This document shows positions 1 through 64,000 of a stretch of 64,000 bases of DNA, in pieces. The notes under the pieces are model-generated. The model searched no databases, was not told where the DNA came from, and saw only the letters and a program-made list of their open reading frames with translations. The translations under genes and the position numbers were made by a program. The stretch's first letter is position 1; each line of letters begins with the position of its first letter. Source of the DNA: Flavobacterium segetis (GTDB taxonomy: Bacteria > Bacteroidota > Bacteroidia > Flavobacteriales > Flavobacteriaceae); NCBI RefSeq assembly GCF_900129575.1, contig NZ_FQWE01000003.1, positions 248,001-312,000 on the forward strand, in the 5' to 3' direction.

Positions 1-465
1 TTTGTAAATATACAGTGGAATATTGCTGTAGCTTGTAGGTTGGAATTTAGCTTTTTGATACAATAAAGCCACATCAATTCCTCTTTTATCTGGCGAATCA
101 AAATGAACAATTCCGTAATTTTTCTCTATTATTTTGGGTTGTTTTATTAAATCTTCAAGAACGCCTCTATTTTCAATTTCGCAGCCTCCTATAAATGTTG
201 GAGCATCATTGTTTTCTCCAGAACCAATTTCGGCTAAAACTCGAGACAAATTTTGAAGTTTTTTTTGGTATTTTTCAGTATTCCAGCGTTGTAATCCTTT
301 CGGGGTCCATTCTTCATCGAAAGTTTCAGGATCATTTATAGTATCAAATAAGTTTTCGAAATTATAGAAAGCAACGGTATGAATAATATATTTCTTTGAC
401 TGAGCCGATACAAAAGTGACCGCAAAAAACAAACTAAGTATAAAAAGCCGATTTATAATTCTCAT
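1..465 (-). CDS. Endonuclease/exonuclease/phosphatase family protein (partial, C-terminus outside window)
   Basis: Translating the reverse strand from the ATG at 465 gives 155 codons with no stop to the window edge. It opens with a signal peptide (MRIINRLFILSLFFAV, then a cleavage-like VSAQ). The mature part carries FYNFENLFDT, a metal-binding Glu in a GGCEIEN motif, and DSPDKRGIDVALLY, the pattern of the DNase I-like endonuclease/exonuclease/phosphatase superfamily as found in secreted Bacteroidota proteins. The catalytic His/Asp motifs of the C-terminal half lie beyond position 1. It is divergent from the next gene across a 161-bp gap. The substrate is unknown: family members cleave nucleic acids or phosphoesters. 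The family call is fairly firm, the function is not. Confidence 0.8.
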   Translation of the reverse strand, partial: MRIINRLFILSLFFAVTFVSAQSKKYIIHTVAFYNFENLFDTINDPETFDEEWTPKGLQRWNTEKYQKKLQNLSRVLAEIGSGENNDAPTFIGGCEIENRGVLEDLIKQPKIIEKNYGIVHFDSPDKRGIDVALLYQKAKFQPTSYSNIPLYIYK

Positions 466-564
466 AAATAAGAGTGCTAAAAGGATTAACTTATTGTAAA
501 TTCGAATTCGCTTTTGTAAAAATAGTGATTTGGAGTTGGAACTTAAAATTATTTTGTAATTCCC

Positions 565-572
565 TATCTTTG
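565..572 (+). promoter_or_regulatory. Possible -7 promoter element (TATCTTTG)
   Basis: An exact match to the Bacteroidota -7 consensus TAnnTTTG lies 54 bp before the LD-carboxypeptidase start. The nearest upstream TTG triplets are not ideally spaced, so this is a weak call. Confidence 0.35.
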
Positions 573-626
573 TTTTTGACCTAAAGTCTATTTCATTACA
601 CAAGCATTCCAAAAATTTAATATTGT

Positions 627-1628
627 ATGTCCTTTAAAAACGATTTGAATAAAATTCCTAAAAGCTTTTTTCATATAATTCTAATAACAATCATAATTTT
701 TAATTCACTAAAAATTCAAGCTCAACATCCGATGATCACACCACCGTATTTACAAAAAGGAGACACCGTAGCAATAGTAGCCACAGCTCGAAAAAATCTT
801 GATGATAACTTGAAGCCTGCTATTGATTTATTAAAAAGTTGGGGCCTTAATGTTATTATTGGCAGTACAATTGGTTTAGATAATAATCAACTAGCGGGTA
901 CTGATGAACAACGTGCAACCGACTTCCAGCAACAAATGGATAATCCAAATGTAAAGATGATTTGGTGTGTAAAAGGTGGTTATGGCACAGTAAGGATAAT
1001 TGATTTATTAGATTTTACAAAATTTGAACAAAAGCCTAAATGGCTAGTAGGCTTTAGCGACGTCACAGCGTTACACAATCATTTGAATACGATGGGCTAT
1101 AAATCAATACATGGAATTATGCCTGTAACAGTTGCAAGAGCAACTCCTGCAGCAGTTGAAACAATGAGAATTGCATTATTTGGTGAAAAATTAAAATATG
1201 AAGTGGCACCTTTTAAAATGAATAGAACAGGAAAAGCAAAAGGAGAATTAGTAGGTGGAAATTTATCTATTTTGTATAGCTTATTTGGATCGCCGTCAGC
1301 AATTGACTGTTCAGATAAAATATTATTCCTTGAGGATTTAGATGAATATTTATATCACATTGACCGTATGATGATGAATTTGAAACGAAATGGTTGTCTA
1401 GAAAGTATTAAAGGAATTATAGTAGGTTCTATGACCAAGATGAAAGACAATGATATTCCATGGGGAAAAGATGCCGTTGAAATTATTGATGACGTGACTA
1501 AAAAATATAATATTCCGGTGCTCTATAATTTTCCAGCTGGTCATATAAGAGATAATCGCGCTTTAATTTTAGGGAATATAGTTACGCTTGATGTAAATGA
1601 GCAGTCAAGCACTGTAATTTTTAATTAA
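627..1628 (+). CDS. S66-family LD-carboxypeptidase (muramoyltetrapeptide carboxypeptidase-like)
   Basis: A 333-aa protein of the LdcA family, which removes the terminal D-alanine from murein tetrapeptides during cell-wall recycling. An N-terminal hydrophobic stretch (about residues 15-31, ending in QAQ) suggests export or membrane anchoring, placing it in the periplasm. Family hallmarks are the N-terminal PPYLQKGDTVAIVATA, the nucleophile-elbow Ser in VGFSDVTALH, the Glu in GELVGGNLS and the His in FPAGHIRDN, which together make the Ser-Glu-His triad. Length fits the family. It stands alone between a divergent upstream gene and the YraN-like gene 82 bp downstream. Family assignment is strong; the exact peptide preference is inferred. 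Confidence 0.9.
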   Translation: MSFKNDLNKIPKSFFHIILITIIIFNSLKIQAQHPMITPPYLQKGDTVAIVATARKNLDDNLKPAIDLLKSWGLNVIIGSTIGLDNNQLAGTDEQRATDFQQQMDNPNVKMIWCVKGGYGTVRIIDLLDFTKFEQKPKWLVGFSDVTALHNHLNTMGYKSIHGIMPVTVARATPAAVETMRIALFGEKLKYEVAPFKMNRTGKAKGELVGGNLSILYSLFGSPSAIDCSDKILFLEDLDEYLYHIDRMMMNLKRNGCLESIKGIIVGSMTKMKDNDIPWGKDAVEIIDDVTKKYNIPVLYNFPAGHIRDNRALILGNIVTLDVNEQSSTVIFN

Positions 1629-1710
1629 TAATCAAAAAAAAAAATTACATCATAGTTTAAACTACACATTAAACCTAAGCAGTGAATAGTAATAATTAAG
1701 CACTAAAAAA

Positions 1711-2070
1711 ATGGCTGAACATAACGAACTTGGAAAATTAGGGGAAGAAATGGCAGTAGAATTTCTGAAGAAAGAAGGTTATATTATACTAGAAACTAAC
1801 TGGACTTTTCAAAAAGCCGAGATCGATATTATAGCTAAAAAGGAAAATACCTTAGCAATAGTGGAAGTTAAAACGCGATCTTCCTTAGATTTTGGTCTAC
1901 CTCAAGATTTTGTAAAAACTAAAAAAATTCAGCTTCTAGTTAAAGCCGTGGATGCATTTGTCAATGAACGTGATTTAGATTTTGAAGTTCGTTTTGATAT
2001 CATTGCAATTCATAAAGAAGGAAAATCATTTAATATTGAGCATCTTGTAGATGCATTTTATCATTTTTAA
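1711..2070 (+). CDS. YraN/UPF0102 family endonuclease-like protein
   Basis: A 119-aa protein matching UPF0102. It begins with the typical GxxGExxAxxFLxxxGYxIL pattern, then has a PD-(D/E)XK nuclease-like core: AEIDII (Asp), IVEVKTR (Glu and Lys) and a C-terminal RFDIIAI strand. The length is normal for the family. It lies 82 bp after the carboxypeptidase gene on the same strand and may be co-transcribed. The nuclease-fold residues are visible; the cellular role is poorly defined for the family as a whole. Confidence 0.9.
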   Translation: MAEHNELGKLGEEMAVEFLKKEGYIILETNWTFQKAEIDIIAKKENTLAIVEVKTRSSLDFGLPQDFVKTKKIQLLVKAVDAFVNERDLDFEVRFDIIAIHKEGKSFNIEHLVDAFYHF

Positions 2071-2090
2071 AATTTTAAATTAATGTTATA

Positions 2091-2122
2091 TTTGTAACAA
2101 ATTGTTTTTTTATTTACATTTG
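2091..2122 (+). promoter_or_regulatory. Putative promoter (TTTG, 20 bp, TACATTTG)
   Basis: A -33-like TTTG at 2091-2094 is followed after 20 bp by TACATTTG at 2115-2122, matching TAnnTTTG. It would give a leader of roughly 50 nt for the gene starting at 2178. Confidence 0.5.
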
Positions 2123-2177
2123 GCCTTAATTTACAAATAAACATTTGTAGAATCAGCATTAACTAATAATTAAAATT

Positions 2178-2834
2178 ATGAAGACTGTTTCTTCCCTTGT
2201 AGAAAACTACATCAAAACAAAACCTTTTCTTTTAAACGGTTTATCTCTTGGCATTATCAATTTGACGTCACTATCGAGAAATATAATGACCGAATTAGAA
2301 TCTGAATTTAGCAAGGAAGTGAAACAAGGTGCAGTAGTTATGGCTTTGAAAAGACTTACAGAAGAACTTGATTTTAGATTGAATCACAAAATAAATAAAG
2401 TTATAAAGAATATTGGCGAAATTACAGTTCGGTCCTCATTGACGGATTATACATTTGCTGCTTCTGAGACAGTTTTAAATAAGCAAGCGGATTTAATTTC
2501 AGATATTAATGCTCTTCCAGATATTTTTTACACCTCATCACGGGGTGTAAACGAAACCAATATTGTCGTTAGTAACAGTGTCAATCATCTTGTTGATAAA
2601 CATTTTGTTAATGAAAAGTTGATTCAAAAACTTGACAACCTCGCTTCAATAACCGTAAAATTACCAAAAGAGAACATCGTTGTGCCAGGAATTTACTACT
2701 TTATTTTTCAACGTTTAGCGTGGGAAGGTATAATTATCAATGAAGTAATTTCAACTTCAAATGAGTTTACTATTTTAGTTAGTGAAGCGCAAGTTGATGT
2801 AGCGTTTAAAGTTATTAAGGACCTGAAGAATTAA
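2178..2834 (+). CDS. ACT-like domain protein of unknown role (aspartate kinase-related in some annotations)
   Basis: A 218-aa soluble protein with no signal peptide. Residues 1-120 look mostly helical (MKTVSSLVENYIKTKPFL...). The C-terminal 60 residues, including VPGIYYFIFQRLAWEGI and EFTILVSEAQVDVAFKVI, have the beta-alpha-beta spacing of an ACT-type regulatory domain. Related flavobacterial proteins are sometimes annotated aspartate kinase, but the kinase catalytic domain is absent, so that name would mislead. It has its own putative promoter and is followed 15 bp after the stop by a strong palindrome. I do not recognise a specific function. Confidence 0.6.
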   Translation: MKTVSSLVENYIKTKPFLLNGLSLGIINLTSLSRNIMTELESEFSKEVKQGAVVMALKRLTEELDFRLNHKINKVIKNIGEITVRSSLTDYTFAASETVLNKQADLISDINALPDIFYTSSRGVNETNIVVSNSVNHLVDKHFVNEKLIQKLDNLASITVKLPKENIVVPGIYYFIFQRLAWEGIIINEVISTSNEFTILVSEAQVDVAFKVIKDLKN

Positions 2835-2848
2835 TGACATTTAATTTT

Positions 2849-2881
2849 AAATCTTCCAGCCTTTGAAAGGCTGGAAGATTT
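2849..2881. repeat. Perfect palindrome, REP-like, upstream of the RAYT gene
   Basis: Two 16-nt arms around one central G make a perfect inverted repeat (AAATCTTCCAGCCTTT and its complement). It sits 29 bp before the RAYT start, and a variant with the same CTTCCAGC/GCTGGAAG core lies just after that gene. It could also terminate the upstream gene, but the paired arrangement points to REP elements. Confidence 0.75.
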
Positions 2882-2909
2882 AGAAAAATTACTATTTAAA
2901 AAAACTATT

Positions 2910-3518
2910 ATGAATCCAATTCCTTTAGAAAACGGCAGATATTATCACATTTATAATAGAGGTAATAATGGTATTGATTTGTTTTTTGAAACCGAAAATT
3001 ATAATCATTTTTTAAGATTGTACACAAAATACATTGCTCCAATAGCAGAAACTTATGCTTGGTGTTTAATGAGGAATCATTTCCATATTTTAGTTTATAT
3101 AAAAGAATTCGACGAAATTGATGTTTCAACATTAGAATATTCCTCTACTGATAAACCGAAATTCATAAGCGCTTCAAAACAGTTTTCGAACTTATTTAAT
3201 GCTTATACCTTAGCAATGAATAAACGATATAAAAGAACTGGTAGTTTATTTGAAAAAAATTTTAGGAGAAAACTAGTAATTTCTGAAGCATATTTCCAAA
3301 AACTTATCTTTTATATTCATAATAATCCTGTACATCATAAGTTTACAGACAGTATTACTGAATATCCTTGGACTTCTTACGGTAGTGTTATATCAAAAAA
3401 AACAACCAAATTGCAGAGAGATAAAGTCTTAGAAACTTTTCATGATCTAGAAAACTTTAAATATTATCATAGTCTTGATCAGGATTTAGGTGAAATCGAA
3501 GATTTGATTATAGAATAA
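2910..3518 (+). CDS. REP-associated tyrosine transposase (RAYT, Y1_Tnp/IS200-like)
   Basis: A 202-aa single-domain protein of the IS200-like Y1 transposase superfamily. Visible motifs are the N-terminal RYYHIYNRGNNG, the HUH-type metal-binding motif in MRNHFHILV (His-Phe-His), the KRTGSLFEKNFRRK segment and the FYIHNNPVHHKFT helix region near the catalytic Tyr. RAYTs are single-copy domesticated transposases that process REP palindromes as single-stranded DNA. The gene is bracketed by palindromes with a shared core at 2849-2881 and 3524-3562 plus a partial copy, exactly the expected REPtron layout. No inverted-terminal IS ends are visible. Family call firm; whether it is active is unknown. 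Confidence 0.9.
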   Translation: MNPIPLENGRYYHIYNRGNNGIDLFFETENYNHFLRLYTKYIAPIAETYAWCLMRNHFHILVYIKEFDEIDVSTLEYSSTDKPKFISASKQFSNLFNAYTLAMNKRYKRTGSLFEKNFRRKLVISEAYFQKLIFYIHNNPVHHKFTDSITEYPWTSYGSVISKKTTKLQRDKVLETFHDLENFKYYHSLDQDLGEIEDLIIE

Positions 3519-3523
3519 ATAAA

Positions 3524-3590
3524 TTCAAAGCTTCCAGCTTTTGAAGGGCTGGAAGCTTTGAAACCGGTAGAAGGCTGGAGGCTTTAAACA
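3524..3590. repeat. REP-like palindrome plus partial copy downstream of RAYT
   Basis: Arms at 3524-3538 and 3548-3562 (15 bp each, containing CTTCCAGC/GCTGGAAG) form a hairpin. A half copy with AGGCTGGAGGCTTT follows at 3571-3586. It shares its core with the palindrome upstream of the RAYT gene, and also lies between two convergent genes, where it could terminate transcription. Confidence 0.75.
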
Positions 3591-3598
3591 CTAAATTA

Positions 3599-6500
3599 TT
3601 ATTTACCTCCCAACATTTCCATATATTCTAAAGCAGTCCTTGTATTCCTAACATTTTCAAAAGTCAATAAAAGTTTCAAGCCTGCAGGAGTTTCTTTTTC
3701 TTTTATTTTACAAATTGCACTGTTTTTTTGGACAAATTGCAGCATATTAGTAAAACGCTTGGATTGATAATAATCAGATTGTTGATCAGATACAAAATAC
3801 CCAATCATTTTACCTTTTTTCATCACTAATTTCTCAATTCCTAAGCGGGTTGCTATCCACTTGATCCGGATGCTATTCATTAATGCTTTGGCTCTTGGTG
3901 GCATTGGACCAAATCGGTCAATTAATTTATTTTGAAAAACAATTAGTTCTTCCTCATTTTTTACAGCACCTAATTCGTTATACAAACTCAGTCGTTCCGA
4001 AACATTATTAATGTATTCGTCAGAAAACAACAACTCAAAATCGGTGTCAATTTGCAAGTCTTTGACATATTCTTTCGTTTCAATATCGTTTTCTTCTGGA
4101 TATAAATCTTTGAATTCATTTTCTTTCAATTCATTAATCGCTTCGTTTAAGATTTTTTGATATGTATCAAAACCTATTTCATTGATGAAACCACTTTGTT
4201 CACCGCCTAATAAATCTCCCGCACCACGAATTTCAAGATCTTTCATCGCAATGTTAAAACCACTTCCTAATTCGCTAAATTGTTCTAATGCTTGTATTCT
4301 TTTTCTAGCATCATCAGTCATAGCAGAATATGGAGGACAAATAAAATAACAAAACGCTTTCTTGTTACTACGTCCTACTCGACCCCGCATTTGATGCAAA
4401 TCAGACAATCCAAAATTATTAGCATTATTGATGAAAATAGTATTCGCATTAGGAACATCTAATCCACTTTCGATTATTGTGGTGGCGACCAAAACATCAA
4501 ATTCTCCGTTCATAAAAGCCAGCATTAACTCTTCTAGTTTTCTTCCTTCCATCTGTCCGTGACCAATGCCCACGCGGGCATTTGGCACCAATCGCTGAAT
4601 CATTCCGGCTACTTCTTTAATGTTCTCAATTCTATTATTAATGAAGAAAACTTGTCCGTTGCGCTGAATTTCATACGAAATCGCATCCCTAATAAGCTCT
4701 TCACTAAATCCGACAACATTAGTTTCAATAGGATATCTATTAGGCGGAGGTGTTGTAATTACTGATAAATCACGCGCTGCCATCAATGAAAACTGTAATG
4801 TTCTAGGTATTGGTGTCGCAGTCAATGTTAACGTATCAACATTAGCAGCAATCGTTTTAAGTTTATCTTTTACGTTGACACCAAATTTTTGTTCCTCATC
4901 TACAATCAGCAATCCTAAATCTTTGAAAACTACATTTTTATTTACTAATTGATGTGTTCCAATAACAATATCAAGTTTTCCATCAGCCAAATCTTTCAGC
5001 GTTTCCGCTTTTTGTTTTGCCGTTCTAAAACGGTTCAAGTAACCTATTGTAACTGGCATATCTTTTAACCTTTCGGTGAAAGTTCTATAATGCTGATAGG
5101 CTAAAATAGTTGTTGGTACTAAAATCGCCACTTGCTTGCTATTATCAACAGCTTTAAAAGCGGCACGAATGGCTACTTCGGTTTTACCAAAACCTACATC
5201 ACCACAAACCAAACGATCCATTGGTCGATCGCTCTCCATATCGGCTTTTACTTCTTGCGTTGATTTAGTCTGGTCTGGCGTATCTTCATAAATAAATGAA
5301 CTTTCTAATTCATTTTGCAGATAACTGTCGGGCGCAAACTGGAATCCTTTATCTAATCTTCTTTTGGCATACAACTGAATTAAGTTAAACGCCACATGCT
5401 TCACTCTAGCCTTCGTTTTTTGCTTTAAAATCTTCCAAGCATTAGAACCTAACTTGTAAATTTTAGGAGGCGCACCATCTTTTCCATTATATTTAGAAAT
5501 TTTATGCAGCGAGTGAATACTCACATACACAATGTCATTATCTGCATACGCTAGCTTGATAGCTTCTTGTGTTTTTCCTTCGACTTGTATTTTTTGTAAT
5601 CCACCAAAACGTCCTATTCCGTGGTCAATATGTGTTACATAATCACCCACAGATAAAGTAGTAAGTTCTTTTAAAGTGATATTTTGTTTTTTAGAATAGC
5701 CACTTTTAATATTAAATTTGTGGTAGCGTTCAAAAATTTGGTGATCGGTATAACACGTAATTTGAATTTCCTCATCAATAAACCCTTGATACAACGGCAA
5801 AACCACGGTGTGATATTGCTTGCGAATATTCTCAGAATTAGCTTCATCCAAAGTTTCAAAAATATCGTGAAAACGCTTTGCCTGAGCATCATTCGAACAA
5901 AATAAATAATTCTTATAACCATTAAAATGATTTTCACTTAAATTATTGAGCAATAAATCAAATTGTTTGTTGAAAGAAGGTTGTGGTTGAATGTGGTATT
6001 CAAATTTTTTACTGGTTCTAAAAATAGGTTTCGAACTCACCTCTACAATAGAAAAATCCAAAGCTCTTTTTATAAATGAAGCTTGGTTTAGAAATAATTG
6101 TTCTGGTGTAGAACGTTTTATTTCTTGTGATAGTTTAGCAAACGCTTCTTCGGCCTTGACAAATTGCTTGTCTAATTGTGCTAAAAAATCTTCCGTATTT
6201 TGAATGAAAATTACGGTTTGCTCTGAAATATAGTCCAAGAAACTCTCTCTATTTTCCTGAAAGACTTTATTTTCAACGTTAGGAATTATGGTAATCTTTT
6301 TTTGTGTGGCAATAGATAATTGTGTGGCAACATCAAAACTACGTATACTTTCTACTTCATCACCAAAAAATTCTATGCGATAAGGATTATCATTCGAAAA
6401 TGAAAAAACATCTACAATTCCCCCACGTACAGAGAATTCACCGGGTTCAGTAATAAAATCAACCCTTTTAAATTCGTATTCGAATAAAACCTCATTTAAA

Positions 6501-6988
6501 AAATCTATGGAAATTTTATCCGTAACAGCAACTTTTAGTGTGTTTTTATCTAATTCTCTTCTCGTGACCACTTTTTCAAAAAGTGCTTCGGGATAAGTCA
6601 CAATTATTGCCGGATTTTTTCTAGAATTAATTCTATTCAAAACCTCAGCGCGAAGTAAAACATTAGCGTTATCAGTTTCTTCAATTTGATACGGACGACG
6701 AAATGAACCAGGATAAAAAAGCACATCTTGCTCTCCAATCATTTGCTCTAAATCATTTAAATAGTAAGCCGCCTCTTCTTTATTATTTAAAACAATTAGA
6801 AAAGGGAGCTCTGATTTTTTAAAAATTGACCGAATAACAAATGAAAATGCTGAACCTATAAGTCCCGAAAGATGCATTTTAACTTGATTGTTTTCTAGTA
6901 AACGAGCAACAATTTGCTGCGTTTTAGGAGAATTATCATAGGTGCTGTATAAAACTTTTTTACTCAACGCGTGGTGTGTTTTCGTCAA
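3599..6988 (-). CDS. mfd: Transcription-repair coupling factor Mfd
   Basis: An 1129-aa superfamily-2 translocase that removes stalled RNA polymerase and recruits UvrA to lesions. Domain order is complete: UvrB-like N-terminal modules, a CarD/RNAP-interaction domain around residues 440-510 (VGDYVTHIDHGIGRFGG), helicase motifs including GDVGFGKTEVA (Walker A), DEEQKFGV and TATPIPRTLQF, the helicase C domain with MRGRVGRS, and a TRCF C-terminal domain. No ATG start is available: an in-frame stop sits just upstream and both candidates are TTG, at 6988 or at 6967. The 6967 start would give a protein beginning MSKKVLYSTYD and overlap the upstream stop by only 8 nt, and I favour it. Probably translationally coupled to the upstream lipoprotein gene. 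Confidence 0.97.
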   Translation of the reverse strand: MTKTHHALSKKVLYSTYDNSPKTQQIVARLLENNQVKMHLSGLIGSAFSFVIRSIFKKSELPFLIVLNNKEEAAYYLNDLEQMIGEQDVLFYPGSFRRPYQIEETDNANVLLRAEVLNRINSRKNPAIIVTYPEALFEKVVTRRELDKNTLKVAVTDKISIDFLNEVLFEYEFKRVDFITEPGEFSVRGGIVDVFSFSNDNPYRIEFFGDEVESIRSFDVATQLSIATQKKITIIPNVENKVFQENRESFLDYISEQTVIFIQNTEDFLAQLDKQFVKAEEAFAKLSQEIKRSTPEQLFLNQASFIKRALDFSIVEVSSKPIFRTSKKFEYHIQPQPSFNKQFDLLLNNLSENHFNGYKNYLFCSNDAQAKRFHDIFETLDEANSENIRKQYHTVVLPLYQGFIDEEIQITCYTDHQIFERYHKFNIKSGYSKKQNITLKELTTLSVGDYVTHIDHGIGRFGGLQKIQVEGKTQEAIKLAYADNDIVYVSIHSLHKISKYNGKDGAPPKIYKLGSNAWKILKQKTKARVKHVAFNLIQLYAKRRLDKGFQFAPDSYLQNELESSFIYEDTPDQTKSTQEVKADMESDRPMDRLVCGDVGFGKTEVAIRAAFKAVDNSKQVAILVPTTILAYQHYRTFTERLKDMPVTIGYLNRFRTAKQKAETLKDLADGKLDIVIGTHQLVNKNVVFKDLGLLIVDEEQKFGVNVKDKLKTIAANVDTLTLTATPIPRTLQFSLMAARDLSVITTPPPNRYPIETNVVGFSEELIRDAISYEIQRNGQVFFINNRIENIKEVAGMIQRLVPNARVGIGHGQMEGRKLEELMLAFMNGEFDVLVATTIIESGLDVPNANTIFINNANNFGLSDLHQMRGRVGRSNKKAFCYFICPPYSAMTDDARKRIQALEQFSELGSGFNIAMKDLEIRGAGDLLGGEQSGFINEIGFDTYQKILNEAINELKENEFKDLYPEENDIETKEYVKDLQIDTDFELLFSDEYINNVSERLSLYNELGAVKNEEELIVFQNKLIDRFGPMPPRAKALMNSIRIKWIATRLGIEKLVMKKGKMIGYFVSDQQSDYYQSKRFTNMLQFVQKNSAICKIKEKETPAGLKLLLTFENVRNTRTALEYMEMLGGK

Positions 6989-7562
6989 TAATTACATTAG
7001 GAATAGCTCTTGAAGTATCTCTCATCTTTCGAAGTTCGGATTCGCCTAATTCAGTCGGAATTTTACCTTTTTCAACAATTTTATCCATCTGCCGTTGCAA
7101 GGAAACTAATTCTAAATTAATTTCAGCGATTAATTTACCTACTTTTTTATCAGGAATATTATCTAGATGAATGTATAAATCAAGCATTTGAACTTTAGTA
7201 ACAACAGCTGAAATTCGGCTTTTTACTGGCGGATTACTAAAGTTATAAGGGATATTGTTGTTTAATGCCATCGCTTTTTTAGTGATAGCTGTTGACTTTT
7301 GCTGAAAAGCTCCAATTGTTTTTTTAGGCTTTTGTGCCAATTCAGCTAAGAATATACGCCATTCACTCCAAGATGACACGCTCTTTTCGGCAGCATCCGT
7401 AACTGGTGTGTCATAAAATATCCAAGCTTTTTCGATTTTTTTAAATACAACTTCTCGCTTCTTTGTTTCTTTTAAGTTTTCTGCATTACGTTTTTCATCT
7501 TCATTTTGACACGAATTCAAAACTAAAAATAGTGAAAAGAAGAACAGTATTTTGTTGTTCAT
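6960..7562 (-). CDS. Hypothetical lipoprotein upstream of mfd
   Basis: A 200-aa protein with a lipoprotein signal peptide (MNNKILFFFSLFLVLNSC, lipid-modified Cys at 18), then a charged, helix-rich body including a KIEKAWIFYDTPVTDAAEKSV segment. No enzyme motif is seen. Its stop codon overlaps the start region of mfd, so the two are probably one transcript, although a periplasm-side lipoprotein and a DNA-repair translocase share no obvious function. I do not recognise a named family. Confidence 0.75.
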   Translation of the reverse strand: MNNKILFFFSLFLVLNSCQNEDEKRNAENLKETKKREVVFKKIEKAWIFYDTPVTDAAEKSVSSWSEWRIFLAELAQKPKKTIGAFQQKSTAITKKAMALNNNIPYNFSNPPVKSRISAVVTKVQMLDLYIHLDNIPDKKVGKLIAEINLELVSLQRQMDKIVEKGKIPTELGESELRKMRDTSRAIPNVIIDENTPRVE

Positions 7563-7748
7563 TACGTATAAAATTTTAATGCAAAGTTACGAAGTAATTT
7601 TACAAATATATACTTCAATGTAGCGTTAACAATTTTATACCTTCAGTAAATTATTTCGTCATCAAAACTTATTAAAGACTGACGTTCTATCCTTCTATTA
7701 GATCCAAAAAATGTAGTAACTTCAAAATTATATTATTTACGAAAACGT

Positions 7749-7756
7749 TATCTTTG
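7749..7756 (+). promoter_or_regulatory. Possible -7 element (TATCTTTG) of tdh
   Basis: An exact TAnnTTTG match lies 19 bp before the preferred tdh start at 7775. This supports that start over the upstream in-frame codon at 7754, which would overlap the promoter. No clear TTG is present at the -33 spacing. Confidence 0.4.
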
Positions 7757-7774
7757 CAACTCAAAAATCAAAAA

Positions 7775-8713
7775 ATGAGTACAAAAATATTGATTATAGG
7801 CGCTTGCGGACAAATTGGCACTGAACTAACTCACAAACTGCGTGAAATTTATGGTACTGATAACGTTATCGCATCAGATATTAGAAAATTGAATAATGAT
7901 GTTGTTAATTCTGGACCTTTTGAAGTGATAAATGCATTGGATTTTAACCAAATTGAACATCTTGTAGAGGTTCATAAAATTGACGAGATTTATCTAATGG
8001 CTGCCTTATTATCAGCTACAGCAGAGAAAAACCCAGCATTTGCGTGGGATTTAAATATGAATTCACTGTTTCATGTTTTGAATTTGGCCAAAGCCAAGAA
8101 AATAAAAAAAATATTTTGGCCTTCCAGTATCGCCGTTTTTGGACCAACCACGCCTAAGGAAAATACACCACAATATACTATTATGGAACCTTCAACTGTA
8201 TATGGAATCAGCAAGCAAGCAGGTGAAAGATGGTGTGAATATTACTACAATATTTTTGGTGTCGATGTGCGAAGCATTCGTTACCCTGGTTTAATTAGCT
8301 GGTCATCTCCTCCTGGTGGTGGAACTACTGATTATGCAGTGGATATTTTTCATAAAGCACTTGCTGATAAAACATACGAATGTTTTTTGTCAGCAGAAAC
8401 TAAAATGCCAATGATGTACATGGACGATGCAATTGCTGCAACCATTCAAATTATGCAAGCACCAGCGGAAGAAATAAAAATTCGTTCTTCTTACAATTTA
8501 GCGGCAATGAGCTTTACGCCAACTGAAATTGCGGCCGAAATTCAGAAACATATTCCAGAATTTACAGTTACTTACAAACCTGACTTCCGTCAAAAAATTG
8601 CTGATAGCTGGCCTGCGAGTATCGATGATGCTGAGGCTAGAAAAGATTGGAACTGGGAACATAAATATGATCTGGAAAGTATGACGGTGGATATGCTGAA
8701 GCATTTGAAATAA
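7775..8713 (+). CDS. tdh: L-threonine 3-dehydrogenase, short epimerase-like type
   Basis: A 312-aa NAD-dependent protein of the UDP-galactose epimerase-like extended SDR family. It has the Rossmann motif GACGQIG at the N-terminus, the catalytic Tyr/Lys in YGISKQAGE, and SPPGGGTTDYAVD plus MPMMYMDDAI, typical of the psychrophile and flavobacterial threonine dehydrogenases that oxidise threonine to 2-amino-3-oxobutyrate. Start 7775 (MSTKILIIG) is chosen because the upstream in-frame codon at 7754 overlaps the putative -7 box. The last 46 codons are present a second time at 11293-11430, 2.6 kb downstream. A strong terminator follows. Family confident, substrate inferred from the family. Confidence 0.88.
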   Translation: MSTKILIIGACGQIGTELTHKLREIYGTDNVIASDIRKLNNDVVNSGPFEVINALDFNQIEHLVEVHKIDEIYLMAALLSATAEKNPAFAWDLNMNSLFHVLNLAKAKKIKKIFWPSSIAVFGPTTPKENTPQYTIMEPSTVYGISKQAGERWCEYYYNIFGVDVRSIRYPGLISWSSPPGGGTTDYAVDIFHKALADKTYECFLSAETKMPMMYMDDAIAATIQIMQAPAEEIKIRSSYNLAAMSFTPTEIAAEIQKHIPEFTVTYKPDFRQKIADSWPASIDDAEARKDWNWEHKYDLESMTVDMLKHLK

Positions 8714-8728
8714 CATATTGAATATCTT

Positions 8729-8766
8729 AAAAAAGGAGGCAAAACAAATGTTTTGCCTCCTTTTTT
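8729..8766 (+). terminator. Rho-independent terminator of tdh
   Basis: A long GC-rich stem (AAGGAGGCAAAACA paired with TGTTTTGCCTCCTT) followed by a T run, 16 bp after the tdh stop. Confidence 0.85.
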
Positions 8767-8842
8767 AAATCCTTACTTTGCAATTTCAAAAAAATTACAG
8801 ATTTCTGTTCGTTAGCTTTTAATTGATATTTTTTGTATTTAC

Positions 8843-8931
8843 AACCATTTGTTGTGCTCTGTAACTATTATTCATTAAAAGAAATATCATTGAAAAAATT
8901 TTGAGTGTGTTTTGTCATAATTTTTATTCTA
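8843..8931 (-). pseudogene. Decayed third copy of the small lipoprotein (signal-peptide end only)
   Basis: This stretch aligns with the 5' end of the neighbouring lipoprotein gene and its upstream gap (compare 9273-9361): CATTTGTTGTGCT, the TTTTGAGTGTGTTTT segment and TTTTTATTCTATTAATC all recur in order. Small indels and substitutions break the start and frame, and nothing beyond the signal peptide region survives. It marks the eroded end of a tandem array with a 430-bp unit. Confidence 0.75.
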
Positions 8932-9348
8932 TTAATCTTTTCCAATTACCCTGATACGGATCACAGTAAGGTTACCGTATTTTTCCACGTCTTCTTTTGT
9001 CCATAGAAATTCTTTATCTTTTGCTCTTTTATCAAAATCCCATTCTACAGGTTCTTTTACATATACATATAGGCCTAAGTGATTTTTCCCTATTGCTCTT
9101 CCGCTTTTAAATTCCTCCAAATCTATGAATCTAAAAGAGAAATAGGACGGAAAATCTACAGTTCCAAACGCAGTCTTTATCTCGGGTTTGATTTCGTTTA
9201 ATAAATATTTTAGTGGTTTATTTAAAAACTGTTGCTCATTTATTTTTAATTTATGAGCATCGTTAGCCGTTTGTACCATTTGTTGTGCTTTACAGCTATA
9301 GTTCATCAAAAGAAATAATATTACGAAAATTTTGAGTGTGTTTTTCAT
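8932..9348 (-). CDS. Small lipoprotein, tandem copy 1
   Basis: A 138-aa exported protein starting at MKNTLKIFVILFLL; an upstream in-frame codon at 9375 would overlap the preceding gene, so 9348 is preferred. The signal peptide ends in SCKAQQ, suggesting lipidation at that Cys, though the -3 residue is not ideal. The body, with KLKINEQQFLNKPLKYLLNEI and FSFRFID and ending FTKEDVEKYG-like then IRIRVIGKD, is nearly identical to the next gene, with differences clustered around residues 80-100. I do not recognise the family. The position downstream of a JAMM-motif lipoprotein suggests a partner or immunity-type role, which is inference. Confidence 0.75.
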   Translation of the reverse strand: MKNTLKIFVILFLLMNYSCKAQQMVQTANDAHKLKINEQQFLNKPLKYLLNEIKPEIKTAFGTVDFPSYFSFRFIDLEEFKSGRAIGKNHLGLYVYVKEPVEWDFDKRAKDKEFLWTKEDVEKYGNLTVIRIRVIGKD

Positions 9349-9361
9349 GATTTTTATTCTA

Positions 9362-9775
9362 TTAATCTTTTCCAATTACCCTGATACGGATCACAGTAAA
9401 GTTACCGTATTTTTCCACGTCTTCTTTTGTCCATAGAAATTCTTTGCCCTTTGGTCTTTTATCAAAATCCCATTCTATAGGTTCTTTTACATATACATAT
9501 AATCCCAAGGAATTATTTTCAACAGGTCTACGTCTTATTTCCTCCGAATCTATGAATCTAAAAGAGAAATAGGACGGAAAATCTAAAGTTCCAAATGCAG
9601 TCTTTATCTCGGGTTTGATTTCGTTCAATAAATATTTTAGTGGTTTATTTAAAAACTGTTGCTCATTTATTTTTAATTTATGAGCATCGTTAGGCGTTTG
9701 TACCATTTGTTGTGCTTTACAGCTGCTGTGTACTAATAAAAATAGTATTGCTAAAGTTTTAATTATATTTTTCAT
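9362..9775 (-). CDS. Small lipoprotein, tandem copy 2
   Basis: A 137-aa paralogue of the adjacent downstream gene; stop codons of the two are 430 bp apart, so the unit duplicated in tandem. Signal peptide MKNIIKTLAILFLLVHSSC, then the same KAQQMVQT start to the mature part. Differences from copy 1 concentrate in the signal peptide and in a short middle segment (SEEIRRRPVENNS against LEEFKSGRAIGKN), which may be the part that diversifies. It begins 18 bp after the stop of the JAMM-motif lipoprotein gene and is probably co-transcribed with it. Confidence 0.78.
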   Translation of the reverse strand: MKNIIKTLAILFLLVHSSCKAQQMVQTPNDAHKLKINEQQFLNKPLKYLLNEIKPEIKTAFGTLDFPSYFSFRFIDSEEIRRRPVENNSLGLYVYVKEPIEWDFDKRPKGKEFLWTKEDVEKYGNFTVIRIRVIGKD

Positions 9776-9793
9776 TTTTTTTTAGATTTATTA

Positions 9794-11086
9794 TTAGTTA
9801 CAAGGTGTTCTTGTCGTGTAGGTTTTAGAGCCATCTGAATTTGTGGTTTCTAGAGTTTTAATGGGTTTAAATTCTCCATTGCTATCTTGTTTAAGCAATG
9901 TTATACCTGCATTGTATTTATCTAAAATAAAAGCGATTGCCGCAGTCTTACCCTCGATACTAGACCCCATTGGAGTCACGAGAACCTGCAGTTGATTAAA
10001 TATAAAATCAGGAAATTCAGGGTTATATCCCGGTGAATGATCTGCGGGGTAAGCAGCCACAAAGGCTTGTGCGGCTGCCAAGTCCGTAACTACAGCAGCA
10101 TAAACCTCCCCATCAGTTGCTATAAAGCTAGTGGTAAAATTGCTATTGTTCGCGTTTAATGCTATACTAGCATATATATCTCCACCTGAAATTTGCGTAT
10201 TATTAGGATGATTATGTAAAGCGCCAAACGCTCCTGGCCATGTGGTGTTTACGGCCACGCTATTTTGTCCCCCACTGCGCATAGGGGCTTGAGTAATATT
10301 TCCGTTTACATCCTTACCAAGTGTAATACTATGCTCAATATTTGCACTGGCACTATTAATGCTGGCTTTAGCAGATAAGTAGGTTGTACTCTGAGTAGCA
10401 ATAGAAATTTCTTTGGCAGTTATACAAGGGTCAATTAAGTTAGGAACACAGCTTCCATTTTGATCTTGAATATATCCTTCCGGACAATTTCCTCCCTCAC
10501 CGCCCCCACCACCTCCATCAGGAGCTTCTTGCTCGGGTGTGCCGTTACTACCTCCTGAAGAACACTCCCACCAAGTATAAATTAATGTTCTTTCGCCTGT
10601 GTCATTATTAGTTAAAAAATAACCCCATAATTCGCAACCTGCGATTTTTGATGTTTTTAAGGCTTGCTTGCTAACTTTTTTTTCTTTATTTACTGTTAAC
10701 TTGTTATTATTATCGTAGAAATGATAAGTTTCTTTATTAAAGGTTTCTTTTTTTAAGGAAAAATATACTTTTAAATTATAATTAAATGATTGATTTGATT
10801 TATTTTCTGTAACTGCAATAAAAGGGAATATATATTTCTCTGTTTTACCGTTTTTGACGACTTTTATTGAAAGCGAACCTTTTGAAAATAAAGGAACATA
10901 TAATGTGTCATTATTAAAGTTACCATTATCCCATTTTAATTCTCCTACAAAATATAAATTTTGTTTTATTTTTATAGGATTATTGTTAAAAAAATCCCTT
11001 GCATCCTCTATATTGAAATTGTTGACACTGTTTTCAATATTTAAGACTTCCTCTTCTTGACAATTACTTAGCGAAAATACTAACAA
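9794..11086 (-). CDS. Lipoprotein with C-terminal JAMM/JAB-like metalloprotease motif; start gated by G8 tract
   Basis: An open frame of at least 430 aa. Hydrophobic residues lead to a lipobox (LSNC); an N-terminal beta-rich region is followed by a Gly-rich linker (residues 190-200), a short CPEGYIQDQNGSCV module and a C-terminal domain with HNHPNNTQISGGD at 291-303. HxHP followed by S-x-x-D is the JAMM metal-binding pattern (one residue shorter than RadC), with E251 as a candidate catalytic Glu. There is no in-frame ATG: 11086 is a TTG inside the signal peptide. The only plausible ATG (11183) is one base out of frame, separated by a run of eight G (see 11160-11183). Lipidated surface or toxin-like enzyme is inference; the function is unknown. 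Confidence 0.7.
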   Translation of the reverse strand: MLVFSLSNCQEEEVLNIENSVNNFNIEDARDFFNNNPIKIKQNLYFVGELKWDNGNFNNDTLYVPLFSKGSLSIKVVKNGKTEKYIFPFIAVTENKSNQSFNYNLKVYFSLKKETFNKETYHFYDNNNKLTVNKEKKVSKQALKTSKIAGCELWGYFLTNNDTGERTLIYTWWECSSGGSNGTPEQEAPDGGGGGGEGGNCPEGYIQDQNGSCVPNLIDPCITAKEISIATQSTTYLSAKASINSASANIEHSITLGKDVNGNITQAPMRSGGQNSVAVNTTWPGAFGALHNHPNNTQISGGDIYASIALNANNSNFTTSFIATDGEVYAAVVTDLAAAQAFVAAYPADHSPGYNPEFPDFIFNQLQVLVTPMGSSIEGKTAAIAFILDKYNAGITLLKQDSNGEFKPIKTLETTNSDGSKTYTTRTPCN

Positions 11087-11159
11087 AAATAATATTGAAA
11101 TTTTTAAAATAGAACTTCGAAATTTTAGGAATTCAAAATTAGGGAAATTTCTTAAAAAT

Positions 11160-11183
11160 GGGGGGGGATAATTTTTTTATCAT
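11160..11183 (-). promoter_or_regulatory. G8 homopolymer between ATG and the JAMM-lipoprotein frame (candidate phase switch)
   Basis: Read on the minus strand, ATG at 11183 opens MIKKLSPP and then runs through eight C (G8 at 11160-11167 on the plus strand) into a stop 15 codons from the start. Removing one base (or adding two) joins this ATG in frame to a 29-residue leader, a hydrophobic signal segment and the lipobox of the downstream gene. This is the layout of a slipped-strand contingency locus, or else a homopolymer sequencing error. Confidence 0.6.
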
Positions 11184-11292
11184 TATTGGTTTGATTACTG
11201 GTTAATAATTATTGTGTAATTTTTTAACTAAAGTACTACAATTTATTTAAAGCAAGTTTTATTTTAGTCTTAAAAATAGAGACAATACACCA

Positions 11293-11430
11293 CAACCTGA
11301 CTTCCGTCAAAAAATAGCTGACAGCTGGCCCGCTAGTATCAATGATGCTGAGGCTAGAAAAGATTGGAACTGGAAACATAAATTTGATTTAGAAACAATG
11401 ATCGCGGATATGCTGGAGCATTTAAGATAA
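11293..11430 (+). pseudogene. Duplicate 3' end of tdh (46 codons including stop)
   Basis: Gap-free copy of the tdh terminal 138 bp (8576-8713); by hand I count 120 of 138 bases and 36 of 45 residues identical. Changes are mostly synonymous or conservative (for example KHKFDLETM against EHKYDLESM) and the stop is intact, so the copy diverged while functional and not by decay in place. It has its own terminator. It marks the far boundary of an inserted or recombined segment. Confidence 0.9.
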
Positions 11431-11445
11431 TTATCGTTTATAGAT

Positions 11446-11480
11446 AAAAAGGTCGCAAAAACATTTTTGCGACCTTTTTT
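11446..11480 (+). terminator. Terminator following the duplicate tdh end
   Basis: Stem AAAAAGGTCGCAAAAA paired with TTTTTGCGACCTTTTT. Same architecture as the tdh terminator at 8729-8766 but a different core. It probably also serves the convergent gene ending at 11484. Confidence 0.85.
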
Positions 11481-11483
11481 AAT

Positions 11484-11885
11484 TTACACTTGAACTCCAG
11501 CCTTACTTAATATTTTTTTAAGTTTACTAAAATCAACATCTGTTTTGACCTCGATTAAGTCCCGAGTCTTTCCATTGCTTAATTCTAAAAAGTATTTTTT
11601 ACGTCCTAAAAAAATTCTCTGCCCGATTCCCTTTATTTTGTCATTTTGTATTTTTTCTGAGGTTGTTTTTTTGTAAAAGAACTTATAAAGAACAATGATA
11701 GAAATGGCTCCTAGAAATATCCAAATTAACTTTGCAAATCCAAAATTCACAGTACTTAAATCATATAAATTTAAAATGGAGTTCCCTAAGTTTAAAAACA
11801 TTAAAAACTTAATCAGAAAAACATAGCTCTTGAGCCCATCTTTAATTTCTACAGTTTTTTCTGATTCATTATAAGTGATATTCAT
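11484..11885 (-). CDS. Hypothetical two-helix membrane protein
   Basis: A 133-aa protein: a short cytosolic start (MNITYNESEKTVEI), two predicted membrane segments (about residues 20-42 and 50-70) and a basic soluble C-terminal part with KIKGIGQRIFLGRKKYFLELSNG. The last part resembles the PH-like beta strands of small bacterial membrane proteins, but I cannot name a family. It converges on the terminator at 11446-11480. Confidence 0.65.
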   Translation of the reverse strand: MNITYNESEKTVEIKDGLKSYVFLIKFLMFLNLGNSILNLYDLSTVNFGFAKLIWIFLGAISIIVLYKFFYKKTTSEKIQNDKIKGIGQRIFLGRKKYFLELSNGKTRDLIEVKTDVDFSKLKKILSKAGVQV

Positions 11886-11917
11886 AATTATTTCATTGAA
11901 ATTTGCACAGCAATTTA

Positions 11918-13783
11918 TTATTTATAAACATTATTCTCCTGTTTTACATCAGCCATTAAACCGCTTGGGTCAATAGTGATTTTCTTAATAGCACTTTTAG
12001 GTTTTGCAATTGAAAATTCTTTGGTAGGAAATGCCCAAGCCCAGTCAGACAAAACTGTTCTTTTTATAGCTGGATTAGGATTTTCTTTTTCAAAACTCAT
12101 CATTCGCAACGGAATATAAAAACTTTCCATTGTTCCATCAGTATATTCCACTAATAAATCTATTGGCATTGGCATTCTACCTATTCTTTCTAAAGTTACT
12201 GTTGTTTGATTTGCATTCTCTTTAACTTCTTTAATACCATAATCGATAGTGTTAGTGGTTTGCGTCCAATCTGTTAAATACCAATCTAAATTAGCGCCAG
12301 AAACTCTTTCGGCAGATCTTTTAATATCATTTGGTGTAGGATGCTTGAACTGAAAGTCTTTGTAATATTTTTTCAAGGTCTTTAATAAATTTTCTTTTCC
12401 TATTAAGTAAATTAATTGTGTTAGAAAAAGTTCGCCTTTGCTATAGGATGTAATACTGTACACTCTATTTTCATCAAATCGATCCGCGTGCGTGGCTTGA
12501 GGCAATTCTTTTCCTGAATTTACCATCGCAAAATAACCTTTATAAGCTCCAGTAAATGGATTTTCCAGTTTTTTATCTGCTATTTCATTTGAGCCATAAT
12601 CATCAAGAAAAGAGGTGAACCCTTCATCCATCCAGCCGTGTTTTGATTCATTTGAAGCTAATACATGCTGGAACCAGGAATGCGCCATTTCGTGAGCAGT
12701 TACTCCCACTAATCCATCAAAACTTCCTTGACCTAAGATTAAAGTACACATCGCATATTCCATTCCGCCATCGCCACCTTGAATTACGGAATATTGCTTA
12801 TACGGATAATCACCAACTGTTTTGTTATAAATTTTCATTAACTCTACCGTTTTCGGTTGTAAGTTTTTCCAGTTTTGAATAAACTTTGGATTGTTTTTAT
12901 ACAAGAAATGCAAGTCAACGTCATTAGGTCCTTTTACAACATCATGGATGTACTCTTTGTCAGCTGCCCAAGTAAAATCATGTACCATGGGCGCGTTAAA
13001 ATGCCAAGTCAAGGTTTTCGTTTTCTTTGGAATTTTTACAACAACACCTGCATCCTGATAGCCATGTCCTATTTCATTTTTATTTTGTAAATAACCGGTT
13101 CCTCCTATGACATACTCTTTATCAATGGTAATTTTTACATCAAAATTTCCCCAAACTCCATGAAACTCTCTAGCAATGTAGGGATCAGCGTGCCAACCTT
13201 CAAAATCAAATTCGGCTATTTTAGGATACCACTGTGCCATTGATAAGGCCACTCCTTCAGCATTATTTCGACCTGAACGTCGAATTTGAACTGGAACCTG
13301 ACCGTCGAAATCTAAAGTTAAAGTTGTTTTTGAATTGGGCAAAATTGGCTTAGGCAAAGTGACTTCTAGAATAGTTCCTACCGTCTTTGTCATAGCGGCA
13401 ACACCATCTTGCATAAAATTAGAAACTCGTAAATAACCAATTTCGTTTGGTTTCAAATTTTTAATTCGGCTTTCTTTAACTTCTTGGTTTCCCACTTTCA
13501 CCTTAGTGACCATTCGAGCATCTGGATCTTTAATATTTTGAATTCTAACATCCATTTCGCTTCCCGGTTGAAAAGCATTGTTAAACAAATGATAATACAC
13601 TTTTCTAAGAGTATCTTGAGAATTATTGGTGTAAACCAAATCCTGTTTCCCTTTATATTGATAATTTTTCGCATCCATGGTTACGTTCATTTTGTAATCC
13701 ACGTGTTGCTGCCAATAGGTGCTATTTTGAGCTAATAAGCTACCAAAACTTAAAAAAATAGAGAGTGCTACTAATTTTTTCAT
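11918..13783 (-). CDS. M1-family zinc metallopeptidase, secreted
   Basis: A 621-aa protein starting at MKKLVALSIF; the codon at 13813 is less likely because it would put ten polar residues before the signal peptide. Mature N-terminal beta domain, then the gluzincin catalytic site: HEMAHSW at about 364-370, with the third zinc ligand Glu 19 residues after the second His in WMDEGFTSF, and a GGMEYAM motif in the place of the GxMEN exopeptidase loop. These are the M1 aminopeptidase hallmarks. It lies 62 bp downstream of the S8 peptidase gene on the same strand, suggesting a two-gene unit of secreted peptidases. The substrate is not predictable. Confidence 0.93.
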   Translation of the reverse strand: MKKLVALSIFLSFGSLLAQNSTYWQQHVDYKMNVTMDAKNYQYKGKQDLVYTNNSQDTLRKVYYHLFNNAFQPGSEMDVRIQNIKDPDARMVTKVKVGNQEVKESRIKNLKPNEIGYLRVSNFMQDGVAAMTKTVGTILEVTLPKPILPNSKTTLTLDFDGQVPVQIRRSGRNNAEGVALSMAQWYPKIAEFDFEGWHADPYIAREFHGVWGNFDVKITIDKEYVIGGTGYLQNKNEIGHGYQDAGVVVKIPKKTKTLTWHFNAPMVHDFTWAADKEYIHDVVKGPNDVDLHFLYKNNPKFIQNWKNLQPKTVELMKIYNKTVGDYPYKQYSVIQGGDGGMEYAMCTLILGQGSFDGLVGVTAHEMAHSWFQHVLASNESKHGWMDEGFTSFLDDYGSNEIADKKLENPFTGAYKGYFAMVNSGKELPQATHADRFDENRVYSITSYSKGELFLTQLIYLIGKENLLKTLKKYYKDFQFKHPTPNDIKRSAERVSGANLDWYLTDWTQTTNTIDYGIKEVKENANQTTVTLERIGRMPMPIDLLVEYTDGTMESFYIPLRMMSFEKENPNPAIKRTVLSDWAWAFPTKEFSIAKPKSAIKKITIDPSGLMADVKQENNVYK

Positions 13784-13845
13784 CTTTAAATTAAAATAAA
13801 AATGGAAGGACAATTTGCCCTTCCATTGAGTGAATTTATATGTTT

Positions 13846-15471
13846 TTATTTCTTAGACATTTTTTCTGCCATGATTAATGCATTGTAAGCATTTACTATT
13901 TTTCCTGATTTCGACAAGGTTGTAAATGAACGGGTATCAGTTGCTTTTCCCCCCACTACAACATCTGCTGTAATAGCCACACCAGATTCCATTAAAATAT
14001 TCTTAACCTGCTTTGCAGATAATTTTGGATAATACGATCGAATCAAAGCGGCAACTCCTGCAACATTGGGAGCAGCCATTGATGTACCTGCTAAAAACTG
14101 ATAAGAATTATTTGGAGTTGTAGCATATATTTGTACTCCAGGTGCAAAGACATCAACATTTATTATTCCAATATTTGAAAAACGAGCAACTACTTTGTCA
14201 CCGTACTCAAAATTTAAAGCACCAATGGTGATAACATTGCCGGCGTATTCTGTTTTTTTATCATCAGAATCTGTTGGGAAATTATCAGCATAATCAATGT
14301 CTTTTGCATCATTTCCTGCTGCATGCACAAATAATACATCGTTTTTTTCTGCATATTTTATAGCATCATAGACCCATTGTTTGTGTGGCGAAAAACTTTT
14401 TCCAAAACTTCCATTAATTACTTTAGCACCATTATCAACCGCATAGCGAATTCCTAAAGCAATATCTTTGTCATACTCATCACCATCTGGTACCGCACGT
14501 ACCGTAAGGATTTGTACATTATTAGCTACACCATCCCCACCTAAGCTGTTATTTCTAGTTTGAGCAACAATTCCAGCAACATGAGTCCCATGAAGAATTT
14601 CATTCTTGTCTGGTCCCATAACATTATTGTTTCCGTACTTAGTATCAGTAATGTCGTTTGGATTATCACCTAACACTTTACGATAATCCGTTTTTAAATT
14701 TTCTCCACTTGATAATGCAGCAAAACCGGTTAAATCTTTTTCAATTGCTTCTTTTAATCCTTCAACAGGCAATCCATAAGAAAGCATTTGTTGCATGGTC
14801 ATTTTACTTTTTTGAATATCAGCTTCTGTTGAAGTAATCGCTTTTAAATCTTCAATAGTATAAATTGGTTTACCAAGATGTTTTACTAAAGCTCCATCAG
14901 CATCTTTAATTGCAACTAGCATTTGCTCTAAACGTGATTTTCCAACATTTGCCTCAGCAACTTTTTTATCATTCAAAACTTTTGCCGCTTGGTATGTGGC
15001 ATCATCTGTTAAAGTTTTATCTTTAATAATTCTCTCATATTCTAAATTTTCTTTAGTGATATCTCCAAGAAAATTCCATCCATGAATATCATCGATGTAT
15101 CCGTTTTTATCATCGTCAATACCGTTCCCTGCTATCTCCTTTACATTGGTCCAAAGTACATTTTTTAAATCTTCATGCTCAATATCTACTCCTGAATCAA
15201 CAATTCCTACGATAACGGGAACACCAATCTTACCTTTGAGTAATTCAGCATACGCTCGATCAACACTCATACCTGGAATAGTATCAGTAACAATATCTAG
15301 GTGACTCCAGCGTTTTAAATCACTTTCAGTTATCGCTGCTTTCTTTTTAACATTTAAAGGAGCAGTTATAGCAGTTAATCCTGTAGTATTAATAACTTGT
15401 TTTGTAGTACCACAACCTGCTAAAACTAATAAAGCAAAAGCAGATATGTAAATGGGTTTAATGGTATTCAT
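13846..15471 (-). CDS. Subtilisin-like S8 serine peptidase lipoprotein
   Basis: A 541-aa protein with a lipoprotein signal peptide (LVLAGC, Cys at 20). The catalytic triad is visible: Asp92 in VDSGVDIEHEDL, His297 in LHGTHVAG and Ser464 in GTSMAAPNVAG. About 200 residues separate Asp and His, more than in classical subtilisins, forming a helical insertion around residues 145-285 (DKKVAEANVGKSRLEQ...). The last 40 residues contain a short ALIMAEKMSKK tail and no sorting domain. It is followed by the M1 peptidase gene. Likely cell-envelope protein degradation. Confidence 0.93.
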   Translation of the reverse strand: MNTIKPIYISAFALLVLAGCGTTKQVINTTGLTAITAPLNVKKKAAITESDLKRWSHLDIVTDTIPGMSVDRAYAELLKGKIGVPVIVGIVDSGVDIEHEDLKNVLWTNVKEIAGNGIDDDKNGYIDDIHGWNFLGDITKENLEYERIIKDKTLTDDATYQAAKVLNDKKVAEANVGKSRLEQMLVAIKDADGALVKHLGKPIYTIEDLKAITSTEADIQKSKMTMQQMLSYGLPVEGLKEAIEKDLTGFAALSSGENLKTDYRKVLGDNPNDITDTKYGNNNVMGPDKNEILHGTHVAGIVAQTRNNSLGGDGVANNVQILTVRAVPDGDEYDKDIALGIRYAVDNGAKVINGSFGKSFSPHKQWVYDAIKYAEKNDVLFVHAAGNDAKDIDYADNFPTDSDDKKTEYAGNVITIGALNFEYGDKVVARFSNIGIINVDVFAPGVQIYATTPNNSYQFLAGTSMAAPNVAGVAALIRSYYPKLSAKQVKNILMESGVAITADVVVGGKATDTRSFTTLSKSGKIVNAYNALIMAEKMSKK

Positions 15472-15544
15472 TTAATTTATGTTAAGTTGTTGAAATATTG
15501 GTCTAAAATAAATTTTTTTGTTACAATGGCAAGTGTTGTTAACA

Positions 15545-16405
15545 CTACATTAAGACTTCATTACAAGTAAAAACATCTTTCAATCGCACTCCTTTTTCTG
15601 TTTTTTCTACAGTAATAATTTCGTTGTGGGCATCATGTTCTAAAAACAAATAATAGTTATTATCTGCGGCAGCATTCATAAATTTTTGTTTTTCAGGCAT
15701 CGTTAATAACGGCCTTGTATCATAACCCATTACATAAGGAATAGGAATATGTCCCGCTGTTGCCAATAAATCAGCACAGAATACGATTGTTTTATCTTTA
15801 TAAAGAATGTGCGGAATCATTTGCTTTTCAGTATGACCATCTGCAAAGAAAACTCCAAAGCCAAGCTCCGTTTTAGTTAGAAAATCTCCTTCTGGAGTTT
15901 CAATAAAATGCAATTGACCACTTTCTTGCATCGGTAGCATATTTTCTGATAGGAAGGATGCTTTCTCTCTCGGATTAGGTTTTGTTGCCCATTCCCAGTG
16001 GTTTTCATTACTCCAAAATTTTGCATTTTTAAACGCAGGTTCATAACCCGTCTTATTAGCATTCCATTGAACACTACCTCCACAATGATCAAAATGTAAA
16101 TGTGTCATAAAAACATCAGTAACATCATCCCGATGAAAACCATATTTCGCTAATGAATTATCCATTGAATGTGTTCCCCAAAGTGAATAATATCCATAGA
16201 ATTTTTCTGATTGCTTATTTCCCATTCCAGTATCAATTAATATCAATTTATTACCATCTTCAATGAGTAAACATCGCGCGGCTATATCAATTAAATTATT
16301 AGCATCGGCTGGGTTGGTTTTATTCCAAATAGTTTTTGGCACCACACCAAACATTGCTCCACCATCTAATTTAAAGTTTCCAGTTTCAATAGGATATAAT
16401 TTCAT
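15545..16405 (-). CDS. MBL-fold metallo-hydrolase
   Basis: A 286-aa cytosolic protein with the metallo-beta-lactamase motif THLHFDHCGG (His102, His104, Asp106, His107), an upstream LILIDTGMG strand and a downstream His in FFADGHTEKQ. The arrangement resembles lactonase-like or quorum-quenching members, but the substrate cannot be deduced. Monocistronic between the S8 peptidase and the divergent suf region. Confidence 0.88.
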   Translation of the reverse strand: MKLYPIETGNFKLDGGAMFGVVPKTIWNKTNPADANNLIDIAARCLLIEDGNKLILIDTGMGNKQSEKFYGYYSLWGTHSMDNSLAKYGFHRDDVTDVFMTHLHFDHCGGSVQWNANKTGYEPAFKNAKFWSNENHWEWATKPNPREKASFLSENMLPMQESGQLHFIETPEGDFLTKTELGFGVFFADGHTEKQMIPHILYKDKTIVFCADLLATAGHIPIPYVMGYDTRPLLTMPEKQKFMNAAADNNYYLFLEHDAHNEIITVEKTEKGVRLKDVFTCNEVLM

Positions 16406-16511
16406 GTCTTTTGTTTATTTCTAATAAATTCAAAGTTATGGAATTCAAATGCTTTTCTTGATTACAAATAGCTTTTTTCTATTTGATAATTAGTTATTAA
16501 AATGTTATCAT

Positions 16512-16543
16512 TTGTTGAAAAAGATTTTTAAATAGTATCTTTG
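16512..16543 (+). promoter_or_regulatory. Promoter of the suf region (TTG, 18 bp, TATCTTTG)
   Basis: TTG triplets at 16512-16517 and TATCTTTG at 16536-16543 match the Bacteroidota sigma factor consensus. It is 30 bp before the first suf gene. Confidence 0.65.
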
Positions 16544-16573
16544 TCCTTAATTTAGACAAAATCAATATAAGCT

Positions 16574-16903
16574 ATGATTAAAGTTTCTGACACTGCAAGA
16601 AAGAAAATCATCGATCTAATGAAAGATGATGGATTTGATGCTGCAAAAGACTACGTAAGAGTTGGTGTAAAAAGCGGCGGATGTTCTGGATTATCTTACG
16701 ATTTAAAATTTGATAAAGCCAAGAACGAAGAAGATAAAATATTCATTGATAACGATATAACTATTGCGGTAGAAAAAAAATCTTTTCTTTACCTAGCAGG
16801 AACAATACTGGAATTTTCAGGAGGAATAAATGGAAAAGGATTCGTTTTTAATAATCCAAATGCCAACAGAACTTGTGGTTGCGGCGAGAGCTTTTCGCTC
16901 TAA
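16574..16903 (+). CDS. A-type Fe-S carrier (HesB/IscA/SufA family)
   Basis: A 109-aa protein with the three conserved cysteines of A-type carriers: Cys37 in GGCSGL and Cys101/Cys103 in TCGCGESF. These proteins receive Fe-S clusters from the scaffold and hand them to apo-proteins. It is the first gene of the suf region, 55 bp before sufB and preceded by a clear promoter. SufA, ErpA and IscA cannot be told apart from sequence alone; position favours SufA. Confidence 0.93.
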   Translation: MIKVSDTARKKIIDLMKDDGFDAAKDYVRVGVKSGGCSGLSYDLKFDKAKNEEDKIFIDNDITIAVEKKSFLYLAGTILEFSGGINGKGFVFNNPNANRTCGCGESFSL

Positions 16904-16958
16904 TTCATAACATCTTTTAAGAAATACAAATTCTTAAATAGTTAACTAAAAAAATAAT

Positions 16959-18407
16959 ATGTCAAAATATACAGAAGACGACTTAAAAATCGAACTCGAA
17001 ACGAAAGAATATGAATATGGATTTTATACTGAATTGGAAGCGGAAACTTTTCCTGTTGGTTTAAATGAAGACATAGTTCGAGCGATATCTCACAAAAAAG
17101 GAGAACCACAATGGATGACTGACTGGCGTCTTGAAGCATATCGTGCTTGGGAGCAAATGATAGAGCCAGAATGGGCAAATGTACATTATGTAAAACCCGA
17201 CTTTCAAGCTATTTCCTATTATTCAGCGCCAAAAGCGGTAGATCCTAACAAGACACTCGATGATGTGGATCCTGAACTTTTAGAAATGTATAAGAAATTA
17301 GGAATTTCTGTTGATGAACAAAAGATGATGAACAATGTCGCTATGGACATAGTTGTCGATTCCGTTTCAGTAGCTACTACTTTCAAGAAAACATTAGGCG
17401 AGAAAGGAATAATCTTCATGAGTATATCTGAAGCTATAAAAGAACATCCAGAATTAGTGCGTAAATATTTAGGTACAGTTATTCCGCAAAAAGATAATTA
17501 TTATGCAGCACTAAATTCAGCTGTATTCTCAGATGGTTCTTTTTGTTATATCCCAAAAGGGGTGCGTTGTCCTATGGAACTTTCCACTTATTTTAGAATC
17601 AATCAAGCAGGAACAGGACAGTTTGAAAGAACCTTGCTTATTGCTGATGAAGGTAGTTATGTTTCTTATTTAGAAGGATGTACCGCTCCAAGTCGCGATG
17701 AAAATCAACTTCATGCTGCATGTGTGGAATTAATTGCTTTGGACAATGCTGAAATCAAATATTCAACCGTACAAAACTGGTATCCGGGAAATAAAGAAGG
17801 AAAAGGTGGTGTTTATAATTTTGTGACTAAAAGAGGAATATGTGAGAAAAATGCCAAAATTTCTTGGACACAAGTAGAAACAGGATCGGCAATTACTTGG
17901 AAATATCCTTCTGTAATTTTAAAAGGAGATCACTCAATAGGTGAATTTTACTCAATTGCTGTTACTAATAATTTCCAACAGGCTGATACGGGAACTAAAA
18001 TGATTCATTTAGGTAAAAACACTAAATCGACTATTATTTCAAAAGGTATCTCTGCAGGAAAATCACAAAATAGTTATCGTGGTTTAGTGAAAATTGGACC
18101 AAATGCCGATAACGCTAGAAACTTTTCACAATGTGACTCGTTGCTTATGGGTAACAATTGTGGTGCACATACTTTCCCGTATATCGAAACTAAAAATCCA
18201 ACAGCTAAAATTGAGCACGAGGCTACAACATCAAAAATTGGTGAAGACCAAGTTTTTTATTGTAACCAGCGTGGAATTCCAACAGAAAAAGCAATTGCTT
18301 TAATTGTAAACGGTTTTAGTAAAGATGTTTTGAACAAGCTACCAATGGAATTTGCCGTTGAAGCTCAGAAATTACTTGAGATTAGTTTAGAAGGATCAGT
18401 AGGTTAG
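16959..18407 (+). CDS. sufB: Fe-S cluster scaffold protein SufB
   Basis: A 482-aa protein with the characteristic beta-helix core and motifs ([53 protein letters not shown]) of SufB, the scaffold on which clusters are assembled in the SufBC2D complex. Full family length. Followed by an inserted toxin-antitoxin pair and then sufC. Confidence 0.97.
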
Positions 18408-18432
18408 AAATTTTATTTAAATTTAAAAAGCT

Positions 18433-18630
18433 ATGGATATTGTTTTAAGAAATGTAAAGAGGAAAGATTTTCCAGTATTAAAATCATTGGCAAAATCTCT
18501 TGGGTTTGAAATTATTGAAAAAACTGAAAAGCCTTACAATCCTGAGTTTGTCAAAGAAATTTTACAAGCTGAACAAAGCATTAAAGACGGAAAAGGGATT
18601 AAAATTAAAATGGAAGATTTGTGGAAGTAA
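18433..18630 (+). CDS. Antitoxin of a YoeB-type pair (DUF2683-like)
   Basis: A 65-aa protein beginning MDIVLRNVKRKDFPVLKSLAK and ending KIKMEDLWK. The short charged layout, with an N-terminal strand-helix and a C-terminal EDLW tail, is that of Bacteroidota antitoxins next to RelE/YoeB toxins. It overlaps the toxin gene by 10 nt, the usual coupling. It sits 25 bp after sufB in the suf direction. Low residue conservation limits the family call, but the partner makes the role likely. Confidence 0.8.
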   Translation: MDIVLRNVKRKDFPVLKSLAKSLGFEIIEKTEKPYNPEFVKEILQAEQSIKDGKGIKIKMEDLWK

Positions 18631-18893
18631 TTTATTCTGAGAAAGCTCAAAAAGACAGAGAATATTGGAAGAAATCTGGCAATAAAGCAATAATGAATAA
18701 AATTACTGCTTTAATAGAAGACGTTAAATTACATCCTTTTGAAGGAATCGGAAAACCAGAACAATTGAAACATCAACTTTCTGGAAGATGGTCTCGGAGA
18801 ATAAATCAAGAACATCGCATTATTTATAAAGTTACTGAAGAAAACACAATAGAAATTTTAGACATTTTATCACTGAAAGGTCATTACGAATAA
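18621..18893 (+). CDS. yoeB: YoeB/Txe-family mRNA interferase toxin
   Basis: A 90-aa protein starting at GTG (18621) inside the antitoxin gene. It has the Txe/YoeB signature: [45 protein letters not shown] and the C-terminal GHYE with catalytic His and Tyr. YoeB-type toxins cleave mRNA at the ribosomal A site. Complete and apparently intact. It sits 11 bp before sufC, so it is transcribed with an operon for Fe-S assembly. Confidence 0.93.
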
Positions 18894-18904
18894 ATAAAGA
18901 CAAC

Positions 18905-19657
18905 ATGTTATCAATAAAAAATTTACATGCCACAATTGGCGATAAAGAAATATTAAAAGGTATAAACCTTGAAGTAAAAGCAGGAGAAGTTCATGCAATA
19001 ATGGGACCAAACGGTGCTGGTAAAAGTACTTTGGCATCGATCATTGCAGGAAACGAAAACTACGAAGTAACAAGTGGAGAAATTTCGCTAGACGGAGAAG
19101 ATTTAGCTGAATTGGCACCGGAAGAAAGAGCACATAAAGGTGTTTTTCTTTCGTTTCAATATCCAGTAGAAATTCCAGGAGTTTCCGTGACAAACTTTAT
19201 TAGAACCGCTATTAATGAAACTCGTAAAGCACAAGGTCTCGAAGAAATGCCTGCTAACCAAATGCTAAAAGTGATTCGTGAAAAATCAGAATTATTAGAA
19301 ATCGATAGAAAATTTTTATCTCGTTCTCTTAACGAAGGTTTTTCTGGTGGAGAGAAAAAACGTAACGAAATTTTCCAAATGGCAATGTTAGAACCAAAAT
19401 TAGCTATTCTTGACGAAACTGATTCTGGACTTGACATTGATGCCTTGCGCATTGTTGCTAGCGGTGTAAATAAATTGAAGAGCGATAAAAATGCAGTTGT
19501 TATAATTACCCACTACCAAAGATTATTAGATTATATCGTTCCTGATTTTGTTCACGTTCTCATGGATGGAAAAATTGTGAAATCTGGCGACGCCAGCTTA
19601 GCTTTAGAATTAGAAGAAAAAGGATACGATTGGATCAAACAAGAGAGTTTTGTTTAA
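18905..19657 (+). CDS. sufC: Fe-S assembly ATPase SufC
   Basis: A 250-aa ABC-type ATPase: Walker [10 protein letters not shown] (about 34-42), the SufC-type signature [11 protein letters not shown] and Walker [17 protein letters not shown]. It powers the SufBC2D scaffold. Complete. Upstream is the toxin gene; downstream is a 528-bp gap that contains a pseudogene before sufD. Confidence 0.97.
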
Positions 19658-19753
19658 AATTATTTCAAGTTTTCTCTATTTTAAGTTTTGCTAACGTTGA
19701 ATAATTACTGTCCAGGAGAATAGCACTTAATTTTAATATTATCCAAACAGTTA

Positions 19754-20143
19754 ATGGCAACAATTAATAGATTTGAGAATTTAGAGATCTGGTAAGAAGC
19801 AAGACGATTAGCAAAAGAAATTCACCTTATTGAAATTCAATTTGGTTTGAAATCATGTTTTAAATTAAAGGAATAAGTTAAGGCATCCTCTGGATCAGCA
19901 ATGGACAATATTGCTGAAGGATTTGAAAGAGACGGAAATCTTGAATTTAGGTAGTTTCTCTCAATAGCCAAAGGTTCCGCTGGAGAAGCGAGGTCTCAGT
20001 TGTACAGAATTTACGATTTTGAATATATTGACGAAAACAGATTCGATTTATTAAAAAAAGATTACGAAAACTTGAGTGGTAAAATTAAAAACTTTATAAC
20101 TTATTTAAATAAGAAGGACTTTAAAGGTAATAAGTTTCAATAG
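19754..20143 (+). pseudogene. Four-helix-bundle (S23/intervening-sequence) protein pseudogene with three internal stops
   Basis: The frame from ATG at 19754 reads as a full S23-type four-helix-bundle protein of 129 codons (RFENLEIW, ASSGSAMDNIAEGFERDGN, FLSIAKGSAGEARSQLYRI) with no frameshift, but holds internal stops at 19793 (TAA), 19874 (TAA) and 19952 (TAG). In this family each position normally holds Gln or lies in a Gln-rich context (EIW-Q-EAR, FR-Q-FLSIAKGS), so each is explicable by one C-to-T change in a CAA or CAG codon. The gene is a free-riding insertion between sufC and sufD. Such genes also occur inside 23S rRNA of some bacteria. Confidence 0.85.
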
Positions 20144-20185
20144 GCAAAACCTGAAACGTTAAACTTTAAACCTGAAACAAAACTT

Positions 20186-21502
20186 ATGGATTTAAAAGAA
20201 AAATTACTAGCCTCATTCATGGCGTTTGAAGAACGTGTTGATGTTCATTCAGAACTGCACGATATAAGAACAGCAGCCATTGAAAATTTTGAAAATAAAG
20301 GCTTCCCGTCTAAAAAAGAGGAAGCATGGAAATACACATCACTAAATTCAATACTGAAAAATGATTTTACTGTTTTTCCAAAACATGAAAACTCAATTGA
20401 GTTTAGCCAAGTTCGTAAATACTTTCTAAATGAAGTAGACACTTATAAGGTTGTATTTGTAGATGGTGTTTTTAGTTCGCATTTATCTTCAACAACGCAT
20501 GAAGGTATTGACGTATGTTTGATGGCCTCTGCATTAAATAAGCCAAAATATAAACCTGTCATTGACAAATATTTCAATCAAATTGCGAATAAAGAAGAGA
20601 GCTTAACTTCTCTTAATACGGCTTTCGCAAATGAAGGAGCGTATATTAACATCCCTAAAAATAAAATAGCTGAAAAGCCTATTGAAATCATGTATTTTTC
20701 TACAGGTAGTGAAGCAGCACTTTTAGTTCAACCGAGAAATTTAGTAATTGTGGGTGAAAACTCGCATGTTCAAATTGTTGAACGTCACCAGAGCTTAAAT
20801 GAAAATCCTGTGTTGACCAACTCAGTTACTGAGATTTTTGCTGAAAAACGTGCCATTGTTGATTACTACAAAATTCAAAATGATACGCTTGAAGCGAACT
20901 TGATCGATAATACTTTCGTTTCGCAACAACAAGAAAGTCATGTTTATGTTCATACTTTCTCATTTGGCGGTAATCTAACTCGTAACAACTTGAATTTCTA
21001 TCACTTTGGCGAAAGATTGACCAGCACATTAAACGGAATTACCATAATTGGTGAAAAACAACATGTTGATCATTATACATTAGTAAACCATGCTGCCCCA
21101 AATTGCGAAAGTTTCCAAGATTATAAAGGAATTTATTCTGATCGATCAACAGGAGTTTTCAACGGAAAAATTTACGTAGAAAAAGACGCTCAAAAAACAA
21201 ATGCTTTCCAAAAAAGCAATAACATACTATTGAGCGACAAAGCAACTATTAATGCCAAACCACAATTAGAGATTTTTGCAGACGATGTAAAATGTTCTCA
21301 TGGTTGTACGGTAGGGCAATTAGATGAAACTGCATTGTTCTACATGCAGCAACGCGGAATTCCACAAAAAGAAGCGAAAGCATTGTTGATGTATGCTTTT
21401 TCAAATGTAGTTATCGAAAATATAAAAATACCTGAATTAAAACAAAGAATTACTAAAATTATCGCTACTAAGTTAGGCGTTAAAATGGGATTTGATTTGT
21501 AG
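20186..21502 (+). CDS. sufD: Fe-S assembly protein SufD
   Basis: A 438-aa SufB-like protein: an N-terminal helical part (FENKGFPSKKEEAWKYTSL is the family hallmark), a central beta-helix and a C-terminal motif DVKCSHGCTVGQLDETALFYMQQRGI. It is the non-catalytic partner in SufBC2D. Complete. It ends at a terminator at 21535. Confidence 0.96.
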   Translation: MDLKEKLLASFMAFEERVDVHSELHDIRTAAIENFENKGFPSKKEEAWKYTSLNSILKNDFTVFPKHENSIEFSQVRKYFLNEVDTYKVVFVDGVFSSHLSSTTHEGIDVCLMASALNKPKYKPVIDKYFNQIANKEESLTSLNTAFANEGAYINIPKNKIAEKPIEIMYFSTGSEAALLVQPRNLVIVGENSHVQIVERHQSLNENPVLTNSVTEIFAEKRAIVDYYKIQNDTLEANLIDNTFVSQQQESHVYVHTFSFGGNLTRNNLNFYHFGERLTSTLNGITIIGEKQHVDHYTLVNHAAPNCESFQDYKGIYSDRSTGVFNGKIYVEKDAQKTNAFQKSNNILLSDKATINAKPQLEIFADDVKCSHGCTVGQLDETALFYMQQRGIPQKEAKALLMYAFSNVVIENIKIPELKQRITKIIATKLGVKMGFDL

Positions 21503-21534
21503 TTTTAACGACAAATTTCACTAAGATTGATCCA

Positions 21535-21576
21535 AGGTCACAAAGTTTATAATTGAACTTTGTGACCTTTGTAGTT
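21535..21576 (+). terminator. Terminator after sufD (likely bidirectional)
   Basis: A 14-bp perfect stem (AAGGTCACAAAGTT with AACTTTGTGACCTT, loop of 8) and a following T run. It lies between convergent sufD and the serine hydrolase gene. Confidence 0.8.
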
Positions 21577-21578
21577 TT

Positions 21579-22943
21579 TTAATTAGTGTTCTTTATGGTA
21601 AAATTCAAACTCCCAATAATTTCTTTAAACATTCCATTAAAATCAAACTCTGGGTTTTCTTTTAATCCCATTCTGACTATTACTACATCTAATGATGGGA
21701 TAATCACTACCATTTGTCCTTGAAATCCGCCGCAATAATACATATCTCTGGGAGCATCAGGGAATTTCCCACCACTATTCAACCAAAAATGTCCACCATA
21801 ATCACCGTTTGATGTGTTAGTAGATGTTGCCGTGTATTTAGCCCAACTTTCATTAAATATTTGCTCACCGTTCCAGTTTCCTTTGTGTAAATACAGCAAA
21901 CCAAACTTAGCCCAATCTCTTGTTGTAGCCCAACCATAAGATGAACCAACATAATTACCCTTCATATCCGTTTCTACGAGCATAGAATTCATACCTATTT
22001 TATCTATTAAGGATCTGTACCAAAAATCAAGATATTCTTGATGCGTTTTAAACTGCTTTCGCAAAATCCCTGATAATAGATTTGTAGTTCCTGATGAATA
22101 GTTCCAGTGTGTATTGGGTTTATAAGCAGCTGACTTTTCTAGCTGTGAACGCGTCATATCTTCCGCTTGAAAAAGCATCTTAGTCGCATCGCAAATTTTA
22201 TCGTATTTTTCCTCCCACTCCAAACCAGAATTCATGTGTAGTAAATCATTTGTAGTAATAATTTTGCGCTCATCATTTGCCCATTCTGGAATTGGTGCTG
22301 GTGCATAAATATTAAATTTACCTTGCTTTTCTAAAACACCAAACATGGCACTAGTAATACTTTTTGTCATTGACCAACCTAAAATTTTACTATCTTTATT
22401 AAAGCCTGTATCATATTTTTCAGCTATAATTTTATCCTTATAAATAACTAAAAGGGAGCGCGTTCGTTTATCAATTTTACCGTCGGTATCAAAAGTATTG
22501 GCAACAGCTGCATTAAGTTTAGTATAATCAACAGATCTAAAAATAGTATCTTTTGGTTCCAAGTTTCCGTAAGGAAAGGGCAAATTATTGTTTAGTTTAT
22601 TACGATTAGGAAATAAGTACGGTTTTGTCACATCAAAATCATCATTAATTAGTGTCGCTCCTAGTCCTTTACGATATATAGCTTTGCGCTCTTTTAAGCC
22701 ATAAACTGAAGCAGTGGCAAACTTACCCGCTTCATTAATAGTGTTCTTAGCTAAATCTATAAGCGCAATGTCATTATCCCCTTTTTCAATCATTTCTTGA
22801 GACCGATTGTCTATAAAATAACCCGAAGCAATACTTTTGGCTGAAAAGCCGGAAATTAAATCTAGTTTTGGATAAGTTGTAAAACCGACATAAACTAGCA
22901 CAACAAATATTCCAATACCAGCAAACTTGAAGAACTTTTTCAT
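21579..22943 (-). CDS. Serine hydrolase of the beta-lactamase (class C/PBP) family
   Basis: A 454-aa protein with an N-terminal membrane anchor (about residues 6-22), then a class C beta-lactamase-like domain. The Ser-x-x-Lys is S191-K194 in GWSMTKSI, and the Tyr motif is Y282-S-S in NYSSGTTN. Further family blocks are YLHKGNWNG and YGGHFWLNSGG. It is inserted in the opposite direction between sufD and sufS. Likely acts on the outer side of the inner membrane on an ester or peptide; the substrate is unknown and it need not be a beta-lactamase. Confidence 0.88.
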   Translation of the reverse strand: MKKFFKFAGIGIFVVLVYVGFTTYPKLDLISGFSAKSIASGYFIDNRSQEMIEKGDNDIALIDLAKNTINEAGKFATASVYGLKERKAIYRKGLGATLINDDFDVTKPYLFPNRNKLNNNLPFPYGNLEPKDTIFRSVDYTKLNAAVANTFDTDGKIDKRTRSLLVIYKDKIIAEKYDTGFNKDSKILGWSMTKSITSAMFGVLEKQGKFNIYAPAPIPEWANDERKIITTNDLLHMNSGLEWEEKYDKICDATKMLFQAEDMTRSQLEKSAAYKPNTHWNYSSGTTNLLSGILRKQFKTHQEYLDFWYRSLIDKIGMNSMLVETDMKGNYVGSSYGWATTRDWAKFGLLYLHKGNWNGEQIFNESWAKYTATSTNTSNGDYGGHFWLNSGGKFPDAPRDMYYCGGFQGQMVVIIPSLDVVIVRMGLKENPEFDFNGMFKEIIGSLNFTIKNTN

Positions 22944-23030
22944 AAAAATTATTTTGAAGCAATTTAATAAAAAAGATCATAAATGCATCGGAATAATACG
23001 GACATAAAATGAGGTTTTATTAACAAGTGT

Positions 23031-23064
23031 TTGCTAAAAATCAGTTGCATTTTTACTACTTTTG
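23031..23064 (+). promoter_or_regulatory. Putative promoter of sufS (TTG, 23 bp, TACTTTTG)
   Basis: TTG at 23031 and TACTTTTG at 23057-23064 fit the phylum consensus. Needed because the divergent serine hydrolase separates sufS from the upstream suf genes; it implies a second transcription unit with a leader of about 100 nt. Confidence 0.55.
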
Positions 23065-23172
23065 TATTTAGATAAATTCTAAATAATATTGAAAGAAATT
23101 AGATAAATTTATCTGTAATACAAAGTCTACTATCAATAAAACATATAATAGACTTACTAAAAAAGAAATTAC

Positions 23173-24387
23173 ATGTTAGATATAAATAAAATTAGAGCCG
23201 ACTTTCCAATACTTTCCCAGAAAGTGAATGGAAAACCATTAGTTTATTTCGATAACGGCGCCACTTCGCAGAAACCACAGGTGGTAATTGACGCTATTTC
23301 CAAATACTATCAAGAAATCAATGCTAATATTCATCGAGGTGTACATACTTTGAGCCAACTTGCAACTGACGCGTACGAAATTTCAAGAAGCAAAATTCAA
23401 AAACATATTAATGCTGAGTTTGCACATGAAGTTCTTTTTACTTCGGGTACCACTCATGGGATCAACTTGGTTACGAACGGGTTTGCTTCTCTATTAAAAG
23501 CTGGAGATGAAATTTTGGTTTCGGCGTTAGAACACCATAGCAATATCGTACCATGGCAAATGTTGTGCGAGAAAACAGGAGCTGTTTTGCGTGTCATTCC
23601 TATGAACAATGAGGGCGAATTGATCATGGAAGAATATGACAAACTGCTTTCAGGTAAAACTAAAATAGTTACCGTAAATCATATTTCCAACGCTCTTGGT
23701 ACTGTCAATCCTATTAAATATATGATTGATAAAGCGCACGAAGTTGGTGCTGCAATCTTAATTGATGGCGCGCAAGCCGTTCCACATTTAAAGCCTGATG
23801 TACGAGAACTAGATTGTGATTTTTACGTTTTTTCTGGTCATAAAATTTGCGGGCCTACAGGAACTGGTATCTTATACGGAAAAGAAGCTTGGCTCAATAA
23901 ACTACCGCCCTATCAAGGTGGTGGCGAAATGATTAAGGAAGTGAGTTTTGAAAAAACAACTTACGCTGAACTACCTCATAAATTTGAGGCCGGAACACCA
24001 AATGTTGCTGGAGGAATTGTATTAGGAACCGCGATTGATTACATGAATGAAGTTGGTTTTGACAACATTCAGCAACAAGAGAAAGAATTGTTAGAATACG
24101 GCACGAAAAGATTATTAGAAATTGAGGGTTTGAAGATTTTTGGTACAGCTAAAGAAAAAACATCTGTAATTTCGTTTAATATTGAAGGAATCCATCCTTA
24201 CGATATTGGTACTATAGTTGATAAGTTGGGAATTGCAGTGCGAACAGGTCATCATTGTGCGCAACCCATAATGACTTTCTTTGATATTCCTGGAACAATT
24301 AGAGCTTCTTTTGCATTTTATAACACTATGGAGGAAATTGATCTAATGGTTGCGGCAATTAAAAGAGCTCAAATGATGTTATCTTAA
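23173..24387 (+). CDS. sufS: Cysteine desulfurase SufS
   Basis: A 404-aa PLP enzyme that extracts sulfur from cysteine for cluster assembly. The PLP lysine is K224 in FSGHKICGPTGTG and the active cysteine C362 in RTGHHCAQP, which marks the group II (SufS) type. N-terminal YFDNGATSQKP and ALEHHSN motifs are present. Followed 5 bp later by a small gene and then sufE. Confidence 0.97.
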   Translation: MLDINKIRADFPILSQKVNGKPLVYFDNGATSQKPQVVIDAISKYYQEINANIHRGVHTLSQLATDAYEISRSKIQKHINAEFAHEVLFTSGTTHGINLVTNGFASLLKAGDEILVSALEHHSNIVPWQMLCEKTGAVLRVIPMNNEGELIMEEYDKLLSGKTKIVTVNHISNALGTVNPIKYMIDKAHEVGAAILIDGAQAVPHLKPDVRELDCDFYVFSGHKICGPTGTGILYGKEAWLNKLPPYQGGGEMIKEVSFEKTTYAELPHKFEAGTPNVAGGIVLGTAIDYMNEVGFDNIQQQEKELLEYGTKRLLEIEGLKIFGTAKEKTSVISFNIEGIHPYDIGTIVDKLGIAVRTGHHCAQPIMTFFDIPGTIRASFAFYNTMEEIDLMVAAIKRAQMMLS

Positions 24388-24392
24388 TCAAT

Positions 24393-24827
24393 ATGAAAAT
24401 TCTAACTGCATTTTTAATTTTTTTATTTTTAGGTAAAGGATGTGATAACGCAACTGCTCAAGATATGGGAAACACAGTTATTGAATACACAGCTTCTAGT
24501 AGAGGTTTTTACCAAAAAATAACGGTTAAAAATGAGACGCTAACTGTTTCAAGAAATAGAAACGTAGATGATAAAGCTATTATTAGCAAAATAAATCCGT
24601 CAAATTGGAAATCGGTAGTTTTACTTTTTCAAGAGTTAAAATTAGAGGATTTAAAAGAATTAAAAGCACCTTCTGAAAAACGATTTTACGATGGTGCGGC
24701 TATTGCCAGCTTAAAAATAAGTATTAAAGATAAAAATTACGAAACTTCTAGTTTTGATCATGGCTTTCCGCCAAAGGAAATTAAGCAGTTAGTTGATAAA
24801 ATAAACTCACTAGTTAAAAAAGATTAG
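24393..24827 (+). CDS. Hypothetical exported protein between sufS and sufE
   Basis: A 144-aa protein with a signal-peptide-like start (MKILTAFLIFLFLGKGC); the Cys could be lipidated, though the lipobox is poor. The mature part has alternating strands and no Cys that would suggest metal binding (VIEYTASSRGFYQKI, FYDGAAIASLKISIKD). It begins 5 bp after sufS, so it is surely co-transcribed, but I see no link to Fe-S assembly. The fold and function are not recognised. Confidence 0.75.
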   Translation: MKILTAFLIFLFLGKGCDNATAQDMGNTVIEYTASSRGFYQKITVKNETLTVSRNRNVDDKAIISKINPSNWKSVVLLFQELKLEDLKELKAPSEKRFYDGAAIASLKISIKDKNYETSSFDHGFPPKEIKQLVDKINSLVKKD

Positions 24828-24850
24828 AACCAACAAAAATTCAGTTTACT

Positions 24851-25270
24851 ATGAAAATTAAAGAAATACAGGACGAAATTGTTGATGAGTTCTCCATGTT
24901 TGACGACTGGATGGAACGATATGAATATATTATTGAACTCGGTAAAAAACTTCCAATAATCAAAGAAGAGTATAAAACCGACAATAATATTATCAAAGGT
25001 TGCCAATCTAAAGTGTGGTTGCAAGGCGAGCAAAATGATGATACGGTTGTTTTTACAGCTGATAGTGATGCGATATTGACAAAAGGAATTATAGCGATTT
25101 TAATTCGTACGTTCTCCAATCAAAAAGCAGCTGATATCTTACAAGCTGATATGGATTTTATTGACGAAATAGGATTGAAAGAACATTTATCACCAACACG
25201 CGCTAATGGATTGGTATCGATGATTAAAAATATTAAAATGTATGCTTTAGCATTTGACTCAAAAAATTAA
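24851..25270 (+). CDS. sufE: Sulfur acceptor protein SufE
   Basis: A 139-aa protein with the acceptor Cys at 51 in IIKGCQSKVWL and the FDDWMERYEYIIELGKKLP start typical of SufE, which takes persulfide sulfur from SufS. Complete and 23 bp after the previous gene. Confidence 0.96.
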   Translation: MKIKEIQDEIVDEFSMFDDWMERYEYIIELGKKLPIIKEEYKTDNNIIKGCQSKVWLQGEQNDDTVVFTADSDAILTKGIIAILIRTFSNQKAADILQADMDFIDEIGLKEHLSPTRANGLVSMIKNIKMYALAFDSKN

Positions 25271-25346
25271 AATAGATTTTAGTTTTTTTAAAACATATAA
25301 GTCAGATAAGTTTTTCAAAAGATTCAAATGAAATAATTCGATAATT

Positions 25347-25759
25347 ATGAATTTTACAAAAGCATTTTTATAAGATTTAGTTTATCAAGTTAATGGCGCA
25401 GCAATTGAAGTTCATAAAAGTATTGGTCCTGGTCTTCTAGAAGTTGCATATCATCAATGCCTTAAAAAAGAATTAGCACTACGAAAAATAAACTTTTTAT
25501 CTGAATTGTTAGGCCGTTAAAATACAAAGGATATGAATTGGAATCTAAGTTAAGATGCGACTTATTTGTTGAAAATGCACTAGTGGTAGAATTAAAATCA
25601 GTCAGCGAATTTAATCCTATTTTTGAAACCCAACTTTTAACTGATATGAACTTATTAAACTCACCTATTGGGTTATTGATAAATTTTAATGTAAAAAATA
25701 TACTTTACGAAGGTCAAAAAACCTTGGTAAATAAATTATATACTAATCTCGAAGATTAG
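25347..25759 (+). pseudogene. GxxExxY-family protein pseudogene
   Basis: From ATG 25347 the frame reads MNFTKAFL, then a stop at 25371, then DLVYQVNGAAIEVHKSIGPGLLEVAY and KKELALRKINFLSEL, the hallmark of the GxxExxY family. Near 25515 the frame shifts, and the rest continues in another frame from about 25516 (PLKYKGYELESKLRC, LVVELKSVSEF, GLLINFNVKN) to the stop at 25759. It has one nonsense and one frameshift lesion. The gene has entered the suf region between sufE and sufT and has decayed. Confidence 0.88.
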
Positions 25760-25872
25760 ATAAGACGTAATAATATTTAACTACATTTTAAAATTAACGA
25801 AAAATAAAAAACTAACATGACTTATATGTTTAAAACAGAAGTAATATATCTAAAAATCAAAAATTAATAAAA

Positions 25873-26196
25873 ATGGAACAAGAAATAGACACTACAGACT
25901 TAGGAGAATCAATCGTAAAGACTTTAAAAACAATTTATGATCCAGAGATTCCTGTTGATATATACGAATTAGGATTAATTTATGACGTAATGGTAAATAC
26001 TGATTATGAAGTAAAAATACTAATGACTCTTACTTCACCAAACTGTCCAGTTGCAGAAAGCTTACCAAGAGAGGTGGAAGATAAAGTTAAATCTATTGCA
26101 AATGTGAAAAATGCTGAAGTTGAAATAACATTTGATCCACCATGGAGCAAAGATTTAATGAGTGAAGAAGCAAAACTAGAATTAGGAATGCTATAA
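25873..26196 (+). CDS. sufT: Fe-S assembly protein SufT (MIP18/DUF59 family)
   Basis: A 107-aa protein with the MIP18/DUF59 core (IYDPEIPVDIYELGLIYDV, TLTSPNCPVAESLP, DPPWSKDLMSEEAK), the usual Fe-S maturation factor at the end of Bacteroidota suf operons. Complete. The DUF2480 gene follows. Confidence 0.93.
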   Translation: MEQEIDTTDLGESIVKTLKTIYDPEIPVDIYELGLIYDVMVNTDYEVKILMTLTSPNCPVAESLPREVEDKVKSIANVKNAEVEITFDPPWSKDLMSEEAKLELGML

Positions 26197-26274
26197 TTAG
26201 TCATAAAGTTAAAAGTCATAAAGCTTGTAAAAAAATGCCTTATGACTTTTAACCTTAGACCTAAAGACTTAGAT

Positions 26275-26787
26275 ATGGAAGAAATAATAAATAAAGTTGC
26301 CAATAGCGTGCTGGAAATTTTCGATCTCGAAGATTATTATTTAAAAGGTACACGGGTGCAAGTCGATATTTCGCAATGGCTGATAGAAGGCTTTTTATTA
26401 AAAGAAAAAGACTTTAGAGAGTCTTTAAAAAACAACGATTGGTCACAATATCAAGATCAATATGTCGCTATTAACTGCAGTACAGATGCTATTGTACCCG
26501 CTTGGGCATCCATTTTAGTTGCGATACAATTAGCGCCATTTGCAAAAAAAATAATAAATGGAACGATTGAGGATTTAGAAGCTTCGCTTTATGAAGAATT
26601 ACTATCTAAAATTGATTACTCCGTTTATACAAACAAGTCCATAATCATTAAAGGATGTTCCAGAAAACCAGTACCTATGCGGGCTTACGTGCTAGCTGCA
26701 CATTATCTGCAACCGTTTGCCAGAAGTATAATGTATGGTGAAGCATGCTCGGCAGTTCCTTTGTTTAAAGCTAATAAAAAAGTTTGA
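26275..26787 (+). CDS. DUF2480 family protein
   Basis: A 170-aa cytosolic protein typical of Bacteroidota, found in many genomes beside suf genes. Start 26275 (MEEIINKVANSVLEIFDLED) is preferred over an upstream in-frame ATG at 26242 that adds eleven atypical residues. Visible blocks are DISQWLIEGFLLKEKDFR, CSTDAIVPAWA and KGCSRKPVPMRAY; the conserved Cys residues could be meaningful but no metal role is established. The function is unknown; context suggests a link to Fe-S biogenesis. Confidence 0.85.
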   Translation: MEEIINKVANSVLEIFDLEDYYLKGTRVQVDISQWLIEGFLLKEKDFRESLKNNDWSQYQDQYVAINCSTDAIVPAWASILVAIQLAPFAKKIINGTIEDLEASLYEELLSKIDYSVYTNKSIIIKGCSRKPVPMRAYVLAAHYLQPFARSIMYGEACSAVPLFKANKKV

Positions 26788-26845
26788 TCTCTTTAGATTA
26801 TAATTTCATAACACAAATTATTTATAGTTTAAAGTAATAATTATC

Positions 26846-26853
26846 TATTTTTG
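26846..26853 (+). promoter_or_regulatory. Possible -7 element (TATTTTTG) of the DUF3078 gene
   Basis: Matches TAnnTTTG 25 bp before the start at 26878. Because it overlaps an alternative upstream start (26851), it supports the later one. Confidence 0.4.
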
Positions 26854-26877
26854 ACAAAACTTTCAACAATAATTTCT

Positions 26878-27726
26878 ATGAAAAAAACAGTAATTATTTC
26901 ATTTCTATTTTTGACATTTATAGCTGTCAAGGCACAAGAAACTGTTCAAGATAGCACAAAATTATGGAAGAGAAATGGAAACATCTCGTTGCTTTTTAAT
27001 CAAACGGCTTACAATAAGCAATGGCTAGGAGGCGGAACTTCTAATGTTGCAGGAAACTTTGGACTTAACTACGACTTCAATTACAAAAATGGTGATGTTG
27101 TTTGGGATAATAAATTCATTTTAGCTTATGGCCTTAGCAAAATAAAAGGAGATGAGAAAACTGCAAAAACTGACGATCGTTTAGAATTGAATTCTCTTTG
27201 GGGTAAGAATGCGTCTGGTCAGTGGTACTATTCTATGTTTTTTAACTTCAAAAGTCAAGTAGATACTGGCTTAGATAAGAATATGACAAAAATATCTCAT
27301 TTCTTTTCTCCCGCTTTCTTTCAACTAGGTCCCGGAATTTTATGGAAAAAAAATGACAATTTAAGCGTTAATTTTTCTCCTGCAACTGCTAAACTAATAA
27401 TAGTTCACCCTCATTTTACTGAATTCGGATCTTCATTTGGAGTTCTGCAAGGAGATTCCTCTCGATTTGAATTTGGAGCAAGTATATCAGCTTATTATAA
27501 ACTTAATTTAATGACCAATGTTTCTGTTGAAAACCGATTGAATTTATATTCTAATTATCTTGATAATCCGCAAAATGTTGATGTGGATTACCAAATGAAT
27601 GTAGTTATGAAAATAAATAAATATCTATCAGCAAATATAGCCTTACAAGCTATTTATGATGATAATTCGGTAAAGGCAGTTCAGATTCGAGAAGTTTTTG
27701 GCTTGGGTGTTAATTATGGCTTTTAA
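26878..27726 (+). CDS. DUF3078 outer-membrane beta-barrel protein
   Basis: A 282-aa protein: signal peptide MKKTVIISFLFLTFIAVKAQ, then WKRNGNISLLFNQTAYNKQWLGG and NVAGNFGLNYDF, typical of DUF3078, with alternating aromatic/Gly strands to the C-terminal GLGVNYGF (terminal Phe, as in outer-membrane barrels). Followed by a strong terminator. Function unknown. Confidence 0.88.
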   Translation: MKKTVIISFLFLTFIAVKAQETVQDSTKLWKRNGNISLLFNQTAYNKQWLGGGTSNVAGNFGLNYDFNYKNGDVVWDNKFILAYGLSKIKGDEKTAKTDDRLELNSLWGKNASGQWYYSMFFNFKSQVDTGLDKNMTKISHFFSPAFFQLGPGILWKKNDNLSVNFSPATAKLIIVHPHFTEFGSSFGVLQGDSSRFEFGASISAYYKLNLMTNVSVENRLNLYSNYLDNPQNVDVDYQMNVVMKINKYLSANIALQAIYDDNSVKAVQIREVFGLGVNYGF

Positions 27727-27742
27727 GTAAATATAATTTTGC

Positions 27743-27780
27743 AAAAAATACCTTTAGAAAATTTCTAAAGGTATTTTTTA
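27743..27780 (+). terminator. Terminator after the DUF3078 gene
   Basis: A perfect stem (AAATACCTTTAGAAA with TTTCTAAAGGTATTT) with a flanking A and T run on each side, so it may act in both directions. Confidence 0.85.
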
Positions 27781-27839
27781 TTTTATCTTATTAGAAAATA
27801 ACGAACATTAAACAATCATCTCAATCAAAATTCTTTAGC

Positions 27840-29144
27840 TTATTTTGGCGCAGCTATTTCCATTAAAAATGTAGCAAGTAAGGCTCCATAAGTTCCTATT
27901 ACATAACCAAAGACAGCTAGAAGAACACCTACACTCGCTAATGATGGATGAAAAGCGGAAGCTATAATGGGCGCCGATGCTGCTCCACCTATGTTTGCCT
28001 TACTTCCCACGGCAAGGAAAAAGTAGGGTGCTTTAATTATTTTGGCAACGATGACTAAAAGTAAAACGTGTATTGACATCCAGATAAGTCCTACGACTAA
28101 TAATCCAGGATTACTCATAACAGATCCTAAATCCATTTTCATTCCAATTGAAGCTACTAAAATATAAATAAAAACGCTTCCTATTTTACTCGCTCCAGCG
28201 CCTTCATATTCCTTGAGTTTAGTAAATGAAAATAAAATTCCTAATGCAGTGGCAATTGTAACCATCCAAAAAAAGCGATCTCCAAAAGTTGAAGCAAAAC
28301 TTGTAGGATCATTTACAATTGTGAAATTAGCTTTCAATAAATCAGAGATTGAATTACTTCCCCAATGTGATAGTCCCACTGCTGTAAAAGCTATTCCTAA
28401 AATCACCATTAAATCCGTAAGACTTGGGTTTCTAGTTACAGTGCTGGAATAAGCAGTTACCTTTTCTTTTAATTCATCAATAGAACGATTATCCGCCTTT
28501 AACCATTTGTCGATCTTTTCTTTTCTTCCAATACCAAAAAGCAATATAGCCATCCAAATATTAGCTACTACAATATCTACCAATACCATGGCTCCATATT
28601 TTTCTTGATTGTATTGAAATACTTCAAGCATTGCAGCTTGATTTGCTCCGCCGCCAATCCAACTACCCGCTATTGTTGAGAGCCCGCGCCACACGGCATC
28701 AAAGCCTGCTCCGCCAACGGTTTCAGGAGAAAAAATAGACATGATTAAAACTGCAAGTGGAGCACCAATAATTACACCAACTGTTCCCGTAAAAAACATT
28801 ATTAAAGCCTTAGGACCTAATTTAAACATTGCTTTTAAATCAATACTCAAAGTCATTAAAACTAAAGCTGCTGGAAGTAAATATCGACTAGCGATAAAAT
28901 ATATAGATGATTTTTGTGTTATTATTTCGCCATTTTCTCCCATTTCACTCCATTCTGGCGAAATGATATTTAATGAACTAAATATAGATGGTAGCAAATA
29001 ACACATTAATAGAGACGGAAAAATAATATAGAATTTCTTCCAAAAGCCATCTTTGATTGAAGAGGTGTAAAACACAAAAGCCAAAAGCAACATTAACAAT
29101 CCAAATACTATTGTATCATCAGTAATAAAAGGCCGATTTATCAT
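27840..29144 (-). CDS. DUF819 family membrane protein
   Basis: A 434-aa polytopic protein with about ten hydrophobic segments. Family features are the GLSTIAGSWIGGGANQAAMLE block and GSKANIGGAASAPIIASAFHP near the C-terminus, typical of DUF819 (YjcL-like), a group with sodium/solute-carrier-like topology. No transported substrate is established. Monocistronic. Confidence 0.88.
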   Translation of the reverse strand: MINRPFITDDTIVFGLLMLLLAFVFYTSSIKDGFWKKFYIIFPSLLMCYLLPSIFSSLNIISPEWSEMGENGEIITQKSSIYFIASRYLLPAALVLMTLSIDLKAMFKLGPKALIMFFTGTVGVIIGAPLAVLIMSIFSPETVGGAGFDAVWRGLSTIAGSWIGGGANQAAMLEVFQYNQEKYGAMVLVDIVVANIWMAILLFGIGRKEKIDKWLKADNRSIDELKEKVTAYSSTVTRNPSLTDLMVILGIAFTAVGLSHWGSNSISDLLKANFTIVNDPTSFASTFGDRFFWMVTIATALGILFSFTKLKEYEGAGASKIGSVFIYILVASIGMKMDLGSVMSNPGLLVVGLIWMSIHVLLLVIVAKIIKAPYFFLAVGSKANIGGAASAPIIASAFHPSLASVGVLLAVFGYVIGTYGALLATFLMEIAAPK

Positions 29145-29471
29145 ATTTATAAATTTCGTTGCAAAATAAGGTATTTTAAACTCAAAATTGCTAATTCTAA
29201 TTATACTTTGAATTCTATGACAATGGCTTTCATGGTTTAAAAGGAAGTTGTGTTTTTGTAAAACAAAATTTGATTACTGTTTCCTTGCCTATGTTTTGTG
29301 AAACATCCTTGATATCAGTTACTATATAATTTATTGTATTTACAAGGAATTATAAATTTACTTGATTGCCCATGCGATTACGCTACATATGATTTAAAGT
29401 TGTATTGACAAATAAATAACACATTTAACTCAACACTTTTAATCATTAAAGTTGTTGTTTCATGATAGAAT
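29145..29471. other. 327-bp intergenic region, no gene seen
   Basis: AT-rich, with stops in all frames. A near-palindrome at 29431-29458 (CAACACTTTTAAT/ATTAAAGTTGTTG) lies just after the DUF1853 stop and may be its terminator. Nothing else is recognised. Confidence 0.4.
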
Positions 29472-30269
29472 TTACCACCATACAATGAAAAATTGTAAAT
29501 AGGAATTCTTATGTTTTTGCCAACACAATGGCGATTGTTTTTGTTTAATACTTAAATAAATATATTTTACAACATCATTGAAGTCTGTCCAAGTTTCGTT
29601 TTCAGTTGGATCAATTCCCCATTCGGTTTTTATAGGAAGATAATATGTTTTATCGACACTATTAAGGCTTTTGAAAGTTTCCACATTGATATAATAGCCT
29701 TTTATCGCTTTTTGAAAAACAGGGTGGTAAATTCCTTGATAATCAAAAGGAATGAATAACGACACTAAAAAACATAGCGCTTGAGAAACTTCGTGAATTG
29801 CCAAAGTATTAAGCAGTGTGGCAGTACAGTCATGATAAAGTATAGGAAATTGTTTTGTTTTCAATTTTTCTAATTTCTCTTTCAAGGAATCATTTCTATT
29901 TGGACCAATCCAATTATTTATCGGTTCTACTGAAATACTGGGATCATAGAGATAAAATTTATAGGCTAACTCAAGGTGGATGCATTGTTTTGTGTTTTCA
30001 TCTTGAATAATAAAATCAATCTCACCGATAGTTTTTTTGTCTTCAATTATTTGAATGTTTTCATAGAGCAATTTGTATTTTGTAGAAGATCTAATTAATT
30101 CAGCAACTATTCTTTCTATTAAATGACCCAACCTTAAATTAATAGGTAATTGAAATTCCAGGTGAGATACTAGATCTAATTCCGATAAGTTAAAAGTTTG
30201 ACAGCCGGTAATAGAAGAATCTAAACTCTTTGCTTTCATAATTGATGCAATTCTCGACTTCATTTTCAT
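29472..30269 (-). CDS. DUF1853 family protein
   Basis: A 265-aa protein matching DUF1853: LRLGHLIERIV, the GEIDFIIQ and HLELAYKFYLYDP strands (the acid and Glu-x-x-x-Lys positions recall a PD-(D/E)XK nuclease core) and NNWIGPNRNDSLKEKLEKL. Length is slightly below average for the family and the C-terminus (HKNSYLQFFIVWW) looks intact. The biochemical role is unknown; a nuclease-like fold is inference from the motif layout. Confidence 0.82.
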   Translation of the reverse strand: MKMKSRIASIMKAKSLDSSITGCQTFNLSELDLVSHLEFQLPINLRLGHLIERIVAELIRSSTKYKLLYENIQIIEDKKTIGEIDFIIQDENTKQCIHLELAYKFYLYDPSISVEPINNWIGPNRNDSLKEKLEKLKTKQFPILYHDCTATLLNTLAIHEVSQALCFLVSLFIPFDYQGIYHPVFQKAIKGYYINVETFKSLNSVDKTYYLPIKTEWGIDPTENETWTDFNDVVKYIYLSIKQKQSPLCWQKHKNSYLQFFIVWW

Positions 30270-31680
30270 TTTATAATTGTTATAATTAGTGTACTTTTTT
30301 CTAATGTTTTCTGAGGAAACTTACTATTTTACTTTTCGACTATTACGTTTTTTGCTTCGTATAATTGACCTCTTCAGTTCCTATAAAAAATTTAATAATT
30401 TACAGAACACAGTGACAATTTACTAATTGTGGCCAAAGAGCGAAGCGGTTCGTAATCTTATTTCTTATCAGCAATCATAATGATGCAAGTGACTGCGATA
30501 AGCTGACCAATTTTAAGAGCGTGAGCCAAAAGATTTAATATAAATCTTCTATAAACTGATCAACAAAAATTATTAACATACTTGAAAAAGTTAGAATAAT
30601 TTTTTTTCACCCAAAATTTCTGGGGTTAATGACTGGTCTTTATCTTTTTCAACTTGCCTATGAAACGTTATTTAAAACTCAAAATCATCAATAAATTAAA
30701 CATTTAAAAAAGTTATTAAGAAATTTGATTCTTTTACATAGGAACCTTTGCTATCGGAAGTAGTGTTTTTAGGACTGACAAGTCTGTTCAATTTTTTTAA
30801 TTTTCCGCTCATTATTTATGTTCTCAATTATGATTAAATATCCTATACCGCATCCAGGTTGACACAGATAATTTCTGCATAAAATTCCAATTTATTTTCG
30901 TTCATGAAAGACAATTTTAGAAAACAAAATTCGTCCCAAAAACTTAAAGCTACCATCTATATTTAAGATATTTGCGCTTTCAGGAAATTCAGATAAATAT
31001 TTCAATCTAAATTTGTTATTGTTTTAAAATTCGTTGATTTTTTTTTTTAGGTATTATTAATAGAGTTATCAGCTTTTAATTTTAATATTTTAAAATATAA
31101 TTTTATACTTTCATCTTCATATTTTGATGGAACATATAATTTTCATTTATACCAATAATTAATTTGGTTGTGTCTTTTGCTTTTTAATTTTTTTTAATTA
31201 TGAAACTTTATAATTTGAATTTTATAGTTTGTCGAATTAACTTCAATATTATTTACTTTTTTATCATATCTAATGACCGGAAATTGAGGAAATGTTAAGA
31301 ATACTTTTGGGTTTTTATGAATATAATCAACCATTTCTACAAATAGAGGATTAATAATTTCTTTCTCAATATCTAGTTTTGTTTTTACTTTTTCACTGTA
31401 TTATGGTTAATCTATCCCATTTTTTTGATTTGTAGACCCTACTACCTTATAATTCCTAAATGTAGAAATAATAATTTTATTATAAATCAGCGAAGATTTC
31501 TAATTTCTACCATTTAAATTCCAAAATCGAAACCTATTTACATTACTATTATCGCATGAGGTATAGTGCCGAAGTTTTGTGAGAAAATCGTTTTATATGA
31601 TCCCGAATTTAGGGACTATGTAAAAGATTGCAGCGTACACCCCGACCCAGCTGTAATAATAATGAAAGCGAGAACATGAC
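30270..31680. other. 1.4-kb gene-poor region with decayed minus-strand coding traces
   Basis: No intact gene. On the minus strand I see short coding-like tracts, including one ending at 30458 (AHALKIGQLIAVTCIIMIADKK, broken by a stop upstream) and the larger set at 30769-31400. Stops are frequent otherwise. Nothing here resembles an RNA gene to me. Confidence 0.45.
30769..31400 (-). pseudogene. Degraded gene remnant(s), family not recognised
   Basis: Three coding-like tracts in series on the minus strand. 31400 to 31194 reads KTKLDIEKEIINPLFVEMV, DYIHKNPKVFLTFPQFPV and ends at a stop. Around 31130-31075 the frame reads KLYVPSKYEDESIKLYF. 31030 to 30769 reads FRLKYLSEFPESANILNI, FKFLGRILFSKIVFHERK, a stop, then LCQPGCGIGYLIII. 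Each has plausible residue composition but the tracts are in different frames. I cannot name the parent gene or say whether it was one gene or several. Confidence 0.45.
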
Positions 31681-31717
31681 AAAAAAAATCCCTATTGAAA
31701 CTCAAAAGGGATTTTGT
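31681..31717 (-). terminator. Terminator of hflX
   Basis: Read on the minus strand: AAAATCCCT, a 14-nt loop, AGGGATTTTTTTT. It lies 20 bp after the hflX stop. Confidence 0.75.
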
Positions 31718-31736
31718 AAAGTAGAAAATACTTTAG

Positions 31737-32987
31737 TTATTCGGTGTCGTTATCGTCGTTATCGTCTTTCTCGACAGCATCTTTATAATCAGGGTACAAA
31801 AATTTATTGTAAGGAAAGCGCGTGATATGAATTTGTCGTACAACTTCGTAAACACGTTCTCTAAACTCTTCAAAATTTTCTTTATTAGTAGCCGAAATGA
31901 ACAATGCATTTTGCTCGCCAACTCGATTCATCCAGGTAGATTTCCACTCTTCTAGAGTGTAATGTCTTGGTGTTTTTTCGGTCATTAAATCATCTGCGTC
32001 AATAGTCAAATGCTTGTAAGCATCAATTTTATTAAAAACCATGATCACTGGTTTGTCATTTGCTTTGATGTCCAATAACGTTTGATTTACCGATGCGATA
32101 TGGTCTTCAAATTCAGGATGCGAGATATCAACAACATGCAATAATAAGTCGGCTTCGCGAACTTCATCTAATGTACTTTTAAAAGAATCTACTAATTGTG
32201 TTGGCAATTTTCGAATAAATCCTACTGTATCCGAAAGCAAGAAAGGTAAGTTTTTGATCACCACTTTGCGAACGGTTGTGTCCAAAGTTGCAAAAAGTTT
32301 GTTCTCCACAAAAACATCACTTTTACCTACTGCGTTCATTAAAGTTGATTTCCCAACATTAGTATACCCCACTAAAGCCACACGAACCATTGCACCACGA
32401 TTTCCGCGTTGCACGCCTTGTTGCTTATCGATAGTTTTTATTTTTTCTTTCAATAATGCAATACGGTCACGCACAATACGTCTGTCTGTTTCAATTTCCG
32501 TTTCACCAGGTCCACGCATTCCAATTCCTCCTTTTTGGCGCTCAAGGTGCGTCCACATTCCGGAAAGTCTCGGCAATAAATATTGACATTGCGCTAATTC
32601 TACTTGCGTTCTCGCATATGAAGTCTCAGCACGTTGTGCAAAAATATCAAGTATAAGGTGCGTTCGATCAAGGATTTTACATTCGGTTAATATTTTGGAG
32701 ATATTTTTTTGCTGTGATGGTGATAATTCATCGTCAAATACCAAAGTCGAAATGTCATTTTCTTTGACAAACTGATGAATTTCTTCAATCTTTCCTGTTC
32801 CCACAAATGTCTTAGGATTTGGACGTTCCATTTTTTGCGAAAAGCGCTTCACCACTTGACCTCCAGCGGTAAAAGTCAAAAACTCCAATTCGTCTAGGTA
32901 TTCATTTAGTTTTTCTTCACTCTGATTTTGAGTCACAATACCTACAATGGCTGTCTTTTCGAAATTTATTACTTCTTTTTCTAACAT
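31737..32987 (-). CDS. hflX: GTPase HflX
   Basis: A 416-aa ribosome-associated GTPase that splits or rescues ribosomes under stress. N-terminal HflX domain (FVGTGKIEEI), the RGPGETEIETDRR linker block, then G-domain motifs: VGYTNVGKSTLMN (G1), LSDTVGFIRKLP (G3) and VFNKIDAY (G4). The C-terminus ends in an acidic tail (EKDDNDDNDTE). Complete. Confidence 0.97.
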   Translation of the reverse strand: MLEKEVINFEKTAIVGIVTQNQSEEKLNEYLDELEFLTFTAGGQVVKRFSQKMERPNPKTFVGTGKIEEIHQFVKENDISTLVFDDELSPSQQKNISKILTECKILDRTHLILDIFAQRAETSYARTQVELAQCQYLLPRLSGMWTHLERQKGGIGMRGPGETEIETDRRIVRDRIALLKEKIKTIDKQQGVQRGNRGAMVRVALVGYTNVGKSTLMNAVGKSDVFVENKLFATLDTTVRKVVIKNLPFLLSDTVGFIRKLPTQLVDSFKSTLDEVREADLLLHVVDISHPEFEDHIASVNQTLLDIKANDKPVIMVFNKIDAYKHLTIDADDLMTEKTPRHYTLEEWKSTWMNRVGEQNALFISATNKENFEEFRERVYEVVRQIHITRFPYNKFLYPDYKDAVEKDDNDDNDTE

Positions 32988-33489
32988 ACTTTTAAATAAG
33001 TGACAAATTTAATGATTTGTGAGGGACTTATGAGGTTATCGAATTATAAATAAATCACAACATACGAATAATGATATATTTAGCCATAAATAGTATAAAA
33101 ATCGATTATATAAACTAAAAATGTATTTCCAAAATAAGACCTCAAATTGCTTTTGTGCATCCCTAAATTAAAACAATTGGAAGAAAATGAATCTGCGAAT
33201 CTGTGGTCAAACCTTTAAAACTAAAACATAAGAAAACAAATCTGCAAATCAGTGGCCGAACTTTTTAAAATAGACTAAAATTAAACAACAAAAGCATCTA
33301 AAAATAAATCTGCGAATCAGTGGCCGAATCTTTAAAACTAAAAAATTTAAGAAAAGAATATGCGAATCCGGGGTCAACCCTTTAATAATAAGCAGCACAA
33401 TTTATGGAAAAAATGCTTTCCCTGTAATTGTAATTCGTAAGGCAAGACTACCGTATATTTTAATTATTTTTACAACAAACTATGAATCA
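32988..33489. other. 502-bp intergenic region between hflX and the DUF6377 gene
   Basis: Divergent promoters are expected here. Its second half is filled by a degenerate repeat (33190-33392). No small ORF or RNA recognised. Confidence 0.4.
33190..33392 (+). repeat. Four degenerate direct repeats (AATCTGCGAATCAGTGGC family)
   Basis: Copies begin near 33191, 33240, 33307 and 33357. Each has AATCTGCGAATC, then GTGGYC (GGGGTC in the last) and an ACCTTTAAAACTAAAA-like tail. Spacing alternates at about 50 and 67 bp. They sit immediately upstream of the DUF6377 gene; similar text occurs in intergenic regions of other Bacteroidota as I recall. Confidence 0.75.
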
Positions 33490-35139
33490 ATGAATCGATT
33501 TTTAAATCTACTAATTGTATTTCTTTTTCCCGCTTTTCTTTTTGCACAAAGTAATTTTAATGACTTGTTAAATGAACTGGATCAAACTATTGCTAATCCT
33601 GCATTTTATTTGGATAAAAAAGAAAGTTACATCGGCAAACTCAAAGTGCAATGCATGCACGCAACGACTGATCTAGAAAAATATGCTTGTAATGAAAAAT
33701 TATACTTAGCTTATAAATCCTATCAGTCTGATTCGGCGATGGTTTACGCCCGCAAAGGTTTTCAAATTGCGAAAAAATTAGACGAGCTAAAAAAGCTAGC
33801 TCACGCACAACTAAATTTAGCTTCGATAATGGCAACTTTAGGAATGTATAAGGAATCAACTGATTTATTAAAACTAATATCTATTGAATCTACTGCTGAT
33901 TTAAAGGGTTATTATTTTAATACGAGCAGTGTAATTTATGGCTATATGTATGATTACGCGGCATCACCACAAGAAAAACAAAAGTATATTGAACTAACTA
34001 GAAAATACCGCGATTCGTCCCTACAGTATTTTAAGCCGCACACTAGCGCTTTTATAATGGCTAAATCTAGTTTCTTTATAGATGTAGGGCAATATGATAA
34101 AAGCTTAGCGTTGCTGCTTCCGTATTTTCCAAAAATCACTAAAGAAAATCCCGATCGAGCAGTTTTTGCCTATTTAATTTCACAGGCTTATCGGCAAAAA
34201 AACGAACTCGATCAACAGAAAAAATGGTTGGCTATCTCAGCAATTTCTGATTTGGCTTTAGCCAAAAAAGAATATATTTCATTGCGTTCTTTAGCGTTTA
34301 TAATGTATAAAAGTGGCGATATTGATCGTGCTTATAAATATATTGAACGTTCATTAGCCGACGCTCTTTTTTGTAATGCCCGATTACGGACTTATGAAAT
34401 TTCTAAAATGTTGCCCATCATCAACGAAGCGTATCAAAAACAAAATGAAACCAATCGATTCCAATTAATTCTGTTTTTGATGAGTACAAGTGTATTGTCA
34501 CTATTTCTTTTAGGCGCTCTTTTTATGCTTTTTAAGCAAATGAAAAAAGTGGCAAAAGCAAAAGAGGATTTAGGTTTAGCTAATACTAAACTGCTAGAAT
34601 TGAATGGAGAGTTAAGTGTTTTTAATAAAAAATTGAATGATAACAATTACAATTTAACTGAAACTAATTTATTAAAGGAAATTTACATAGGCCGCTACAT
34701 GGATCAATGTTCTGATTACATACTCAAACTAGACGAATACCGTAGAAAATTAAATAGTATGGCTACATCAGGCAGAATAAATGAACTAACGCAAGCCGTA
34801 AAATCAAAAAATTTTATTGAAATTGAACTCGCAGCTTTTTTAAACACTTTTGACGTAACCTTTCTACAACTTTTTCCAAATTTTATCGAAGAATTTTCGG
34901 CTTTATTAAATGATAGTGAAACAGTGCAGTTGAAAGAAGGTGAATTGCTAAACACTGAATTACGAATTTTTGCACTAATTAGGCTTGGCATAAAAGACAG
35001 TGCAAAAATTGCTACTTTCTTGCGTTATTCCGTTTCTACTATTTATAATTATCGGTCGCAAATCAAGAGTAAGGCAGCCGGCGCACGAGAGGATTTTGAG
35101 TCTCAAGTAATGCGTATCGGAACAAAATTAAACCAATAA
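33490..35139 (+). CDS. DUF6377 membrane regulator (TPR-like sensor with HTH)
   Basis: A 549-aa protein with signal peptide (MNRFLNLLIVFLFPAFLFAQ), a TPR-like helical periplasmic region (residues 30-320, for example YKESTDLLKLISIEST), one membrane segment at about 322-347, a coiled coil (EDLGLANTKLLELNGELSVFNKKLN) and a C-terminal helix-turn-helix-like domain ending SAKIATFLRYSVSTIYNYRSQIKSKAAG, LuxR-like in spacing. DUF6377 proteins commonly sit beside sus-type genes, and here the GH97 gene follows 298 bp downstream in the same direction. Likely senses a glycan-linked signal across the membrane; inference. Confidence 0.82.
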   Translation: MNRFLNLLIVFLFPAFLFAQSNFNDLLNELDQTIANPAFYLDKKESYIGKLKVQCMHATTDLEKYACNEKLYLAYKSYQSDSAMVYARKGFQIAKKLDELKKLAHAQLNLASIMATLGMYKESTDLLKLISIESTADLKGYYFNTSSVIYGYMYDYAASPQEKQKYIELTRKYRDSSLQYFKPHTSAFIMAKSSFFIDVGQYDKSLALLLPYFPKITKENPDRAVFAYLISQAYRQKNELDQQKKWLAISAISDLALAKKEYISLRSLAFIMYKSGDIDRAYKYIERSLADALFCNARLRTYEISKMLPIINEAYQKQNETNRFQLILFLMSTSVLSLFLLGALFMLFKQMKKVAKAKEDLGLANTKLLELNGELSVFNKKLNDNNYNLTETNLLKEIYIGRYMDQCSDYILKLDEYRRKLNSMATSGRINELTQAVKSKNFIEIELAAFLNTFDVTFLQLFPNFIEEFSALLNDSETVQLKEGELLNTELRIFALIRLGIKDSAKIATFLRYSVSTIYNYRSQIKSKAAGAREDFESQVMRIGTKLNQ

Positions 35140-35371
35140 ATCATGAACTTATAAAATCTCAATAACTCTTAAAATTTTATAAAAAGCACAATTTCTGATA
35201 ATGTAGTACTACTTTTTTATTGATCTGATTTTAATTAACTACCTATAAATCATTATATTGCAAACATAAAAAGGAATTGTAATCTACTTTCTTAAATTCT
35301 TCAAAAAATAATGCGATTAAAGAGTTTACTTTTACTTTTTGATCCTTCTTAATAGGATAATCTGATTGTGA

Positions 35372-37552
<2,181 letters not shown>

Positions 37553-37574
37553 ACTATATATTTTATAAAAAATT

Positions 37575-37610
37575 ACCCCCAAATAGTTCTTCACTATTTG
37601 GGGGTTTTTT
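37575..37610 (+). terminator. Terminator after susB
   Basis: A perfect 12-bp stem (ACCCCCAAATAG with CTATTTGGGGGT, loop of 7) followed by a run of T. Confidence 0.9.
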
Positions 37611-37803
37611 ATCAATAAAAAGGTCAGATTCTTTTTTGAAATTGAACAACATAGCAATAAATTAAATCTGTTTTTTGAGATCGCTTTTTAGCAGTTTTAA
37701 CATCAATACCTTAATCAAGGATTAAGTTTTAACCGTTTTAATCTTAATAGAAAAATTGTTGCTCTTATGTGGTTCTAAGAAAATAAATCATTGGACCCAA
37801 AAA

Positions 37804-38670
37804 TTATTCGTACAAATACGCAATTTCAGTTTTTACTATTCCGTTGTCCTCAATAATGGAGCAGGAAATAGGATAGTTTAAAGCGTTGTACTTGTATTTT
37901 CTATTAGTCGCGATATCTTGAGTTGAAGTAGAATTAAAACTAACTTCATTGTTATTGGAAATTGATTCTAAATCAAATTCTTCTTCATGAAATGAAATTA
38001 CAGGTACAATAACTTTGTATTGTGGACCAAATGTGTTTTGAGCAATTAATAATTCCACTGAATTTTTGTCATCAAAAATAAAATTTCTAATTGTTTTATC
38101 ACCTATTAATCCTTTGTGTCTGGTAATATTATCTTTGTAATATACGTACTCAATTTTATTAATTATTTGTTTATTGCGATCTCTACTAGAGCGACGAATG
38201 ACAATGCCATTCTCTACTATGTACTCAATATCTTCAATAAAAGTTTGCTGAATATTACTTTTTTTACTTGTGGCTCTTACTCGTGATCCATCGTAAGCAA
38301 TGAGAACAGTTTTAGTAACTAATTCACCACCTTCTTCGTATTTTTTTATAAATTTTACAATTTGGTCTTGCTTATTATAGGAGTAATTAATCACTTCTTT
38401 CCAATTGCTTCCTTCCTTATCCTTAACTGTCATGTCCAACAATCCTTTTTCATTATAAAAAAAACTTTGCTTGACGTCTGATGTTTTAATTGAAACAATT
38501 TTTCCATCCTTAAATAAGATAGTTTTATTAATAATTTCGCCACTTTTGAGGTTGCGAAAATTAGTCTTCACAATATTAATTTGTTTTAATTGAACTTGAC
38601 TTTTTTTTGTTTGACTTTGAATCAAAAAAGAATGAGCTATAAAAAATAGCGTGATGTAGAAAACTTTCAT
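37804..38670 (-). CDS. Hypothetical exported protein with RHS/YD-like repeat strands
   Basis: A 288-aa protein starting at MKVFYITLFFIAHSFLIQSQ (signal peptide); the codon at 38700 is less likely. The mature part has repeated beta segments of the kind YNEKGLLDMTV, YNKQDQIVKF and YNALNYPISC, similar to MORN/YD-type hairpin repeats in Bacteroidota exported proteins. No catalytic motif. Unknown function. Confidence 0.7.
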   Translation of the reverse strand: MKVFYITLFFIAHSFLIQSQTKKSQVQLKQINIVKTNFRNLKSGEIINKTILFKDGKIVSIKTSDVKQSFFYNEKGLLDMTVKDKEGSNWKEVINYSYNKQDQIVKFIKKYEEGGELVTKTVLIAYDGSRVRATSKKSNIQQTFIEDIEYIVENGIVIRRSSRDRNKQIINKIEYVYYKDNITRHKGLIGDKTIRNFIFDDKNSVELLIAQNTFGPQYKVIVPVISFHEEEFDLESISNNNEVSFNSTSTQDIATNRKYKYNALNYPISCSIIEDNGIVKTEIAYLYE

Positions 38671-38796
38671 GTAGTAGAAACATAGATTTGGGATTGCCAA
38701 AGTACGAAAACGAATTAACGTAAAGCCTCAATAATTCAAATTTGTAAACGGCCGTTACAATTTTTATCTAGGAAAATTAGTAGATGATATTTATCC

Positions 38797-38836
38797 AAAA
38801 AAAAAGAGTCCATCTTTACCTGTAGATGAACTCTTT
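38797..38836 (-). terminator. Terminator after the FKBP gene
   Basis: Minus strand: AAGAGT, mismatch, CATCT, short loop, AGATG, mismatch, ACTCTT, then a T run of nine. It lies 24 bp beyond the stop at 38860. Confidence 0.8.
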
Positions 38837-38859
38837 TCAAAATTGTAGATATAGTAGGC

Positions 38860-39309
38860 TTATTTTACTGAAATAAGTTTTATTTCAAAGATTAATACTG
38901 AACCACCTGGAATTCTATTTCGATCGCTGTTACCATATCCTAAATTAGAAGGTACTAATAAAATACCATTTCCACCTTCCTTAAAACACGTAATTCCCTC
39001 GGTCCAACCTTGAATAACTTGTTGTAAGTTAAACGTGATTCCATCAGCGCCACTTTGATCAAACACATTACCATTAGTAAAATATCCTTTATAAGCAACT
39101 CTCACATCTGAAGTTGTGGTAGGCTGAGCTCCAGAGCCTTTTTCATTGACTACATAATATAAACCAGAGGCGCTTTTTTGAGCATTCAAGTTATTCTTAG
39201 CAATATAATCTGTAATTTCTTTTTCGTTTCTGGCAGTAAAATCCTCTTCTTTATCTTTCGAACAAGAGATAAAAAGTGAAAATACAACAGCAATTAAGGC
39301 ATATTTCAT
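38860..39309 (-). CDS. FKBP-type peptidyl-prolyl isomerase lipoprotein
   Basis: A 149-aa lipoprotein (FSLFISC, Cys at 16) with one FKBP domain: VRVAYKGYFTNGNVFDQS, VIQGWTEGI, VPSNLGYGNSD and IPGGSVLIFEIKLISV are all present. A periplasm-side proline isomerase and likely folding helper. Complete. Confidence 0.92.
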   Translation of the reverse strand: MKYALIAVVFSLFISCSKDKEEDFTARNEKEITDYIAKNNLNAQKSASGLYYVVNEKGSGAQPTTTSDVRVAYKGYFTNGNVFDQSGADGITFNLQQVIQGWTEGITCFKEGGNGILLVPSNLGYGNSDRNRIPGGSVLIFEIKLISVK

Positions 39310-39509
39310 AGTTCTTTATTTTTATTTTTTTTGTGGAACAAATATAATAAAATTTAAACTTTAATGATTTAAAATACGAAAGCGCTATTGCTTCTTTACT
39401 ATCACAAATATGAATTAAAAATTATTCAGATTAATTAAACTTAGTAAATAGATGAAGACAACGCCTTTTAAGAACTAAGGGATATCATGATTTATAAGAA
39501 ATCAATCAA

Positions 39510-40865
39510 TTATTTATCTCCAAAAATTTGAACATCATCTATTTGAAATCCTCCGTCTAAAGCTTTATTTCTTCCTGAACCTACAAATTTAAAAGCAATA
39601 TTTATGGAGCCAGTATAGGAGGACAAATCTACTGCGCCACTTCCTACAAACTGATTGTCAGGCGTGGCTTGATTTGGTAAATTTACCGCTAAACGAGTCC
39701 AGGTTGCAGTTGTGACATTCACTCCGTTAAAATTAGTAGAAACATAAACTTCCAGCGCGTTTAATGGGGAATCCACATCTAGACCGTTTTGTGCTGCTCG
39801 AAAAGTTAGTATTTCTTTTTTATAGATATCCATATTTATTTTTGGTGTTATCAACCAAGCCACATTTGTAAGTACTCTAGTGCCTGAAAAATAAAATTCA
39901 GCGTAACTATTACCAGCGTAAGTGCCACCTCGCCAAGAAATTGTTCCGCTTTGAACAATATTAGCCCAGCCCGGTAAACTTACAGCTGACCTGTCGACAA
40001 CAGTTTTAAAATCTTGGGAGAAAAAGGGAATTATTCTTTTCCCCGTTAGATCAACATCTTTTTCTGATCGTGGTAAAAGCTGATAATCATCTCCAAATCT
40101 AGTTAAAATACCACGTACTTTTCCGCTTCCATCAGGAACGATCTTAGTGGAAAAGTCAGAAAAACTGCTGGTTCTAAAATAGATTTGATTTCCTAATTTA
40201 TCTATCAAACCCCAGTTGGTTGCCCCGCCTGTATTATTGGCTTCTTCAAAATAACGCCGTCCAACTGCTTCTTCAGAAAATTGGACATCAGACAATTCGA
40301 CAAAGGTATTAAGATTCGAGTCGTTTAATAATTCTGACATAGTCAATGATCGAACTAAATCTTCCTCTTTTAAAGTGGTGCAAGAAGCGTTTAAAATCTT
40401 TTTATAATCATTCTGCGATAATCGACCTACTCCTCCTTGATTACCTGCACTTACAAAAATATTGCCTATGCGCATCCCACCAAACGACAGATCAGTATAT
40501 TGATCCTTTAATTTTATGTATACTTTATTACCTACTCGATAATCAATATAAAGATTTGTCGCATCCACTGGAACGCTAAATCCTATGGCAGGTGTTGCGG
40601 CTGTTGCCAAAGTTTGAAAAGAGATCGATTTAAAAAAATTTCCCGCTTCATCGCTGGAAACGACATATGCTTCAATAATATCATCGAATTTATATTGGGT
40701 TACAACATTATTTGCAACCGCGCGAATCTCACCTACTTTTTTGTTAGATATCAAATCGGGTTGTGTGCAAACTAGTTTAGGAGCGTCAATAACGTCGTCA
40801 ACGCAACTGCAATAAATTACTATAATTATTAGCAATAAAAAGGATTTGTAAAATATTGATTTCAT
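39510..40865 (-). CDS. DUF5689 lipoprotein with choice-of-anchor-like C-terminal domain
   Basis: A 451-aa lipoprotein starting at MKSIFYKSFLLL (lipobox YCSC); the codon at 40889 is rejected because it overlaps the upstream receptor gene. Residues 30-260 fit DUF5689 (IEAYVVSSDEAGNFFKSISFQ, VGRLSQNDYKKIL). The C-terminal 170 residues form a beta-jellyroll-like domain with KALDGGFQIDDVQIFGD, typical of choice-of-anchor/cleaved-adhesin modules. It starts 10 bp after the receptor gene and is probably its surface partner, as SusD is to SusC. Confidence 0.86.
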   Translation of the reverse strand: MKSIFYKSFLLLIIIVIYCSCVDDVIDAPKLVCTQPDLISNKKVGEIRAVANNVVTQYKFDDIIEAYVVSSDEAGNFFKSISFQTLATAATPAIGFSVPVDATNLYIDYRVGNKVYIKLKDQYTDLSFGGMRIGNIFVSAGNQGGVGRLSQNDYKKILNASCTTLKEEDLVRSLTMSELLNDSNLNTFVELSDVQFSEEAVGRRYFEEANNTGGATNWGLIDKLGNQIYFRTSSFSDFSTKIVPDGSGKVRGILTRFGDDYQLLPRSEKDVDLTGKRIIPFFSQDFKTVVDRSAVSLPGWANIVQSGTISWRGGTYAGNSYAEFYFSGTRVLTNVAWLITPKINMDIYKKEILTFRAAQNGLDVDSPLNALEVYVSTNFNGVNVTTATWTRLAVNLPNQATPDNQFVGSGAVDLSSYTGSINIAFKFVGSGRNKALDGGFQIDDVQIFGDK

Positions 40866-40875
40866 TTTTTCATAT

Positions 40876-43713
40876 TTAAAAATTGACATAAAGATTTACG
40901 AAATAGGTTCTTCCATATCCATAAAAATATTTGTTACCAAAAGAAGGTGTTCCGCTAGAAACATCTTGATTGCGTTCTCTAAAATTAGCATTTCGAGCTT
41001 GTTCATAACCGCCCGTTTTATAAGAAAAATTGAGAACATTATTAATGCTAGCAAACACACCATAATTTTTTCCATTAATACGCCAAGATTTTCCTCCAAC
41101 TAAATTTAGTAATAGTGATGGATCAAATTTCTCTTGTTTTAACAACTCAGCGGCTCTTTCTTCTGTCGCTTCTGGAAAATTAAAACCACTTGCTGGATTT
41201 TTATAAAATATCTCAGTTCTTGCAATAGCAGAAACATCGACATAACTATTTGTCAAATAATTAATATTAGAACTTATCCACCAGTATTTAGGATCTCTAT
41301 ATTCTAATCCAAATGAATAAGCGCGCTGAGGCATTCCAGCTTGTTTGTAATTTTTAAGTGTTGCTTTTCCAAAATCAAATACAGGACTGGTGTTCTCTAT
41401 TGAAGCTTTCGCATCATTTGTTAACATTACTTGTGGGTTACTATCATAAATATATTCGCCAAAACCCACTGCTAAAGTAGCTTTAACGGTAGATGTCAAT
41501 TGGTATTCTAAACTTAGTTCTGCACCAATATTTTTTTTATTTATCCCAGTCATAGTTTGACTCACAAATGCATCAGTGTTTAAGTAACCCGCACCATCAT
41601 CAAAAATTCCTTCGGCATAAAAAAAAGATATTTGAGTAGCATCTCTAATCAAGGAATAATAGGTTGTAAACCGACCTTTTAATTTTGGGGAACGATAGAC
41701 ATAACTAGCATCAAGACTACTGATGGTTTCACTTTTAAGACCGTTCACAATTGTATTATTTAATCTAGAATTAGAAAAAATGTTTCGTAATGATGGTGCT
41801 TTTGTTAAATGTGCGGCATTAAAAACAACTACTTTTTTTCCGGAAATCTTTAAATTTAATCCGGCTTTGAAACCAAAGTTTTCAAACTTTACTATTTCAC
41901 TCTTACCAAAAGAGTTGTTTTCATAGATTCCATTTTTATATAAACCTTCACGTTGATATTGACTACTAGAAAACTGTTGTGCGAGATAAAAATCTACTTT
42001 TTTGTAATTGAATTTAAACTGTGTAAAAGCTTCTAAAGTAGTAGCGTAGAAATTATAATTATATCCGTAAGTATCGCCTGCAAACACTTGACGATTTGGA
42101 TTATTAAGATCTGATTGTGATTGATTACCGCTATAAAATGCATCAATATCCTCATAATAAGATCCACCAAGCAAGTCCATCAAGTATTGAGAATAGCGTA
42201 GTTTCGATTTTTTATAAGTTACACCAGCATTTAAAAAAATATTTTCAGAAACTTCCAATGTTATATTTGATGCCAGTATTCCCGTTTGGTCTTCAACTTG
42301 ATCTTCATATAAAACATATTTGCTTTTTGAAGGTTCAAAACCAATCACGTTTCCACTTGCATCTACCACTTGACTTTGATTAGCTTGGTAAATTGCGGTC
42401 CAATTTATTTGAGAATTTTCTAAAAATAAATTCTTACTTTTTTCAGCATTTTGATAATCTGGAATAAACGCACCCGAAAATTCACCGTTGTCTCTTTCAT
42501 ACAAAGAGCTATAATAACTAGGTAAGTTTCTATAATAGGTAGGATCAGGACTATTCGAATTTTGATAATCGATATTACTGTTTGCTGTTCTTCCAAATTG
42601 GTAAGTTGCACTACTAATCAAGTTCGTTTTTTCATTAATTTTAAAATAATGATTGAGCATTACAGTAGGCGCTTCAATTGTTTTTACACGTGAATTTCTT
42701 CTTTTTCCATCTTGAAAACCCCAGTATGAATTATACTTAACACTCGTTAATTGGTTAACTTCATCCGTATTTGGGGAGTTTTTGGCTCTAGAATTTGGTG
42801 TGTACATTGCCGTTAGATTAATGGAATGCTGATTAGTCCATTTTTTTTCGAGACTCAAAAAAAAAGAATTTGCATCATAACTAGTTCCTTCAAAATATCC
42901 TTGCTGTGCCCAGCGCTTTCCTGCCGAAATTACGTAAGCCCAGCCGCTCGCATTCATTCCTGATGCGTGAGTGCCCATTGTACGCCAGCTATAATTAGTA
43001 TTTGTTCCAGAAAATGTAATTCGGGATCCTGGTCTATAAATTGAAGCACGAGTGCTTATTTGTTGCGTTCCTAAAATTCCTCCAAAAATATAATCAGAAG
43101 TAACAGTTCCTAGCGTAAATTCTTGATTGCGAAGCGCATCATTAAGGCCGCCCCATTCTCCCCATTGCGGTCTTCCATCATACACTTTGTTCATAGAAAC
43201 ACCATTTATCATCATTGTTGAATATTCACTATCTAAGCCTCTAACTCGGAATCGAGCTTGACCCCAATTGAATGCAGCGGCTTGCAAAAAAGCATCGCGG
43301 GTAGATTGTAAAAGTCCAGAAGTGCTTTCGGAACTACTGTTTTCATCGCTAAAATCACTTTCAATTAAAGATATTATACTACTTTGTTGCTCGAATGACT
43401 GATCTTCTTCTAACAATATTGTTCCCAAGTTCAAGAGTTGTCCTTCAACAATTTCTACAGGAATAAGTGCATCTTTATATCCTTGAGATCTGATGGATAG
43501 TAGAAATTTCCCTGCTGTAACATTTTGAAAACTAAATTCACCATCGGTTTTAGTAAGTTGTAGTAATGTAGAATTTGGTACGCTAACAACTACAAATCCC
43601 AGCGGATTTTGTGTTTTAGCATTCAAAATTTTACCGTTGAACCCAGTATTGTTTTGAGCAAAACTGGAGCCCATTTTAAGTAGAAGAAAAAACACAAAGT
43701 AAAATTTATTCAT
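40876..43713 (-). CDS. TonB-dependent receptor with carboxypeptidase-like N-terminal domain
   Basis: A 945-aa outer-membrane receptor. Signal peptide (start 43713; an ATG two codons upstream is also possible), a carboxypeptidase-D-like regulatory domain at about 22-105 (GFNGKILNAKTQNPLGFVVV), a plug with RFRVRGLDSEYSTMMINGV, then a large barrel ending VNLYVNF (C-terminal Phe). It is paired with the DUF5689 lipoprotein, so uptake of a polymer or chelate is likely, but the ligand is unknown. Confidence 0.9.
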   Translation of the reverse strand: MNKFYFVFFLLLKMGSSFAQNNTGFNGKILNAKTQNPLGFVVVSVPNSTLLQLTKTDGEFSFQNVTAGKFLLSIRSQGYKDALIPVEIVEGQLLNLGTILLEEDQSFEQQSSIISLIESDFSDENSSSESTSGLLQSTRDAFLQAAAFNWGQARFRVRGLDSEYSTMMINGVSMNKVYDGRPQWGEWGGLNDALRNQEFTLGTVTSDYIFGGILGTQQISTRASIYRPGSRITFSGTNTNYSWRTMGTHASGMNASGWAYVISAGKRWAQQGYFEGTSYDANSFFLSLEKKWTNQHSINLTAMYTPNSRAKNSPNTDEVNQLTSVKYNSYWGFQDGKRRNSRVKTIEAPTVMLNHYFKINEKTNLISSATYQFGRTANSNIDYQNSNSPDPTYYRNLPSYYSSLYERDNGEFSGAFIPDYQNAEKSKNLFLENSQINWTAIYQANQSQVVDASGNVIGFEPSKSKYVLYEDQVEDQTGILASNITLEVSENIFLNAGVTYKKSKLRYSQYLMDLLGGSYYEDIDAFYSGNQSQSDLNNPNRQVFAGDTYGYNYNFYATTLEAFTQFKFNYKKVDFYLAQQFSSSQYQREGLYKNGIYENNSFGKSEIVKFENFGFKAGLNLKISGKKVVVFNAAHLTKAPSLRNIFSNSRLNNTIVNGLKSETISSLDASYVYRSPKLKGRFTTYYSLIRDATQISFFYAEGIFDDGAGYLNTDAFVSQTMTGINKKNIGAELSLEYQLTSTVKATLAVGFGEYIYDSNPQVMLTNDAKASIENTSPVFDFGKATLKNYKQAGMPQRAYSFGLEYRDPKYWWISSNINYLTNSYVDVSAIARTEIFYKNPASGFNFPEATEERAAELLKQEKFDPSLLLNLVGGKSWRINGKNYGVFASINNVLNFSYKTGGYEQARNANFRERNQDVSSGTPSFGNKYFYGYGRTYFVNLYVNF

Positions 43714-43774
43714 ATACACTACTCTAATTAATCAATCATTGATAACAAAATGCCTACTAAGCACATCATTAAAA

Positions 43775-43809
43775 AATTCAACCTACGGCATAAGTGCGTA
43801 GGTTGAATT
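43775..43809 (-). terminator. Perfect 13-bp hairpin with U-run upstream of the receptor
   Basis: Arms 43775-43787 and 43797-43809 are perfectly complementary (AATTCAACCTACG), loop of 9. On the minus strand the stem is followed by TTTTTT, so it is an intrinsic terminator about 60 nt before the receptor start. It may end the MFS transcript or act as a leader attenuator. Confidence 0.7.
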
Positions 43810-44069
43810 CTACAAATGAAAGGTGATTTCTAAAAATGTAAAAACCTTAAATAATTATAAATTGATTTTTGGAAAAGTGGTATATACTTTTGAAATTAAA
43901 TGCTAATAAACGTGGTATTTATAAATTAGCAAACATTGTTTTACACAATATTTAATGATAAAAGTAAGACAAAAAATTATTAAACTACTGATTTACAGAT
44001 AAAAAAATTTATTGAGTTTTCTTAATTTATTTTTCAATGATTAATCCTGAAATAAGAAGACGTGTAATT

Positions 44070-44128
44070 TAGCCCCGGTAGAAGCAAGTATCCCACGCTT
44101 TTGGGCGTGGATACTGCGGATGACGGGA
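44070..44128. repeat. Palindromic intergenic repeat (TAGCCCCGG...ACGGGA type)
   Basis: The core hairpin at 44088-44114 (GTATCC-C-ACGC with GCGTGGATAC, one bulged base) is framed by TAGCCCCGGTAGAAGC and GCGGATGACGGGA. This outer frame resembles a repeat I recall between genes in many Flavobacterium genomes, often with variable hairpin cores. It sits after the MFS stop. Confidence 0.65.
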
Positions 44129-44176
44129 CAAAAAGTATTTTAAAAAATGAATTTTATGCTCCTAAAAAATTAAATT

Positions 44177-45388
44177 TTATGCTATTGCTTTTATCCTACT
44201 AACCATAAAAGTGATTAGAATTCCGAAAATACCAATAAATGCAAAAGAAAATTGCAGGCTTGAAAACTCTGCTATATAGCCAATTACTGGTGGACCCAAT
44301 AAAAATCCTAAAAAGCTAACGCTTGAAACTATGGTGAGCGCTATGCTTGGTGAAACATTTTTATTTTTTCCCGCAATGCTATAAATTGTGGGTACAATTG
44401 TTGAAACGCCAAGACCAACAAACATAAAGGCAATTGTTGCTGGAATAATATATGGAAAAATAACAGCTGTGAAAAGGCCTAGAGAGATCATTACTCCGCT
44501 TATTTGTAAGACCGTTTTTCTTCCAAATCTCAAGATTAATCCATCGCCAATAAAACGCCCGCTAGCCATTGTGATCATAAAAGAAGTATAGCCTAAAATT
44601 ACTAATGGTCCAGGTACTTTAATGACATCTTTAAAATAAATCCCGCTCCAGTCAAACATAACGCCTTCGCTGGCCATGGAACAAAATGCTATAATACCCA
44701 GCCATATAAGTGTACTATCTGGTTTAGTAAACATTTTTTTCTTTTCGGTTTGGATCTTTTCCTTGGCAACAATTAAAAATTTGTAATTAAAAGCAACCAT
44801 AATAAGAACGATTGCGCCAATTATTAAAAAGTGTATGTAAGGTGTGAGTTTAAAAGCTAACATTGCCAGTCCTAGAAGAGCACCTGTAAATCCAGCAAAA
44901 CTCCACATGCCATGAAACGAGGACATAATTGTTTTTTTAAATAAAACCTCGGTGTAAACTCCTTGTGTGTTTACAGCTATATTTGCTAAATTTCCAAATA
45001 TTCCAAAAACAAATAATGCCAGTGATAATTGCCAAGCTTGCGTAGCTAAGCCAATATTTGTTAAACTAATAGCATAAGAGATAAGTGAAAAAACTAGCAT
45101 GCGATGACTCCCAAAATAACTAACTAATTTTCCTGAAAACGGCATGATCACTAACTGACCTAACGGCAAAGCGAATAAAATGGTACCAAGATCACCTTCA
45201 CTCAATTGTAAAGTAGTCTTAAGATCTGGAATTCTACTAGCCCAAGTTGCAAAAGATAAACCCATAGCAAAATAAAACGCTGAGACTGCCCATCGTATTC
45301 GTCGTAAATAGGATGTTTTCGCATTAGCGAAGGATTTCTTGATCTTTCCTTTGTTGTGAAACCTTCCAAAAAAATTTAAATCTATCAA
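44177..45388 (-). CDS. Major facilitator superfamily transporter
   Basis: A 403-aa protein with about twelve hydrophobic helices. MFS features include the cytosolic loop GKLVSYFGSHRMLV after helix 2 and its counterpart FIGDGLILRFGRKTV in the second half. An unusual polar N-terminal extension of about 30 residues (MIDLNFFGRFHNKGKIKKSF) precedes helix 1. The substrate is unknown; the closest general type is the FucP/MdfA-like permease group, which is not certain. Confidence 0.86.
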   Translation of the reverse strand: MIDLNFFGRFHNKGKIKKSFANAKTSYLRRIRWAVSAFYFAMGLSFATWASRIPDLKTTLQLSEGDLGTILFALPLGQLVIMPFSGKLVSYFGSHRMLVFSLISYAISLTNIGLATQAWQLSLALFVFGIFGNLANIAVNTQGVYTEVLFKKTIMSSFHGMWSFAGFTGALLGLAMLAFKLTPYIHFLIIGAIVLIMVAFNYKFLIVAKEKIQTEKKKMFTKPDSTLIWLGIIAFCSMASEGVMFDWSGIYFKDVIKVPGPLVILGYTSFMITMASGRFIGDGLILRFGRKTVLQISGVMISLGLFTAVIFPYIIPATIAFMFVGLGVSTIVPTIYSIAGKNKNVSPSIALTIVSSVSFLGFLLGPPVIGYIAEFSSLQFSFAFIGIFGILITFMVSRIKAIA

Positions 45389-45564
45389 TTTGCTTTATTT
45401 TGTATTTAAAAGTGCAAAACTACAAAAAGCAATTGCTTGTTGATTCAGTCCAATGCAATTGAAAAAATATACATCGTTATTGTTTATAAATACATCTAAT
45501 TATAGCTAGAAAATCACAATGAAAACTGATTTTTTCTTAAGGTTTTGTGGTTTAAATATTCATT

Positions 45565-46605
45565 TTACAAGACAATTGCCCTTTTATGATTGCTACTTTG
45601 AATTGAAGCTTCAATAATTTGCATTACTCGAATTCCATCTAAAGCAGTGACAGGTTCAACAGAGTTATTGCTGATTGAATTATAAACTCCGTCAAAAAAA
45701 TCATAATAATTCCCTTGTAGTGTAGGTATCAATTTTTTAACAATTTCGCCATTAATTTCTGTGTGCAATAACCCTTGATGTTCTATTGATTCAATTCCCC
45801 AATTATCAAGATTTGGTTTTTTACCTAATTTCAATTCGTCTTCTTGTACATCGCCACGTGGTTTTAAGAAAGATCCTTTTTTCCCGTGAATTAGGTATGC
45901 TGGGTTTGCTTCCCGAACAAAAAATCCTGCTTTTAATCGAACACGAAAATCAGAATAATAAAGTAAAATATCAAAGTAATCATCAACAACGGAATGATCT
46001 CGAGTGATTCGAATATCGGCAAAAACTGATTTTGGCATTCCAAATAGAAAAAGTGCTTGATCAATAATGTGTGGACCTAAATCTTTTAAAATTCCGGCTC
46101 CAGCATTAGATGTTTCCTTGTGCAGCTTAGGACTCAAATTAGGATTGTATCTATCAAAATGAAATTCGGCCTCCACCATTTCGCCTAATAAGTCTTGAAC
46201 TAGGATTGCTTGAACTGTTTTAAAATCGCTATCCCATCGTCGGTTTTGGAACACCGTAAGTTTCAACCCTTTTTCACTGGCAATAGTTGCTAGTTCCTTT
46301 GCTTGAGCAACCGTTGTTGTAAAAGCTTTTTCAACAATAGCATTTTTACCGGCCAGCAAAACTTTTTTAGTATACTCATAATGTGTTTCTACTGGAGTAT
46401 TTACAACCACTAAGTTTACATCATCTGCTAATAATTCCTCTAGAGTTGGGTAACTTTTAAAGTGGGGAAAGTCTACTTGTATTAATTTTTTTGTTCGTTC
46501 CCAGGCGCCGAGTATTTCAAAACCGGGATGAAAATCAAGAAAAGGCGCATGAAAAATTTTGCCTGACATTCCATAAGAGAGCAGAGCCGTTTTTATTGTT
46601 TGCAT
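45565..46605 (-). CDS. Gfo/Idh/MocA family oxidoreductase
   Basis: A 346-aa NAD(P)-dependent oxidoreductase. N-terminal Rossmann domain (TALLSYGMSGKIFHAPFL is the GxxGxxH-type nucleotide loop of this subgroup), EKAFTTTVAQAKEL with the conserved EKP-like Lys, and a C-terminal alpha/beta domain with the GAGILKDLGPHIIDQALFLFG helix. It acts on a sugar or related compound. Monocistronic, followed by a repeat array in the upstream gap. Confidence 0.9.
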   Translation of the reverse strand: MQTIKTALLSYGMSGKIFHAPFLDFHPGFEILGAWERTKKLIQVDFPHFKSYPTLEELLADDVNLVVVNTPVETHYEYTKKVLLAGKNAIVEKAFTTTVAQAKELATIASEKGLKLTVFQNRRWDSDFKTVQAILVQDLLGEMVEAEFHFDRYNPNLSPKLHKETSNAGAGILKDLGPHIIDQALFLFGMPKSVFADIRITRDHSVVDDYFDILLYYSDFRVRLKAGFFVREANPAYLIHGKKGSFLKPRGDVQEDELKLGKKPNLDNWGIESIEHQGLLHTEINGEIVKKLIPTLQGNYYDFFDGVYNSISNNSVEPVTALDGIRVMQIIEASIQSSNHKRAIVL

Positions 46606-46629
46606 AGCAATTTACATATAATTTTTTAT

Positions 46630-46945
46630 TTCACTTTGTTACACTGTGTGGCATTTATTATTAGTTACACTGTGTAATACACCGAGTTACTCTGTGTAGC
46701 ATTTTTTATTAATTTCACTGTGTTACACTGTGTAATACACCGAGTTACTCTGTGCAGCGTACTTAAATTATTAATTTCACCGCGTTACACTGTGTAATAC
46801 ACCGAGTTACTCTGTGCAGCGTACTTAAATTATTAATTTCACCGCGTTACACTGTGTAATACACCGAGTTACTCTGTGCAGCTTACTTAAATTATTAGTT
46901 TCACCGCGTTACACTGTGTAGCATTTATTATTAGTTTCACCGTAT
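46630..46945 (+). repeat. Tandem array, 62-bp unit, about 4.5 copies
   Basis: The block CGCGTTACACTGTGTAATAC (variants in the first copies) recurs at 46719, 46781, 46843 and 46905, exactly 62 bp apart, with further partial copies before and after. Each unit contains the palindrome TTACACTGTGTAA and a second diverged half (CCGAGTTACTCTGTG), so the unit itself looks like two 31-bp halves. The two inner copies are nearly identical. It fills the gap between two minus-strand genes. Confidence 0.9.
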
Positions 46946-46946
46946 T

Positions 46947-48014
46947 CTAAATCTTTGCTCTCAAATATTGTTTTGGCCAATTTACATCTACTCCTAGATC
47001 ATCAGCAAAGGTTAAGCCTAAATAAGGATTTCGCAATGATTCTCTCCCAAACAAAACTAAATCTGCTTTTCCTGAGCGTATTATTTCTTCGGCTTGAGAT
47101 GCATCAGTGATTAAACCAACAGCTCCAGTTAAGATTCTAATTTCTTTTTTAATGCTTTCAGCAAAAGGAACTTGATAATTAGATTCTACCGGAATTTGTT
47201 GGTGTGAAACCGCTCCACCAGAGGAAACATCAACTAAATCCACCCCTTTTTCTTTCAATATTTTTGAGAGTTGAATTGATTCTTCAATATTCCATCCGCC
47301 TTCTGCCCAGTCGGTAGCGGATATCCTAATGAATAACGGTAAACTGTTAGGCCATTCTGACTGAACAGCTGCAATAACTTCAAGCGTTAATCGGATTCGG
47401 TTTTCAAAACTTCCACCATACTCATCAGTTCGTAAATTAGACAAAGGAGAAAGAAATTGATGCAGTAAATAACCGTGTGCCGCATGAATTTCCAGCACTT
47501 GAAACCCTGCTTGCACGGCTCTTTTAGTAGCGGATTTAAAATCAAAAATTACTTTTTGAATTCCGCTTTTATCTAATTCAAGTGGCGCTTTTTCACTTTC
47601 ATGATAGGCGATAGCACTTGGCGCAACAGTTTCCCATCCACCTTGATCTTCCGCTACTTTTCGACCACCATTCCAAGGTGATGCTGCACTTGCTTTACGT
47701 CCAGCATGTGCCAATTGGATTCCGGGAACCGCATCTTGACTGATGATAAACGCATTAATTTGTTTTAGTTTTTCGATTTGTTCGTCCTTCCAAAGTCCGA
47801 GATCTTCTGGCGAAATCCTACCTTCAGCAGATACTGATGTCGCTTCCTGAATAATTAATCCCGCACCGCCACTAGCACGACTGCCAAGATGAACTAAATG
47901 CCAATCATTAGCAAATCCGTCAACGGCTGAGTATTGACACATGGGTGATATTGCGATTCGGTTTTTGAGCGTAATACTTTTTATAGATAGAGGAGAAAAT
48001 AATTGTGCTGACAT
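46947..48014 (-). CDS. NADH:flavin oxidoreductase (old yellow enzyme, YqjM/NamA-like)
   Basis: A 355-aa FMN-dependent ene-reductase. Visible are ISPMCQYSAVDGFANDWHLVHLG, HAGRKASAASPWNGG, the substrate-binding HAAHGYLLHQFLSPLSN and GRESLRNPYLGL near the phosphate site. The Cys in SPMCQYS is the redox-modulating residue of the thermophilic-like OYE subgroup. It reduces activated double bonds with NAD(P)H. Complete. Confidence 0.93.
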   Translation of the reverse strand: MSAQLFSPLSIKSITLKNRIAISPMCQYSAVDGFANDWHLVHLGSRASGGAGLIIQEATSVSAEGRISPEDLGLWKDEQIEKLKQINAFIISQDAVPGIQLAHAGRKASAASPWNGGRKVAEDQGGWETVAPSAIAYHESEKAPLELDKSGIQKVIFDFKSATKRAVQAGFQVLEIHAAHGYLLHQFLSPLSNLRTDEYGGSFENRIRLTLEVIAAVQSEWPNSLPLFIRISATDWAEGGWNIEESIQLSKILKEKGVDLVDVSSGGAVSHQQIPVESNYQVPFAESIKKEIRILTGAVGLITDASQAEEIIRSGKADLVLFGRESLRNPYLGLTFADDLGVDVNWPKQYLRAKI

Positions 48015-48141
48015 TTAAAATTTTTTAAGGTATAATTATTGACGATTGCTTTTTTGAAAAAGTAAAGTTAGTAGACTCATTCTAAACGAGGGATTGTATT
48101 TATAATAATTAACAAACATTTAAAACGCTGCAGAAGAATTA

Positions 48142-48175
48142 TTGTAAATAAAACAAATAGAAAACCTTACTTTTG
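48142..48175 (+). promoter_or_regulatory. Putative promoter of rseP (TTG, 23 bp, TACTTTTG)
   Basis: TTG at 48142-48144 and TACTTTTG at 48168-48175 (TAnnTTTG). The start codon is 29 bp downstream. Confidence 0.5.
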
Positions 48176-48203
48176 CGAGTTATAAAAGAACTAATATTAA
48201 AAA

Positions 48204-49547
48204 ATGGACATATTTATAAAGCTTTCTCAATTTTTATTGAGTTTATCATTACTTATTATACTTCACGAATTAGGACATTTTATTCCTGCTAAATTATTCA
48301 AAACCAGAGTCGAGAAATTTTACTTGTTTTTTGACGTTAAATATTCCCTTCTAAAAAAGAAAATTGGCGAAACTGAATACGGTATTGGTTGGTTGCCTCT
48401 TGGCGGATATGTAAAAATATCTGGAATGATTGATGAAAGCATGGACAAAGAACAAATGGCTTTGCCACCGCAGCCGTGGGAATTTCGATCTAAGCCAGCG
48501 TACCAACGTTTAATTATTATGTTGGGCGGAGTGACTGTAAATTTTATTTTAGCTTTTATTATTTATATCGGAATGGCATTTGCTTATGGTGATATTTACA
48601 TCGCAAATGCTGATCTAAAAGATGGTTTGTTGATCGAAAATAAAGCAATGGAGAACGTAGGTTTTAAAACTGGAGACAAAATTATTTCAGTGGACAACCA
48701 AAAAGTTGTAAAATTTGACAACGATATTAATATGAAGGTTGTTATGGCTAAGGAAGTTCTTATCCAAAGAAATGGTGCAGAGCAAACTATAAAAATGCCA
48801 ATTGATTTTGTAGACCAATTATCAAAATTCGAGAAAGGACAATTGTTAGGGATTAGAATGCCATTTGTAGTAGGTGCTATTGCTGATGGATCTAAAAATA
48901 CGGCATTAGAACCTAAGGATATTGTTATTTCACTAAACGGACAGCCAGCGAAATATTTTGACCAGGCAAAAACGATTTTGGAAAACAACAAAAACAAAAC
49001 AATTTCTGCTACCGTTTTAAGAGATCAAAAAGAAATTAAGGTTCCTGTAATCGTTTCTAATGATGGGAAATTAGGAATTGCGGTAGGAGGACTAGACATG
49101 AACTCGCTAGAAAAATTAGGCTATTACAAGGTTAGTAAGCAAGAATTTACTTTGCTGGAATCTATACCTGTTGGAATTATAAAGGGGAAAGATCAGTTAA
49201 TAGGTTACGGAAAACAATTAAAAATGATTTTTAGTCCAAGTACTGGCGCTTACAAGCAAGTAGGTGGTTTCAAAGCCATATTTGATATTTTCCCTAACAC
49301 TTGGAGTTGGGAAACCTTCTGGCGAATTACCGCATTATTATCCATCATGCTTGGTGTTATGAACTTATTGCCTATTCCAGCACTTGATGGTGGCCATGTA
49401 ATGTTTTTATTATACGAGATTATAAGCGGTAGAAAACCAAGTGACAAATTTCTAGAGAATGCGCAATTAGTTGGTTTTGTTTTACTTATCACATTATTAC
49501 TATTTGCGAATGGAAACGACATTTACAAGGCAATTGTAGGCCGATAA
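48204..49547 (+). CDS. rseP: RIP metalloprotease RseP (site-2 protease)
   Basis: A 447-aa inner-membrane protease that completes regulated cleavage of anti-sigma factors. Zinc motif HELGH at 21-25 in the first membrane helix, a periplasmic PDZ-containing region (residues 120-300, two PDZ-like copies: KDGLLIENKAMENVGFKTGD and NTALEPKDIVISLNGQPA), and the second zinc ligand in LLPIPALDGGHVMF. Complete length. Confidence 0.95.
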   Translation: MDIFIKLSQFLLSLSLLIILHELGHFIPAKLFKTRVEKFYLFFDVKYSLLKKKIGETEYGIGWLPLGGYVKISGMIDESMDKEQMALPPQPWEFRSKPAYQRLIIMLGGVTVNFILAFIIYIGMAFAYGDIYIANADLKDGLLIENKAMENVGFKTGDKIISVDNQKVVKFDNDINMKVVMAKEVLIQRNGAEQTIKMPIDFVDQLSKFEKGQLLGIRMPFVVGAIADGSKNTALEPKDIVISLNGQPAKYFDQAKTILENNKNKTISATVLRDQKEIKVPVIVSNDGKLGIAVGGLDMNSLEKLGYYKVSKQEFTLLESIPVGIIKGKDQLIGYGKQLKMIFSPSTGAYKQVGGFKAIFDIFPNTWSWETFWRITALLSIMLGVMNLLPIPALDGGHVMFLLYEIISGRKPSDKFLENAQLVGFVLLITLLLFANGNDIYKAIVGR

Positions 49548-49575
49548 AAAAAATTAAAAAAACTTTGGTTTTTAT

Positions 49576-49605
49576 TTGCACAAATCAAATGATAGCCTAT
49601 CTTTG
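49576..49605 (+). promoter_or_regulatory. Promoter of tRNA-Asn (TTTG, 19 bp, TATCTTTG)
   Basis: TTTG ending at 49578 and TATCTTTG at 49598-49605, about 45 bp before the mature tRNA. A textbook Bacteroidota promoter. Confidence 0.65.
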
Positions 49606-49650
49606 CACCGCTTTAGAGATGTAATGCAAGTTACTATTTATTGCTCAGTT

Positions 49651-49724
49651 TCCTTCTTAGCTCAGTTGGTTAGAGCATCTGACTGTTAATCAGAGGGTCC
49701 TTGGTTCGAGCCCAAGAGAGGGAG
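49651..49724 (+). tRNA. tRNA-Asn (GTT)
   Basis: A full cloverleaf of 74 nt. Acceptor TCCTTCT pairs with AGAGGGA (one T-G), D-arm AGCTCAGTTGGTTAGAGC, anticodon loop CTGTTAA (anticodon GTT), T-arm CTTGG-TTCGAGC-CCAAG and discriminator G. No CCA is encoded. Confidence 0.97.
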
Positions 49725-49731
49725 CTTTTAT

Positions 49732-49762
49732 AAAAAGACTATCAGAAATGATAGTCTTTTTT
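49732..49762 (+). terminator. Terminator after tRNA-Asn
   Basis: AAAAAGACTATC, loop AGAAAT, GATAGTCTTTTTT. A related hairpin recurs at 52432-52475. Confidence 0.85.
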
Positions 49763-49764
49763 GT

Positions 49765-50462
49765 TTTGAGTAAGTATCATTATTATGCTTTGTGTCTATA
49801 TTTTTCATTCATTAAAACTAAATTAATTTATATAGGTTTTACATCTAATTTGAATTAACGGTTGGGACTTTATTTAAATCCAAACCTCAAGCATAAGCAA
49901 TTGAGCAGCATATCAAAAATCTGTTGTGATATCCCGATATTACAATCAAATTATTTCAAAAAGTAAGGTCTGCTATTCAGATCCCAAAAAGCTGTTGAGA
50001 GAAGCTTTAATATCCTGGCAGCACTATCGGACTATTTTATTTATCGCAAAATCAGTACTGCAAGGCGTTACATTATAGCAATTAGGATTTTACCTTCTAT
50101 TAACTTACCAAAAAAAATTCAAAAAAAAGAATCACTTTACGTTCCGTAATTCACTACTCTATTTGTGATTACTAACAAAAACCTTCTCGTTTTTTCAAGC
50201 TATCCACCCTGCTTTTAATGTCATTTTACTCCTGAAGTACAATAAAAGTTTATCTTTGAGTTTTTATGAAATATCTTATAGTTTTACTATTTATAAAGAA
50301 TCAGTAAAGACGTATATTTTTGTACTATTGAGATGAATTTATAAAATTTTATTTCAAAAAAACACTTAACAGCTTTTGCTGAAAGTGGCTTTGATTAAAT
50401 AAAGAGTATAGAAATGAACCAGAACTAGCCTAGAAAAACCAATATATAACCTTAAAAATTAA
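49765..50462. other. 700-bp gap upstream of the amidase; relic sequence
   Basis: No intact ORF. A coding relic is seen at 49897-49970, related to one at 52260-52367. The remainder is AT-rich, and I see no promoter with both boxes. Confidence 0.45.
49897..49970 (+). pseudogene. Coding relic A (AIEQHIK...YPDITIKL)
   Basis: Reads AIEQHIKNLL, a stop, YPDITIKLFQKV. It shares AIEQHIK and DITIKL with relic B beyond the amidase; the first 23 bases match at all but one position by hand count. Parent gene not recognised. Confidence 0.5.
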
Positions 50463-50468
50463 ATGATT

Positions 50469-52112
50469 ATGAAGAAAATTATTTTCCTTTCCCTCTTTTT
50501 CATACTGGCTTGTAAGCCAACTCAAAAAACGCTTATTTCCGCTTGGGTGCCTTATGACGAAACCGAAGAACTAGCAAAAAGCGCTACCAACGCATCAACT
50601 AGAATGCAATACAAATTGATCCAGTCTAAAATTTTGGATAAAAATGCTATTTGGAAAAACATAGCAGAACAACTAGGTACTTTTTCCGAGGAAGATTATC
50701 AAACGCTAAAACCTTTAATTTTAGAACAAAACATTCCTACCATTCAATCCCATATTCAATCTGGCAGCTTGAACTACGAAAAATTAACACAATGGTATTT
50801 ATATCGAATCGTTAAATATGAGAATGATAAAGACAAAATGCTCAACGCAATTGTTGCCATTAGCCCAGAAGCAGTTATGGAAGCGCGAAAAAGAGATAAA
50901 AATAAATCCAATCAAAACCATCCCATTTACGGTATTCCAATACTTGTGAAAGATAATGTAAACGTAGCGGGCATGCCTACCACAGCAGGAACACACTTGT
51001 TGCGAAACAACATCGCTGCTGATGCATTCATCATTACGCAATTAAAAGATAAAGGAGCAATTATTTTAGGAAAAACAAACCTAAGTGAATGGGCTAATTT
51101 CCTTCATCTTACGGGTCCTAATGGCTACAGCGCCGTAGGAGGACAAACACTTAATCCCTATGGGCGAAAAATATTTGACACTGGTGGTTCGAGTGCTGGA
51201 AGTGGTGTGGCAGTAGCCGCTAATTATGCAGCAGCAGCAGTGGGAACAGAGACTTCAGGTTCTATTCTTTCTCCTTCATGGCAAAATTCAATTATTGGTC
51301 TAAAACCAACTACTGGTTTATTGAGTAGAACGGGTATTGTTCCAATATCAAGCACACTAGATACGCCAGGACCAATGACAAAAAATAGTACTGATAGTGC
51401 CATCCTTCTTTCGGCCATGAGTGGAGAAGATGAGAATGATCCTGCCACCATAAATAATCCAAAAAATAAAAAATATATAGAAGGTTTACAGACAGGAACA
51501 CTCAAAGGATTACGATTTGGCGCTATTAAAAACTTTTTAGGAGATTCAATCTACAAACAAAGTATAAATACAATAATCAAGTTGGGCGGAATAGTTATTG
51601 AATATGATCCAGAACCCATGAACTTTGACGGTTTTGGTACTATACTTACTGCCGATATGAAAGTGGATCTCCCTAATTATTTGAATAAATATGCTTCTGA
51701 TAAAGTTACCAGCCGTTCTATTGCTAAAATCATTGCCTACAATAATAGTGATCCAGCATTGAAAATTCCATACGGGCAAGGCCGTTTTGATGGTATGTTG
51801 TCTGACAAGACTTCTGCTGAAGAATTACAGCAAATAAAGGTCAAAGTAAAAAAAGAGGGTGTCCAATTTTTTGAAACGCCAATGGTAAAATACCAACTCG
51901 ATGCGATCTTATCCATAAACAATAATAACGCAGGTCAAGCGGCGGCTGCAAATTATCCTTGCCTTACTATTCCTATGGGGTATAAAGCAACAGGAGAGCC
52001 ATGGGGACTTACTTTTATAGCTAGACCGTATCAAGAAGATTACCTCTTAAAAATGGGGATTGCCTTTGAAAAAGCAACAACAATTAGAAAGTCTCCTCAA
52101 GCATACAAATAG
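50469..52112 (+). CDS. Amidase-signature family lipoprotein
   Basis: A 547-aa protein. Start 50469 (MKKIIFLSLFFILAC) is preferred to 50463; a lipobox is present. The amidase-signature triad is visible: Lys near residue 161 in ILVKDNVNVAG, cis-Ser in GGSSAGSG (about 243) and nucleophile Ser in ETSGSILSP (about 266). The N-terminal 100 residues are extra and helical, and the C-terminus ends near SPQAYK. It hydrolyses an amide bond outside the cytoplasm; the substrate is unknown. It sits between tRNA-Asn and a tRNA-end-like repeat. Confidence 0.92.
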   Translation: MKKIIFLSLFFILACKPTQKTLISAWVPYDETEELAKSATNASTRMQYKLIQSKILDKNAIWKNIAEQLGTFSEEDYQTLKPLILEQNIPTIQSHIQSGSLNYEKLTQWYLYRIVKYENDKDKMLNAIVAISPEAVMEARKRDKNKSNQNHPIYGIPILVKDNVNVAGMPTTAGTHLLRNNIAADAFIITQLKDKGAIILGKTNLSEWANFLHLTGPNGYSAVGGQTLNPYGRKIFDTGGSSAGSGVAVAANYAAAAVGTETSGSILSPSWQNSIIGLKPTTGLLSRTGIVPISSTLDTPGPMTKNSTDSAILLSAMSGEDENDPATINNPKNKKYIEGLQTGTLKGLRFGAIKNFLGDSIYKQSINTIIKLGGIVIEYDPEPMNFDGFGTILTADMKVDLPNYLNKYASDKVTSRSIAKIIAYNNSDPALKIPYGQGRFDGMLSDKTSAEELQQIKVKVKKEGVQFFETPMVKYQLDAILSINNNNAGQAAAANYPCLTIPMGYKATGEPWGLTFIARPYQEDYLLKMGIAFEKATTIRKSPQAYK

Positions 52113-52247
52113 GTTTAGTAGTGAAAATTAAAAACACCTGTATGATTAATTTGGTTTTACTGCTACTTTCGATCCAAGCTTGGATCGAAAGTTTACTAGC
52201 AAAGCAGAAATTTGGATATAGTATTTTATGATAGAATGTGAAACTAA

Positions 52248-52367
52248 AAAACAAGCTTTGCAATCGAGCAGCATATCAAAAAAATGAAAAGTAAAAATTA
52301 CAAAGAAAATTCATTACGATATTTTGATATAACAATAAAATTACTCGAAAAACACAAGAAATCTTAA
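52248..52367 (+). pseudogene. Coding relic B (AIEQHIKKM...YFDITIKLLEKHKKS)
   Basis: A short open stretch ending at TAA 52365 with normal amino-acid composition. AIEQHIK and the DITIKLLEKH end match relic A upstream of the amidase. It looks like the C-terminal end of a vanished gene. Family unknown. Confidence 0.5.
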
Positions 52368-52404
52368 TCATAACCCGAAAGGCTTTCGGGTCATGATTAA
52401 GATT
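52360..52404. repeat. 22-bp-arm inverted repeat with one mismatch
   Basis: Arms AATCTTAATCATAACCCGAAAG and its near complement around a single central G, overlapping the end of relic B. No T run follows, so it is more like a palindromic repeat or strong hairpin than a simple terminator. Confidence 0.75.
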
Positions 52405-52410
52405 ATTATC

Positions 52411-52475
52411 GGGACTAGAGAGGAAGCTTTAAAAAAGACTTTACAGTGATGTAAGGTCTTTTTCTTTTTAAAGCA
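52411..52475 (+). repeat. Diverged copy of the tRNA-Asn 3' end plus its terminator
   Basis: CTAGAGAGGAAGCTTTAAAAAAGACT parallels CAAGAGAGGGAGCTTTTATAAAAAGACT at 49714-49741 and is also followed by a hairpin ending in AGGTCTTTTTC where the tRNA terminator has AGTCTTTTTT. Only the 3' part of the tRNA is represented, as in an attachment-site duplicate, but it is diverged. Confidence 0.55.
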
Positions 52476-52724
52476 GAAGTGAAATTAATATTTCAGGAAA
52501 TTTTATTGAAAACGGAAATTTTTTCTATTGACAACTCATCAATTTATGTTAGGAAAAAAAGATACCATCTATTTTTGAAAAGGGAGTACTTTTCTATAAT
52601 CCCGGATGCTGTGTATAACCTAAAATAAAGTTATAGCAACACAAAATTTTAAAATTCTATTTGCTCAAGCGGAAATCAAAACACATTAAATTGTTAATTC
52701 TGCCTGAAACTTTAAAAACATCTA

Positions 52725-52753
52725 TTGTTTCCATCGCTCTTTTACTATCTTTA
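52725..52753 (+). promoter_or_regulatory. Putative promoter of the sugar dehydrogenase (TTG, 18 bp, TATCTTTA)
   Basis: TTG at 52725-52727 and TATCTTTA at 52746-52753. One base off the -7 consensus. It is 32 bp before the start. Confidence 0.5.
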
Positions 52754-52785
52754 AATTTAATTTTGTAGTCCTAAAGTTTAATAAG

Positions 52786-53910
52786 ATGAAAATACCAGCT
52801 ATAATTTCGCTTTCTATTATTGCATTTATATCGTACAGTTGTGATGCACAAGTTAAACCAAATGATATCGTTCTAGAGGACGATGCTAAAAATTATAAAC
52901 TTGAAGTTGTAGCAGCAGATATTGCGATTCCGTGGGGAATGGCTTGGTTGCCAGATGGAACTATGCTTGTGACTGAAAAAAGTGGCGTACTTTACCATAT
53001 TAAAAAGGGTATAAAAACGGAAATAAAAAACGTTCCTGCAGTTTATACCCGCGGGCAAGGTGGATTATTAGATATTGCATTACATCCTGATTACGCTAGA
53101 AATGGTTGGATTTACATTACCTATTCTTCTGATGAAGGCGAAGGGAGTGGCGGAAATACGAAACTTATTCGAGCTAAATTATTGGATGGAAGTTTAACTC
53201 AAATAGAATCACTTTATAAAGCTACACCAAACACTACAAAAGGACAACATTTTGGTTCTAGAATTGTATTTGATAATGAGGGATACTTATATTTCTCTAT
53301 TGGTGAACGTGGGAATGAATTTGTAAACCCGCAAGATATAATGCGAGATGGAGGAAAAATATATAGACTAAATGATGATGGAAGTATTCCTAAAGACAAT
53401 CCATTTGTAGGTCAAGCAGGAGTTAAAGAAGCGATTTACACTTACGGAAATCGCAATCCACAAGGAATAGCAAAGAATCCTATAACAGGGGCAATTTGGG
53501 CACACGAACACGGTCCTAAAGGAGGTGATGAAATCAACATAATAAAAAAAGGAGCTAATTATGGTTGGCCTTTAGTCACATACGGTATCGATTATGACGG
53601 TACTACAATTAGTAAAGAGACTGAAAAAGCAGGAATTGAAAGACCTATTTATTACTGGTTACCTTCAATTGCGCCAAGCGGAATGGCATTTGTAACCGGA
53701 GATATATATTCTGATTGGAAAGGACATTTATTAGTAGGCTCTTTGAAATTTCAATATCTTGAACTGGTTAAACTAAAAGGAAATGAAGTAGTAGGAAGAC
53801 AAAAAATAGCAACAGATGTTGGCCGATTAAGAGATGTTAAGCAAGGTCCGGATGGCTTTATTTATATGGGTATTGAAGGAAAAGGAATCGTTAAAATTAT
53901 ACCAAACTAA
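52786..53910 (+). CDS. PQQ-dependent sugar dehydrogenase (glucose/sorbosone type)
   Basis: A 374-aa exported protein (MKIPAIISLSIIAFISYSC, possible lipid Cys). Six-bladed propeller motifs are present: IPWGMAWLPDGTMLVTEKSG, DIALHPDYARNGWIYI, GQHFGSRIVFDNEGYLYFS, NRNPQGIAKNP and HEHGPKGGDEIN. This is the soluble glucose/sorbosone dehydrogenase fold that binds PQQ. The next gene, in contact with it, encodes a cytochrome c that could accept its electrons. The actual sugar is unknown. Confidence 0.93.
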   Translation: MKIPAIISLSIIAFISYSCDAQVKPNDIVLEDDAKNYKLEVVAADIAIPWGMAWLPDGTMLVTEKSGVLYHIKKGIKTEIKNVPAVYTRGQGGLLDIALHPDYARNGWIYITYSSDEGEGSGGNTKLIRAKLLDGSLTQIESLYKATPNTTKGQHFGSRIVFDNEGYLYFSIGERGNEFVNPQDIMRDGGKIYRLNDDGSIPKDNPFVGQAGVKEAIYTYGNRNPQGIAKNPITGAIWAHEHGPKGGDEINIIKKGANYGWPLVTYGIDYDGTTISKETEKAGIERPIYYWLPSIAPSGMAFVTGDIYSDWKGHLLVGSLKFQYLELVKLKGNEVVGRQKIATDVGRLRDVKQGPDGFIYMGIEGKGIVKIIPN

Positions 53911-54357
53911 ATGCTATTAACTACAAAGTTATTAATTGGTTTTACTGCAATTGCGATAACTGGGATTTCGCTTTTTAAACCATTTTCAGATGAAAAATAT
54001 TTTGATTTAGAGACCAAAAACAAAACTTCAGTAAAAACACAATCACCTGGAAAAGAGATCTATTTTGATTTTTGTGTCCAGTGTCACGGTGCTAATGGAA
54101 AAGGAGATCTAAAAAATTTCCCTCCACTTGACGATTCTGATTGGCTGAAAAATAAAAGAAAAGAAAGTATTGCAGCAGTCAAGTTTGGACAAAGCGGTGA
54201 AATTGTTGTAAATAAAATTAAGTATAACAACGCCATGCCGGCAATGGGACTTTCAAATCAAGAAGTTGCTGATGTGATGAATTATATTATGACCTCTTGG
54301 AGCAATAAACAATCAAAAATTGTAACGGAGAGCGAAGTAGCAGCCATAAAAAAATAG
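53911..54357 (+). CDS. Exported monohaem cytochrome c
   Basis: A 148-aa protein with an N-terminal anchor (about residues 5-22) and one haem motif CVQCH (C55, C58, H59), followed by GANGKGDLKNFPPL and a Met ligand region NNAMPAMG. The ATG abuts the stop of the dehydrogenase gene, so they form an operon and probably an electron-transfer pair. Confidence 0.95.
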   Translation: MLLTTKLLIGFTAIAITGISLFKPFSDEKYFDLETKNKTSVKTQSPGKEIYFDFCVQCHGANGKGDLKNFPPLDDSDWLKNKRKESIAAVKFGQSGEIVVNKIKYNNAMPAMGLSNQEVADVMNYIMTSWSNKQSKIVTESEVAAIKK

Positions 54358-54558
54358 ATACAAATTACTGATAATAGCTTTGAGTAAATCAAAAATCGAT
54401 CTGTTTAATTCAAGATCGTTAAATAAATTTTTTGCTTTTAAGCTTAACGACTCATCTAATTGATTCGCAGTAAAAGCTGCCCTCACCGAAGCGTAAATAA
54501 TACCATTAAAATTCAAGATTTTTCTTATTCTGCTTTTAAGAATTCGAATAAACGTAAA

Positions 54559-56637
54559 CTAAAAAAGATAACCTACTGTAAAACCCCCGTAATAATTTAT
54601 AGGATTTCCAGGGTAAAAATAACGCGGTGCGGCATTTCCAAAACCAACTGCATTCGGCAATATATTCGCTGCATATTTTTTATTTAAAGCATTATTGACA
54701 CCAGCATTTAACTCTAATTTTAGTTTTTTTAATAGGGTGAAAACATAAGTAGTTTTTAAATCGAGTAAGGAATAGCGCTCGTTGTATTTATTATTAGAAT
54801 CATTCAATGGAATTGCACCCATCGTTCTAAAAGAGCTATTTATACTTAAACCGTTTTTAATAGAAACATCAAGTCCAAAATTAAATTGCTTTTCAGGAAC
54901 ACCCGTCAATTGATTTCCTGAATAATCAGTATTGCCATCAACAAATTCTTTAAATTTAAATTTATTGACTGATCCTGAAAAATAAGGTGTGATACTAAGA
55001 CTATTCCGTGAGATAAAATTATAGTTAACTAAAAATTCCAACCCGCTATGTGAACTACTTCCCGCATTAATACCAACAAATTGATCTTCAGCAGTACGTC
55101 TTGCTACCAACAAGTTTTTTATCTGTGTGCTGTACAAAGTTACCTCTGCGTACAACTTGTTTTTGACCCAATTCCCTTTAAAACCTATTTCGTAATTCCA
55201 CCCTATTTCTGGTTTTAAATTGGTATTGATTTTTCCCTCAGGAGTCAACGTTTCAGCAACTGATGGTGTTGAAAATCCATTACTAACTGCTGCAAATAGA
55301 TTTTTACCACTAGCTAGTTTATAAGATAAGCCAGCTCTAGGCGATAATACTGTACCAAAAGTAAAGGGCTCTTTTATGCCTGTTGCATTGTTTTGAAAAA
55401 TATTTTGTAGTGAATATTGAGTTGTGTTTAGCGCCAAACCTGTCTCTAAATTCAATCGATCTGAAAGTAGAAGCACCATTTGTAAAAAGTAATCGCTGTA
55501 ATTGCGATTTTGTCTAATAGCGGTAAATTTATCGCCTTGTACGCTTCCCTGACCGGGTTTCGACTGGTATAAATTTTTAAACAGTGCATATTCATAATTT
55601 TCATATTGTATTTCAGTACCCAAACTCACTTCTATTGGCAAAGTCAGCAATTGATCTTTATAATTTATGTTGGCTCGAAACCCAATTGCAGTAGTTTTAT
55701 CATCAATAATATCAAAAGGCCGTGGCTCATAAGCCTTTTTAGAATTAGAAAAAACACTAGTTTGCAGCGACCATTTATTAGAAAAACGATGTTCATATCC
55801 TAATCCAATCATAAACTTATCATAGGACTCGAATCCTTGTGCGGCGGCCCAAGTTGTTGCAGCTCTTTCGGGATTATTATTTAAATCAGTTTCATTTATA
55901 GAACTTGGAATAAAAGCTTTCAATCGTGTAAAGACTCCTAAAAATGATAATAAGCCATTAGAACTCATTTTTTGTTTTGCATGAAAATTGAATGATTTTC
56001 TGTTATATGAGCTATTAGCTCTAAAACCTTCGACCGCTAGATCAGTATAACTTGCAAATAAATTAGTTTTTACATTGCTATATCCTGCTGAAAATCGTTG
56101 TTGCAACAATCCAAAACTACCAAAACTAACTGTTGATTTTCCAAAAGATTCCATTTCTGTTGTTTCTCTAGAAAATAATTGCATTACTCCACCTAAGCCA
56201 GAACCGAAGCTAGTGGCATTTGGCCCTTTGATAATTTCTATTTTTTCGATAGAAGCTAAGTCAATATCATCAATAGTCGTTTCTCCTTCGCCAGAGGTTA
56301 ACGGAATTTCATCAAAATAGGCTTTAATTTTATTAGTGCCATATTGAGATCTTGCTCCAATACCGCGAATAGTAATTCGACTGGTATTCAATGCGCCTTG
56401 TTGCATAGTGACTCCAGGAATTTTGTTTAACACAGGAGTTAATATAATTCCATCCGTTTTTTCAATGTCCGCAGTCGTAATAACGGAAATAGAAGCTGCT
56501 GTATTTTGCAGTACATTCTTAATTGGTGAACCTGTAAGAGTAATTCCTGAAAGCGAAATAGTGTCCTTTTTTACTTGACTCGAAACGGAGAAAATACAGA
56601 TGAAAAAAATTAGGATAGGGAGGGAATATTTAAACAA
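54559..56637 (-). CDS. TonB-dependent outer-membrane receptor
   Basis: A 692-aa receptor: signal peptide, a TonB-box-like start (DTISLSGITLTGSPI), a plug with TRITIRGIGARSQYGTNKIK and IEIIKGPNATSFGSGLGGVM, and a barrel ending FTVGYLF. There is no carboxypeptidase-like N-terminal domain, unlike the other receptor here, suggesting a metallophore- or vitamin-type group. It is convergent with the dehydrogenase/cytochrome unit. Ligand unknown. Confidence 0.92.
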   Translation of the reverse strand: MFKYSLPILIFFICIFSVSSQVKKDTISLSGITLTGSPIKNVLQNTAASISVITTADIEKTDGIILTPVLNKIPGVTMQQGALNTSRITIRGIGARSQYGTNKIKAYFDEIPLTSGEGETTIDDIDLASIEKIEIIKGPNATSFGSGLGGVMQLFSRETTEMESFGKSTVSFGSFGLLQQRFSAGYSNVKTNLFASYTDLAVEGFRANSSYNRKSFNFHAKQKMSSNGLLSFLGVFTRLKAFIPSSINETDLNNNPERAATTWAAAQGFESYDKFMIGLGYEHRFSNKWSLQTSVFSNSKKAYEPRPFDIIDDKTTAIGFRANINYKDQLLTLPIEVSLGTEIQYENYEYALFKNLYQSKPGQGSVQGDKFTAIRQNRNYSDYFLQMVLLLSDRLNLETGLALNTTQYSLQNIFQNNATGIKEPFTFGTVLSPRAGLSYKLASGKNLFAAVSNGFSTPSVAETLTPEGKINTNLKPEIGWNYEIGFKGNWVKNKLYAEVTLYSTQIKNLLVARRTAEDQFVGINAGSSSHSGLEFLVNYNFISRNSLSITPYFSGSVNKFKFKEFVDGNTDYSGNQLTGVPEKQFNFGLDVSIKNGLSINSSFRTMGAIPLNDSNNKYNERYSLLDLKTTYVFTLLKKLKLELNAGVNNALNKKYAANILPNAVGFGNAAPRYFYPGNPINYYGGFTVGYLF

Positions 56638-56959
56638 CGATCTAAATTTTTTTGATTAATAATAGAAAAGTTAAAGTTACCTAATTAATTTTTATTTTTT
56701 ATCGATAAATAAAACTGCAATTAGAATTACTTACACTTTTATTATAGCACATAAAATGATATACAATGCTAAGATTAATCTGAACACAAAGTTTAATCTT
56801 GATTTTTTGACTATCAAAACAGTAAATTATATAAAAAGTTACTACCTAATTCATAACTTTATAGAATAAGAGATTCCTTTAAAAACATATCTTTGCCGCA
56901 TATCATCTGGATTGTTTCCTATGTTGAATTAAATAAACTGACTGTAAAACTAAAAAAAT
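56638..56959. other. 322-bp divergent intergenic region
   Basis: Between the receptor and the lipoprotein gene. TATCTTTG at 56888-56895 is a probable -7 box for the rightward gene. No other structure seen. Confidence 0.4.
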
Positions 56960-57994
56960 ATGACAAAAATATCCTATCTGTTATTAGTAATTCCAGTACT
57001 ACTTACAAGTACAATATCCTGTAATAATAGTAAAGCTAAAGAAACTGAAATAGAATATAATTCAGAAAAAACAGTAAAAATCAATTCGGATTCAATAGCA
57101 AAAAGCAAAGTTTTGACCGTTGATACATTGGATTACAATAAGCGTTTACTTGCTATCAGTAATCATGACACCACAGGAAGGTGGCCAGTAAAAACACCAT
57201 ATCCATTACCGGGAGCGATATTACCTTATAATAGAATCATTGCTTTTTATGGAAATTTGTATTCTACAAGAATGGGTGTTTTAGGAGAATATCCTCGTCA
57301 AGAAATGATTACAAAACTTCAAAATGAGGTGGCAAGTTGGCAAGCTGCTGACTCCACCGTGAAAGCAATTCCAGCATTACATTACATTGCAGTTACCGCA
57401 CAAGGTGCTCCAGGTAAAAATAATATGCATCGTTTAAGAATGCCCTTTAAGCAAATTGATACTGTGATTAGCTGGGCAAAACCTATAAACGCATTAGTGT
57501 TTTTAGATATTCAAGTTGGTCACAGTACTGTAAAGGACGAAGTGGAACAACTAAAACCCTTTTTCGCTTTACCCAATGTACACTTAGGAATTGATCCTGA
57601 GTTTTCGATGAAAAATGGAGAACGTCCTGGTTCTAAAATTGGTTATTTTACCGCAGATGATATTAATGATGCTATTGATATTCTCGCTGATGTAGTGCGT
57701 AAAAATAAGCTTCCGCCAAAAGTACTAGTAGTGCATAGATTTACTCAAGGTATGGTTAAAAATTACAAAGACATTAAAACTGTTCCTGAAGTCCAAATTG
57801 TGATGCACATGGACGGATTTGGTAGTAAAGTTTTAAAAAGATCTACTTATTTGAGCTACATCTATAGAGAACCGGTTCAATTTACAGGTTTCAAATTATT
57901 TTATAAAAATGATAATTGGAACGATTGGAAAATCTACCAGCCGGAGGAATTAGTGAAATTTACACCAAAACCTTTATATATCCAATATCAATAA
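56960..57994 (+). CDS. Lipoprotein of an unnamed family with barrel-like glycosidase layout
   Basis: A 344-aa lipoprotein (VLLTSTISC). After a low-complexity charged linker (about 23-55) the core has LAISNHDTTGRWPVKTPYPLPGA, YRQEMITKL-like, NALVFLDIQVGHSTVKDEV, LGIDPEFSMKNGERPG and LVVHRFTQGMVKNY. The acidic DPEF and repeated beta-alpha alternation suggest a TIM-barrel hydrolase. Similar lipoproteins exist in Actinobacteria in my recollection. It starts an operon with a NodB-type deacetylase 13 bp downstream. Function not assigned. Confidence 0.72.
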   Translation: MTKISYLLLVIPVLLTSTISCNNSKAKETEIEYNSEKTVKINSDSIAKSKVLTVDTLDYNKRLLAISNHDTTGRWPVKTPYPLPGAILPYNRIIAFYGNLYSTRMGVLGEYPRQEMITKLQNEVASWQAADSTVKAIPALHYIAVTAQGAPGKNNMHRLRMPFKQIDTVISWAKPINALVFLDIQVGHSTVKDEVEQLKPFFALPNVHLGIDPEFSMKNGERPGSKIGYFTADDINDAIDILADVVRKNKLPPKVLVVHRFTQGMVKNYKDIKTVPEVQIVMHMDGFGSKVLKRSTYLSYIYREPVQFTGFKLFYKNDNWNDWKIYQPEELVKFTPKPLYIQYQ

Positions 57995-58007
57995 AACGTA
58001 ATTTAGT

Positions 58008-58847
58008 ATGAAGAATATTTGTATTTGCTTTTTAATTGGATTTTTATTCAGTTGCCAATCAGAAACTCGCAAGCATATTCCTGAGGTTATATCTGACACT
58101 ATTGCATTATCTAAAAAAGTAGTTACAGTTAAAAAAGTCATGGCTAGTGCCGCAGCGATTCTCTCGAAAAAAGAAGTGCCAATTTTATGCTATCACAATA
58201 TTAAAGATTTTACGGCCAGCTCTGGCGAAATGACCAAAGTGTATAGTGTAAAACCTTTAGATTTTGCGGATCAAATGAAAGCGCTTTCAGATGCAGGATA
58301 TGAAACAATTCTGCCGCAACAACTTTATAATTATTTACTTTATGACGGCAAACTTCCAGCTAAACCCATAATGATCACCTTTGATGATACTAGGGAAGAG
58401 CAGTTCAGCATTGGCGTTGCCGAAATGAAAAAATATGGTTTTAAAGGAGTATTTTTTATTATGACTGTTTCAATAAATCGTCCAGGTTATATGAGTAAAG
58501 AACAAATTAAAAATCTTGCAGATGAAGGACACTCTGTTGCAGCACACACTTGGGATCATCATATGGTAACAAAATATTCTGGTGAAGATTGGAATACTCA
58601 ATTGATAAAACCAAAAATTAAACTGGAAAAAATTATTGGCAAGCCTATAACAAATTTTGCTTATCCCTTTGGCTTATGGAACGCTGCGGCTATTCCTGAA
58701 TTACAAAAAAGTGGTTATAAAATGGCTTATATTTTGTCTACCAAAAGAGATAGTATTGATCCTTTATATACAATTAGACGCATTATAGTATCGGGAACTT
58801 GGACTACCGAACGAATGATGAAATCAATTGAAACTTCATTTAAGTAA
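58008..58847 (+). CDS. Polysaccharide deacetylase (NodB-type) lipoprotein
   Basis: A 279-aa lipoprotein (FLFSC, Cys at 16). NodB motifs: MITFDDTREEQ (catalytic and metal Asp at 126-127), AAHTWDHHMV (His180 and His184) and NFAYPFGLWN near the C-terminus. It removes acetyl groups from an N-acetylated glycan outside the cytoplasm. Co-transcribed with the preceding lipoprotein, so both may act on one glycan. Confidence 0.93.
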   Translation: MKNICICFLIGFLFSCQSETRKHIPEVISDTIALSKKVVTVKKVMASAAAILSKKEVPILCYHNIKDFTASSGEMTKVYSVKPLDFADQMKALSDAGYETILPQQLYNYLLYDGKLPAKPIMITFDDTREEQFSIGVAEMKKYGFKGVFFIMTVSINRPGYMSKEQIKNLADEGHSVAAHTWDHHMVTKYSGEDWNTQLIKPKIKLEKIIGKPITNFAYPFGLWNAAAIPELQKSGYKMAYILSTKRDSIDPLYTIRRIIVSGTWTTERMMKSIETSFK

Positions 58848-58946
58848 TCATATTTAGAACCGATGCATAACTTTTTAATAACGTTAAGTTAACATATAAA
58901 CTGATTTGTTACAGGACTTTTGTACAAAAATTAAACACAAAGCATC

Positions 58947-61193
58947 ATGGAGCAAATTTATGTGATAATGTTAATTGTATTAGGCGTTCTAGCTATTATC
59001 GATTTAATGGTTGGCGTTAGTAACGATGCGGTTAACTTCTTAAATTCTGCTATAGGATCTAAGGCAGTATCATTCAAAACAACTATGCTTGTGGCCAGCC
59101 TTGGGGTTCTTGTTGGTGCTATGTTTTCCAGTGGAATGATGGAAATAGCAAGAAGCGGAATTTTTGTGCCAAGCATGTTTAGTTTTAATGACGTGATGAT
59201 TATTTTTCTTGCGGTTATGATCACTGATATTTTATTGTTAGACGTATTTAACTCGCTAGGATTACCAACATCTACTACTGTTTCTATAATTTTTGAATTA
59301 TTAGGAGCAGCTGTTTGTTTAGCACTTTACAAAATATATACTACTGATGATTCTTTTGATAATCTAGGAATGTATATTAATACTAAGAAAGCTACTACAA
59401 TAGTTTATAGCATTTTACTATCTGTGGTGTTGTCTTTTTCTTTAGGTAGTTTCATACAATACATTTCCCGATTAATTTTTACTTTTCATTATGAGAAAAA
59501 GCTCAAATACTTTGGAGCTATTTTCGGCGGCGTAGCCATTTCTGCCATTACGTTTTTTATATTAATTAAAGGATTAAAAGGAGTTTCTCTTATATCAAAG
59601 GAGCAATTTTCATGGATTGATGAGCATCAGTTTTTAATTCTGGGAGTTAATTTTTTATTTTTTTTGGTACTTTCGCAAATACTAATTCAATTCTTTAAAG
59701 TCAATATTTTACGAATCATTATATTGATTGGAACTTTTGCTTTAGCATTGGCTTTTGCTGGAAATGATTTGGTTAACTTTATTGGAGTACCTATTGCTGC
59801 TTTCAACTCTTATGAAATTTTCCAGAATAGTGGCGTCTCTGGTGATGATTTTATGATGGGTGCTCTAGCAAATGATGATATTGTAGCTCCTTTTTACTTT
59901 CTATTGATCGCTGGCGTTGTAATGGTTGTTACATTATGGACATCTAAAAAAGCAAGAAGCGTAATTGAAACAGGTGTAAATTTATCTAGACAAGGAGATG
60001 GGGTTGAAAAATTTTCACCTAATACTGCCTCACGATTTATTGTAAGATTAGGAGTGAACATAGGAGAAGGTATCAATTATTTTTTGCCAAATAAATTACA
60101 GATTAAAATTGATGAACGTTTTAAAAGTGTTGTAAAACCAACAAAAAACACAAAAGACGAACCCGCTTTTGACATGGTTCGTGCCTCTGTAAATTTGATG
60201 GTAGCCAGTATTTTGATTTCAATTGGTACTTCTTTAAAATTGCCTTTGTCAACAACTTACGTAACATTTATGGTTGCAATGGGTAGTTCGTTTGCTGATA
60301 GAGCTTGGGATAGAGAAAGTGCTGTTTATAGAATTGCAGGAGTTTTTAAAGTGATAGGCGGCTGGTTTTTTACAGCATTCGTAGCTTTCATTTTAGCATT
60401 CATAATGGCTTATATCTTAAAGGTAGGTGAAGTTTTTGCTTTCGTTGGTTTATTACTATTGTTAGGAATAATGCTATATAAAAGTTCTAGAAAACACAAA
60501 GAAAAAGTTCAAGAGGAAGAAGAGGTTAAAAGTCTTCGTAGAGAGGATATAGGAACCGTTAATGAAATGATTAGTGAGAGCTCATCTCAAATTGCAAAAG
60601 TCTTTCGTAAAACGAGCGCGCTGTATTCTAACCTGATTGACAATTTAAGTTTACAAGATTTAGCTAAATTAAAACAGAACAAAAAAGACCAAAAGAAATT
60701 AGAAAAAGAAATTGATGAACTAAAAAGCAACGTTTTTTATTTTATAAAGAACTTAGATGATAATTCAGTTGAAGCTAGTAAATTCTACATTTTAATCTTA
60801 GGTTATTTACAAGACATGGTTCAATCTATTGATTTTATCACTTCTAATAGTTATTCACACGTAAATAATAATCATAAGAAATTAAAATTCAATCAAATTA
60901 AAGGTTTAAAAACAATTGACATGCAGTTGCAACAATTGTTACAGTCTCTTGAAGAAAGCTTTAAAAACGAAGATTTCTATAAAATTGATCTGGTATTAAA
61001 TGATAAACAAATTTTACTAGATACTGTTTCTGATTTAATTTCGAAACAAATTGATACCATCAGAACGACCGAAACGAGTCCTAAAAACAGCAAACTCTAT
61101 TTTGCATTACTACTAGAGGTTAATGATCTAGTTAAGTCTATTACTAACTTATTAGAATTGTTTAAAGAGTTTAATAAATTAAACAAAAATTAG
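58947..61193 (+). CDS. Inorganic phosphate transporter (PiT family) with fused PhoU-like C-terminus
   Basis: A 748-aa membrane protein. The first half has the PiT repeats (NDAVNFLNSAIGS, and FAGNDLVNFIGVPIAA, the GNDxxN signature) and the second set at SLKLPLSTTYVTFMV. After the last helix (about 490-510) a 240-residue cytosolic helical tail with EVKSLRREDIGTVNEMI and a PhoU-like bundle (DNSVEASKFYILILGYLQDMVQSIDFI) follows. PhoU proteins modulate Pit or Pst transport, so the fusion likely gives built-in control. Confidence 0.92.
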   Translation: MEQIYVIMLIVLGVLAIIDLMVGVSNDAVNFLNSAIGSKAVSFKTTMLVASLGVLVGAMFSSGMMEIARSGIFVPSMFSFNDVMIIFLAVMITDILLLDVFNSLGLPTSTTVSIIFELLGAAVCLALYKIYTTDDSFDNLGMYINTKKATTIVYSILLSVVLSFSLGSFIQYISRLIFTFHYEKKLKYFGAIFGGVAISAITFFILIKGLKGVSLISKEQFSWIDEHQFLILGVNFLFFLVLSQILIQFFKVNILRIIILIGTFALALAFAGNDLVNFIGVPIAAFNSYEIFQNSGVSGDDFMMGALANDDIVAPFYFLLIAGVVMVVTLWTSKKARSVIETGVNLSRQGDGVEKFSPNTASRFIVRLGVNIGEGINYFLPNKLQIKIDERFKSVVKPTKNTKDEPAFDMVRASVNLMVASILISIGTSLKLPLSTTYVTFMVAMGSSFADRAWDRESAVYRIAGVFKVIGGWFFTAFVAFILAFIMAYILKVGEVFAFVGLLLLLGIMLYKSSRKHKEKVQEEEEVKSLRREDIGTVNEMISESSSQIAKVFRKTSALYSNLIDNLSLQDLAKLKQNKKDQKKLEKEIDELKSNVFYFIKNLDDNSVEASKFYILILGYLQDMVQSIDFITSNSYSHVNNNHKKLKFNQIKGLKTIDMQLQQLLQSLEESFKNEDFYKIDLVLNDKQILLDTVSDLISKQIDTIRTTETSPKNSKLYFALLLEVNDLVKSITNLLELFKEFNKLNKN

Positions 61194-61280
61194 TTTAAGA
61201 AATTTGAATAATTTTATTTGGCTTGTTAATAATAGCCGAATTATAAAGTTACGATTTTCGCTTTTTCTTAATTATTATCT

Positions 61281-61740
61281 GTCACGCTGTAAGCGTCTCA
61301 ATTATGTTGCTTTAGTTTGTTGAGATGCTTTCAGCATGAAAACAGGAGACAGTTTTTATGCAGCGCTATGATAATACTATTGTAGTCTCTTCTTGTCAAT
61401 TACTATTTGTCACGCTGCAAGCGTCCCTATCATGTTACTCTCGTTTGTTGAGATTCTTTCAGCATGACAACTGGAGTAGATTAGTATTGTGAAGAACTAC
61501 AGTACTCACCATAAAATTTTTATCAATTACTATTTGTCACGCTGTAAGCGTCCCAATAATGTTGCTCTCGTTTGCTGAGATGCTTTAAACATGAAAACTT
61601 AAAGCAATTGTTATGCAGAGCTGTTATATTACTATTGTCGTCTATTCTTCTTGATCACTATTTGTCACGCTGTAAGAGTCCCTATTATGTTGCCCTAGTT
61701 TGTCGAGATGCTTTCAGCTTGGCAATAAAAATTTTAATAA
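61281..61740 (+). repeat. Tandem array, about 128-bp unit, four copies
   Basis: GTCACGCTGTAAGCGTC starts at 61281, 61409, 61536 and 61664 (spacing 128, 127, 128). Each unit also holds GAGATGCTTTCAGCATG (with changes) about 40 bp on; the two segments are approximate inverted complements, so each unit folds as a hairpin. Copies differ at scattered sites. The array fills the gap between the convergent PiT and EnvC-like genes. Confidence 0.9.
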
Positions 61741-61745
61741 CGCAC

Positions 61746-61787
61746 AAAAAAAGCACTATTGAATTTTAAAAATTCGATAGTGCTTTT
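61746..61787 (-). terminator. Terminator of the EnvC-like gene
   Basis: Minus strand: AAAAGCACTATCGAATTTTTAAAATTCAATAGTGCTTTTTTT, a stem with one mismatch and a T run. Confidence 0.85.
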
Positions 61788-61805
61788 ATATAAGATAAAG
61801 ATGAT

Positions 61806-63059
61806 TTATCTTCCTGACAACCAACCCTCAGGATTATTATAAGTTGTATTTTGTAAGATTAAAAATTTAATTATTGTTTTTCCTGTTTCTCCATTAGTTC
61901 TTACAGTGCCTATATTTTGTTTGATACTTACCTTATCTCCTTTACTAACACTTACGGAACTTAGGTTTTGATAAACAGTAAAGTAATCACCGTGTTGTAT
62001 CATTACAGCTCTATTTACGGGAGATAGAATAATTACGCTTGTTACTTCACCTCCAAAGACTGCCCTTGCAGTAGCACCGCGATCAGTAGTGATCTCTACA
62101 CCGCTATTGTGTACTGTTATAGTGTTAAACAATGGATGGGTTTGATTTCCATATCCTAATGAAACATAGCCTTTCTCTACTGGATAAGGTAATCTTCCTT
62201 TATTAGCTCTAAAATTATCAGCAATTATTTTTGCCTCTGGTGTAAGTTCAATTTTTGATGATGATACAGCAGCTTTAGAAACTGGAGCACTTGGATTTGC
62301 TTTTGCTTTCTCTAGCGCCGCCTTTCTATTTGCAGCAGCGATAGCCTCCCTAATTAATTTATTTATTTGCCTATCAACTTGTCTATATTCTTGTTGTTTT
62401 TTACCAATTTCTTTTGAAATTTTATTTTTGTCCTTTTTAAGAACATTTACTAATTTCAGTTGCTCTTTCTTTTCTTTTTCTAGTGACAAACGTTCCTTTT
62501 CATTTTCAGCAATTAATTTTTGCTTCGCTGATTTTTGAACTGATAATTTATCATTAAAATCTGCTAATTTATCTGTTTTAACTTTAATTTCCTCGCCTTG
62601 CATTTTTCTGTAGCCCGTATATTGTTTCATATACTGCGCTCTTTTATAGGCTTGCAAAAAACTATCTGATGAAAGAATAAACATTGCTCTGCTCTCAGAG
62701 GAGCGGCTTTTATATGATTTGACAATCATTTTAGCATAATCATCTTTTAAAACTACAAGTTCTTTTTTGAGCTTATTAATTTGAACTTGATTAATATACA
62801 TATCATTACTTAGCAATTTAGTTTGCTTTTCAGTGGTGTTAATCAGTTTTTCTTTAAGTTTAATTTTAGTGCTTTGAATGATGACAACATTTACTGCTGA
62901 TTTCTCTTTCTTCTTTACACTTTGCAATAATTTTTCATTTTCCCGAATTTCTTGTTGAATTTGAGCTTTACGTTCTTCTAACTTTTCTTGTTGCGATTCC
63001 TGACTCCATAAGATCGAAGTCATACAAATAAAAATTAGGCTTAGGAGAAATTTTGGCAT
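61806..63059 (-). CDS. EnvC-like murein hydrolase activator with degenerate LytM domain
   Basis: A 417-aa protein starting at MPKFLLSLIFICMTSILW (63059). Signal peptide, a long coiled coil (residues about 20-250: QEKLEERKAQIQQEIRENEK, KLIAENEKERLSLEKEKKEQ) and a C-terminal LytM/M23 domain (YVSLGYGNQTHPLFNTITVHNSG, SVSVSKGDKVSIKQNIGTV). The metal-binding HxxxD is replaced in HNSGVEI (Glu for Asp), and the HxH is lost (VYQNL, IIKFLIL), so it should be inactive and, like EnvC, activate an amidase in division. Confidence 0.92.
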   Translation of the reverse strand: MPKFLLSLIFICMTSILWSQESQQEKLEERKAQIQQEIRENEKLLQSVKKKEKSAVNVVIIQSTKIKLKEKLINTTEKQTKLLSNDMYINQVQINKLKKELVVLKDDYAKMIVKSYKSRSSESRAMFILSSDSFLQAYKRAQYMKQYTGYRKMQGEEIKVKTDKLADFNDKLSVQKSAKQKLIAENEKERLSLEKEKKEQLKLVNVLKKDKNKISKEIGKKQQEYRQVDRQINKLIREAIAAANRKAALEKAKANPSAPVSKAAVSSSKIELTPEAKIIADNFRANKGRLPYPVEKGYVSLGYGNQTHPLFNTITVHNSGVEITTDRGATARAVFGGEVTSVIILSPVNRAVMIQHGDYFTVYQNLSSVSVSKGDKVSIKQNIGTVRTNGETGKTIIKFLILQNTTYNNPEGWLSGR

Positions 63060-63082
63060 GTTGAAAAAATATTTTTGCAAAT

Positions 63083-63868
63083 TTACTTAATTATAATTCT
63101 TTTGTACCCATTTGGCACACTATAAGGAAAAGAAAGTTCTTCGTTGAATGATACAGAGTTGTATTCTAGATTTATTTCAGTGTTTCCCTTTTTTTGAAAT
63201 GTGTTTATTACAACGCTGGTTGGTAATATTGCCTCGTTGTACACTTTATTGTCTGCATAAGCGACCTTAATCATGCGCTCTTCAGCGGTTTGTGTGATTT
63301 CTTGCTTTTGAACTAAAAACTTATCAGCATCTAAAAAAAATGATTTTTTTGTGTTTTTATTCGATAAATCATCTAAACGATACGTTTGTTCAAAAATTGA
63401 TTCTAAATATTTACCCTTACTTAAATCATCAATTGCTTGTCCTAATAACATATTTTGGATTTTGCTATAATCTAAATCAGTTCCTAACCATTGACTCAAA
63501 CTACTAAAATCTCCTTCAAAATATTTTCCTCCTATCTTTTCATAATAGTTCACTGAAGTTGGCGTGATCAGCGCTTTAGCCATTGTTATTCCAAGAAATC
63601 GAATGCTTACTAAAATTTGTTCATCTTTTTTGATTCGTATTTCAGCGGTAACATTTTGTGTTTGCTTATCATCTGCATAGCGTGCGCTTGATTTAATATA
63701 TAATGTCGAAAATTGATTTTTATTGTTGTTATATTTATCAATTATTTTTTTAGCCGACATAAAATTAGCCGTTTCTAAAGGCTCATTACTTGCTGCAACG
63801 GCGATAGCTTTTGTTTTACAGGAAACTATAAAAGCAGAAAGTACTACCAATAATATTGTTTTTTTCAT
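63083..63868 (-). CDS. DUF4292 lipoprotein
   Basis: A 261-aa lipoprotein (VLSAFIVSC, Cys at 17). The mature part is beta-rich (FSTLYIKSSARYADDKQTQ, ILVSIRFLGITMAKALITP, YEKIGGKYFEGDF), matching DUF4292, which resembles LolA/LolB-like lipid-carrier folds. It overlaps the stop of the upstream TPR gene by one base (TAATG) and ends 24 bp before the EnvC-like start, so the three form one unit. Confidence 0.88.
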   Translation of the reverse strand: MKKTILLVVLSAFIVSCKTKAIAVAASNEPLETANFMSAKKIIDKYNNNKNQFSTLYIKSSARYADDKQTQNVTAEIRIKKDEQILVSIRFLGITMAKALITPTSVNYYEKIGGKYFEGDFSSLSQWLGTDLDYSKIQNMLLGQAIDDLSKGKYLESIFEQTYRLDDLSNKNTKKSFFLDADKFLVQKQEITQTAEERMIKVAYADNKVYNEAILPTSVVINTFQKKGNTEINLEYNSVSFNEELSFPYSVPNGYKRIIIK

Positions 63869-64000
63869 TACTTTTTTTCTTTTAATAATTGATTGGCTTT
63901 AGAGAAATACAAGTCTTTTTTCTTAAAATCTCCAAGACCATTAAAGGCTTCTCCTAACTGAATATTGAAATTAATTTCTAATTCTTTGTCCTCTACTACA
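63868..64000 (-). CDS. TPR-type protein, C-terminal end only (runs off the window)
   Basis: The minus strand reads VVEDKELEINFNIQLGEAFN, GLGDFKKKDLYFSKANQLLK and a stop overlapping the next start codon. The helix-turn-helix spacing with G-F-D-K is that of TPR repeats. Only the last 44 codons are in the window. Confidence 0.75.
   Translation of the reverse strand, partial: VVEDKELEINFNIQLGEAFNGLGDFKKKDLYFSKANQLLKEKK

What the first reader, a model, noticed from the sequence alone, without database searches (positions are those of the whole stretch)
11160..11183. G8 homopolymer separates the only good ATG from the lipoprotein frame: candidate phase-variable switch
The large lipoprotein gene has no in-frame ATG. 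The ATG at 11183 reads MIKKLSPP and then terminates, because the eight-base C run (minus strand) is one base too long; seven or ten would join it to the signal peptide and lipobox. A long mononucleotide run at the start of a surface lipoprotein gene, changing the frame by single-base slippage, is the classic contingency-locus design. Phase variation is common for surface proteins in some Bacteroidota but usually by DNA inversion, so a homopolymer switch would be unusual.
Basis: seen in the sequence. Interest (0 to 1): 0.75.

Follow-up and report, generated by a model that had tools for sequence, protein, structure and literature searches.

The report
Repeat-run switch on a lipoprotein gene
A run of eight Cs puts the start codon of a Flavobacterium lipoprotein gene (probably a weapon paired with a protector gene) out of frame, and several related genes in other species carry different short repeats at the same spot, which suggests that these bacteria switch such genes on and off at random by repeat slippage.

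Summary
Minus-strand ATG 11183-11181 and the 460-codon lipoprotein frame are one base out of register across C8 at 11167-11160, and that frame has no usable ATG. The run is the only one of 8 or more C/G in the 3.46 Mb genome. Relatives make the case. A relative in G129 has its own C8 between ATG and lipobox, also out of frame. Others carry (AAAC)n, a pentamer or heptamers directly after the ATG; no such unit is a multiple of three. By a fixed rule, 10 of 113 family members and 0 of 359 control ORFs have such repeats; 9 of the 10 are out of frame. An OFF/ON pair has dN/dS 0.20. The protein joins a shared N-domain to an exchangeable C-domain; the window's C-type is followed by the same small gene in 16 of 16 members, against 1 weak match in 69 with other C-types. 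That is polymorphic-toxin architecture. Best reading: a slipped-strand contingency locus, OFF in this assembly, controlling a putative effector with cognate immunity. Mechanism known; setting not described in the papers listed. Length variation within one strain was not testable.

The parts
11181..11183 (-). ATG start codon, out of register with the lipoprotein frame
11139..11183 (-). short frame read from the ATG in the assembled phase (MIKKLSPPIFKKFP, stop)
11160..11167 (-). C8 run, proposed slippage switch; the only C/G run of 8 or more in the genome
9794..11176 (-). lipoprotein open frame, 460 codons plus stop, open through the C run
11060..11122 (-). signal-peptide-like stretch ending in lipobox LSNC (Cys codon 11062-11060)
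   Evidence: translation; signal peptide and lipobox judged by eye
10556..11062 (-). N-terminal domain shared by the wider family (alignment A2)
9797..10441 (-). exchangeable C-terminal domain with HNHPxxxxxSxxDIY motif (alignment A1)
9362..9775 (-). small lipoprotein-like gene 18 nt downstream, candidate cognate (immunity) protein
8932..9375 (-). second copy of the candidate cognate gene, about 83% identical in protein to the first
11294..11482 (+). 83% copy of the 3' end and terminator of the dehydrogenase-family gene at 7754-8713, flanking the module on the far side
7754..8713 (+). intact NAD-dependent epimerase/dehydratase-family gene on the near side of the module

Best explanation
The C8 run is an ON/OFF translational switch of the slipped-strand (contingency-locus) kind, captured here in the OFF phase. 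In this phase ribosomes starting at 11183 stop after 14 codons; a run in the other register would carry the ATG into the signal peptide and the whole lipoprotein. The gene product is most likely a polymorphic effector: a lipid-anchored protein with a shared N-domain and an exchangeable, perhaps peptidase-like C-domain, followed by two copies of a cognate small lipoprotein gene that would protect the producer. Shown from sequence: the frame relation, the uniqueness of the run, the recurrence of different repeat units at the same place in some relatives, maintained coding frames, and the strict pairing of C-domain type with downstream gene. Inferred: slippage in living cells, lipoprotein export, toxicity, immunity, and that the cognate genes stay expressed when the effector is off.
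For: Only C/G run of 8 or more in the genome, and it sits exactly between ATG and frame. Of 33 distinct C8/G8-or-longer runs in 21 genomes (recounted), two lie between an ATG and a long frame that it misses, and both are in this family: the window and G129 (which looked at frames of 60 codons or more reaching the run). Tandem arrays directly after the ATG and out of frame: G178 heptamer x4.4, G131 heptamer x7.9, G047 pentamer x10.6, G105 (AAAC)16 and (AAAC)10, G208 (AAAC)5, G294 (AAAC)8, in frames of 385-485 codons. In frame: G129 (AAAC)13.8, and G105 (AAAC)3 in a gene cut short by a stop. 10 of 113 members against 0 of 359 control ORFs, Fisher 4.5e-7; repeat against out-of-frame state 9/1 v 11/92, Fisher 2.5e-7. 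The G178 heptamer array occurs at one place in that genome. All 20 (AAAC)5-or-longer arrays in 80 genomes lie at gene starts. dN/dS 0.195 between the OFF gene of G129 and the ON gene of G105. Pairing with the downstream gene 16 of 16 v 1 weak match in 69.
Against: No second strain and no reads in the collections used: heterogeneity at 11160-11167 was not seen. 90 of 113 members have an ordinary in-frame ATG and no repeat by the strict rule, so the switch is not a general property of the family. 11 of the 19 automatic OFF calls have no strict repeat; some have A/T runs, others plain stops or decay (for example G373), so frame loss also happens without slippage. Of the 33 C8/G8 runs, 31 do not show the switch layout. 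C8 is short as contingency runs go (recalled). dN/dS could not be computed for the window gene itself. The toxin reading rests on architecture: the C-domain has no significant Pfam, NCBIfam, PDB-sequence or PADLOC match, and the structure model failed (mean pLDDT 37.7).
Confidence: 0.76

Rival explanations
1. A decaying gene: the frame was lost once by an indel in the run, and the lipoprotein is a pseudogene on its way out.
For: Clear decay exists in the family: G117 has several stops, G373 has a stop just before the signal peptide and G395 one in the N-domain, and G223 holds a 65-codon remnant at L190. Unidirectional loss would look the same in one genome.
Against: 460 codons stay open after the break; the break lies exactly in the genome's only C8; the same kind of break recurs at strict repeats in eight other family genes; dN/dS is 0.20 for an OFF/ON pair of relatives; the cognate genes are open.
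Confidence: 0.12
2. Sequencing or assembly error in the run: the true length puts ATG and lipoprotein in one frame all the time.
For: Homopolymers are the commonest error in some platforms (recalled); reads were not available.
Against: The genome is listed as 100% complete with 0.08% contamination, which speaks for the assembly in general only. Single-base error cannot explain tandem arrays of 20-64 nt at the same place in relatives. Even then the C run would remain a candidate slippage site.
Confidence: 0.07
3. Frame is rescued without DNA change: transcriptional slippage or ribosomal frameshifting on C8 gives a constant low level of protein, or translation starts at a non-ATG codon (TTG 11086 or an ATT).
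For: Runs of eight can promote polymerase slippage (recalled); the lipoprotein frame is open on both sides of the run.
Against: TTG 11086 leaves only eight residues before the Cys. Tandem 4-, 5- and 7-mers in the relatives are not typical transcriptional-slippage sites but are DNA-slippage sites (recalled).
Confidence: 0.05

Closest known systems
Slipped-strand contingency loci of Neisseria, Haemophilus, Campylobacter (for example the phase-variable lipoprotein NalP, named in a passage of PMC3796261; other details recalled)
   Same: Repeat with unit not a multiple of three early in the coding region, frame otherwise open, envelope protein, relatives in both phases
   Different: A genus of Bacteroidota, for which a 2025 review (passages read, PMC11868660) describes Bacteroides invertases and has no occurrence of Flavobacter or toxin; target is a putative effector; mixed repeat units within one family
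SitA polymorphic lipoprotein toxins of myxobacteria (PMC5562445, abstract and passages read)
   Same: Lipoprotein, shared N-region with unrelated C-domains, cognate gene directly downstream, several per genome
   Different: SitA C-domains tested there are nuclease-type and act in the cytoplasm; delivery by TraA-dependent outer-membrane exchange; no repeat switch mentioned in the passages read; homology to the window gene not tested
CdiA, Rhs and MafB polymorphic toxins with orphan C-terminal/immunity modules (recalled; only a few passages of the MafB paper PMC4287609 seen)
   Same: Exchangeable C-domain with paired downstream gene; truncated C-domain modules each with a cognate gene in tandem in G047
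   Different: No large delivery protein; effector is itself a lipoprotein of roughly 350-590 residues
Invertible promoters of Bacteroides
   Same: Stochastic ON/OFF of surface features in Bacteroidota
   Different: No convincing inverted arms flank the start here: two terminator hairpins and weak, mostly A/T-rich pairs

Membership tests
Slipped-strand contingency locus | Simple repeat, unit not divisible by three, in the 5' coding region | tested here: met
   C8 between ATG and signal peptide; relatives with 4-, 5- and 7-nt units
Slipped-strand contingency locus | Rest of the reading frame kept open and under selection | tested here: met
   460 open codons; dN/dS 0.195 for the OFF/ON pair G129/G105; selection not computable for the window gene itself
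Slipped-strand contingency locus | Repeat number differs between relatives and both phases occur | tested here: met
   (AAAC) 16, 10, 8, 5 out of frame; 13.8 and 3 in frame; between species and paralogues only; no in-frame relative with a C run was seen
Slipped-strand contingency locus | Length heterogeneity within a strain with matching expression | not testable with these tools
   no reads, no second strain
Polymorphic toxin system | Shared N-terminal part with exchangeable C-terminal domains | tested here: met
   113 members with the N-domain, 16 with the window's C-domain; among 104 C-terminal parts 12 match SprT-like, 4 PPPDE peptidase, 2 BSP, 2 Peptidase_M91, 1 Tox-MPTase3, all weakly
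Polymorphic toxin system | Cognate gene directly downstream that goes with the C-domain type | tested here: met
   16 of 16 against 1 weak match in 69; 28 further members had too little downstream sequence
Polymorphic toxin system | Recognised toxin domain or shown toxicity and immunity | tested here: inconclusive
   no significant domain match for the window C-domain; activity not testable
JAB/JAMM metallopeptidase | E-x(n)-H-[ST]-H-x(7)-S-x(2)-D (recalled motif) | tested here: inconclusive
   E36, H76, H78, S85, D88 invariant in 17 sequences but N between the histidines and spacing x(6); no Pfam JAB hit, best is DUF4329 at E 0.059 in 2 of 17; model unusable
SitA lipoprotein toxins | Sequence relation to SitA, TraA-dependent transfer | not tested
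   no comparison run
Inversion-type phase variation | Inverted repeats flanking promoter or gene start | tested here: not met
   two perfect terminator hairpins; the other 13 pairs are 72-93% complementary, mostly A/T-rich and short; the longest is 32 nt at 81%

The most novel reading that the evidence does not exclude
Flavobacterium species carry a distributed arsenal of lipid-anchored polymorphic peptidase-type effectors, a subset of which is armed by chance, cell by cell, through slippage of whatever simple repeat lies after the ATG, while the paired protector genes stay on. A clone would then always hold armed and unarmed cells that are all immune.
Probability: 0.4. Interest if true: 0.85.

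Novelty: new variant of a known kind. Interest (0 to 1): 0.68.

Why it matters
Repeat-slippage switching is textbook in mucosal Proteobacteria, while phase variation in Bacteroidota is known chiefly as DNA inversion (recalled, and in line with the review passages). A slippage-driven repertoire in Flavobacterium, aimed at what look like interbacterial effectors and not at host-facing antigens, would extend contingency loci to bacterial warfare. It can be tested by amplicon length profiling. It also warns that annotation may call such OFF genes pseudogenes or start them in the wrong place.

Tried and rejected
DNA inversion was rejected: no convincing inverted arms. A usable alternative start was rejected: only TTG 11086, eight codons before the Cys. 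Structure of the C-domain: a two-sequence alignment gave mean pLDDT 37.7, so no fold search was made. A scan of viral contigs with the C-domain confirmed no relative. Defence-system, Pfam, NCBIfam and PDB-sequence searches gave nothing significant for the lipoprotein and its small downstream genes (the PDB search was for the C-domain only). A Bacteroidota promoter consensus (recalled) matches upstream of the ATG, but such matches occur about twice per kb per strand, so it is no evidence. The conserved upstream motif of relatives is absent from the window at up to 3 mismatches.

First control set rejected: 12 of 449 control ORFs had repeats (Fisher 0.005 against 10 of 113), but that set held loci fetched because they contain C8 runs, and one family member; one search left out all loci L085-L146 and any control sharing 30 nt with a family gene, and lowered the control ORF length from 150 to 120 codons, giving 0 of 359. 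Controls are mechanical ORFs, and their stretch (60 nt before to 140 nt after the ATG) is not the same as the family's (200 nt before the Cys). The filter also drops ORFs that start inside the end of a family gene; one of those, in L195, has (AAT)5.3, which cannot shift the frame. Three control repeats that were not C/G runs, (AAAAT)3.4, (AAATC)3.4 and (TCACATC)5.7, lay in the dropped loci L085, L124 and L143. The family count includes the window gene that raised the question. 17 of 130 distinct N-domain hits were dropped because the match began after profile position 6. Two automatic ON calls (L186 = G294, L188 = G200) are ON only through an ATG ten codons before the Cys; L186 was moved to OFF by hand in the 2x2 table, L188 was left in ON. 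L232 is a similar weak ON. The 2x2 table was typed in. For one search I gave 104 of 105 listed C-terminal parts (one, L221, was left out) and 8 of 113 members had under 80 residues after the N-domain.

Full report
On the minus strand an ATG at 11183-11181 is followed by MIKKLSPPIFKKFP and a stop, while the lipoprotein frame is open from 11176 to the stop at 9794, 460 codons, with its first ATG at codon index 298. The two frames overlap only from 11176 to 11139, and this overlap holds the C8 run at 11167-11160. The only listed start before the lipobox, TTG 11086, leaves eight residues before the Cys. A whole-genome pattern search finds one run of eight or more C or G in 3,463,995 bases, this one. 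An order-1 model on the window's composition predicts about five. The genome is probably Flavobacterium: a relative found by sequence lies in a record titled Flavobacterium sp. HJJ (L035), and a genome labelled same genus as the window (G062) has a contig of the same length and the same gene as a record titled Flavobacteriaceae bacterium (L034). The species was not identified.

What the gene is. The protein has a signal-peptide-like stretch, lipobox LSNC, an N-domain, a glycine-rich linker and a C-domain with HNHPxxxxxSxxDIY. The C-domain was found in 21 of 398 genomes of the genus and, in 397 genomes drawn from the family, only in the window's own genome. N-domain profiles found 46 of 398 genomes (A2) and 29 of 299 (A3), giving 130 distinct hits, 113 of which begin at the N-domain start. 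Their C-domains differ: of 104 C-terminal parts scanned, 12 match SprT-like, 4 PPPDE peptidase, 2 BSP, 2 Peptidase_M91 and 1 Tox-MPTase3, with E-values between 0.01 and 0.0002. The small gene after the window's lipoprotein has a homologue within 900 nt downstream in 16 of 16 members with this C-domain and in 1 of 69 others with at least 400 nt held, the one being a 22-residue match; 28 more had too little sequence. In G047 two C-domain modules without a signal peptide, each followed by a cognate gene, come after a full gene; in G288 a C-domain fragment is followed by another cognate gene. This is the anatomy of polymorphic toxin and immunity loci. That it is toxic is inference.

The switch in relatives. 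In G129 the relative has its own C8 between ATG and lipobox, out of frame, and the lipoprotein frame is open through the run for about 60 codons before the Cys. G129 has two C8 runs in all. In G178 a heptamer repeated 4.4 times follows the ATG, out of frame, and three copies of it are found nowhere else in that genome. G047 has a pentamer x10.6, G131 a heptamer x7.9, G105 (AAAC)16 and (AAAC)10, G208 (AAAC)5, G294 (AAAC)8, all directly after the ATG and out of frame. G129 has a second member with (AAAC)13.8 in frame; G105 has one with (AAAC)3 in frame, but cut short by a stop in the N-domain. With a fixed rule (tandem of three or more copies and at least 15 nt, or C/G of seven or more, in the 200 nt before the Cys) 10 of 113 members have a repeat and 0 of 359 control ORFs do (see Tried and rejected for the first control, 12 of 449, and for the dropped rows). 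Nine of these ten are out of frame, one of them placed there by hand, against 11 of 103 without such a repeat. A/T runs of seven to ten are also found at some OFF starts (G257, G284, G306, G109, G235), and runs of eight or nine at several ON starts; they are common in such genomes and I give them little weight. 90 of 113 members have an ordinary in-frame start and no strict repeat.

Beyond the family. Merging overlapping rows, the 80 genomes hold 20 arrays of five or more AAAC in 14 genomes; the window's genome has none. Five are family members above (G105 two, G129, G208, G294). Fifteen were examined. Five follow an ATG directly and are out of frame with a lipobox frame: two in G200 with frames of 629 and 586 codons, two in G007 whose frames are short (76 and 84 codons), one in G129 with a stop right after the array. 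Eight lie 10-18 nt before the ATG of one orthologous 431-residue protein with a lipobox-like start, with n of 15, 8, 20, 10, 16, 6, 5 and 14. Two lie 8 and 15 nt before the ATG of other genes. So 20 of 20 are at gene starts. The 33 distinct C8/G8-or-longer runs in 21 genomes are more mixed: only the window and G129 show the ATG/run/off-frame layout; the rest lie inside frames, in leaders or away from frames of 60 codons or more.

Selection. For the OFF gene of G129 against the ON gene of G105 dN/dS is 0.195 over 518 codons; seven other pairs give 0.25-0.47. The method is a simple count, several dS values are near or above 1, and for the window gene no close enough relative exists.

Mechanism. 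Replication slippage on the run would change its length by one and toggle the register. In the assembled phase the gene is OFF. The first cognate gene has its own ATG 18 nt downstream and could be translated in either phase; whether it is transcribed in the OFF phase is unknown. Roughly two thirds of phases would be OFF by chance; 9 of 10 strict-repeat members are OFF, which is compatible with costs of expression but not tested.

Literature. Ten searches of the held library listed no paper whose title or abstract beginning describes slippage-type phase variation in Flavobacterium or polymorphic lipoprotein toxins there. Four listings were cut (25 of 121, 15 of 16, 15 of 111, 15 of 51 papers). 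I read passages, not whole papers: PMC11868660 (no occurrence of Flavobacter or toxin), PMC5562445, PMC4287609, PMC3848433, PMC3796261 and PMC6676235. PMC3796261 mentions phase-variable NalP. Most subscription papers are not in the library, so absence there is weak evidence of novelty.

Verdict. The mechanism is of a known kind; its use on a polymorphic lipoprotein effector family in Flavobacterium appears to be a new variant.

Noticed in passing
window 8577-8768 and 11294-11482: The 3' end and terminator of the dehydrogenase-family gene (7754-8713) is duplicated at 83% identity on the far side of the lipoprotein module, so the module sits between direct copies. Part of the same remnant lies just upstream of family genes with another C-domain in G294 and G200 (L186, L188), pointing to a shared insertion site.
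   Followed up: partly
L160, L073, L059, L186, L188, L058, L192, L263 (two), L082, L265, L190: An upstream motif close to ATCACTAAAAGTGGGTATTGT lies 134-209 nt before the lipobox Cys in 12 family genes, 8 of which bear a strict repeat; it is absent from the window. Possible common regulator site.
   Followed up: partly
L300, L302, L303, L304, L307, L308, L309, L310: (AAAC) arrays of 5 to 20 copies lie 10-18 nt before the ATG of one orthologous 431-residue protein with a lipobox-like start in eight genomes, suggesting a second, leader-type repeat switch.
   Followed up: partly
L301: Two further large lipoprotein-like frames in G200 (629 and 586 codons) have (AAAC)11 and (AAAC)8 right after the ATG, out of frame.
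   Followed up: partly
L141 and L119: C9 between ATG and signal-peptide-like stretch in a G062 gene, and G8 inside the signal-peptide-like stretch of a 1016-codon frame in G276, both in frame: further candidate switches.
   Followed up: no
window 8932-9775: The candidate cognate gene is duplicated in tandem; one relative has eight matches in a row (L074).
   Followed up: partly
L058, L064: In G047 two C-domain modules lacking a signal peptide, each with a cognate gene, follow a full gene; in G288 a C-domain fragment is followed by a further cognate gene.
   Followed up: partly
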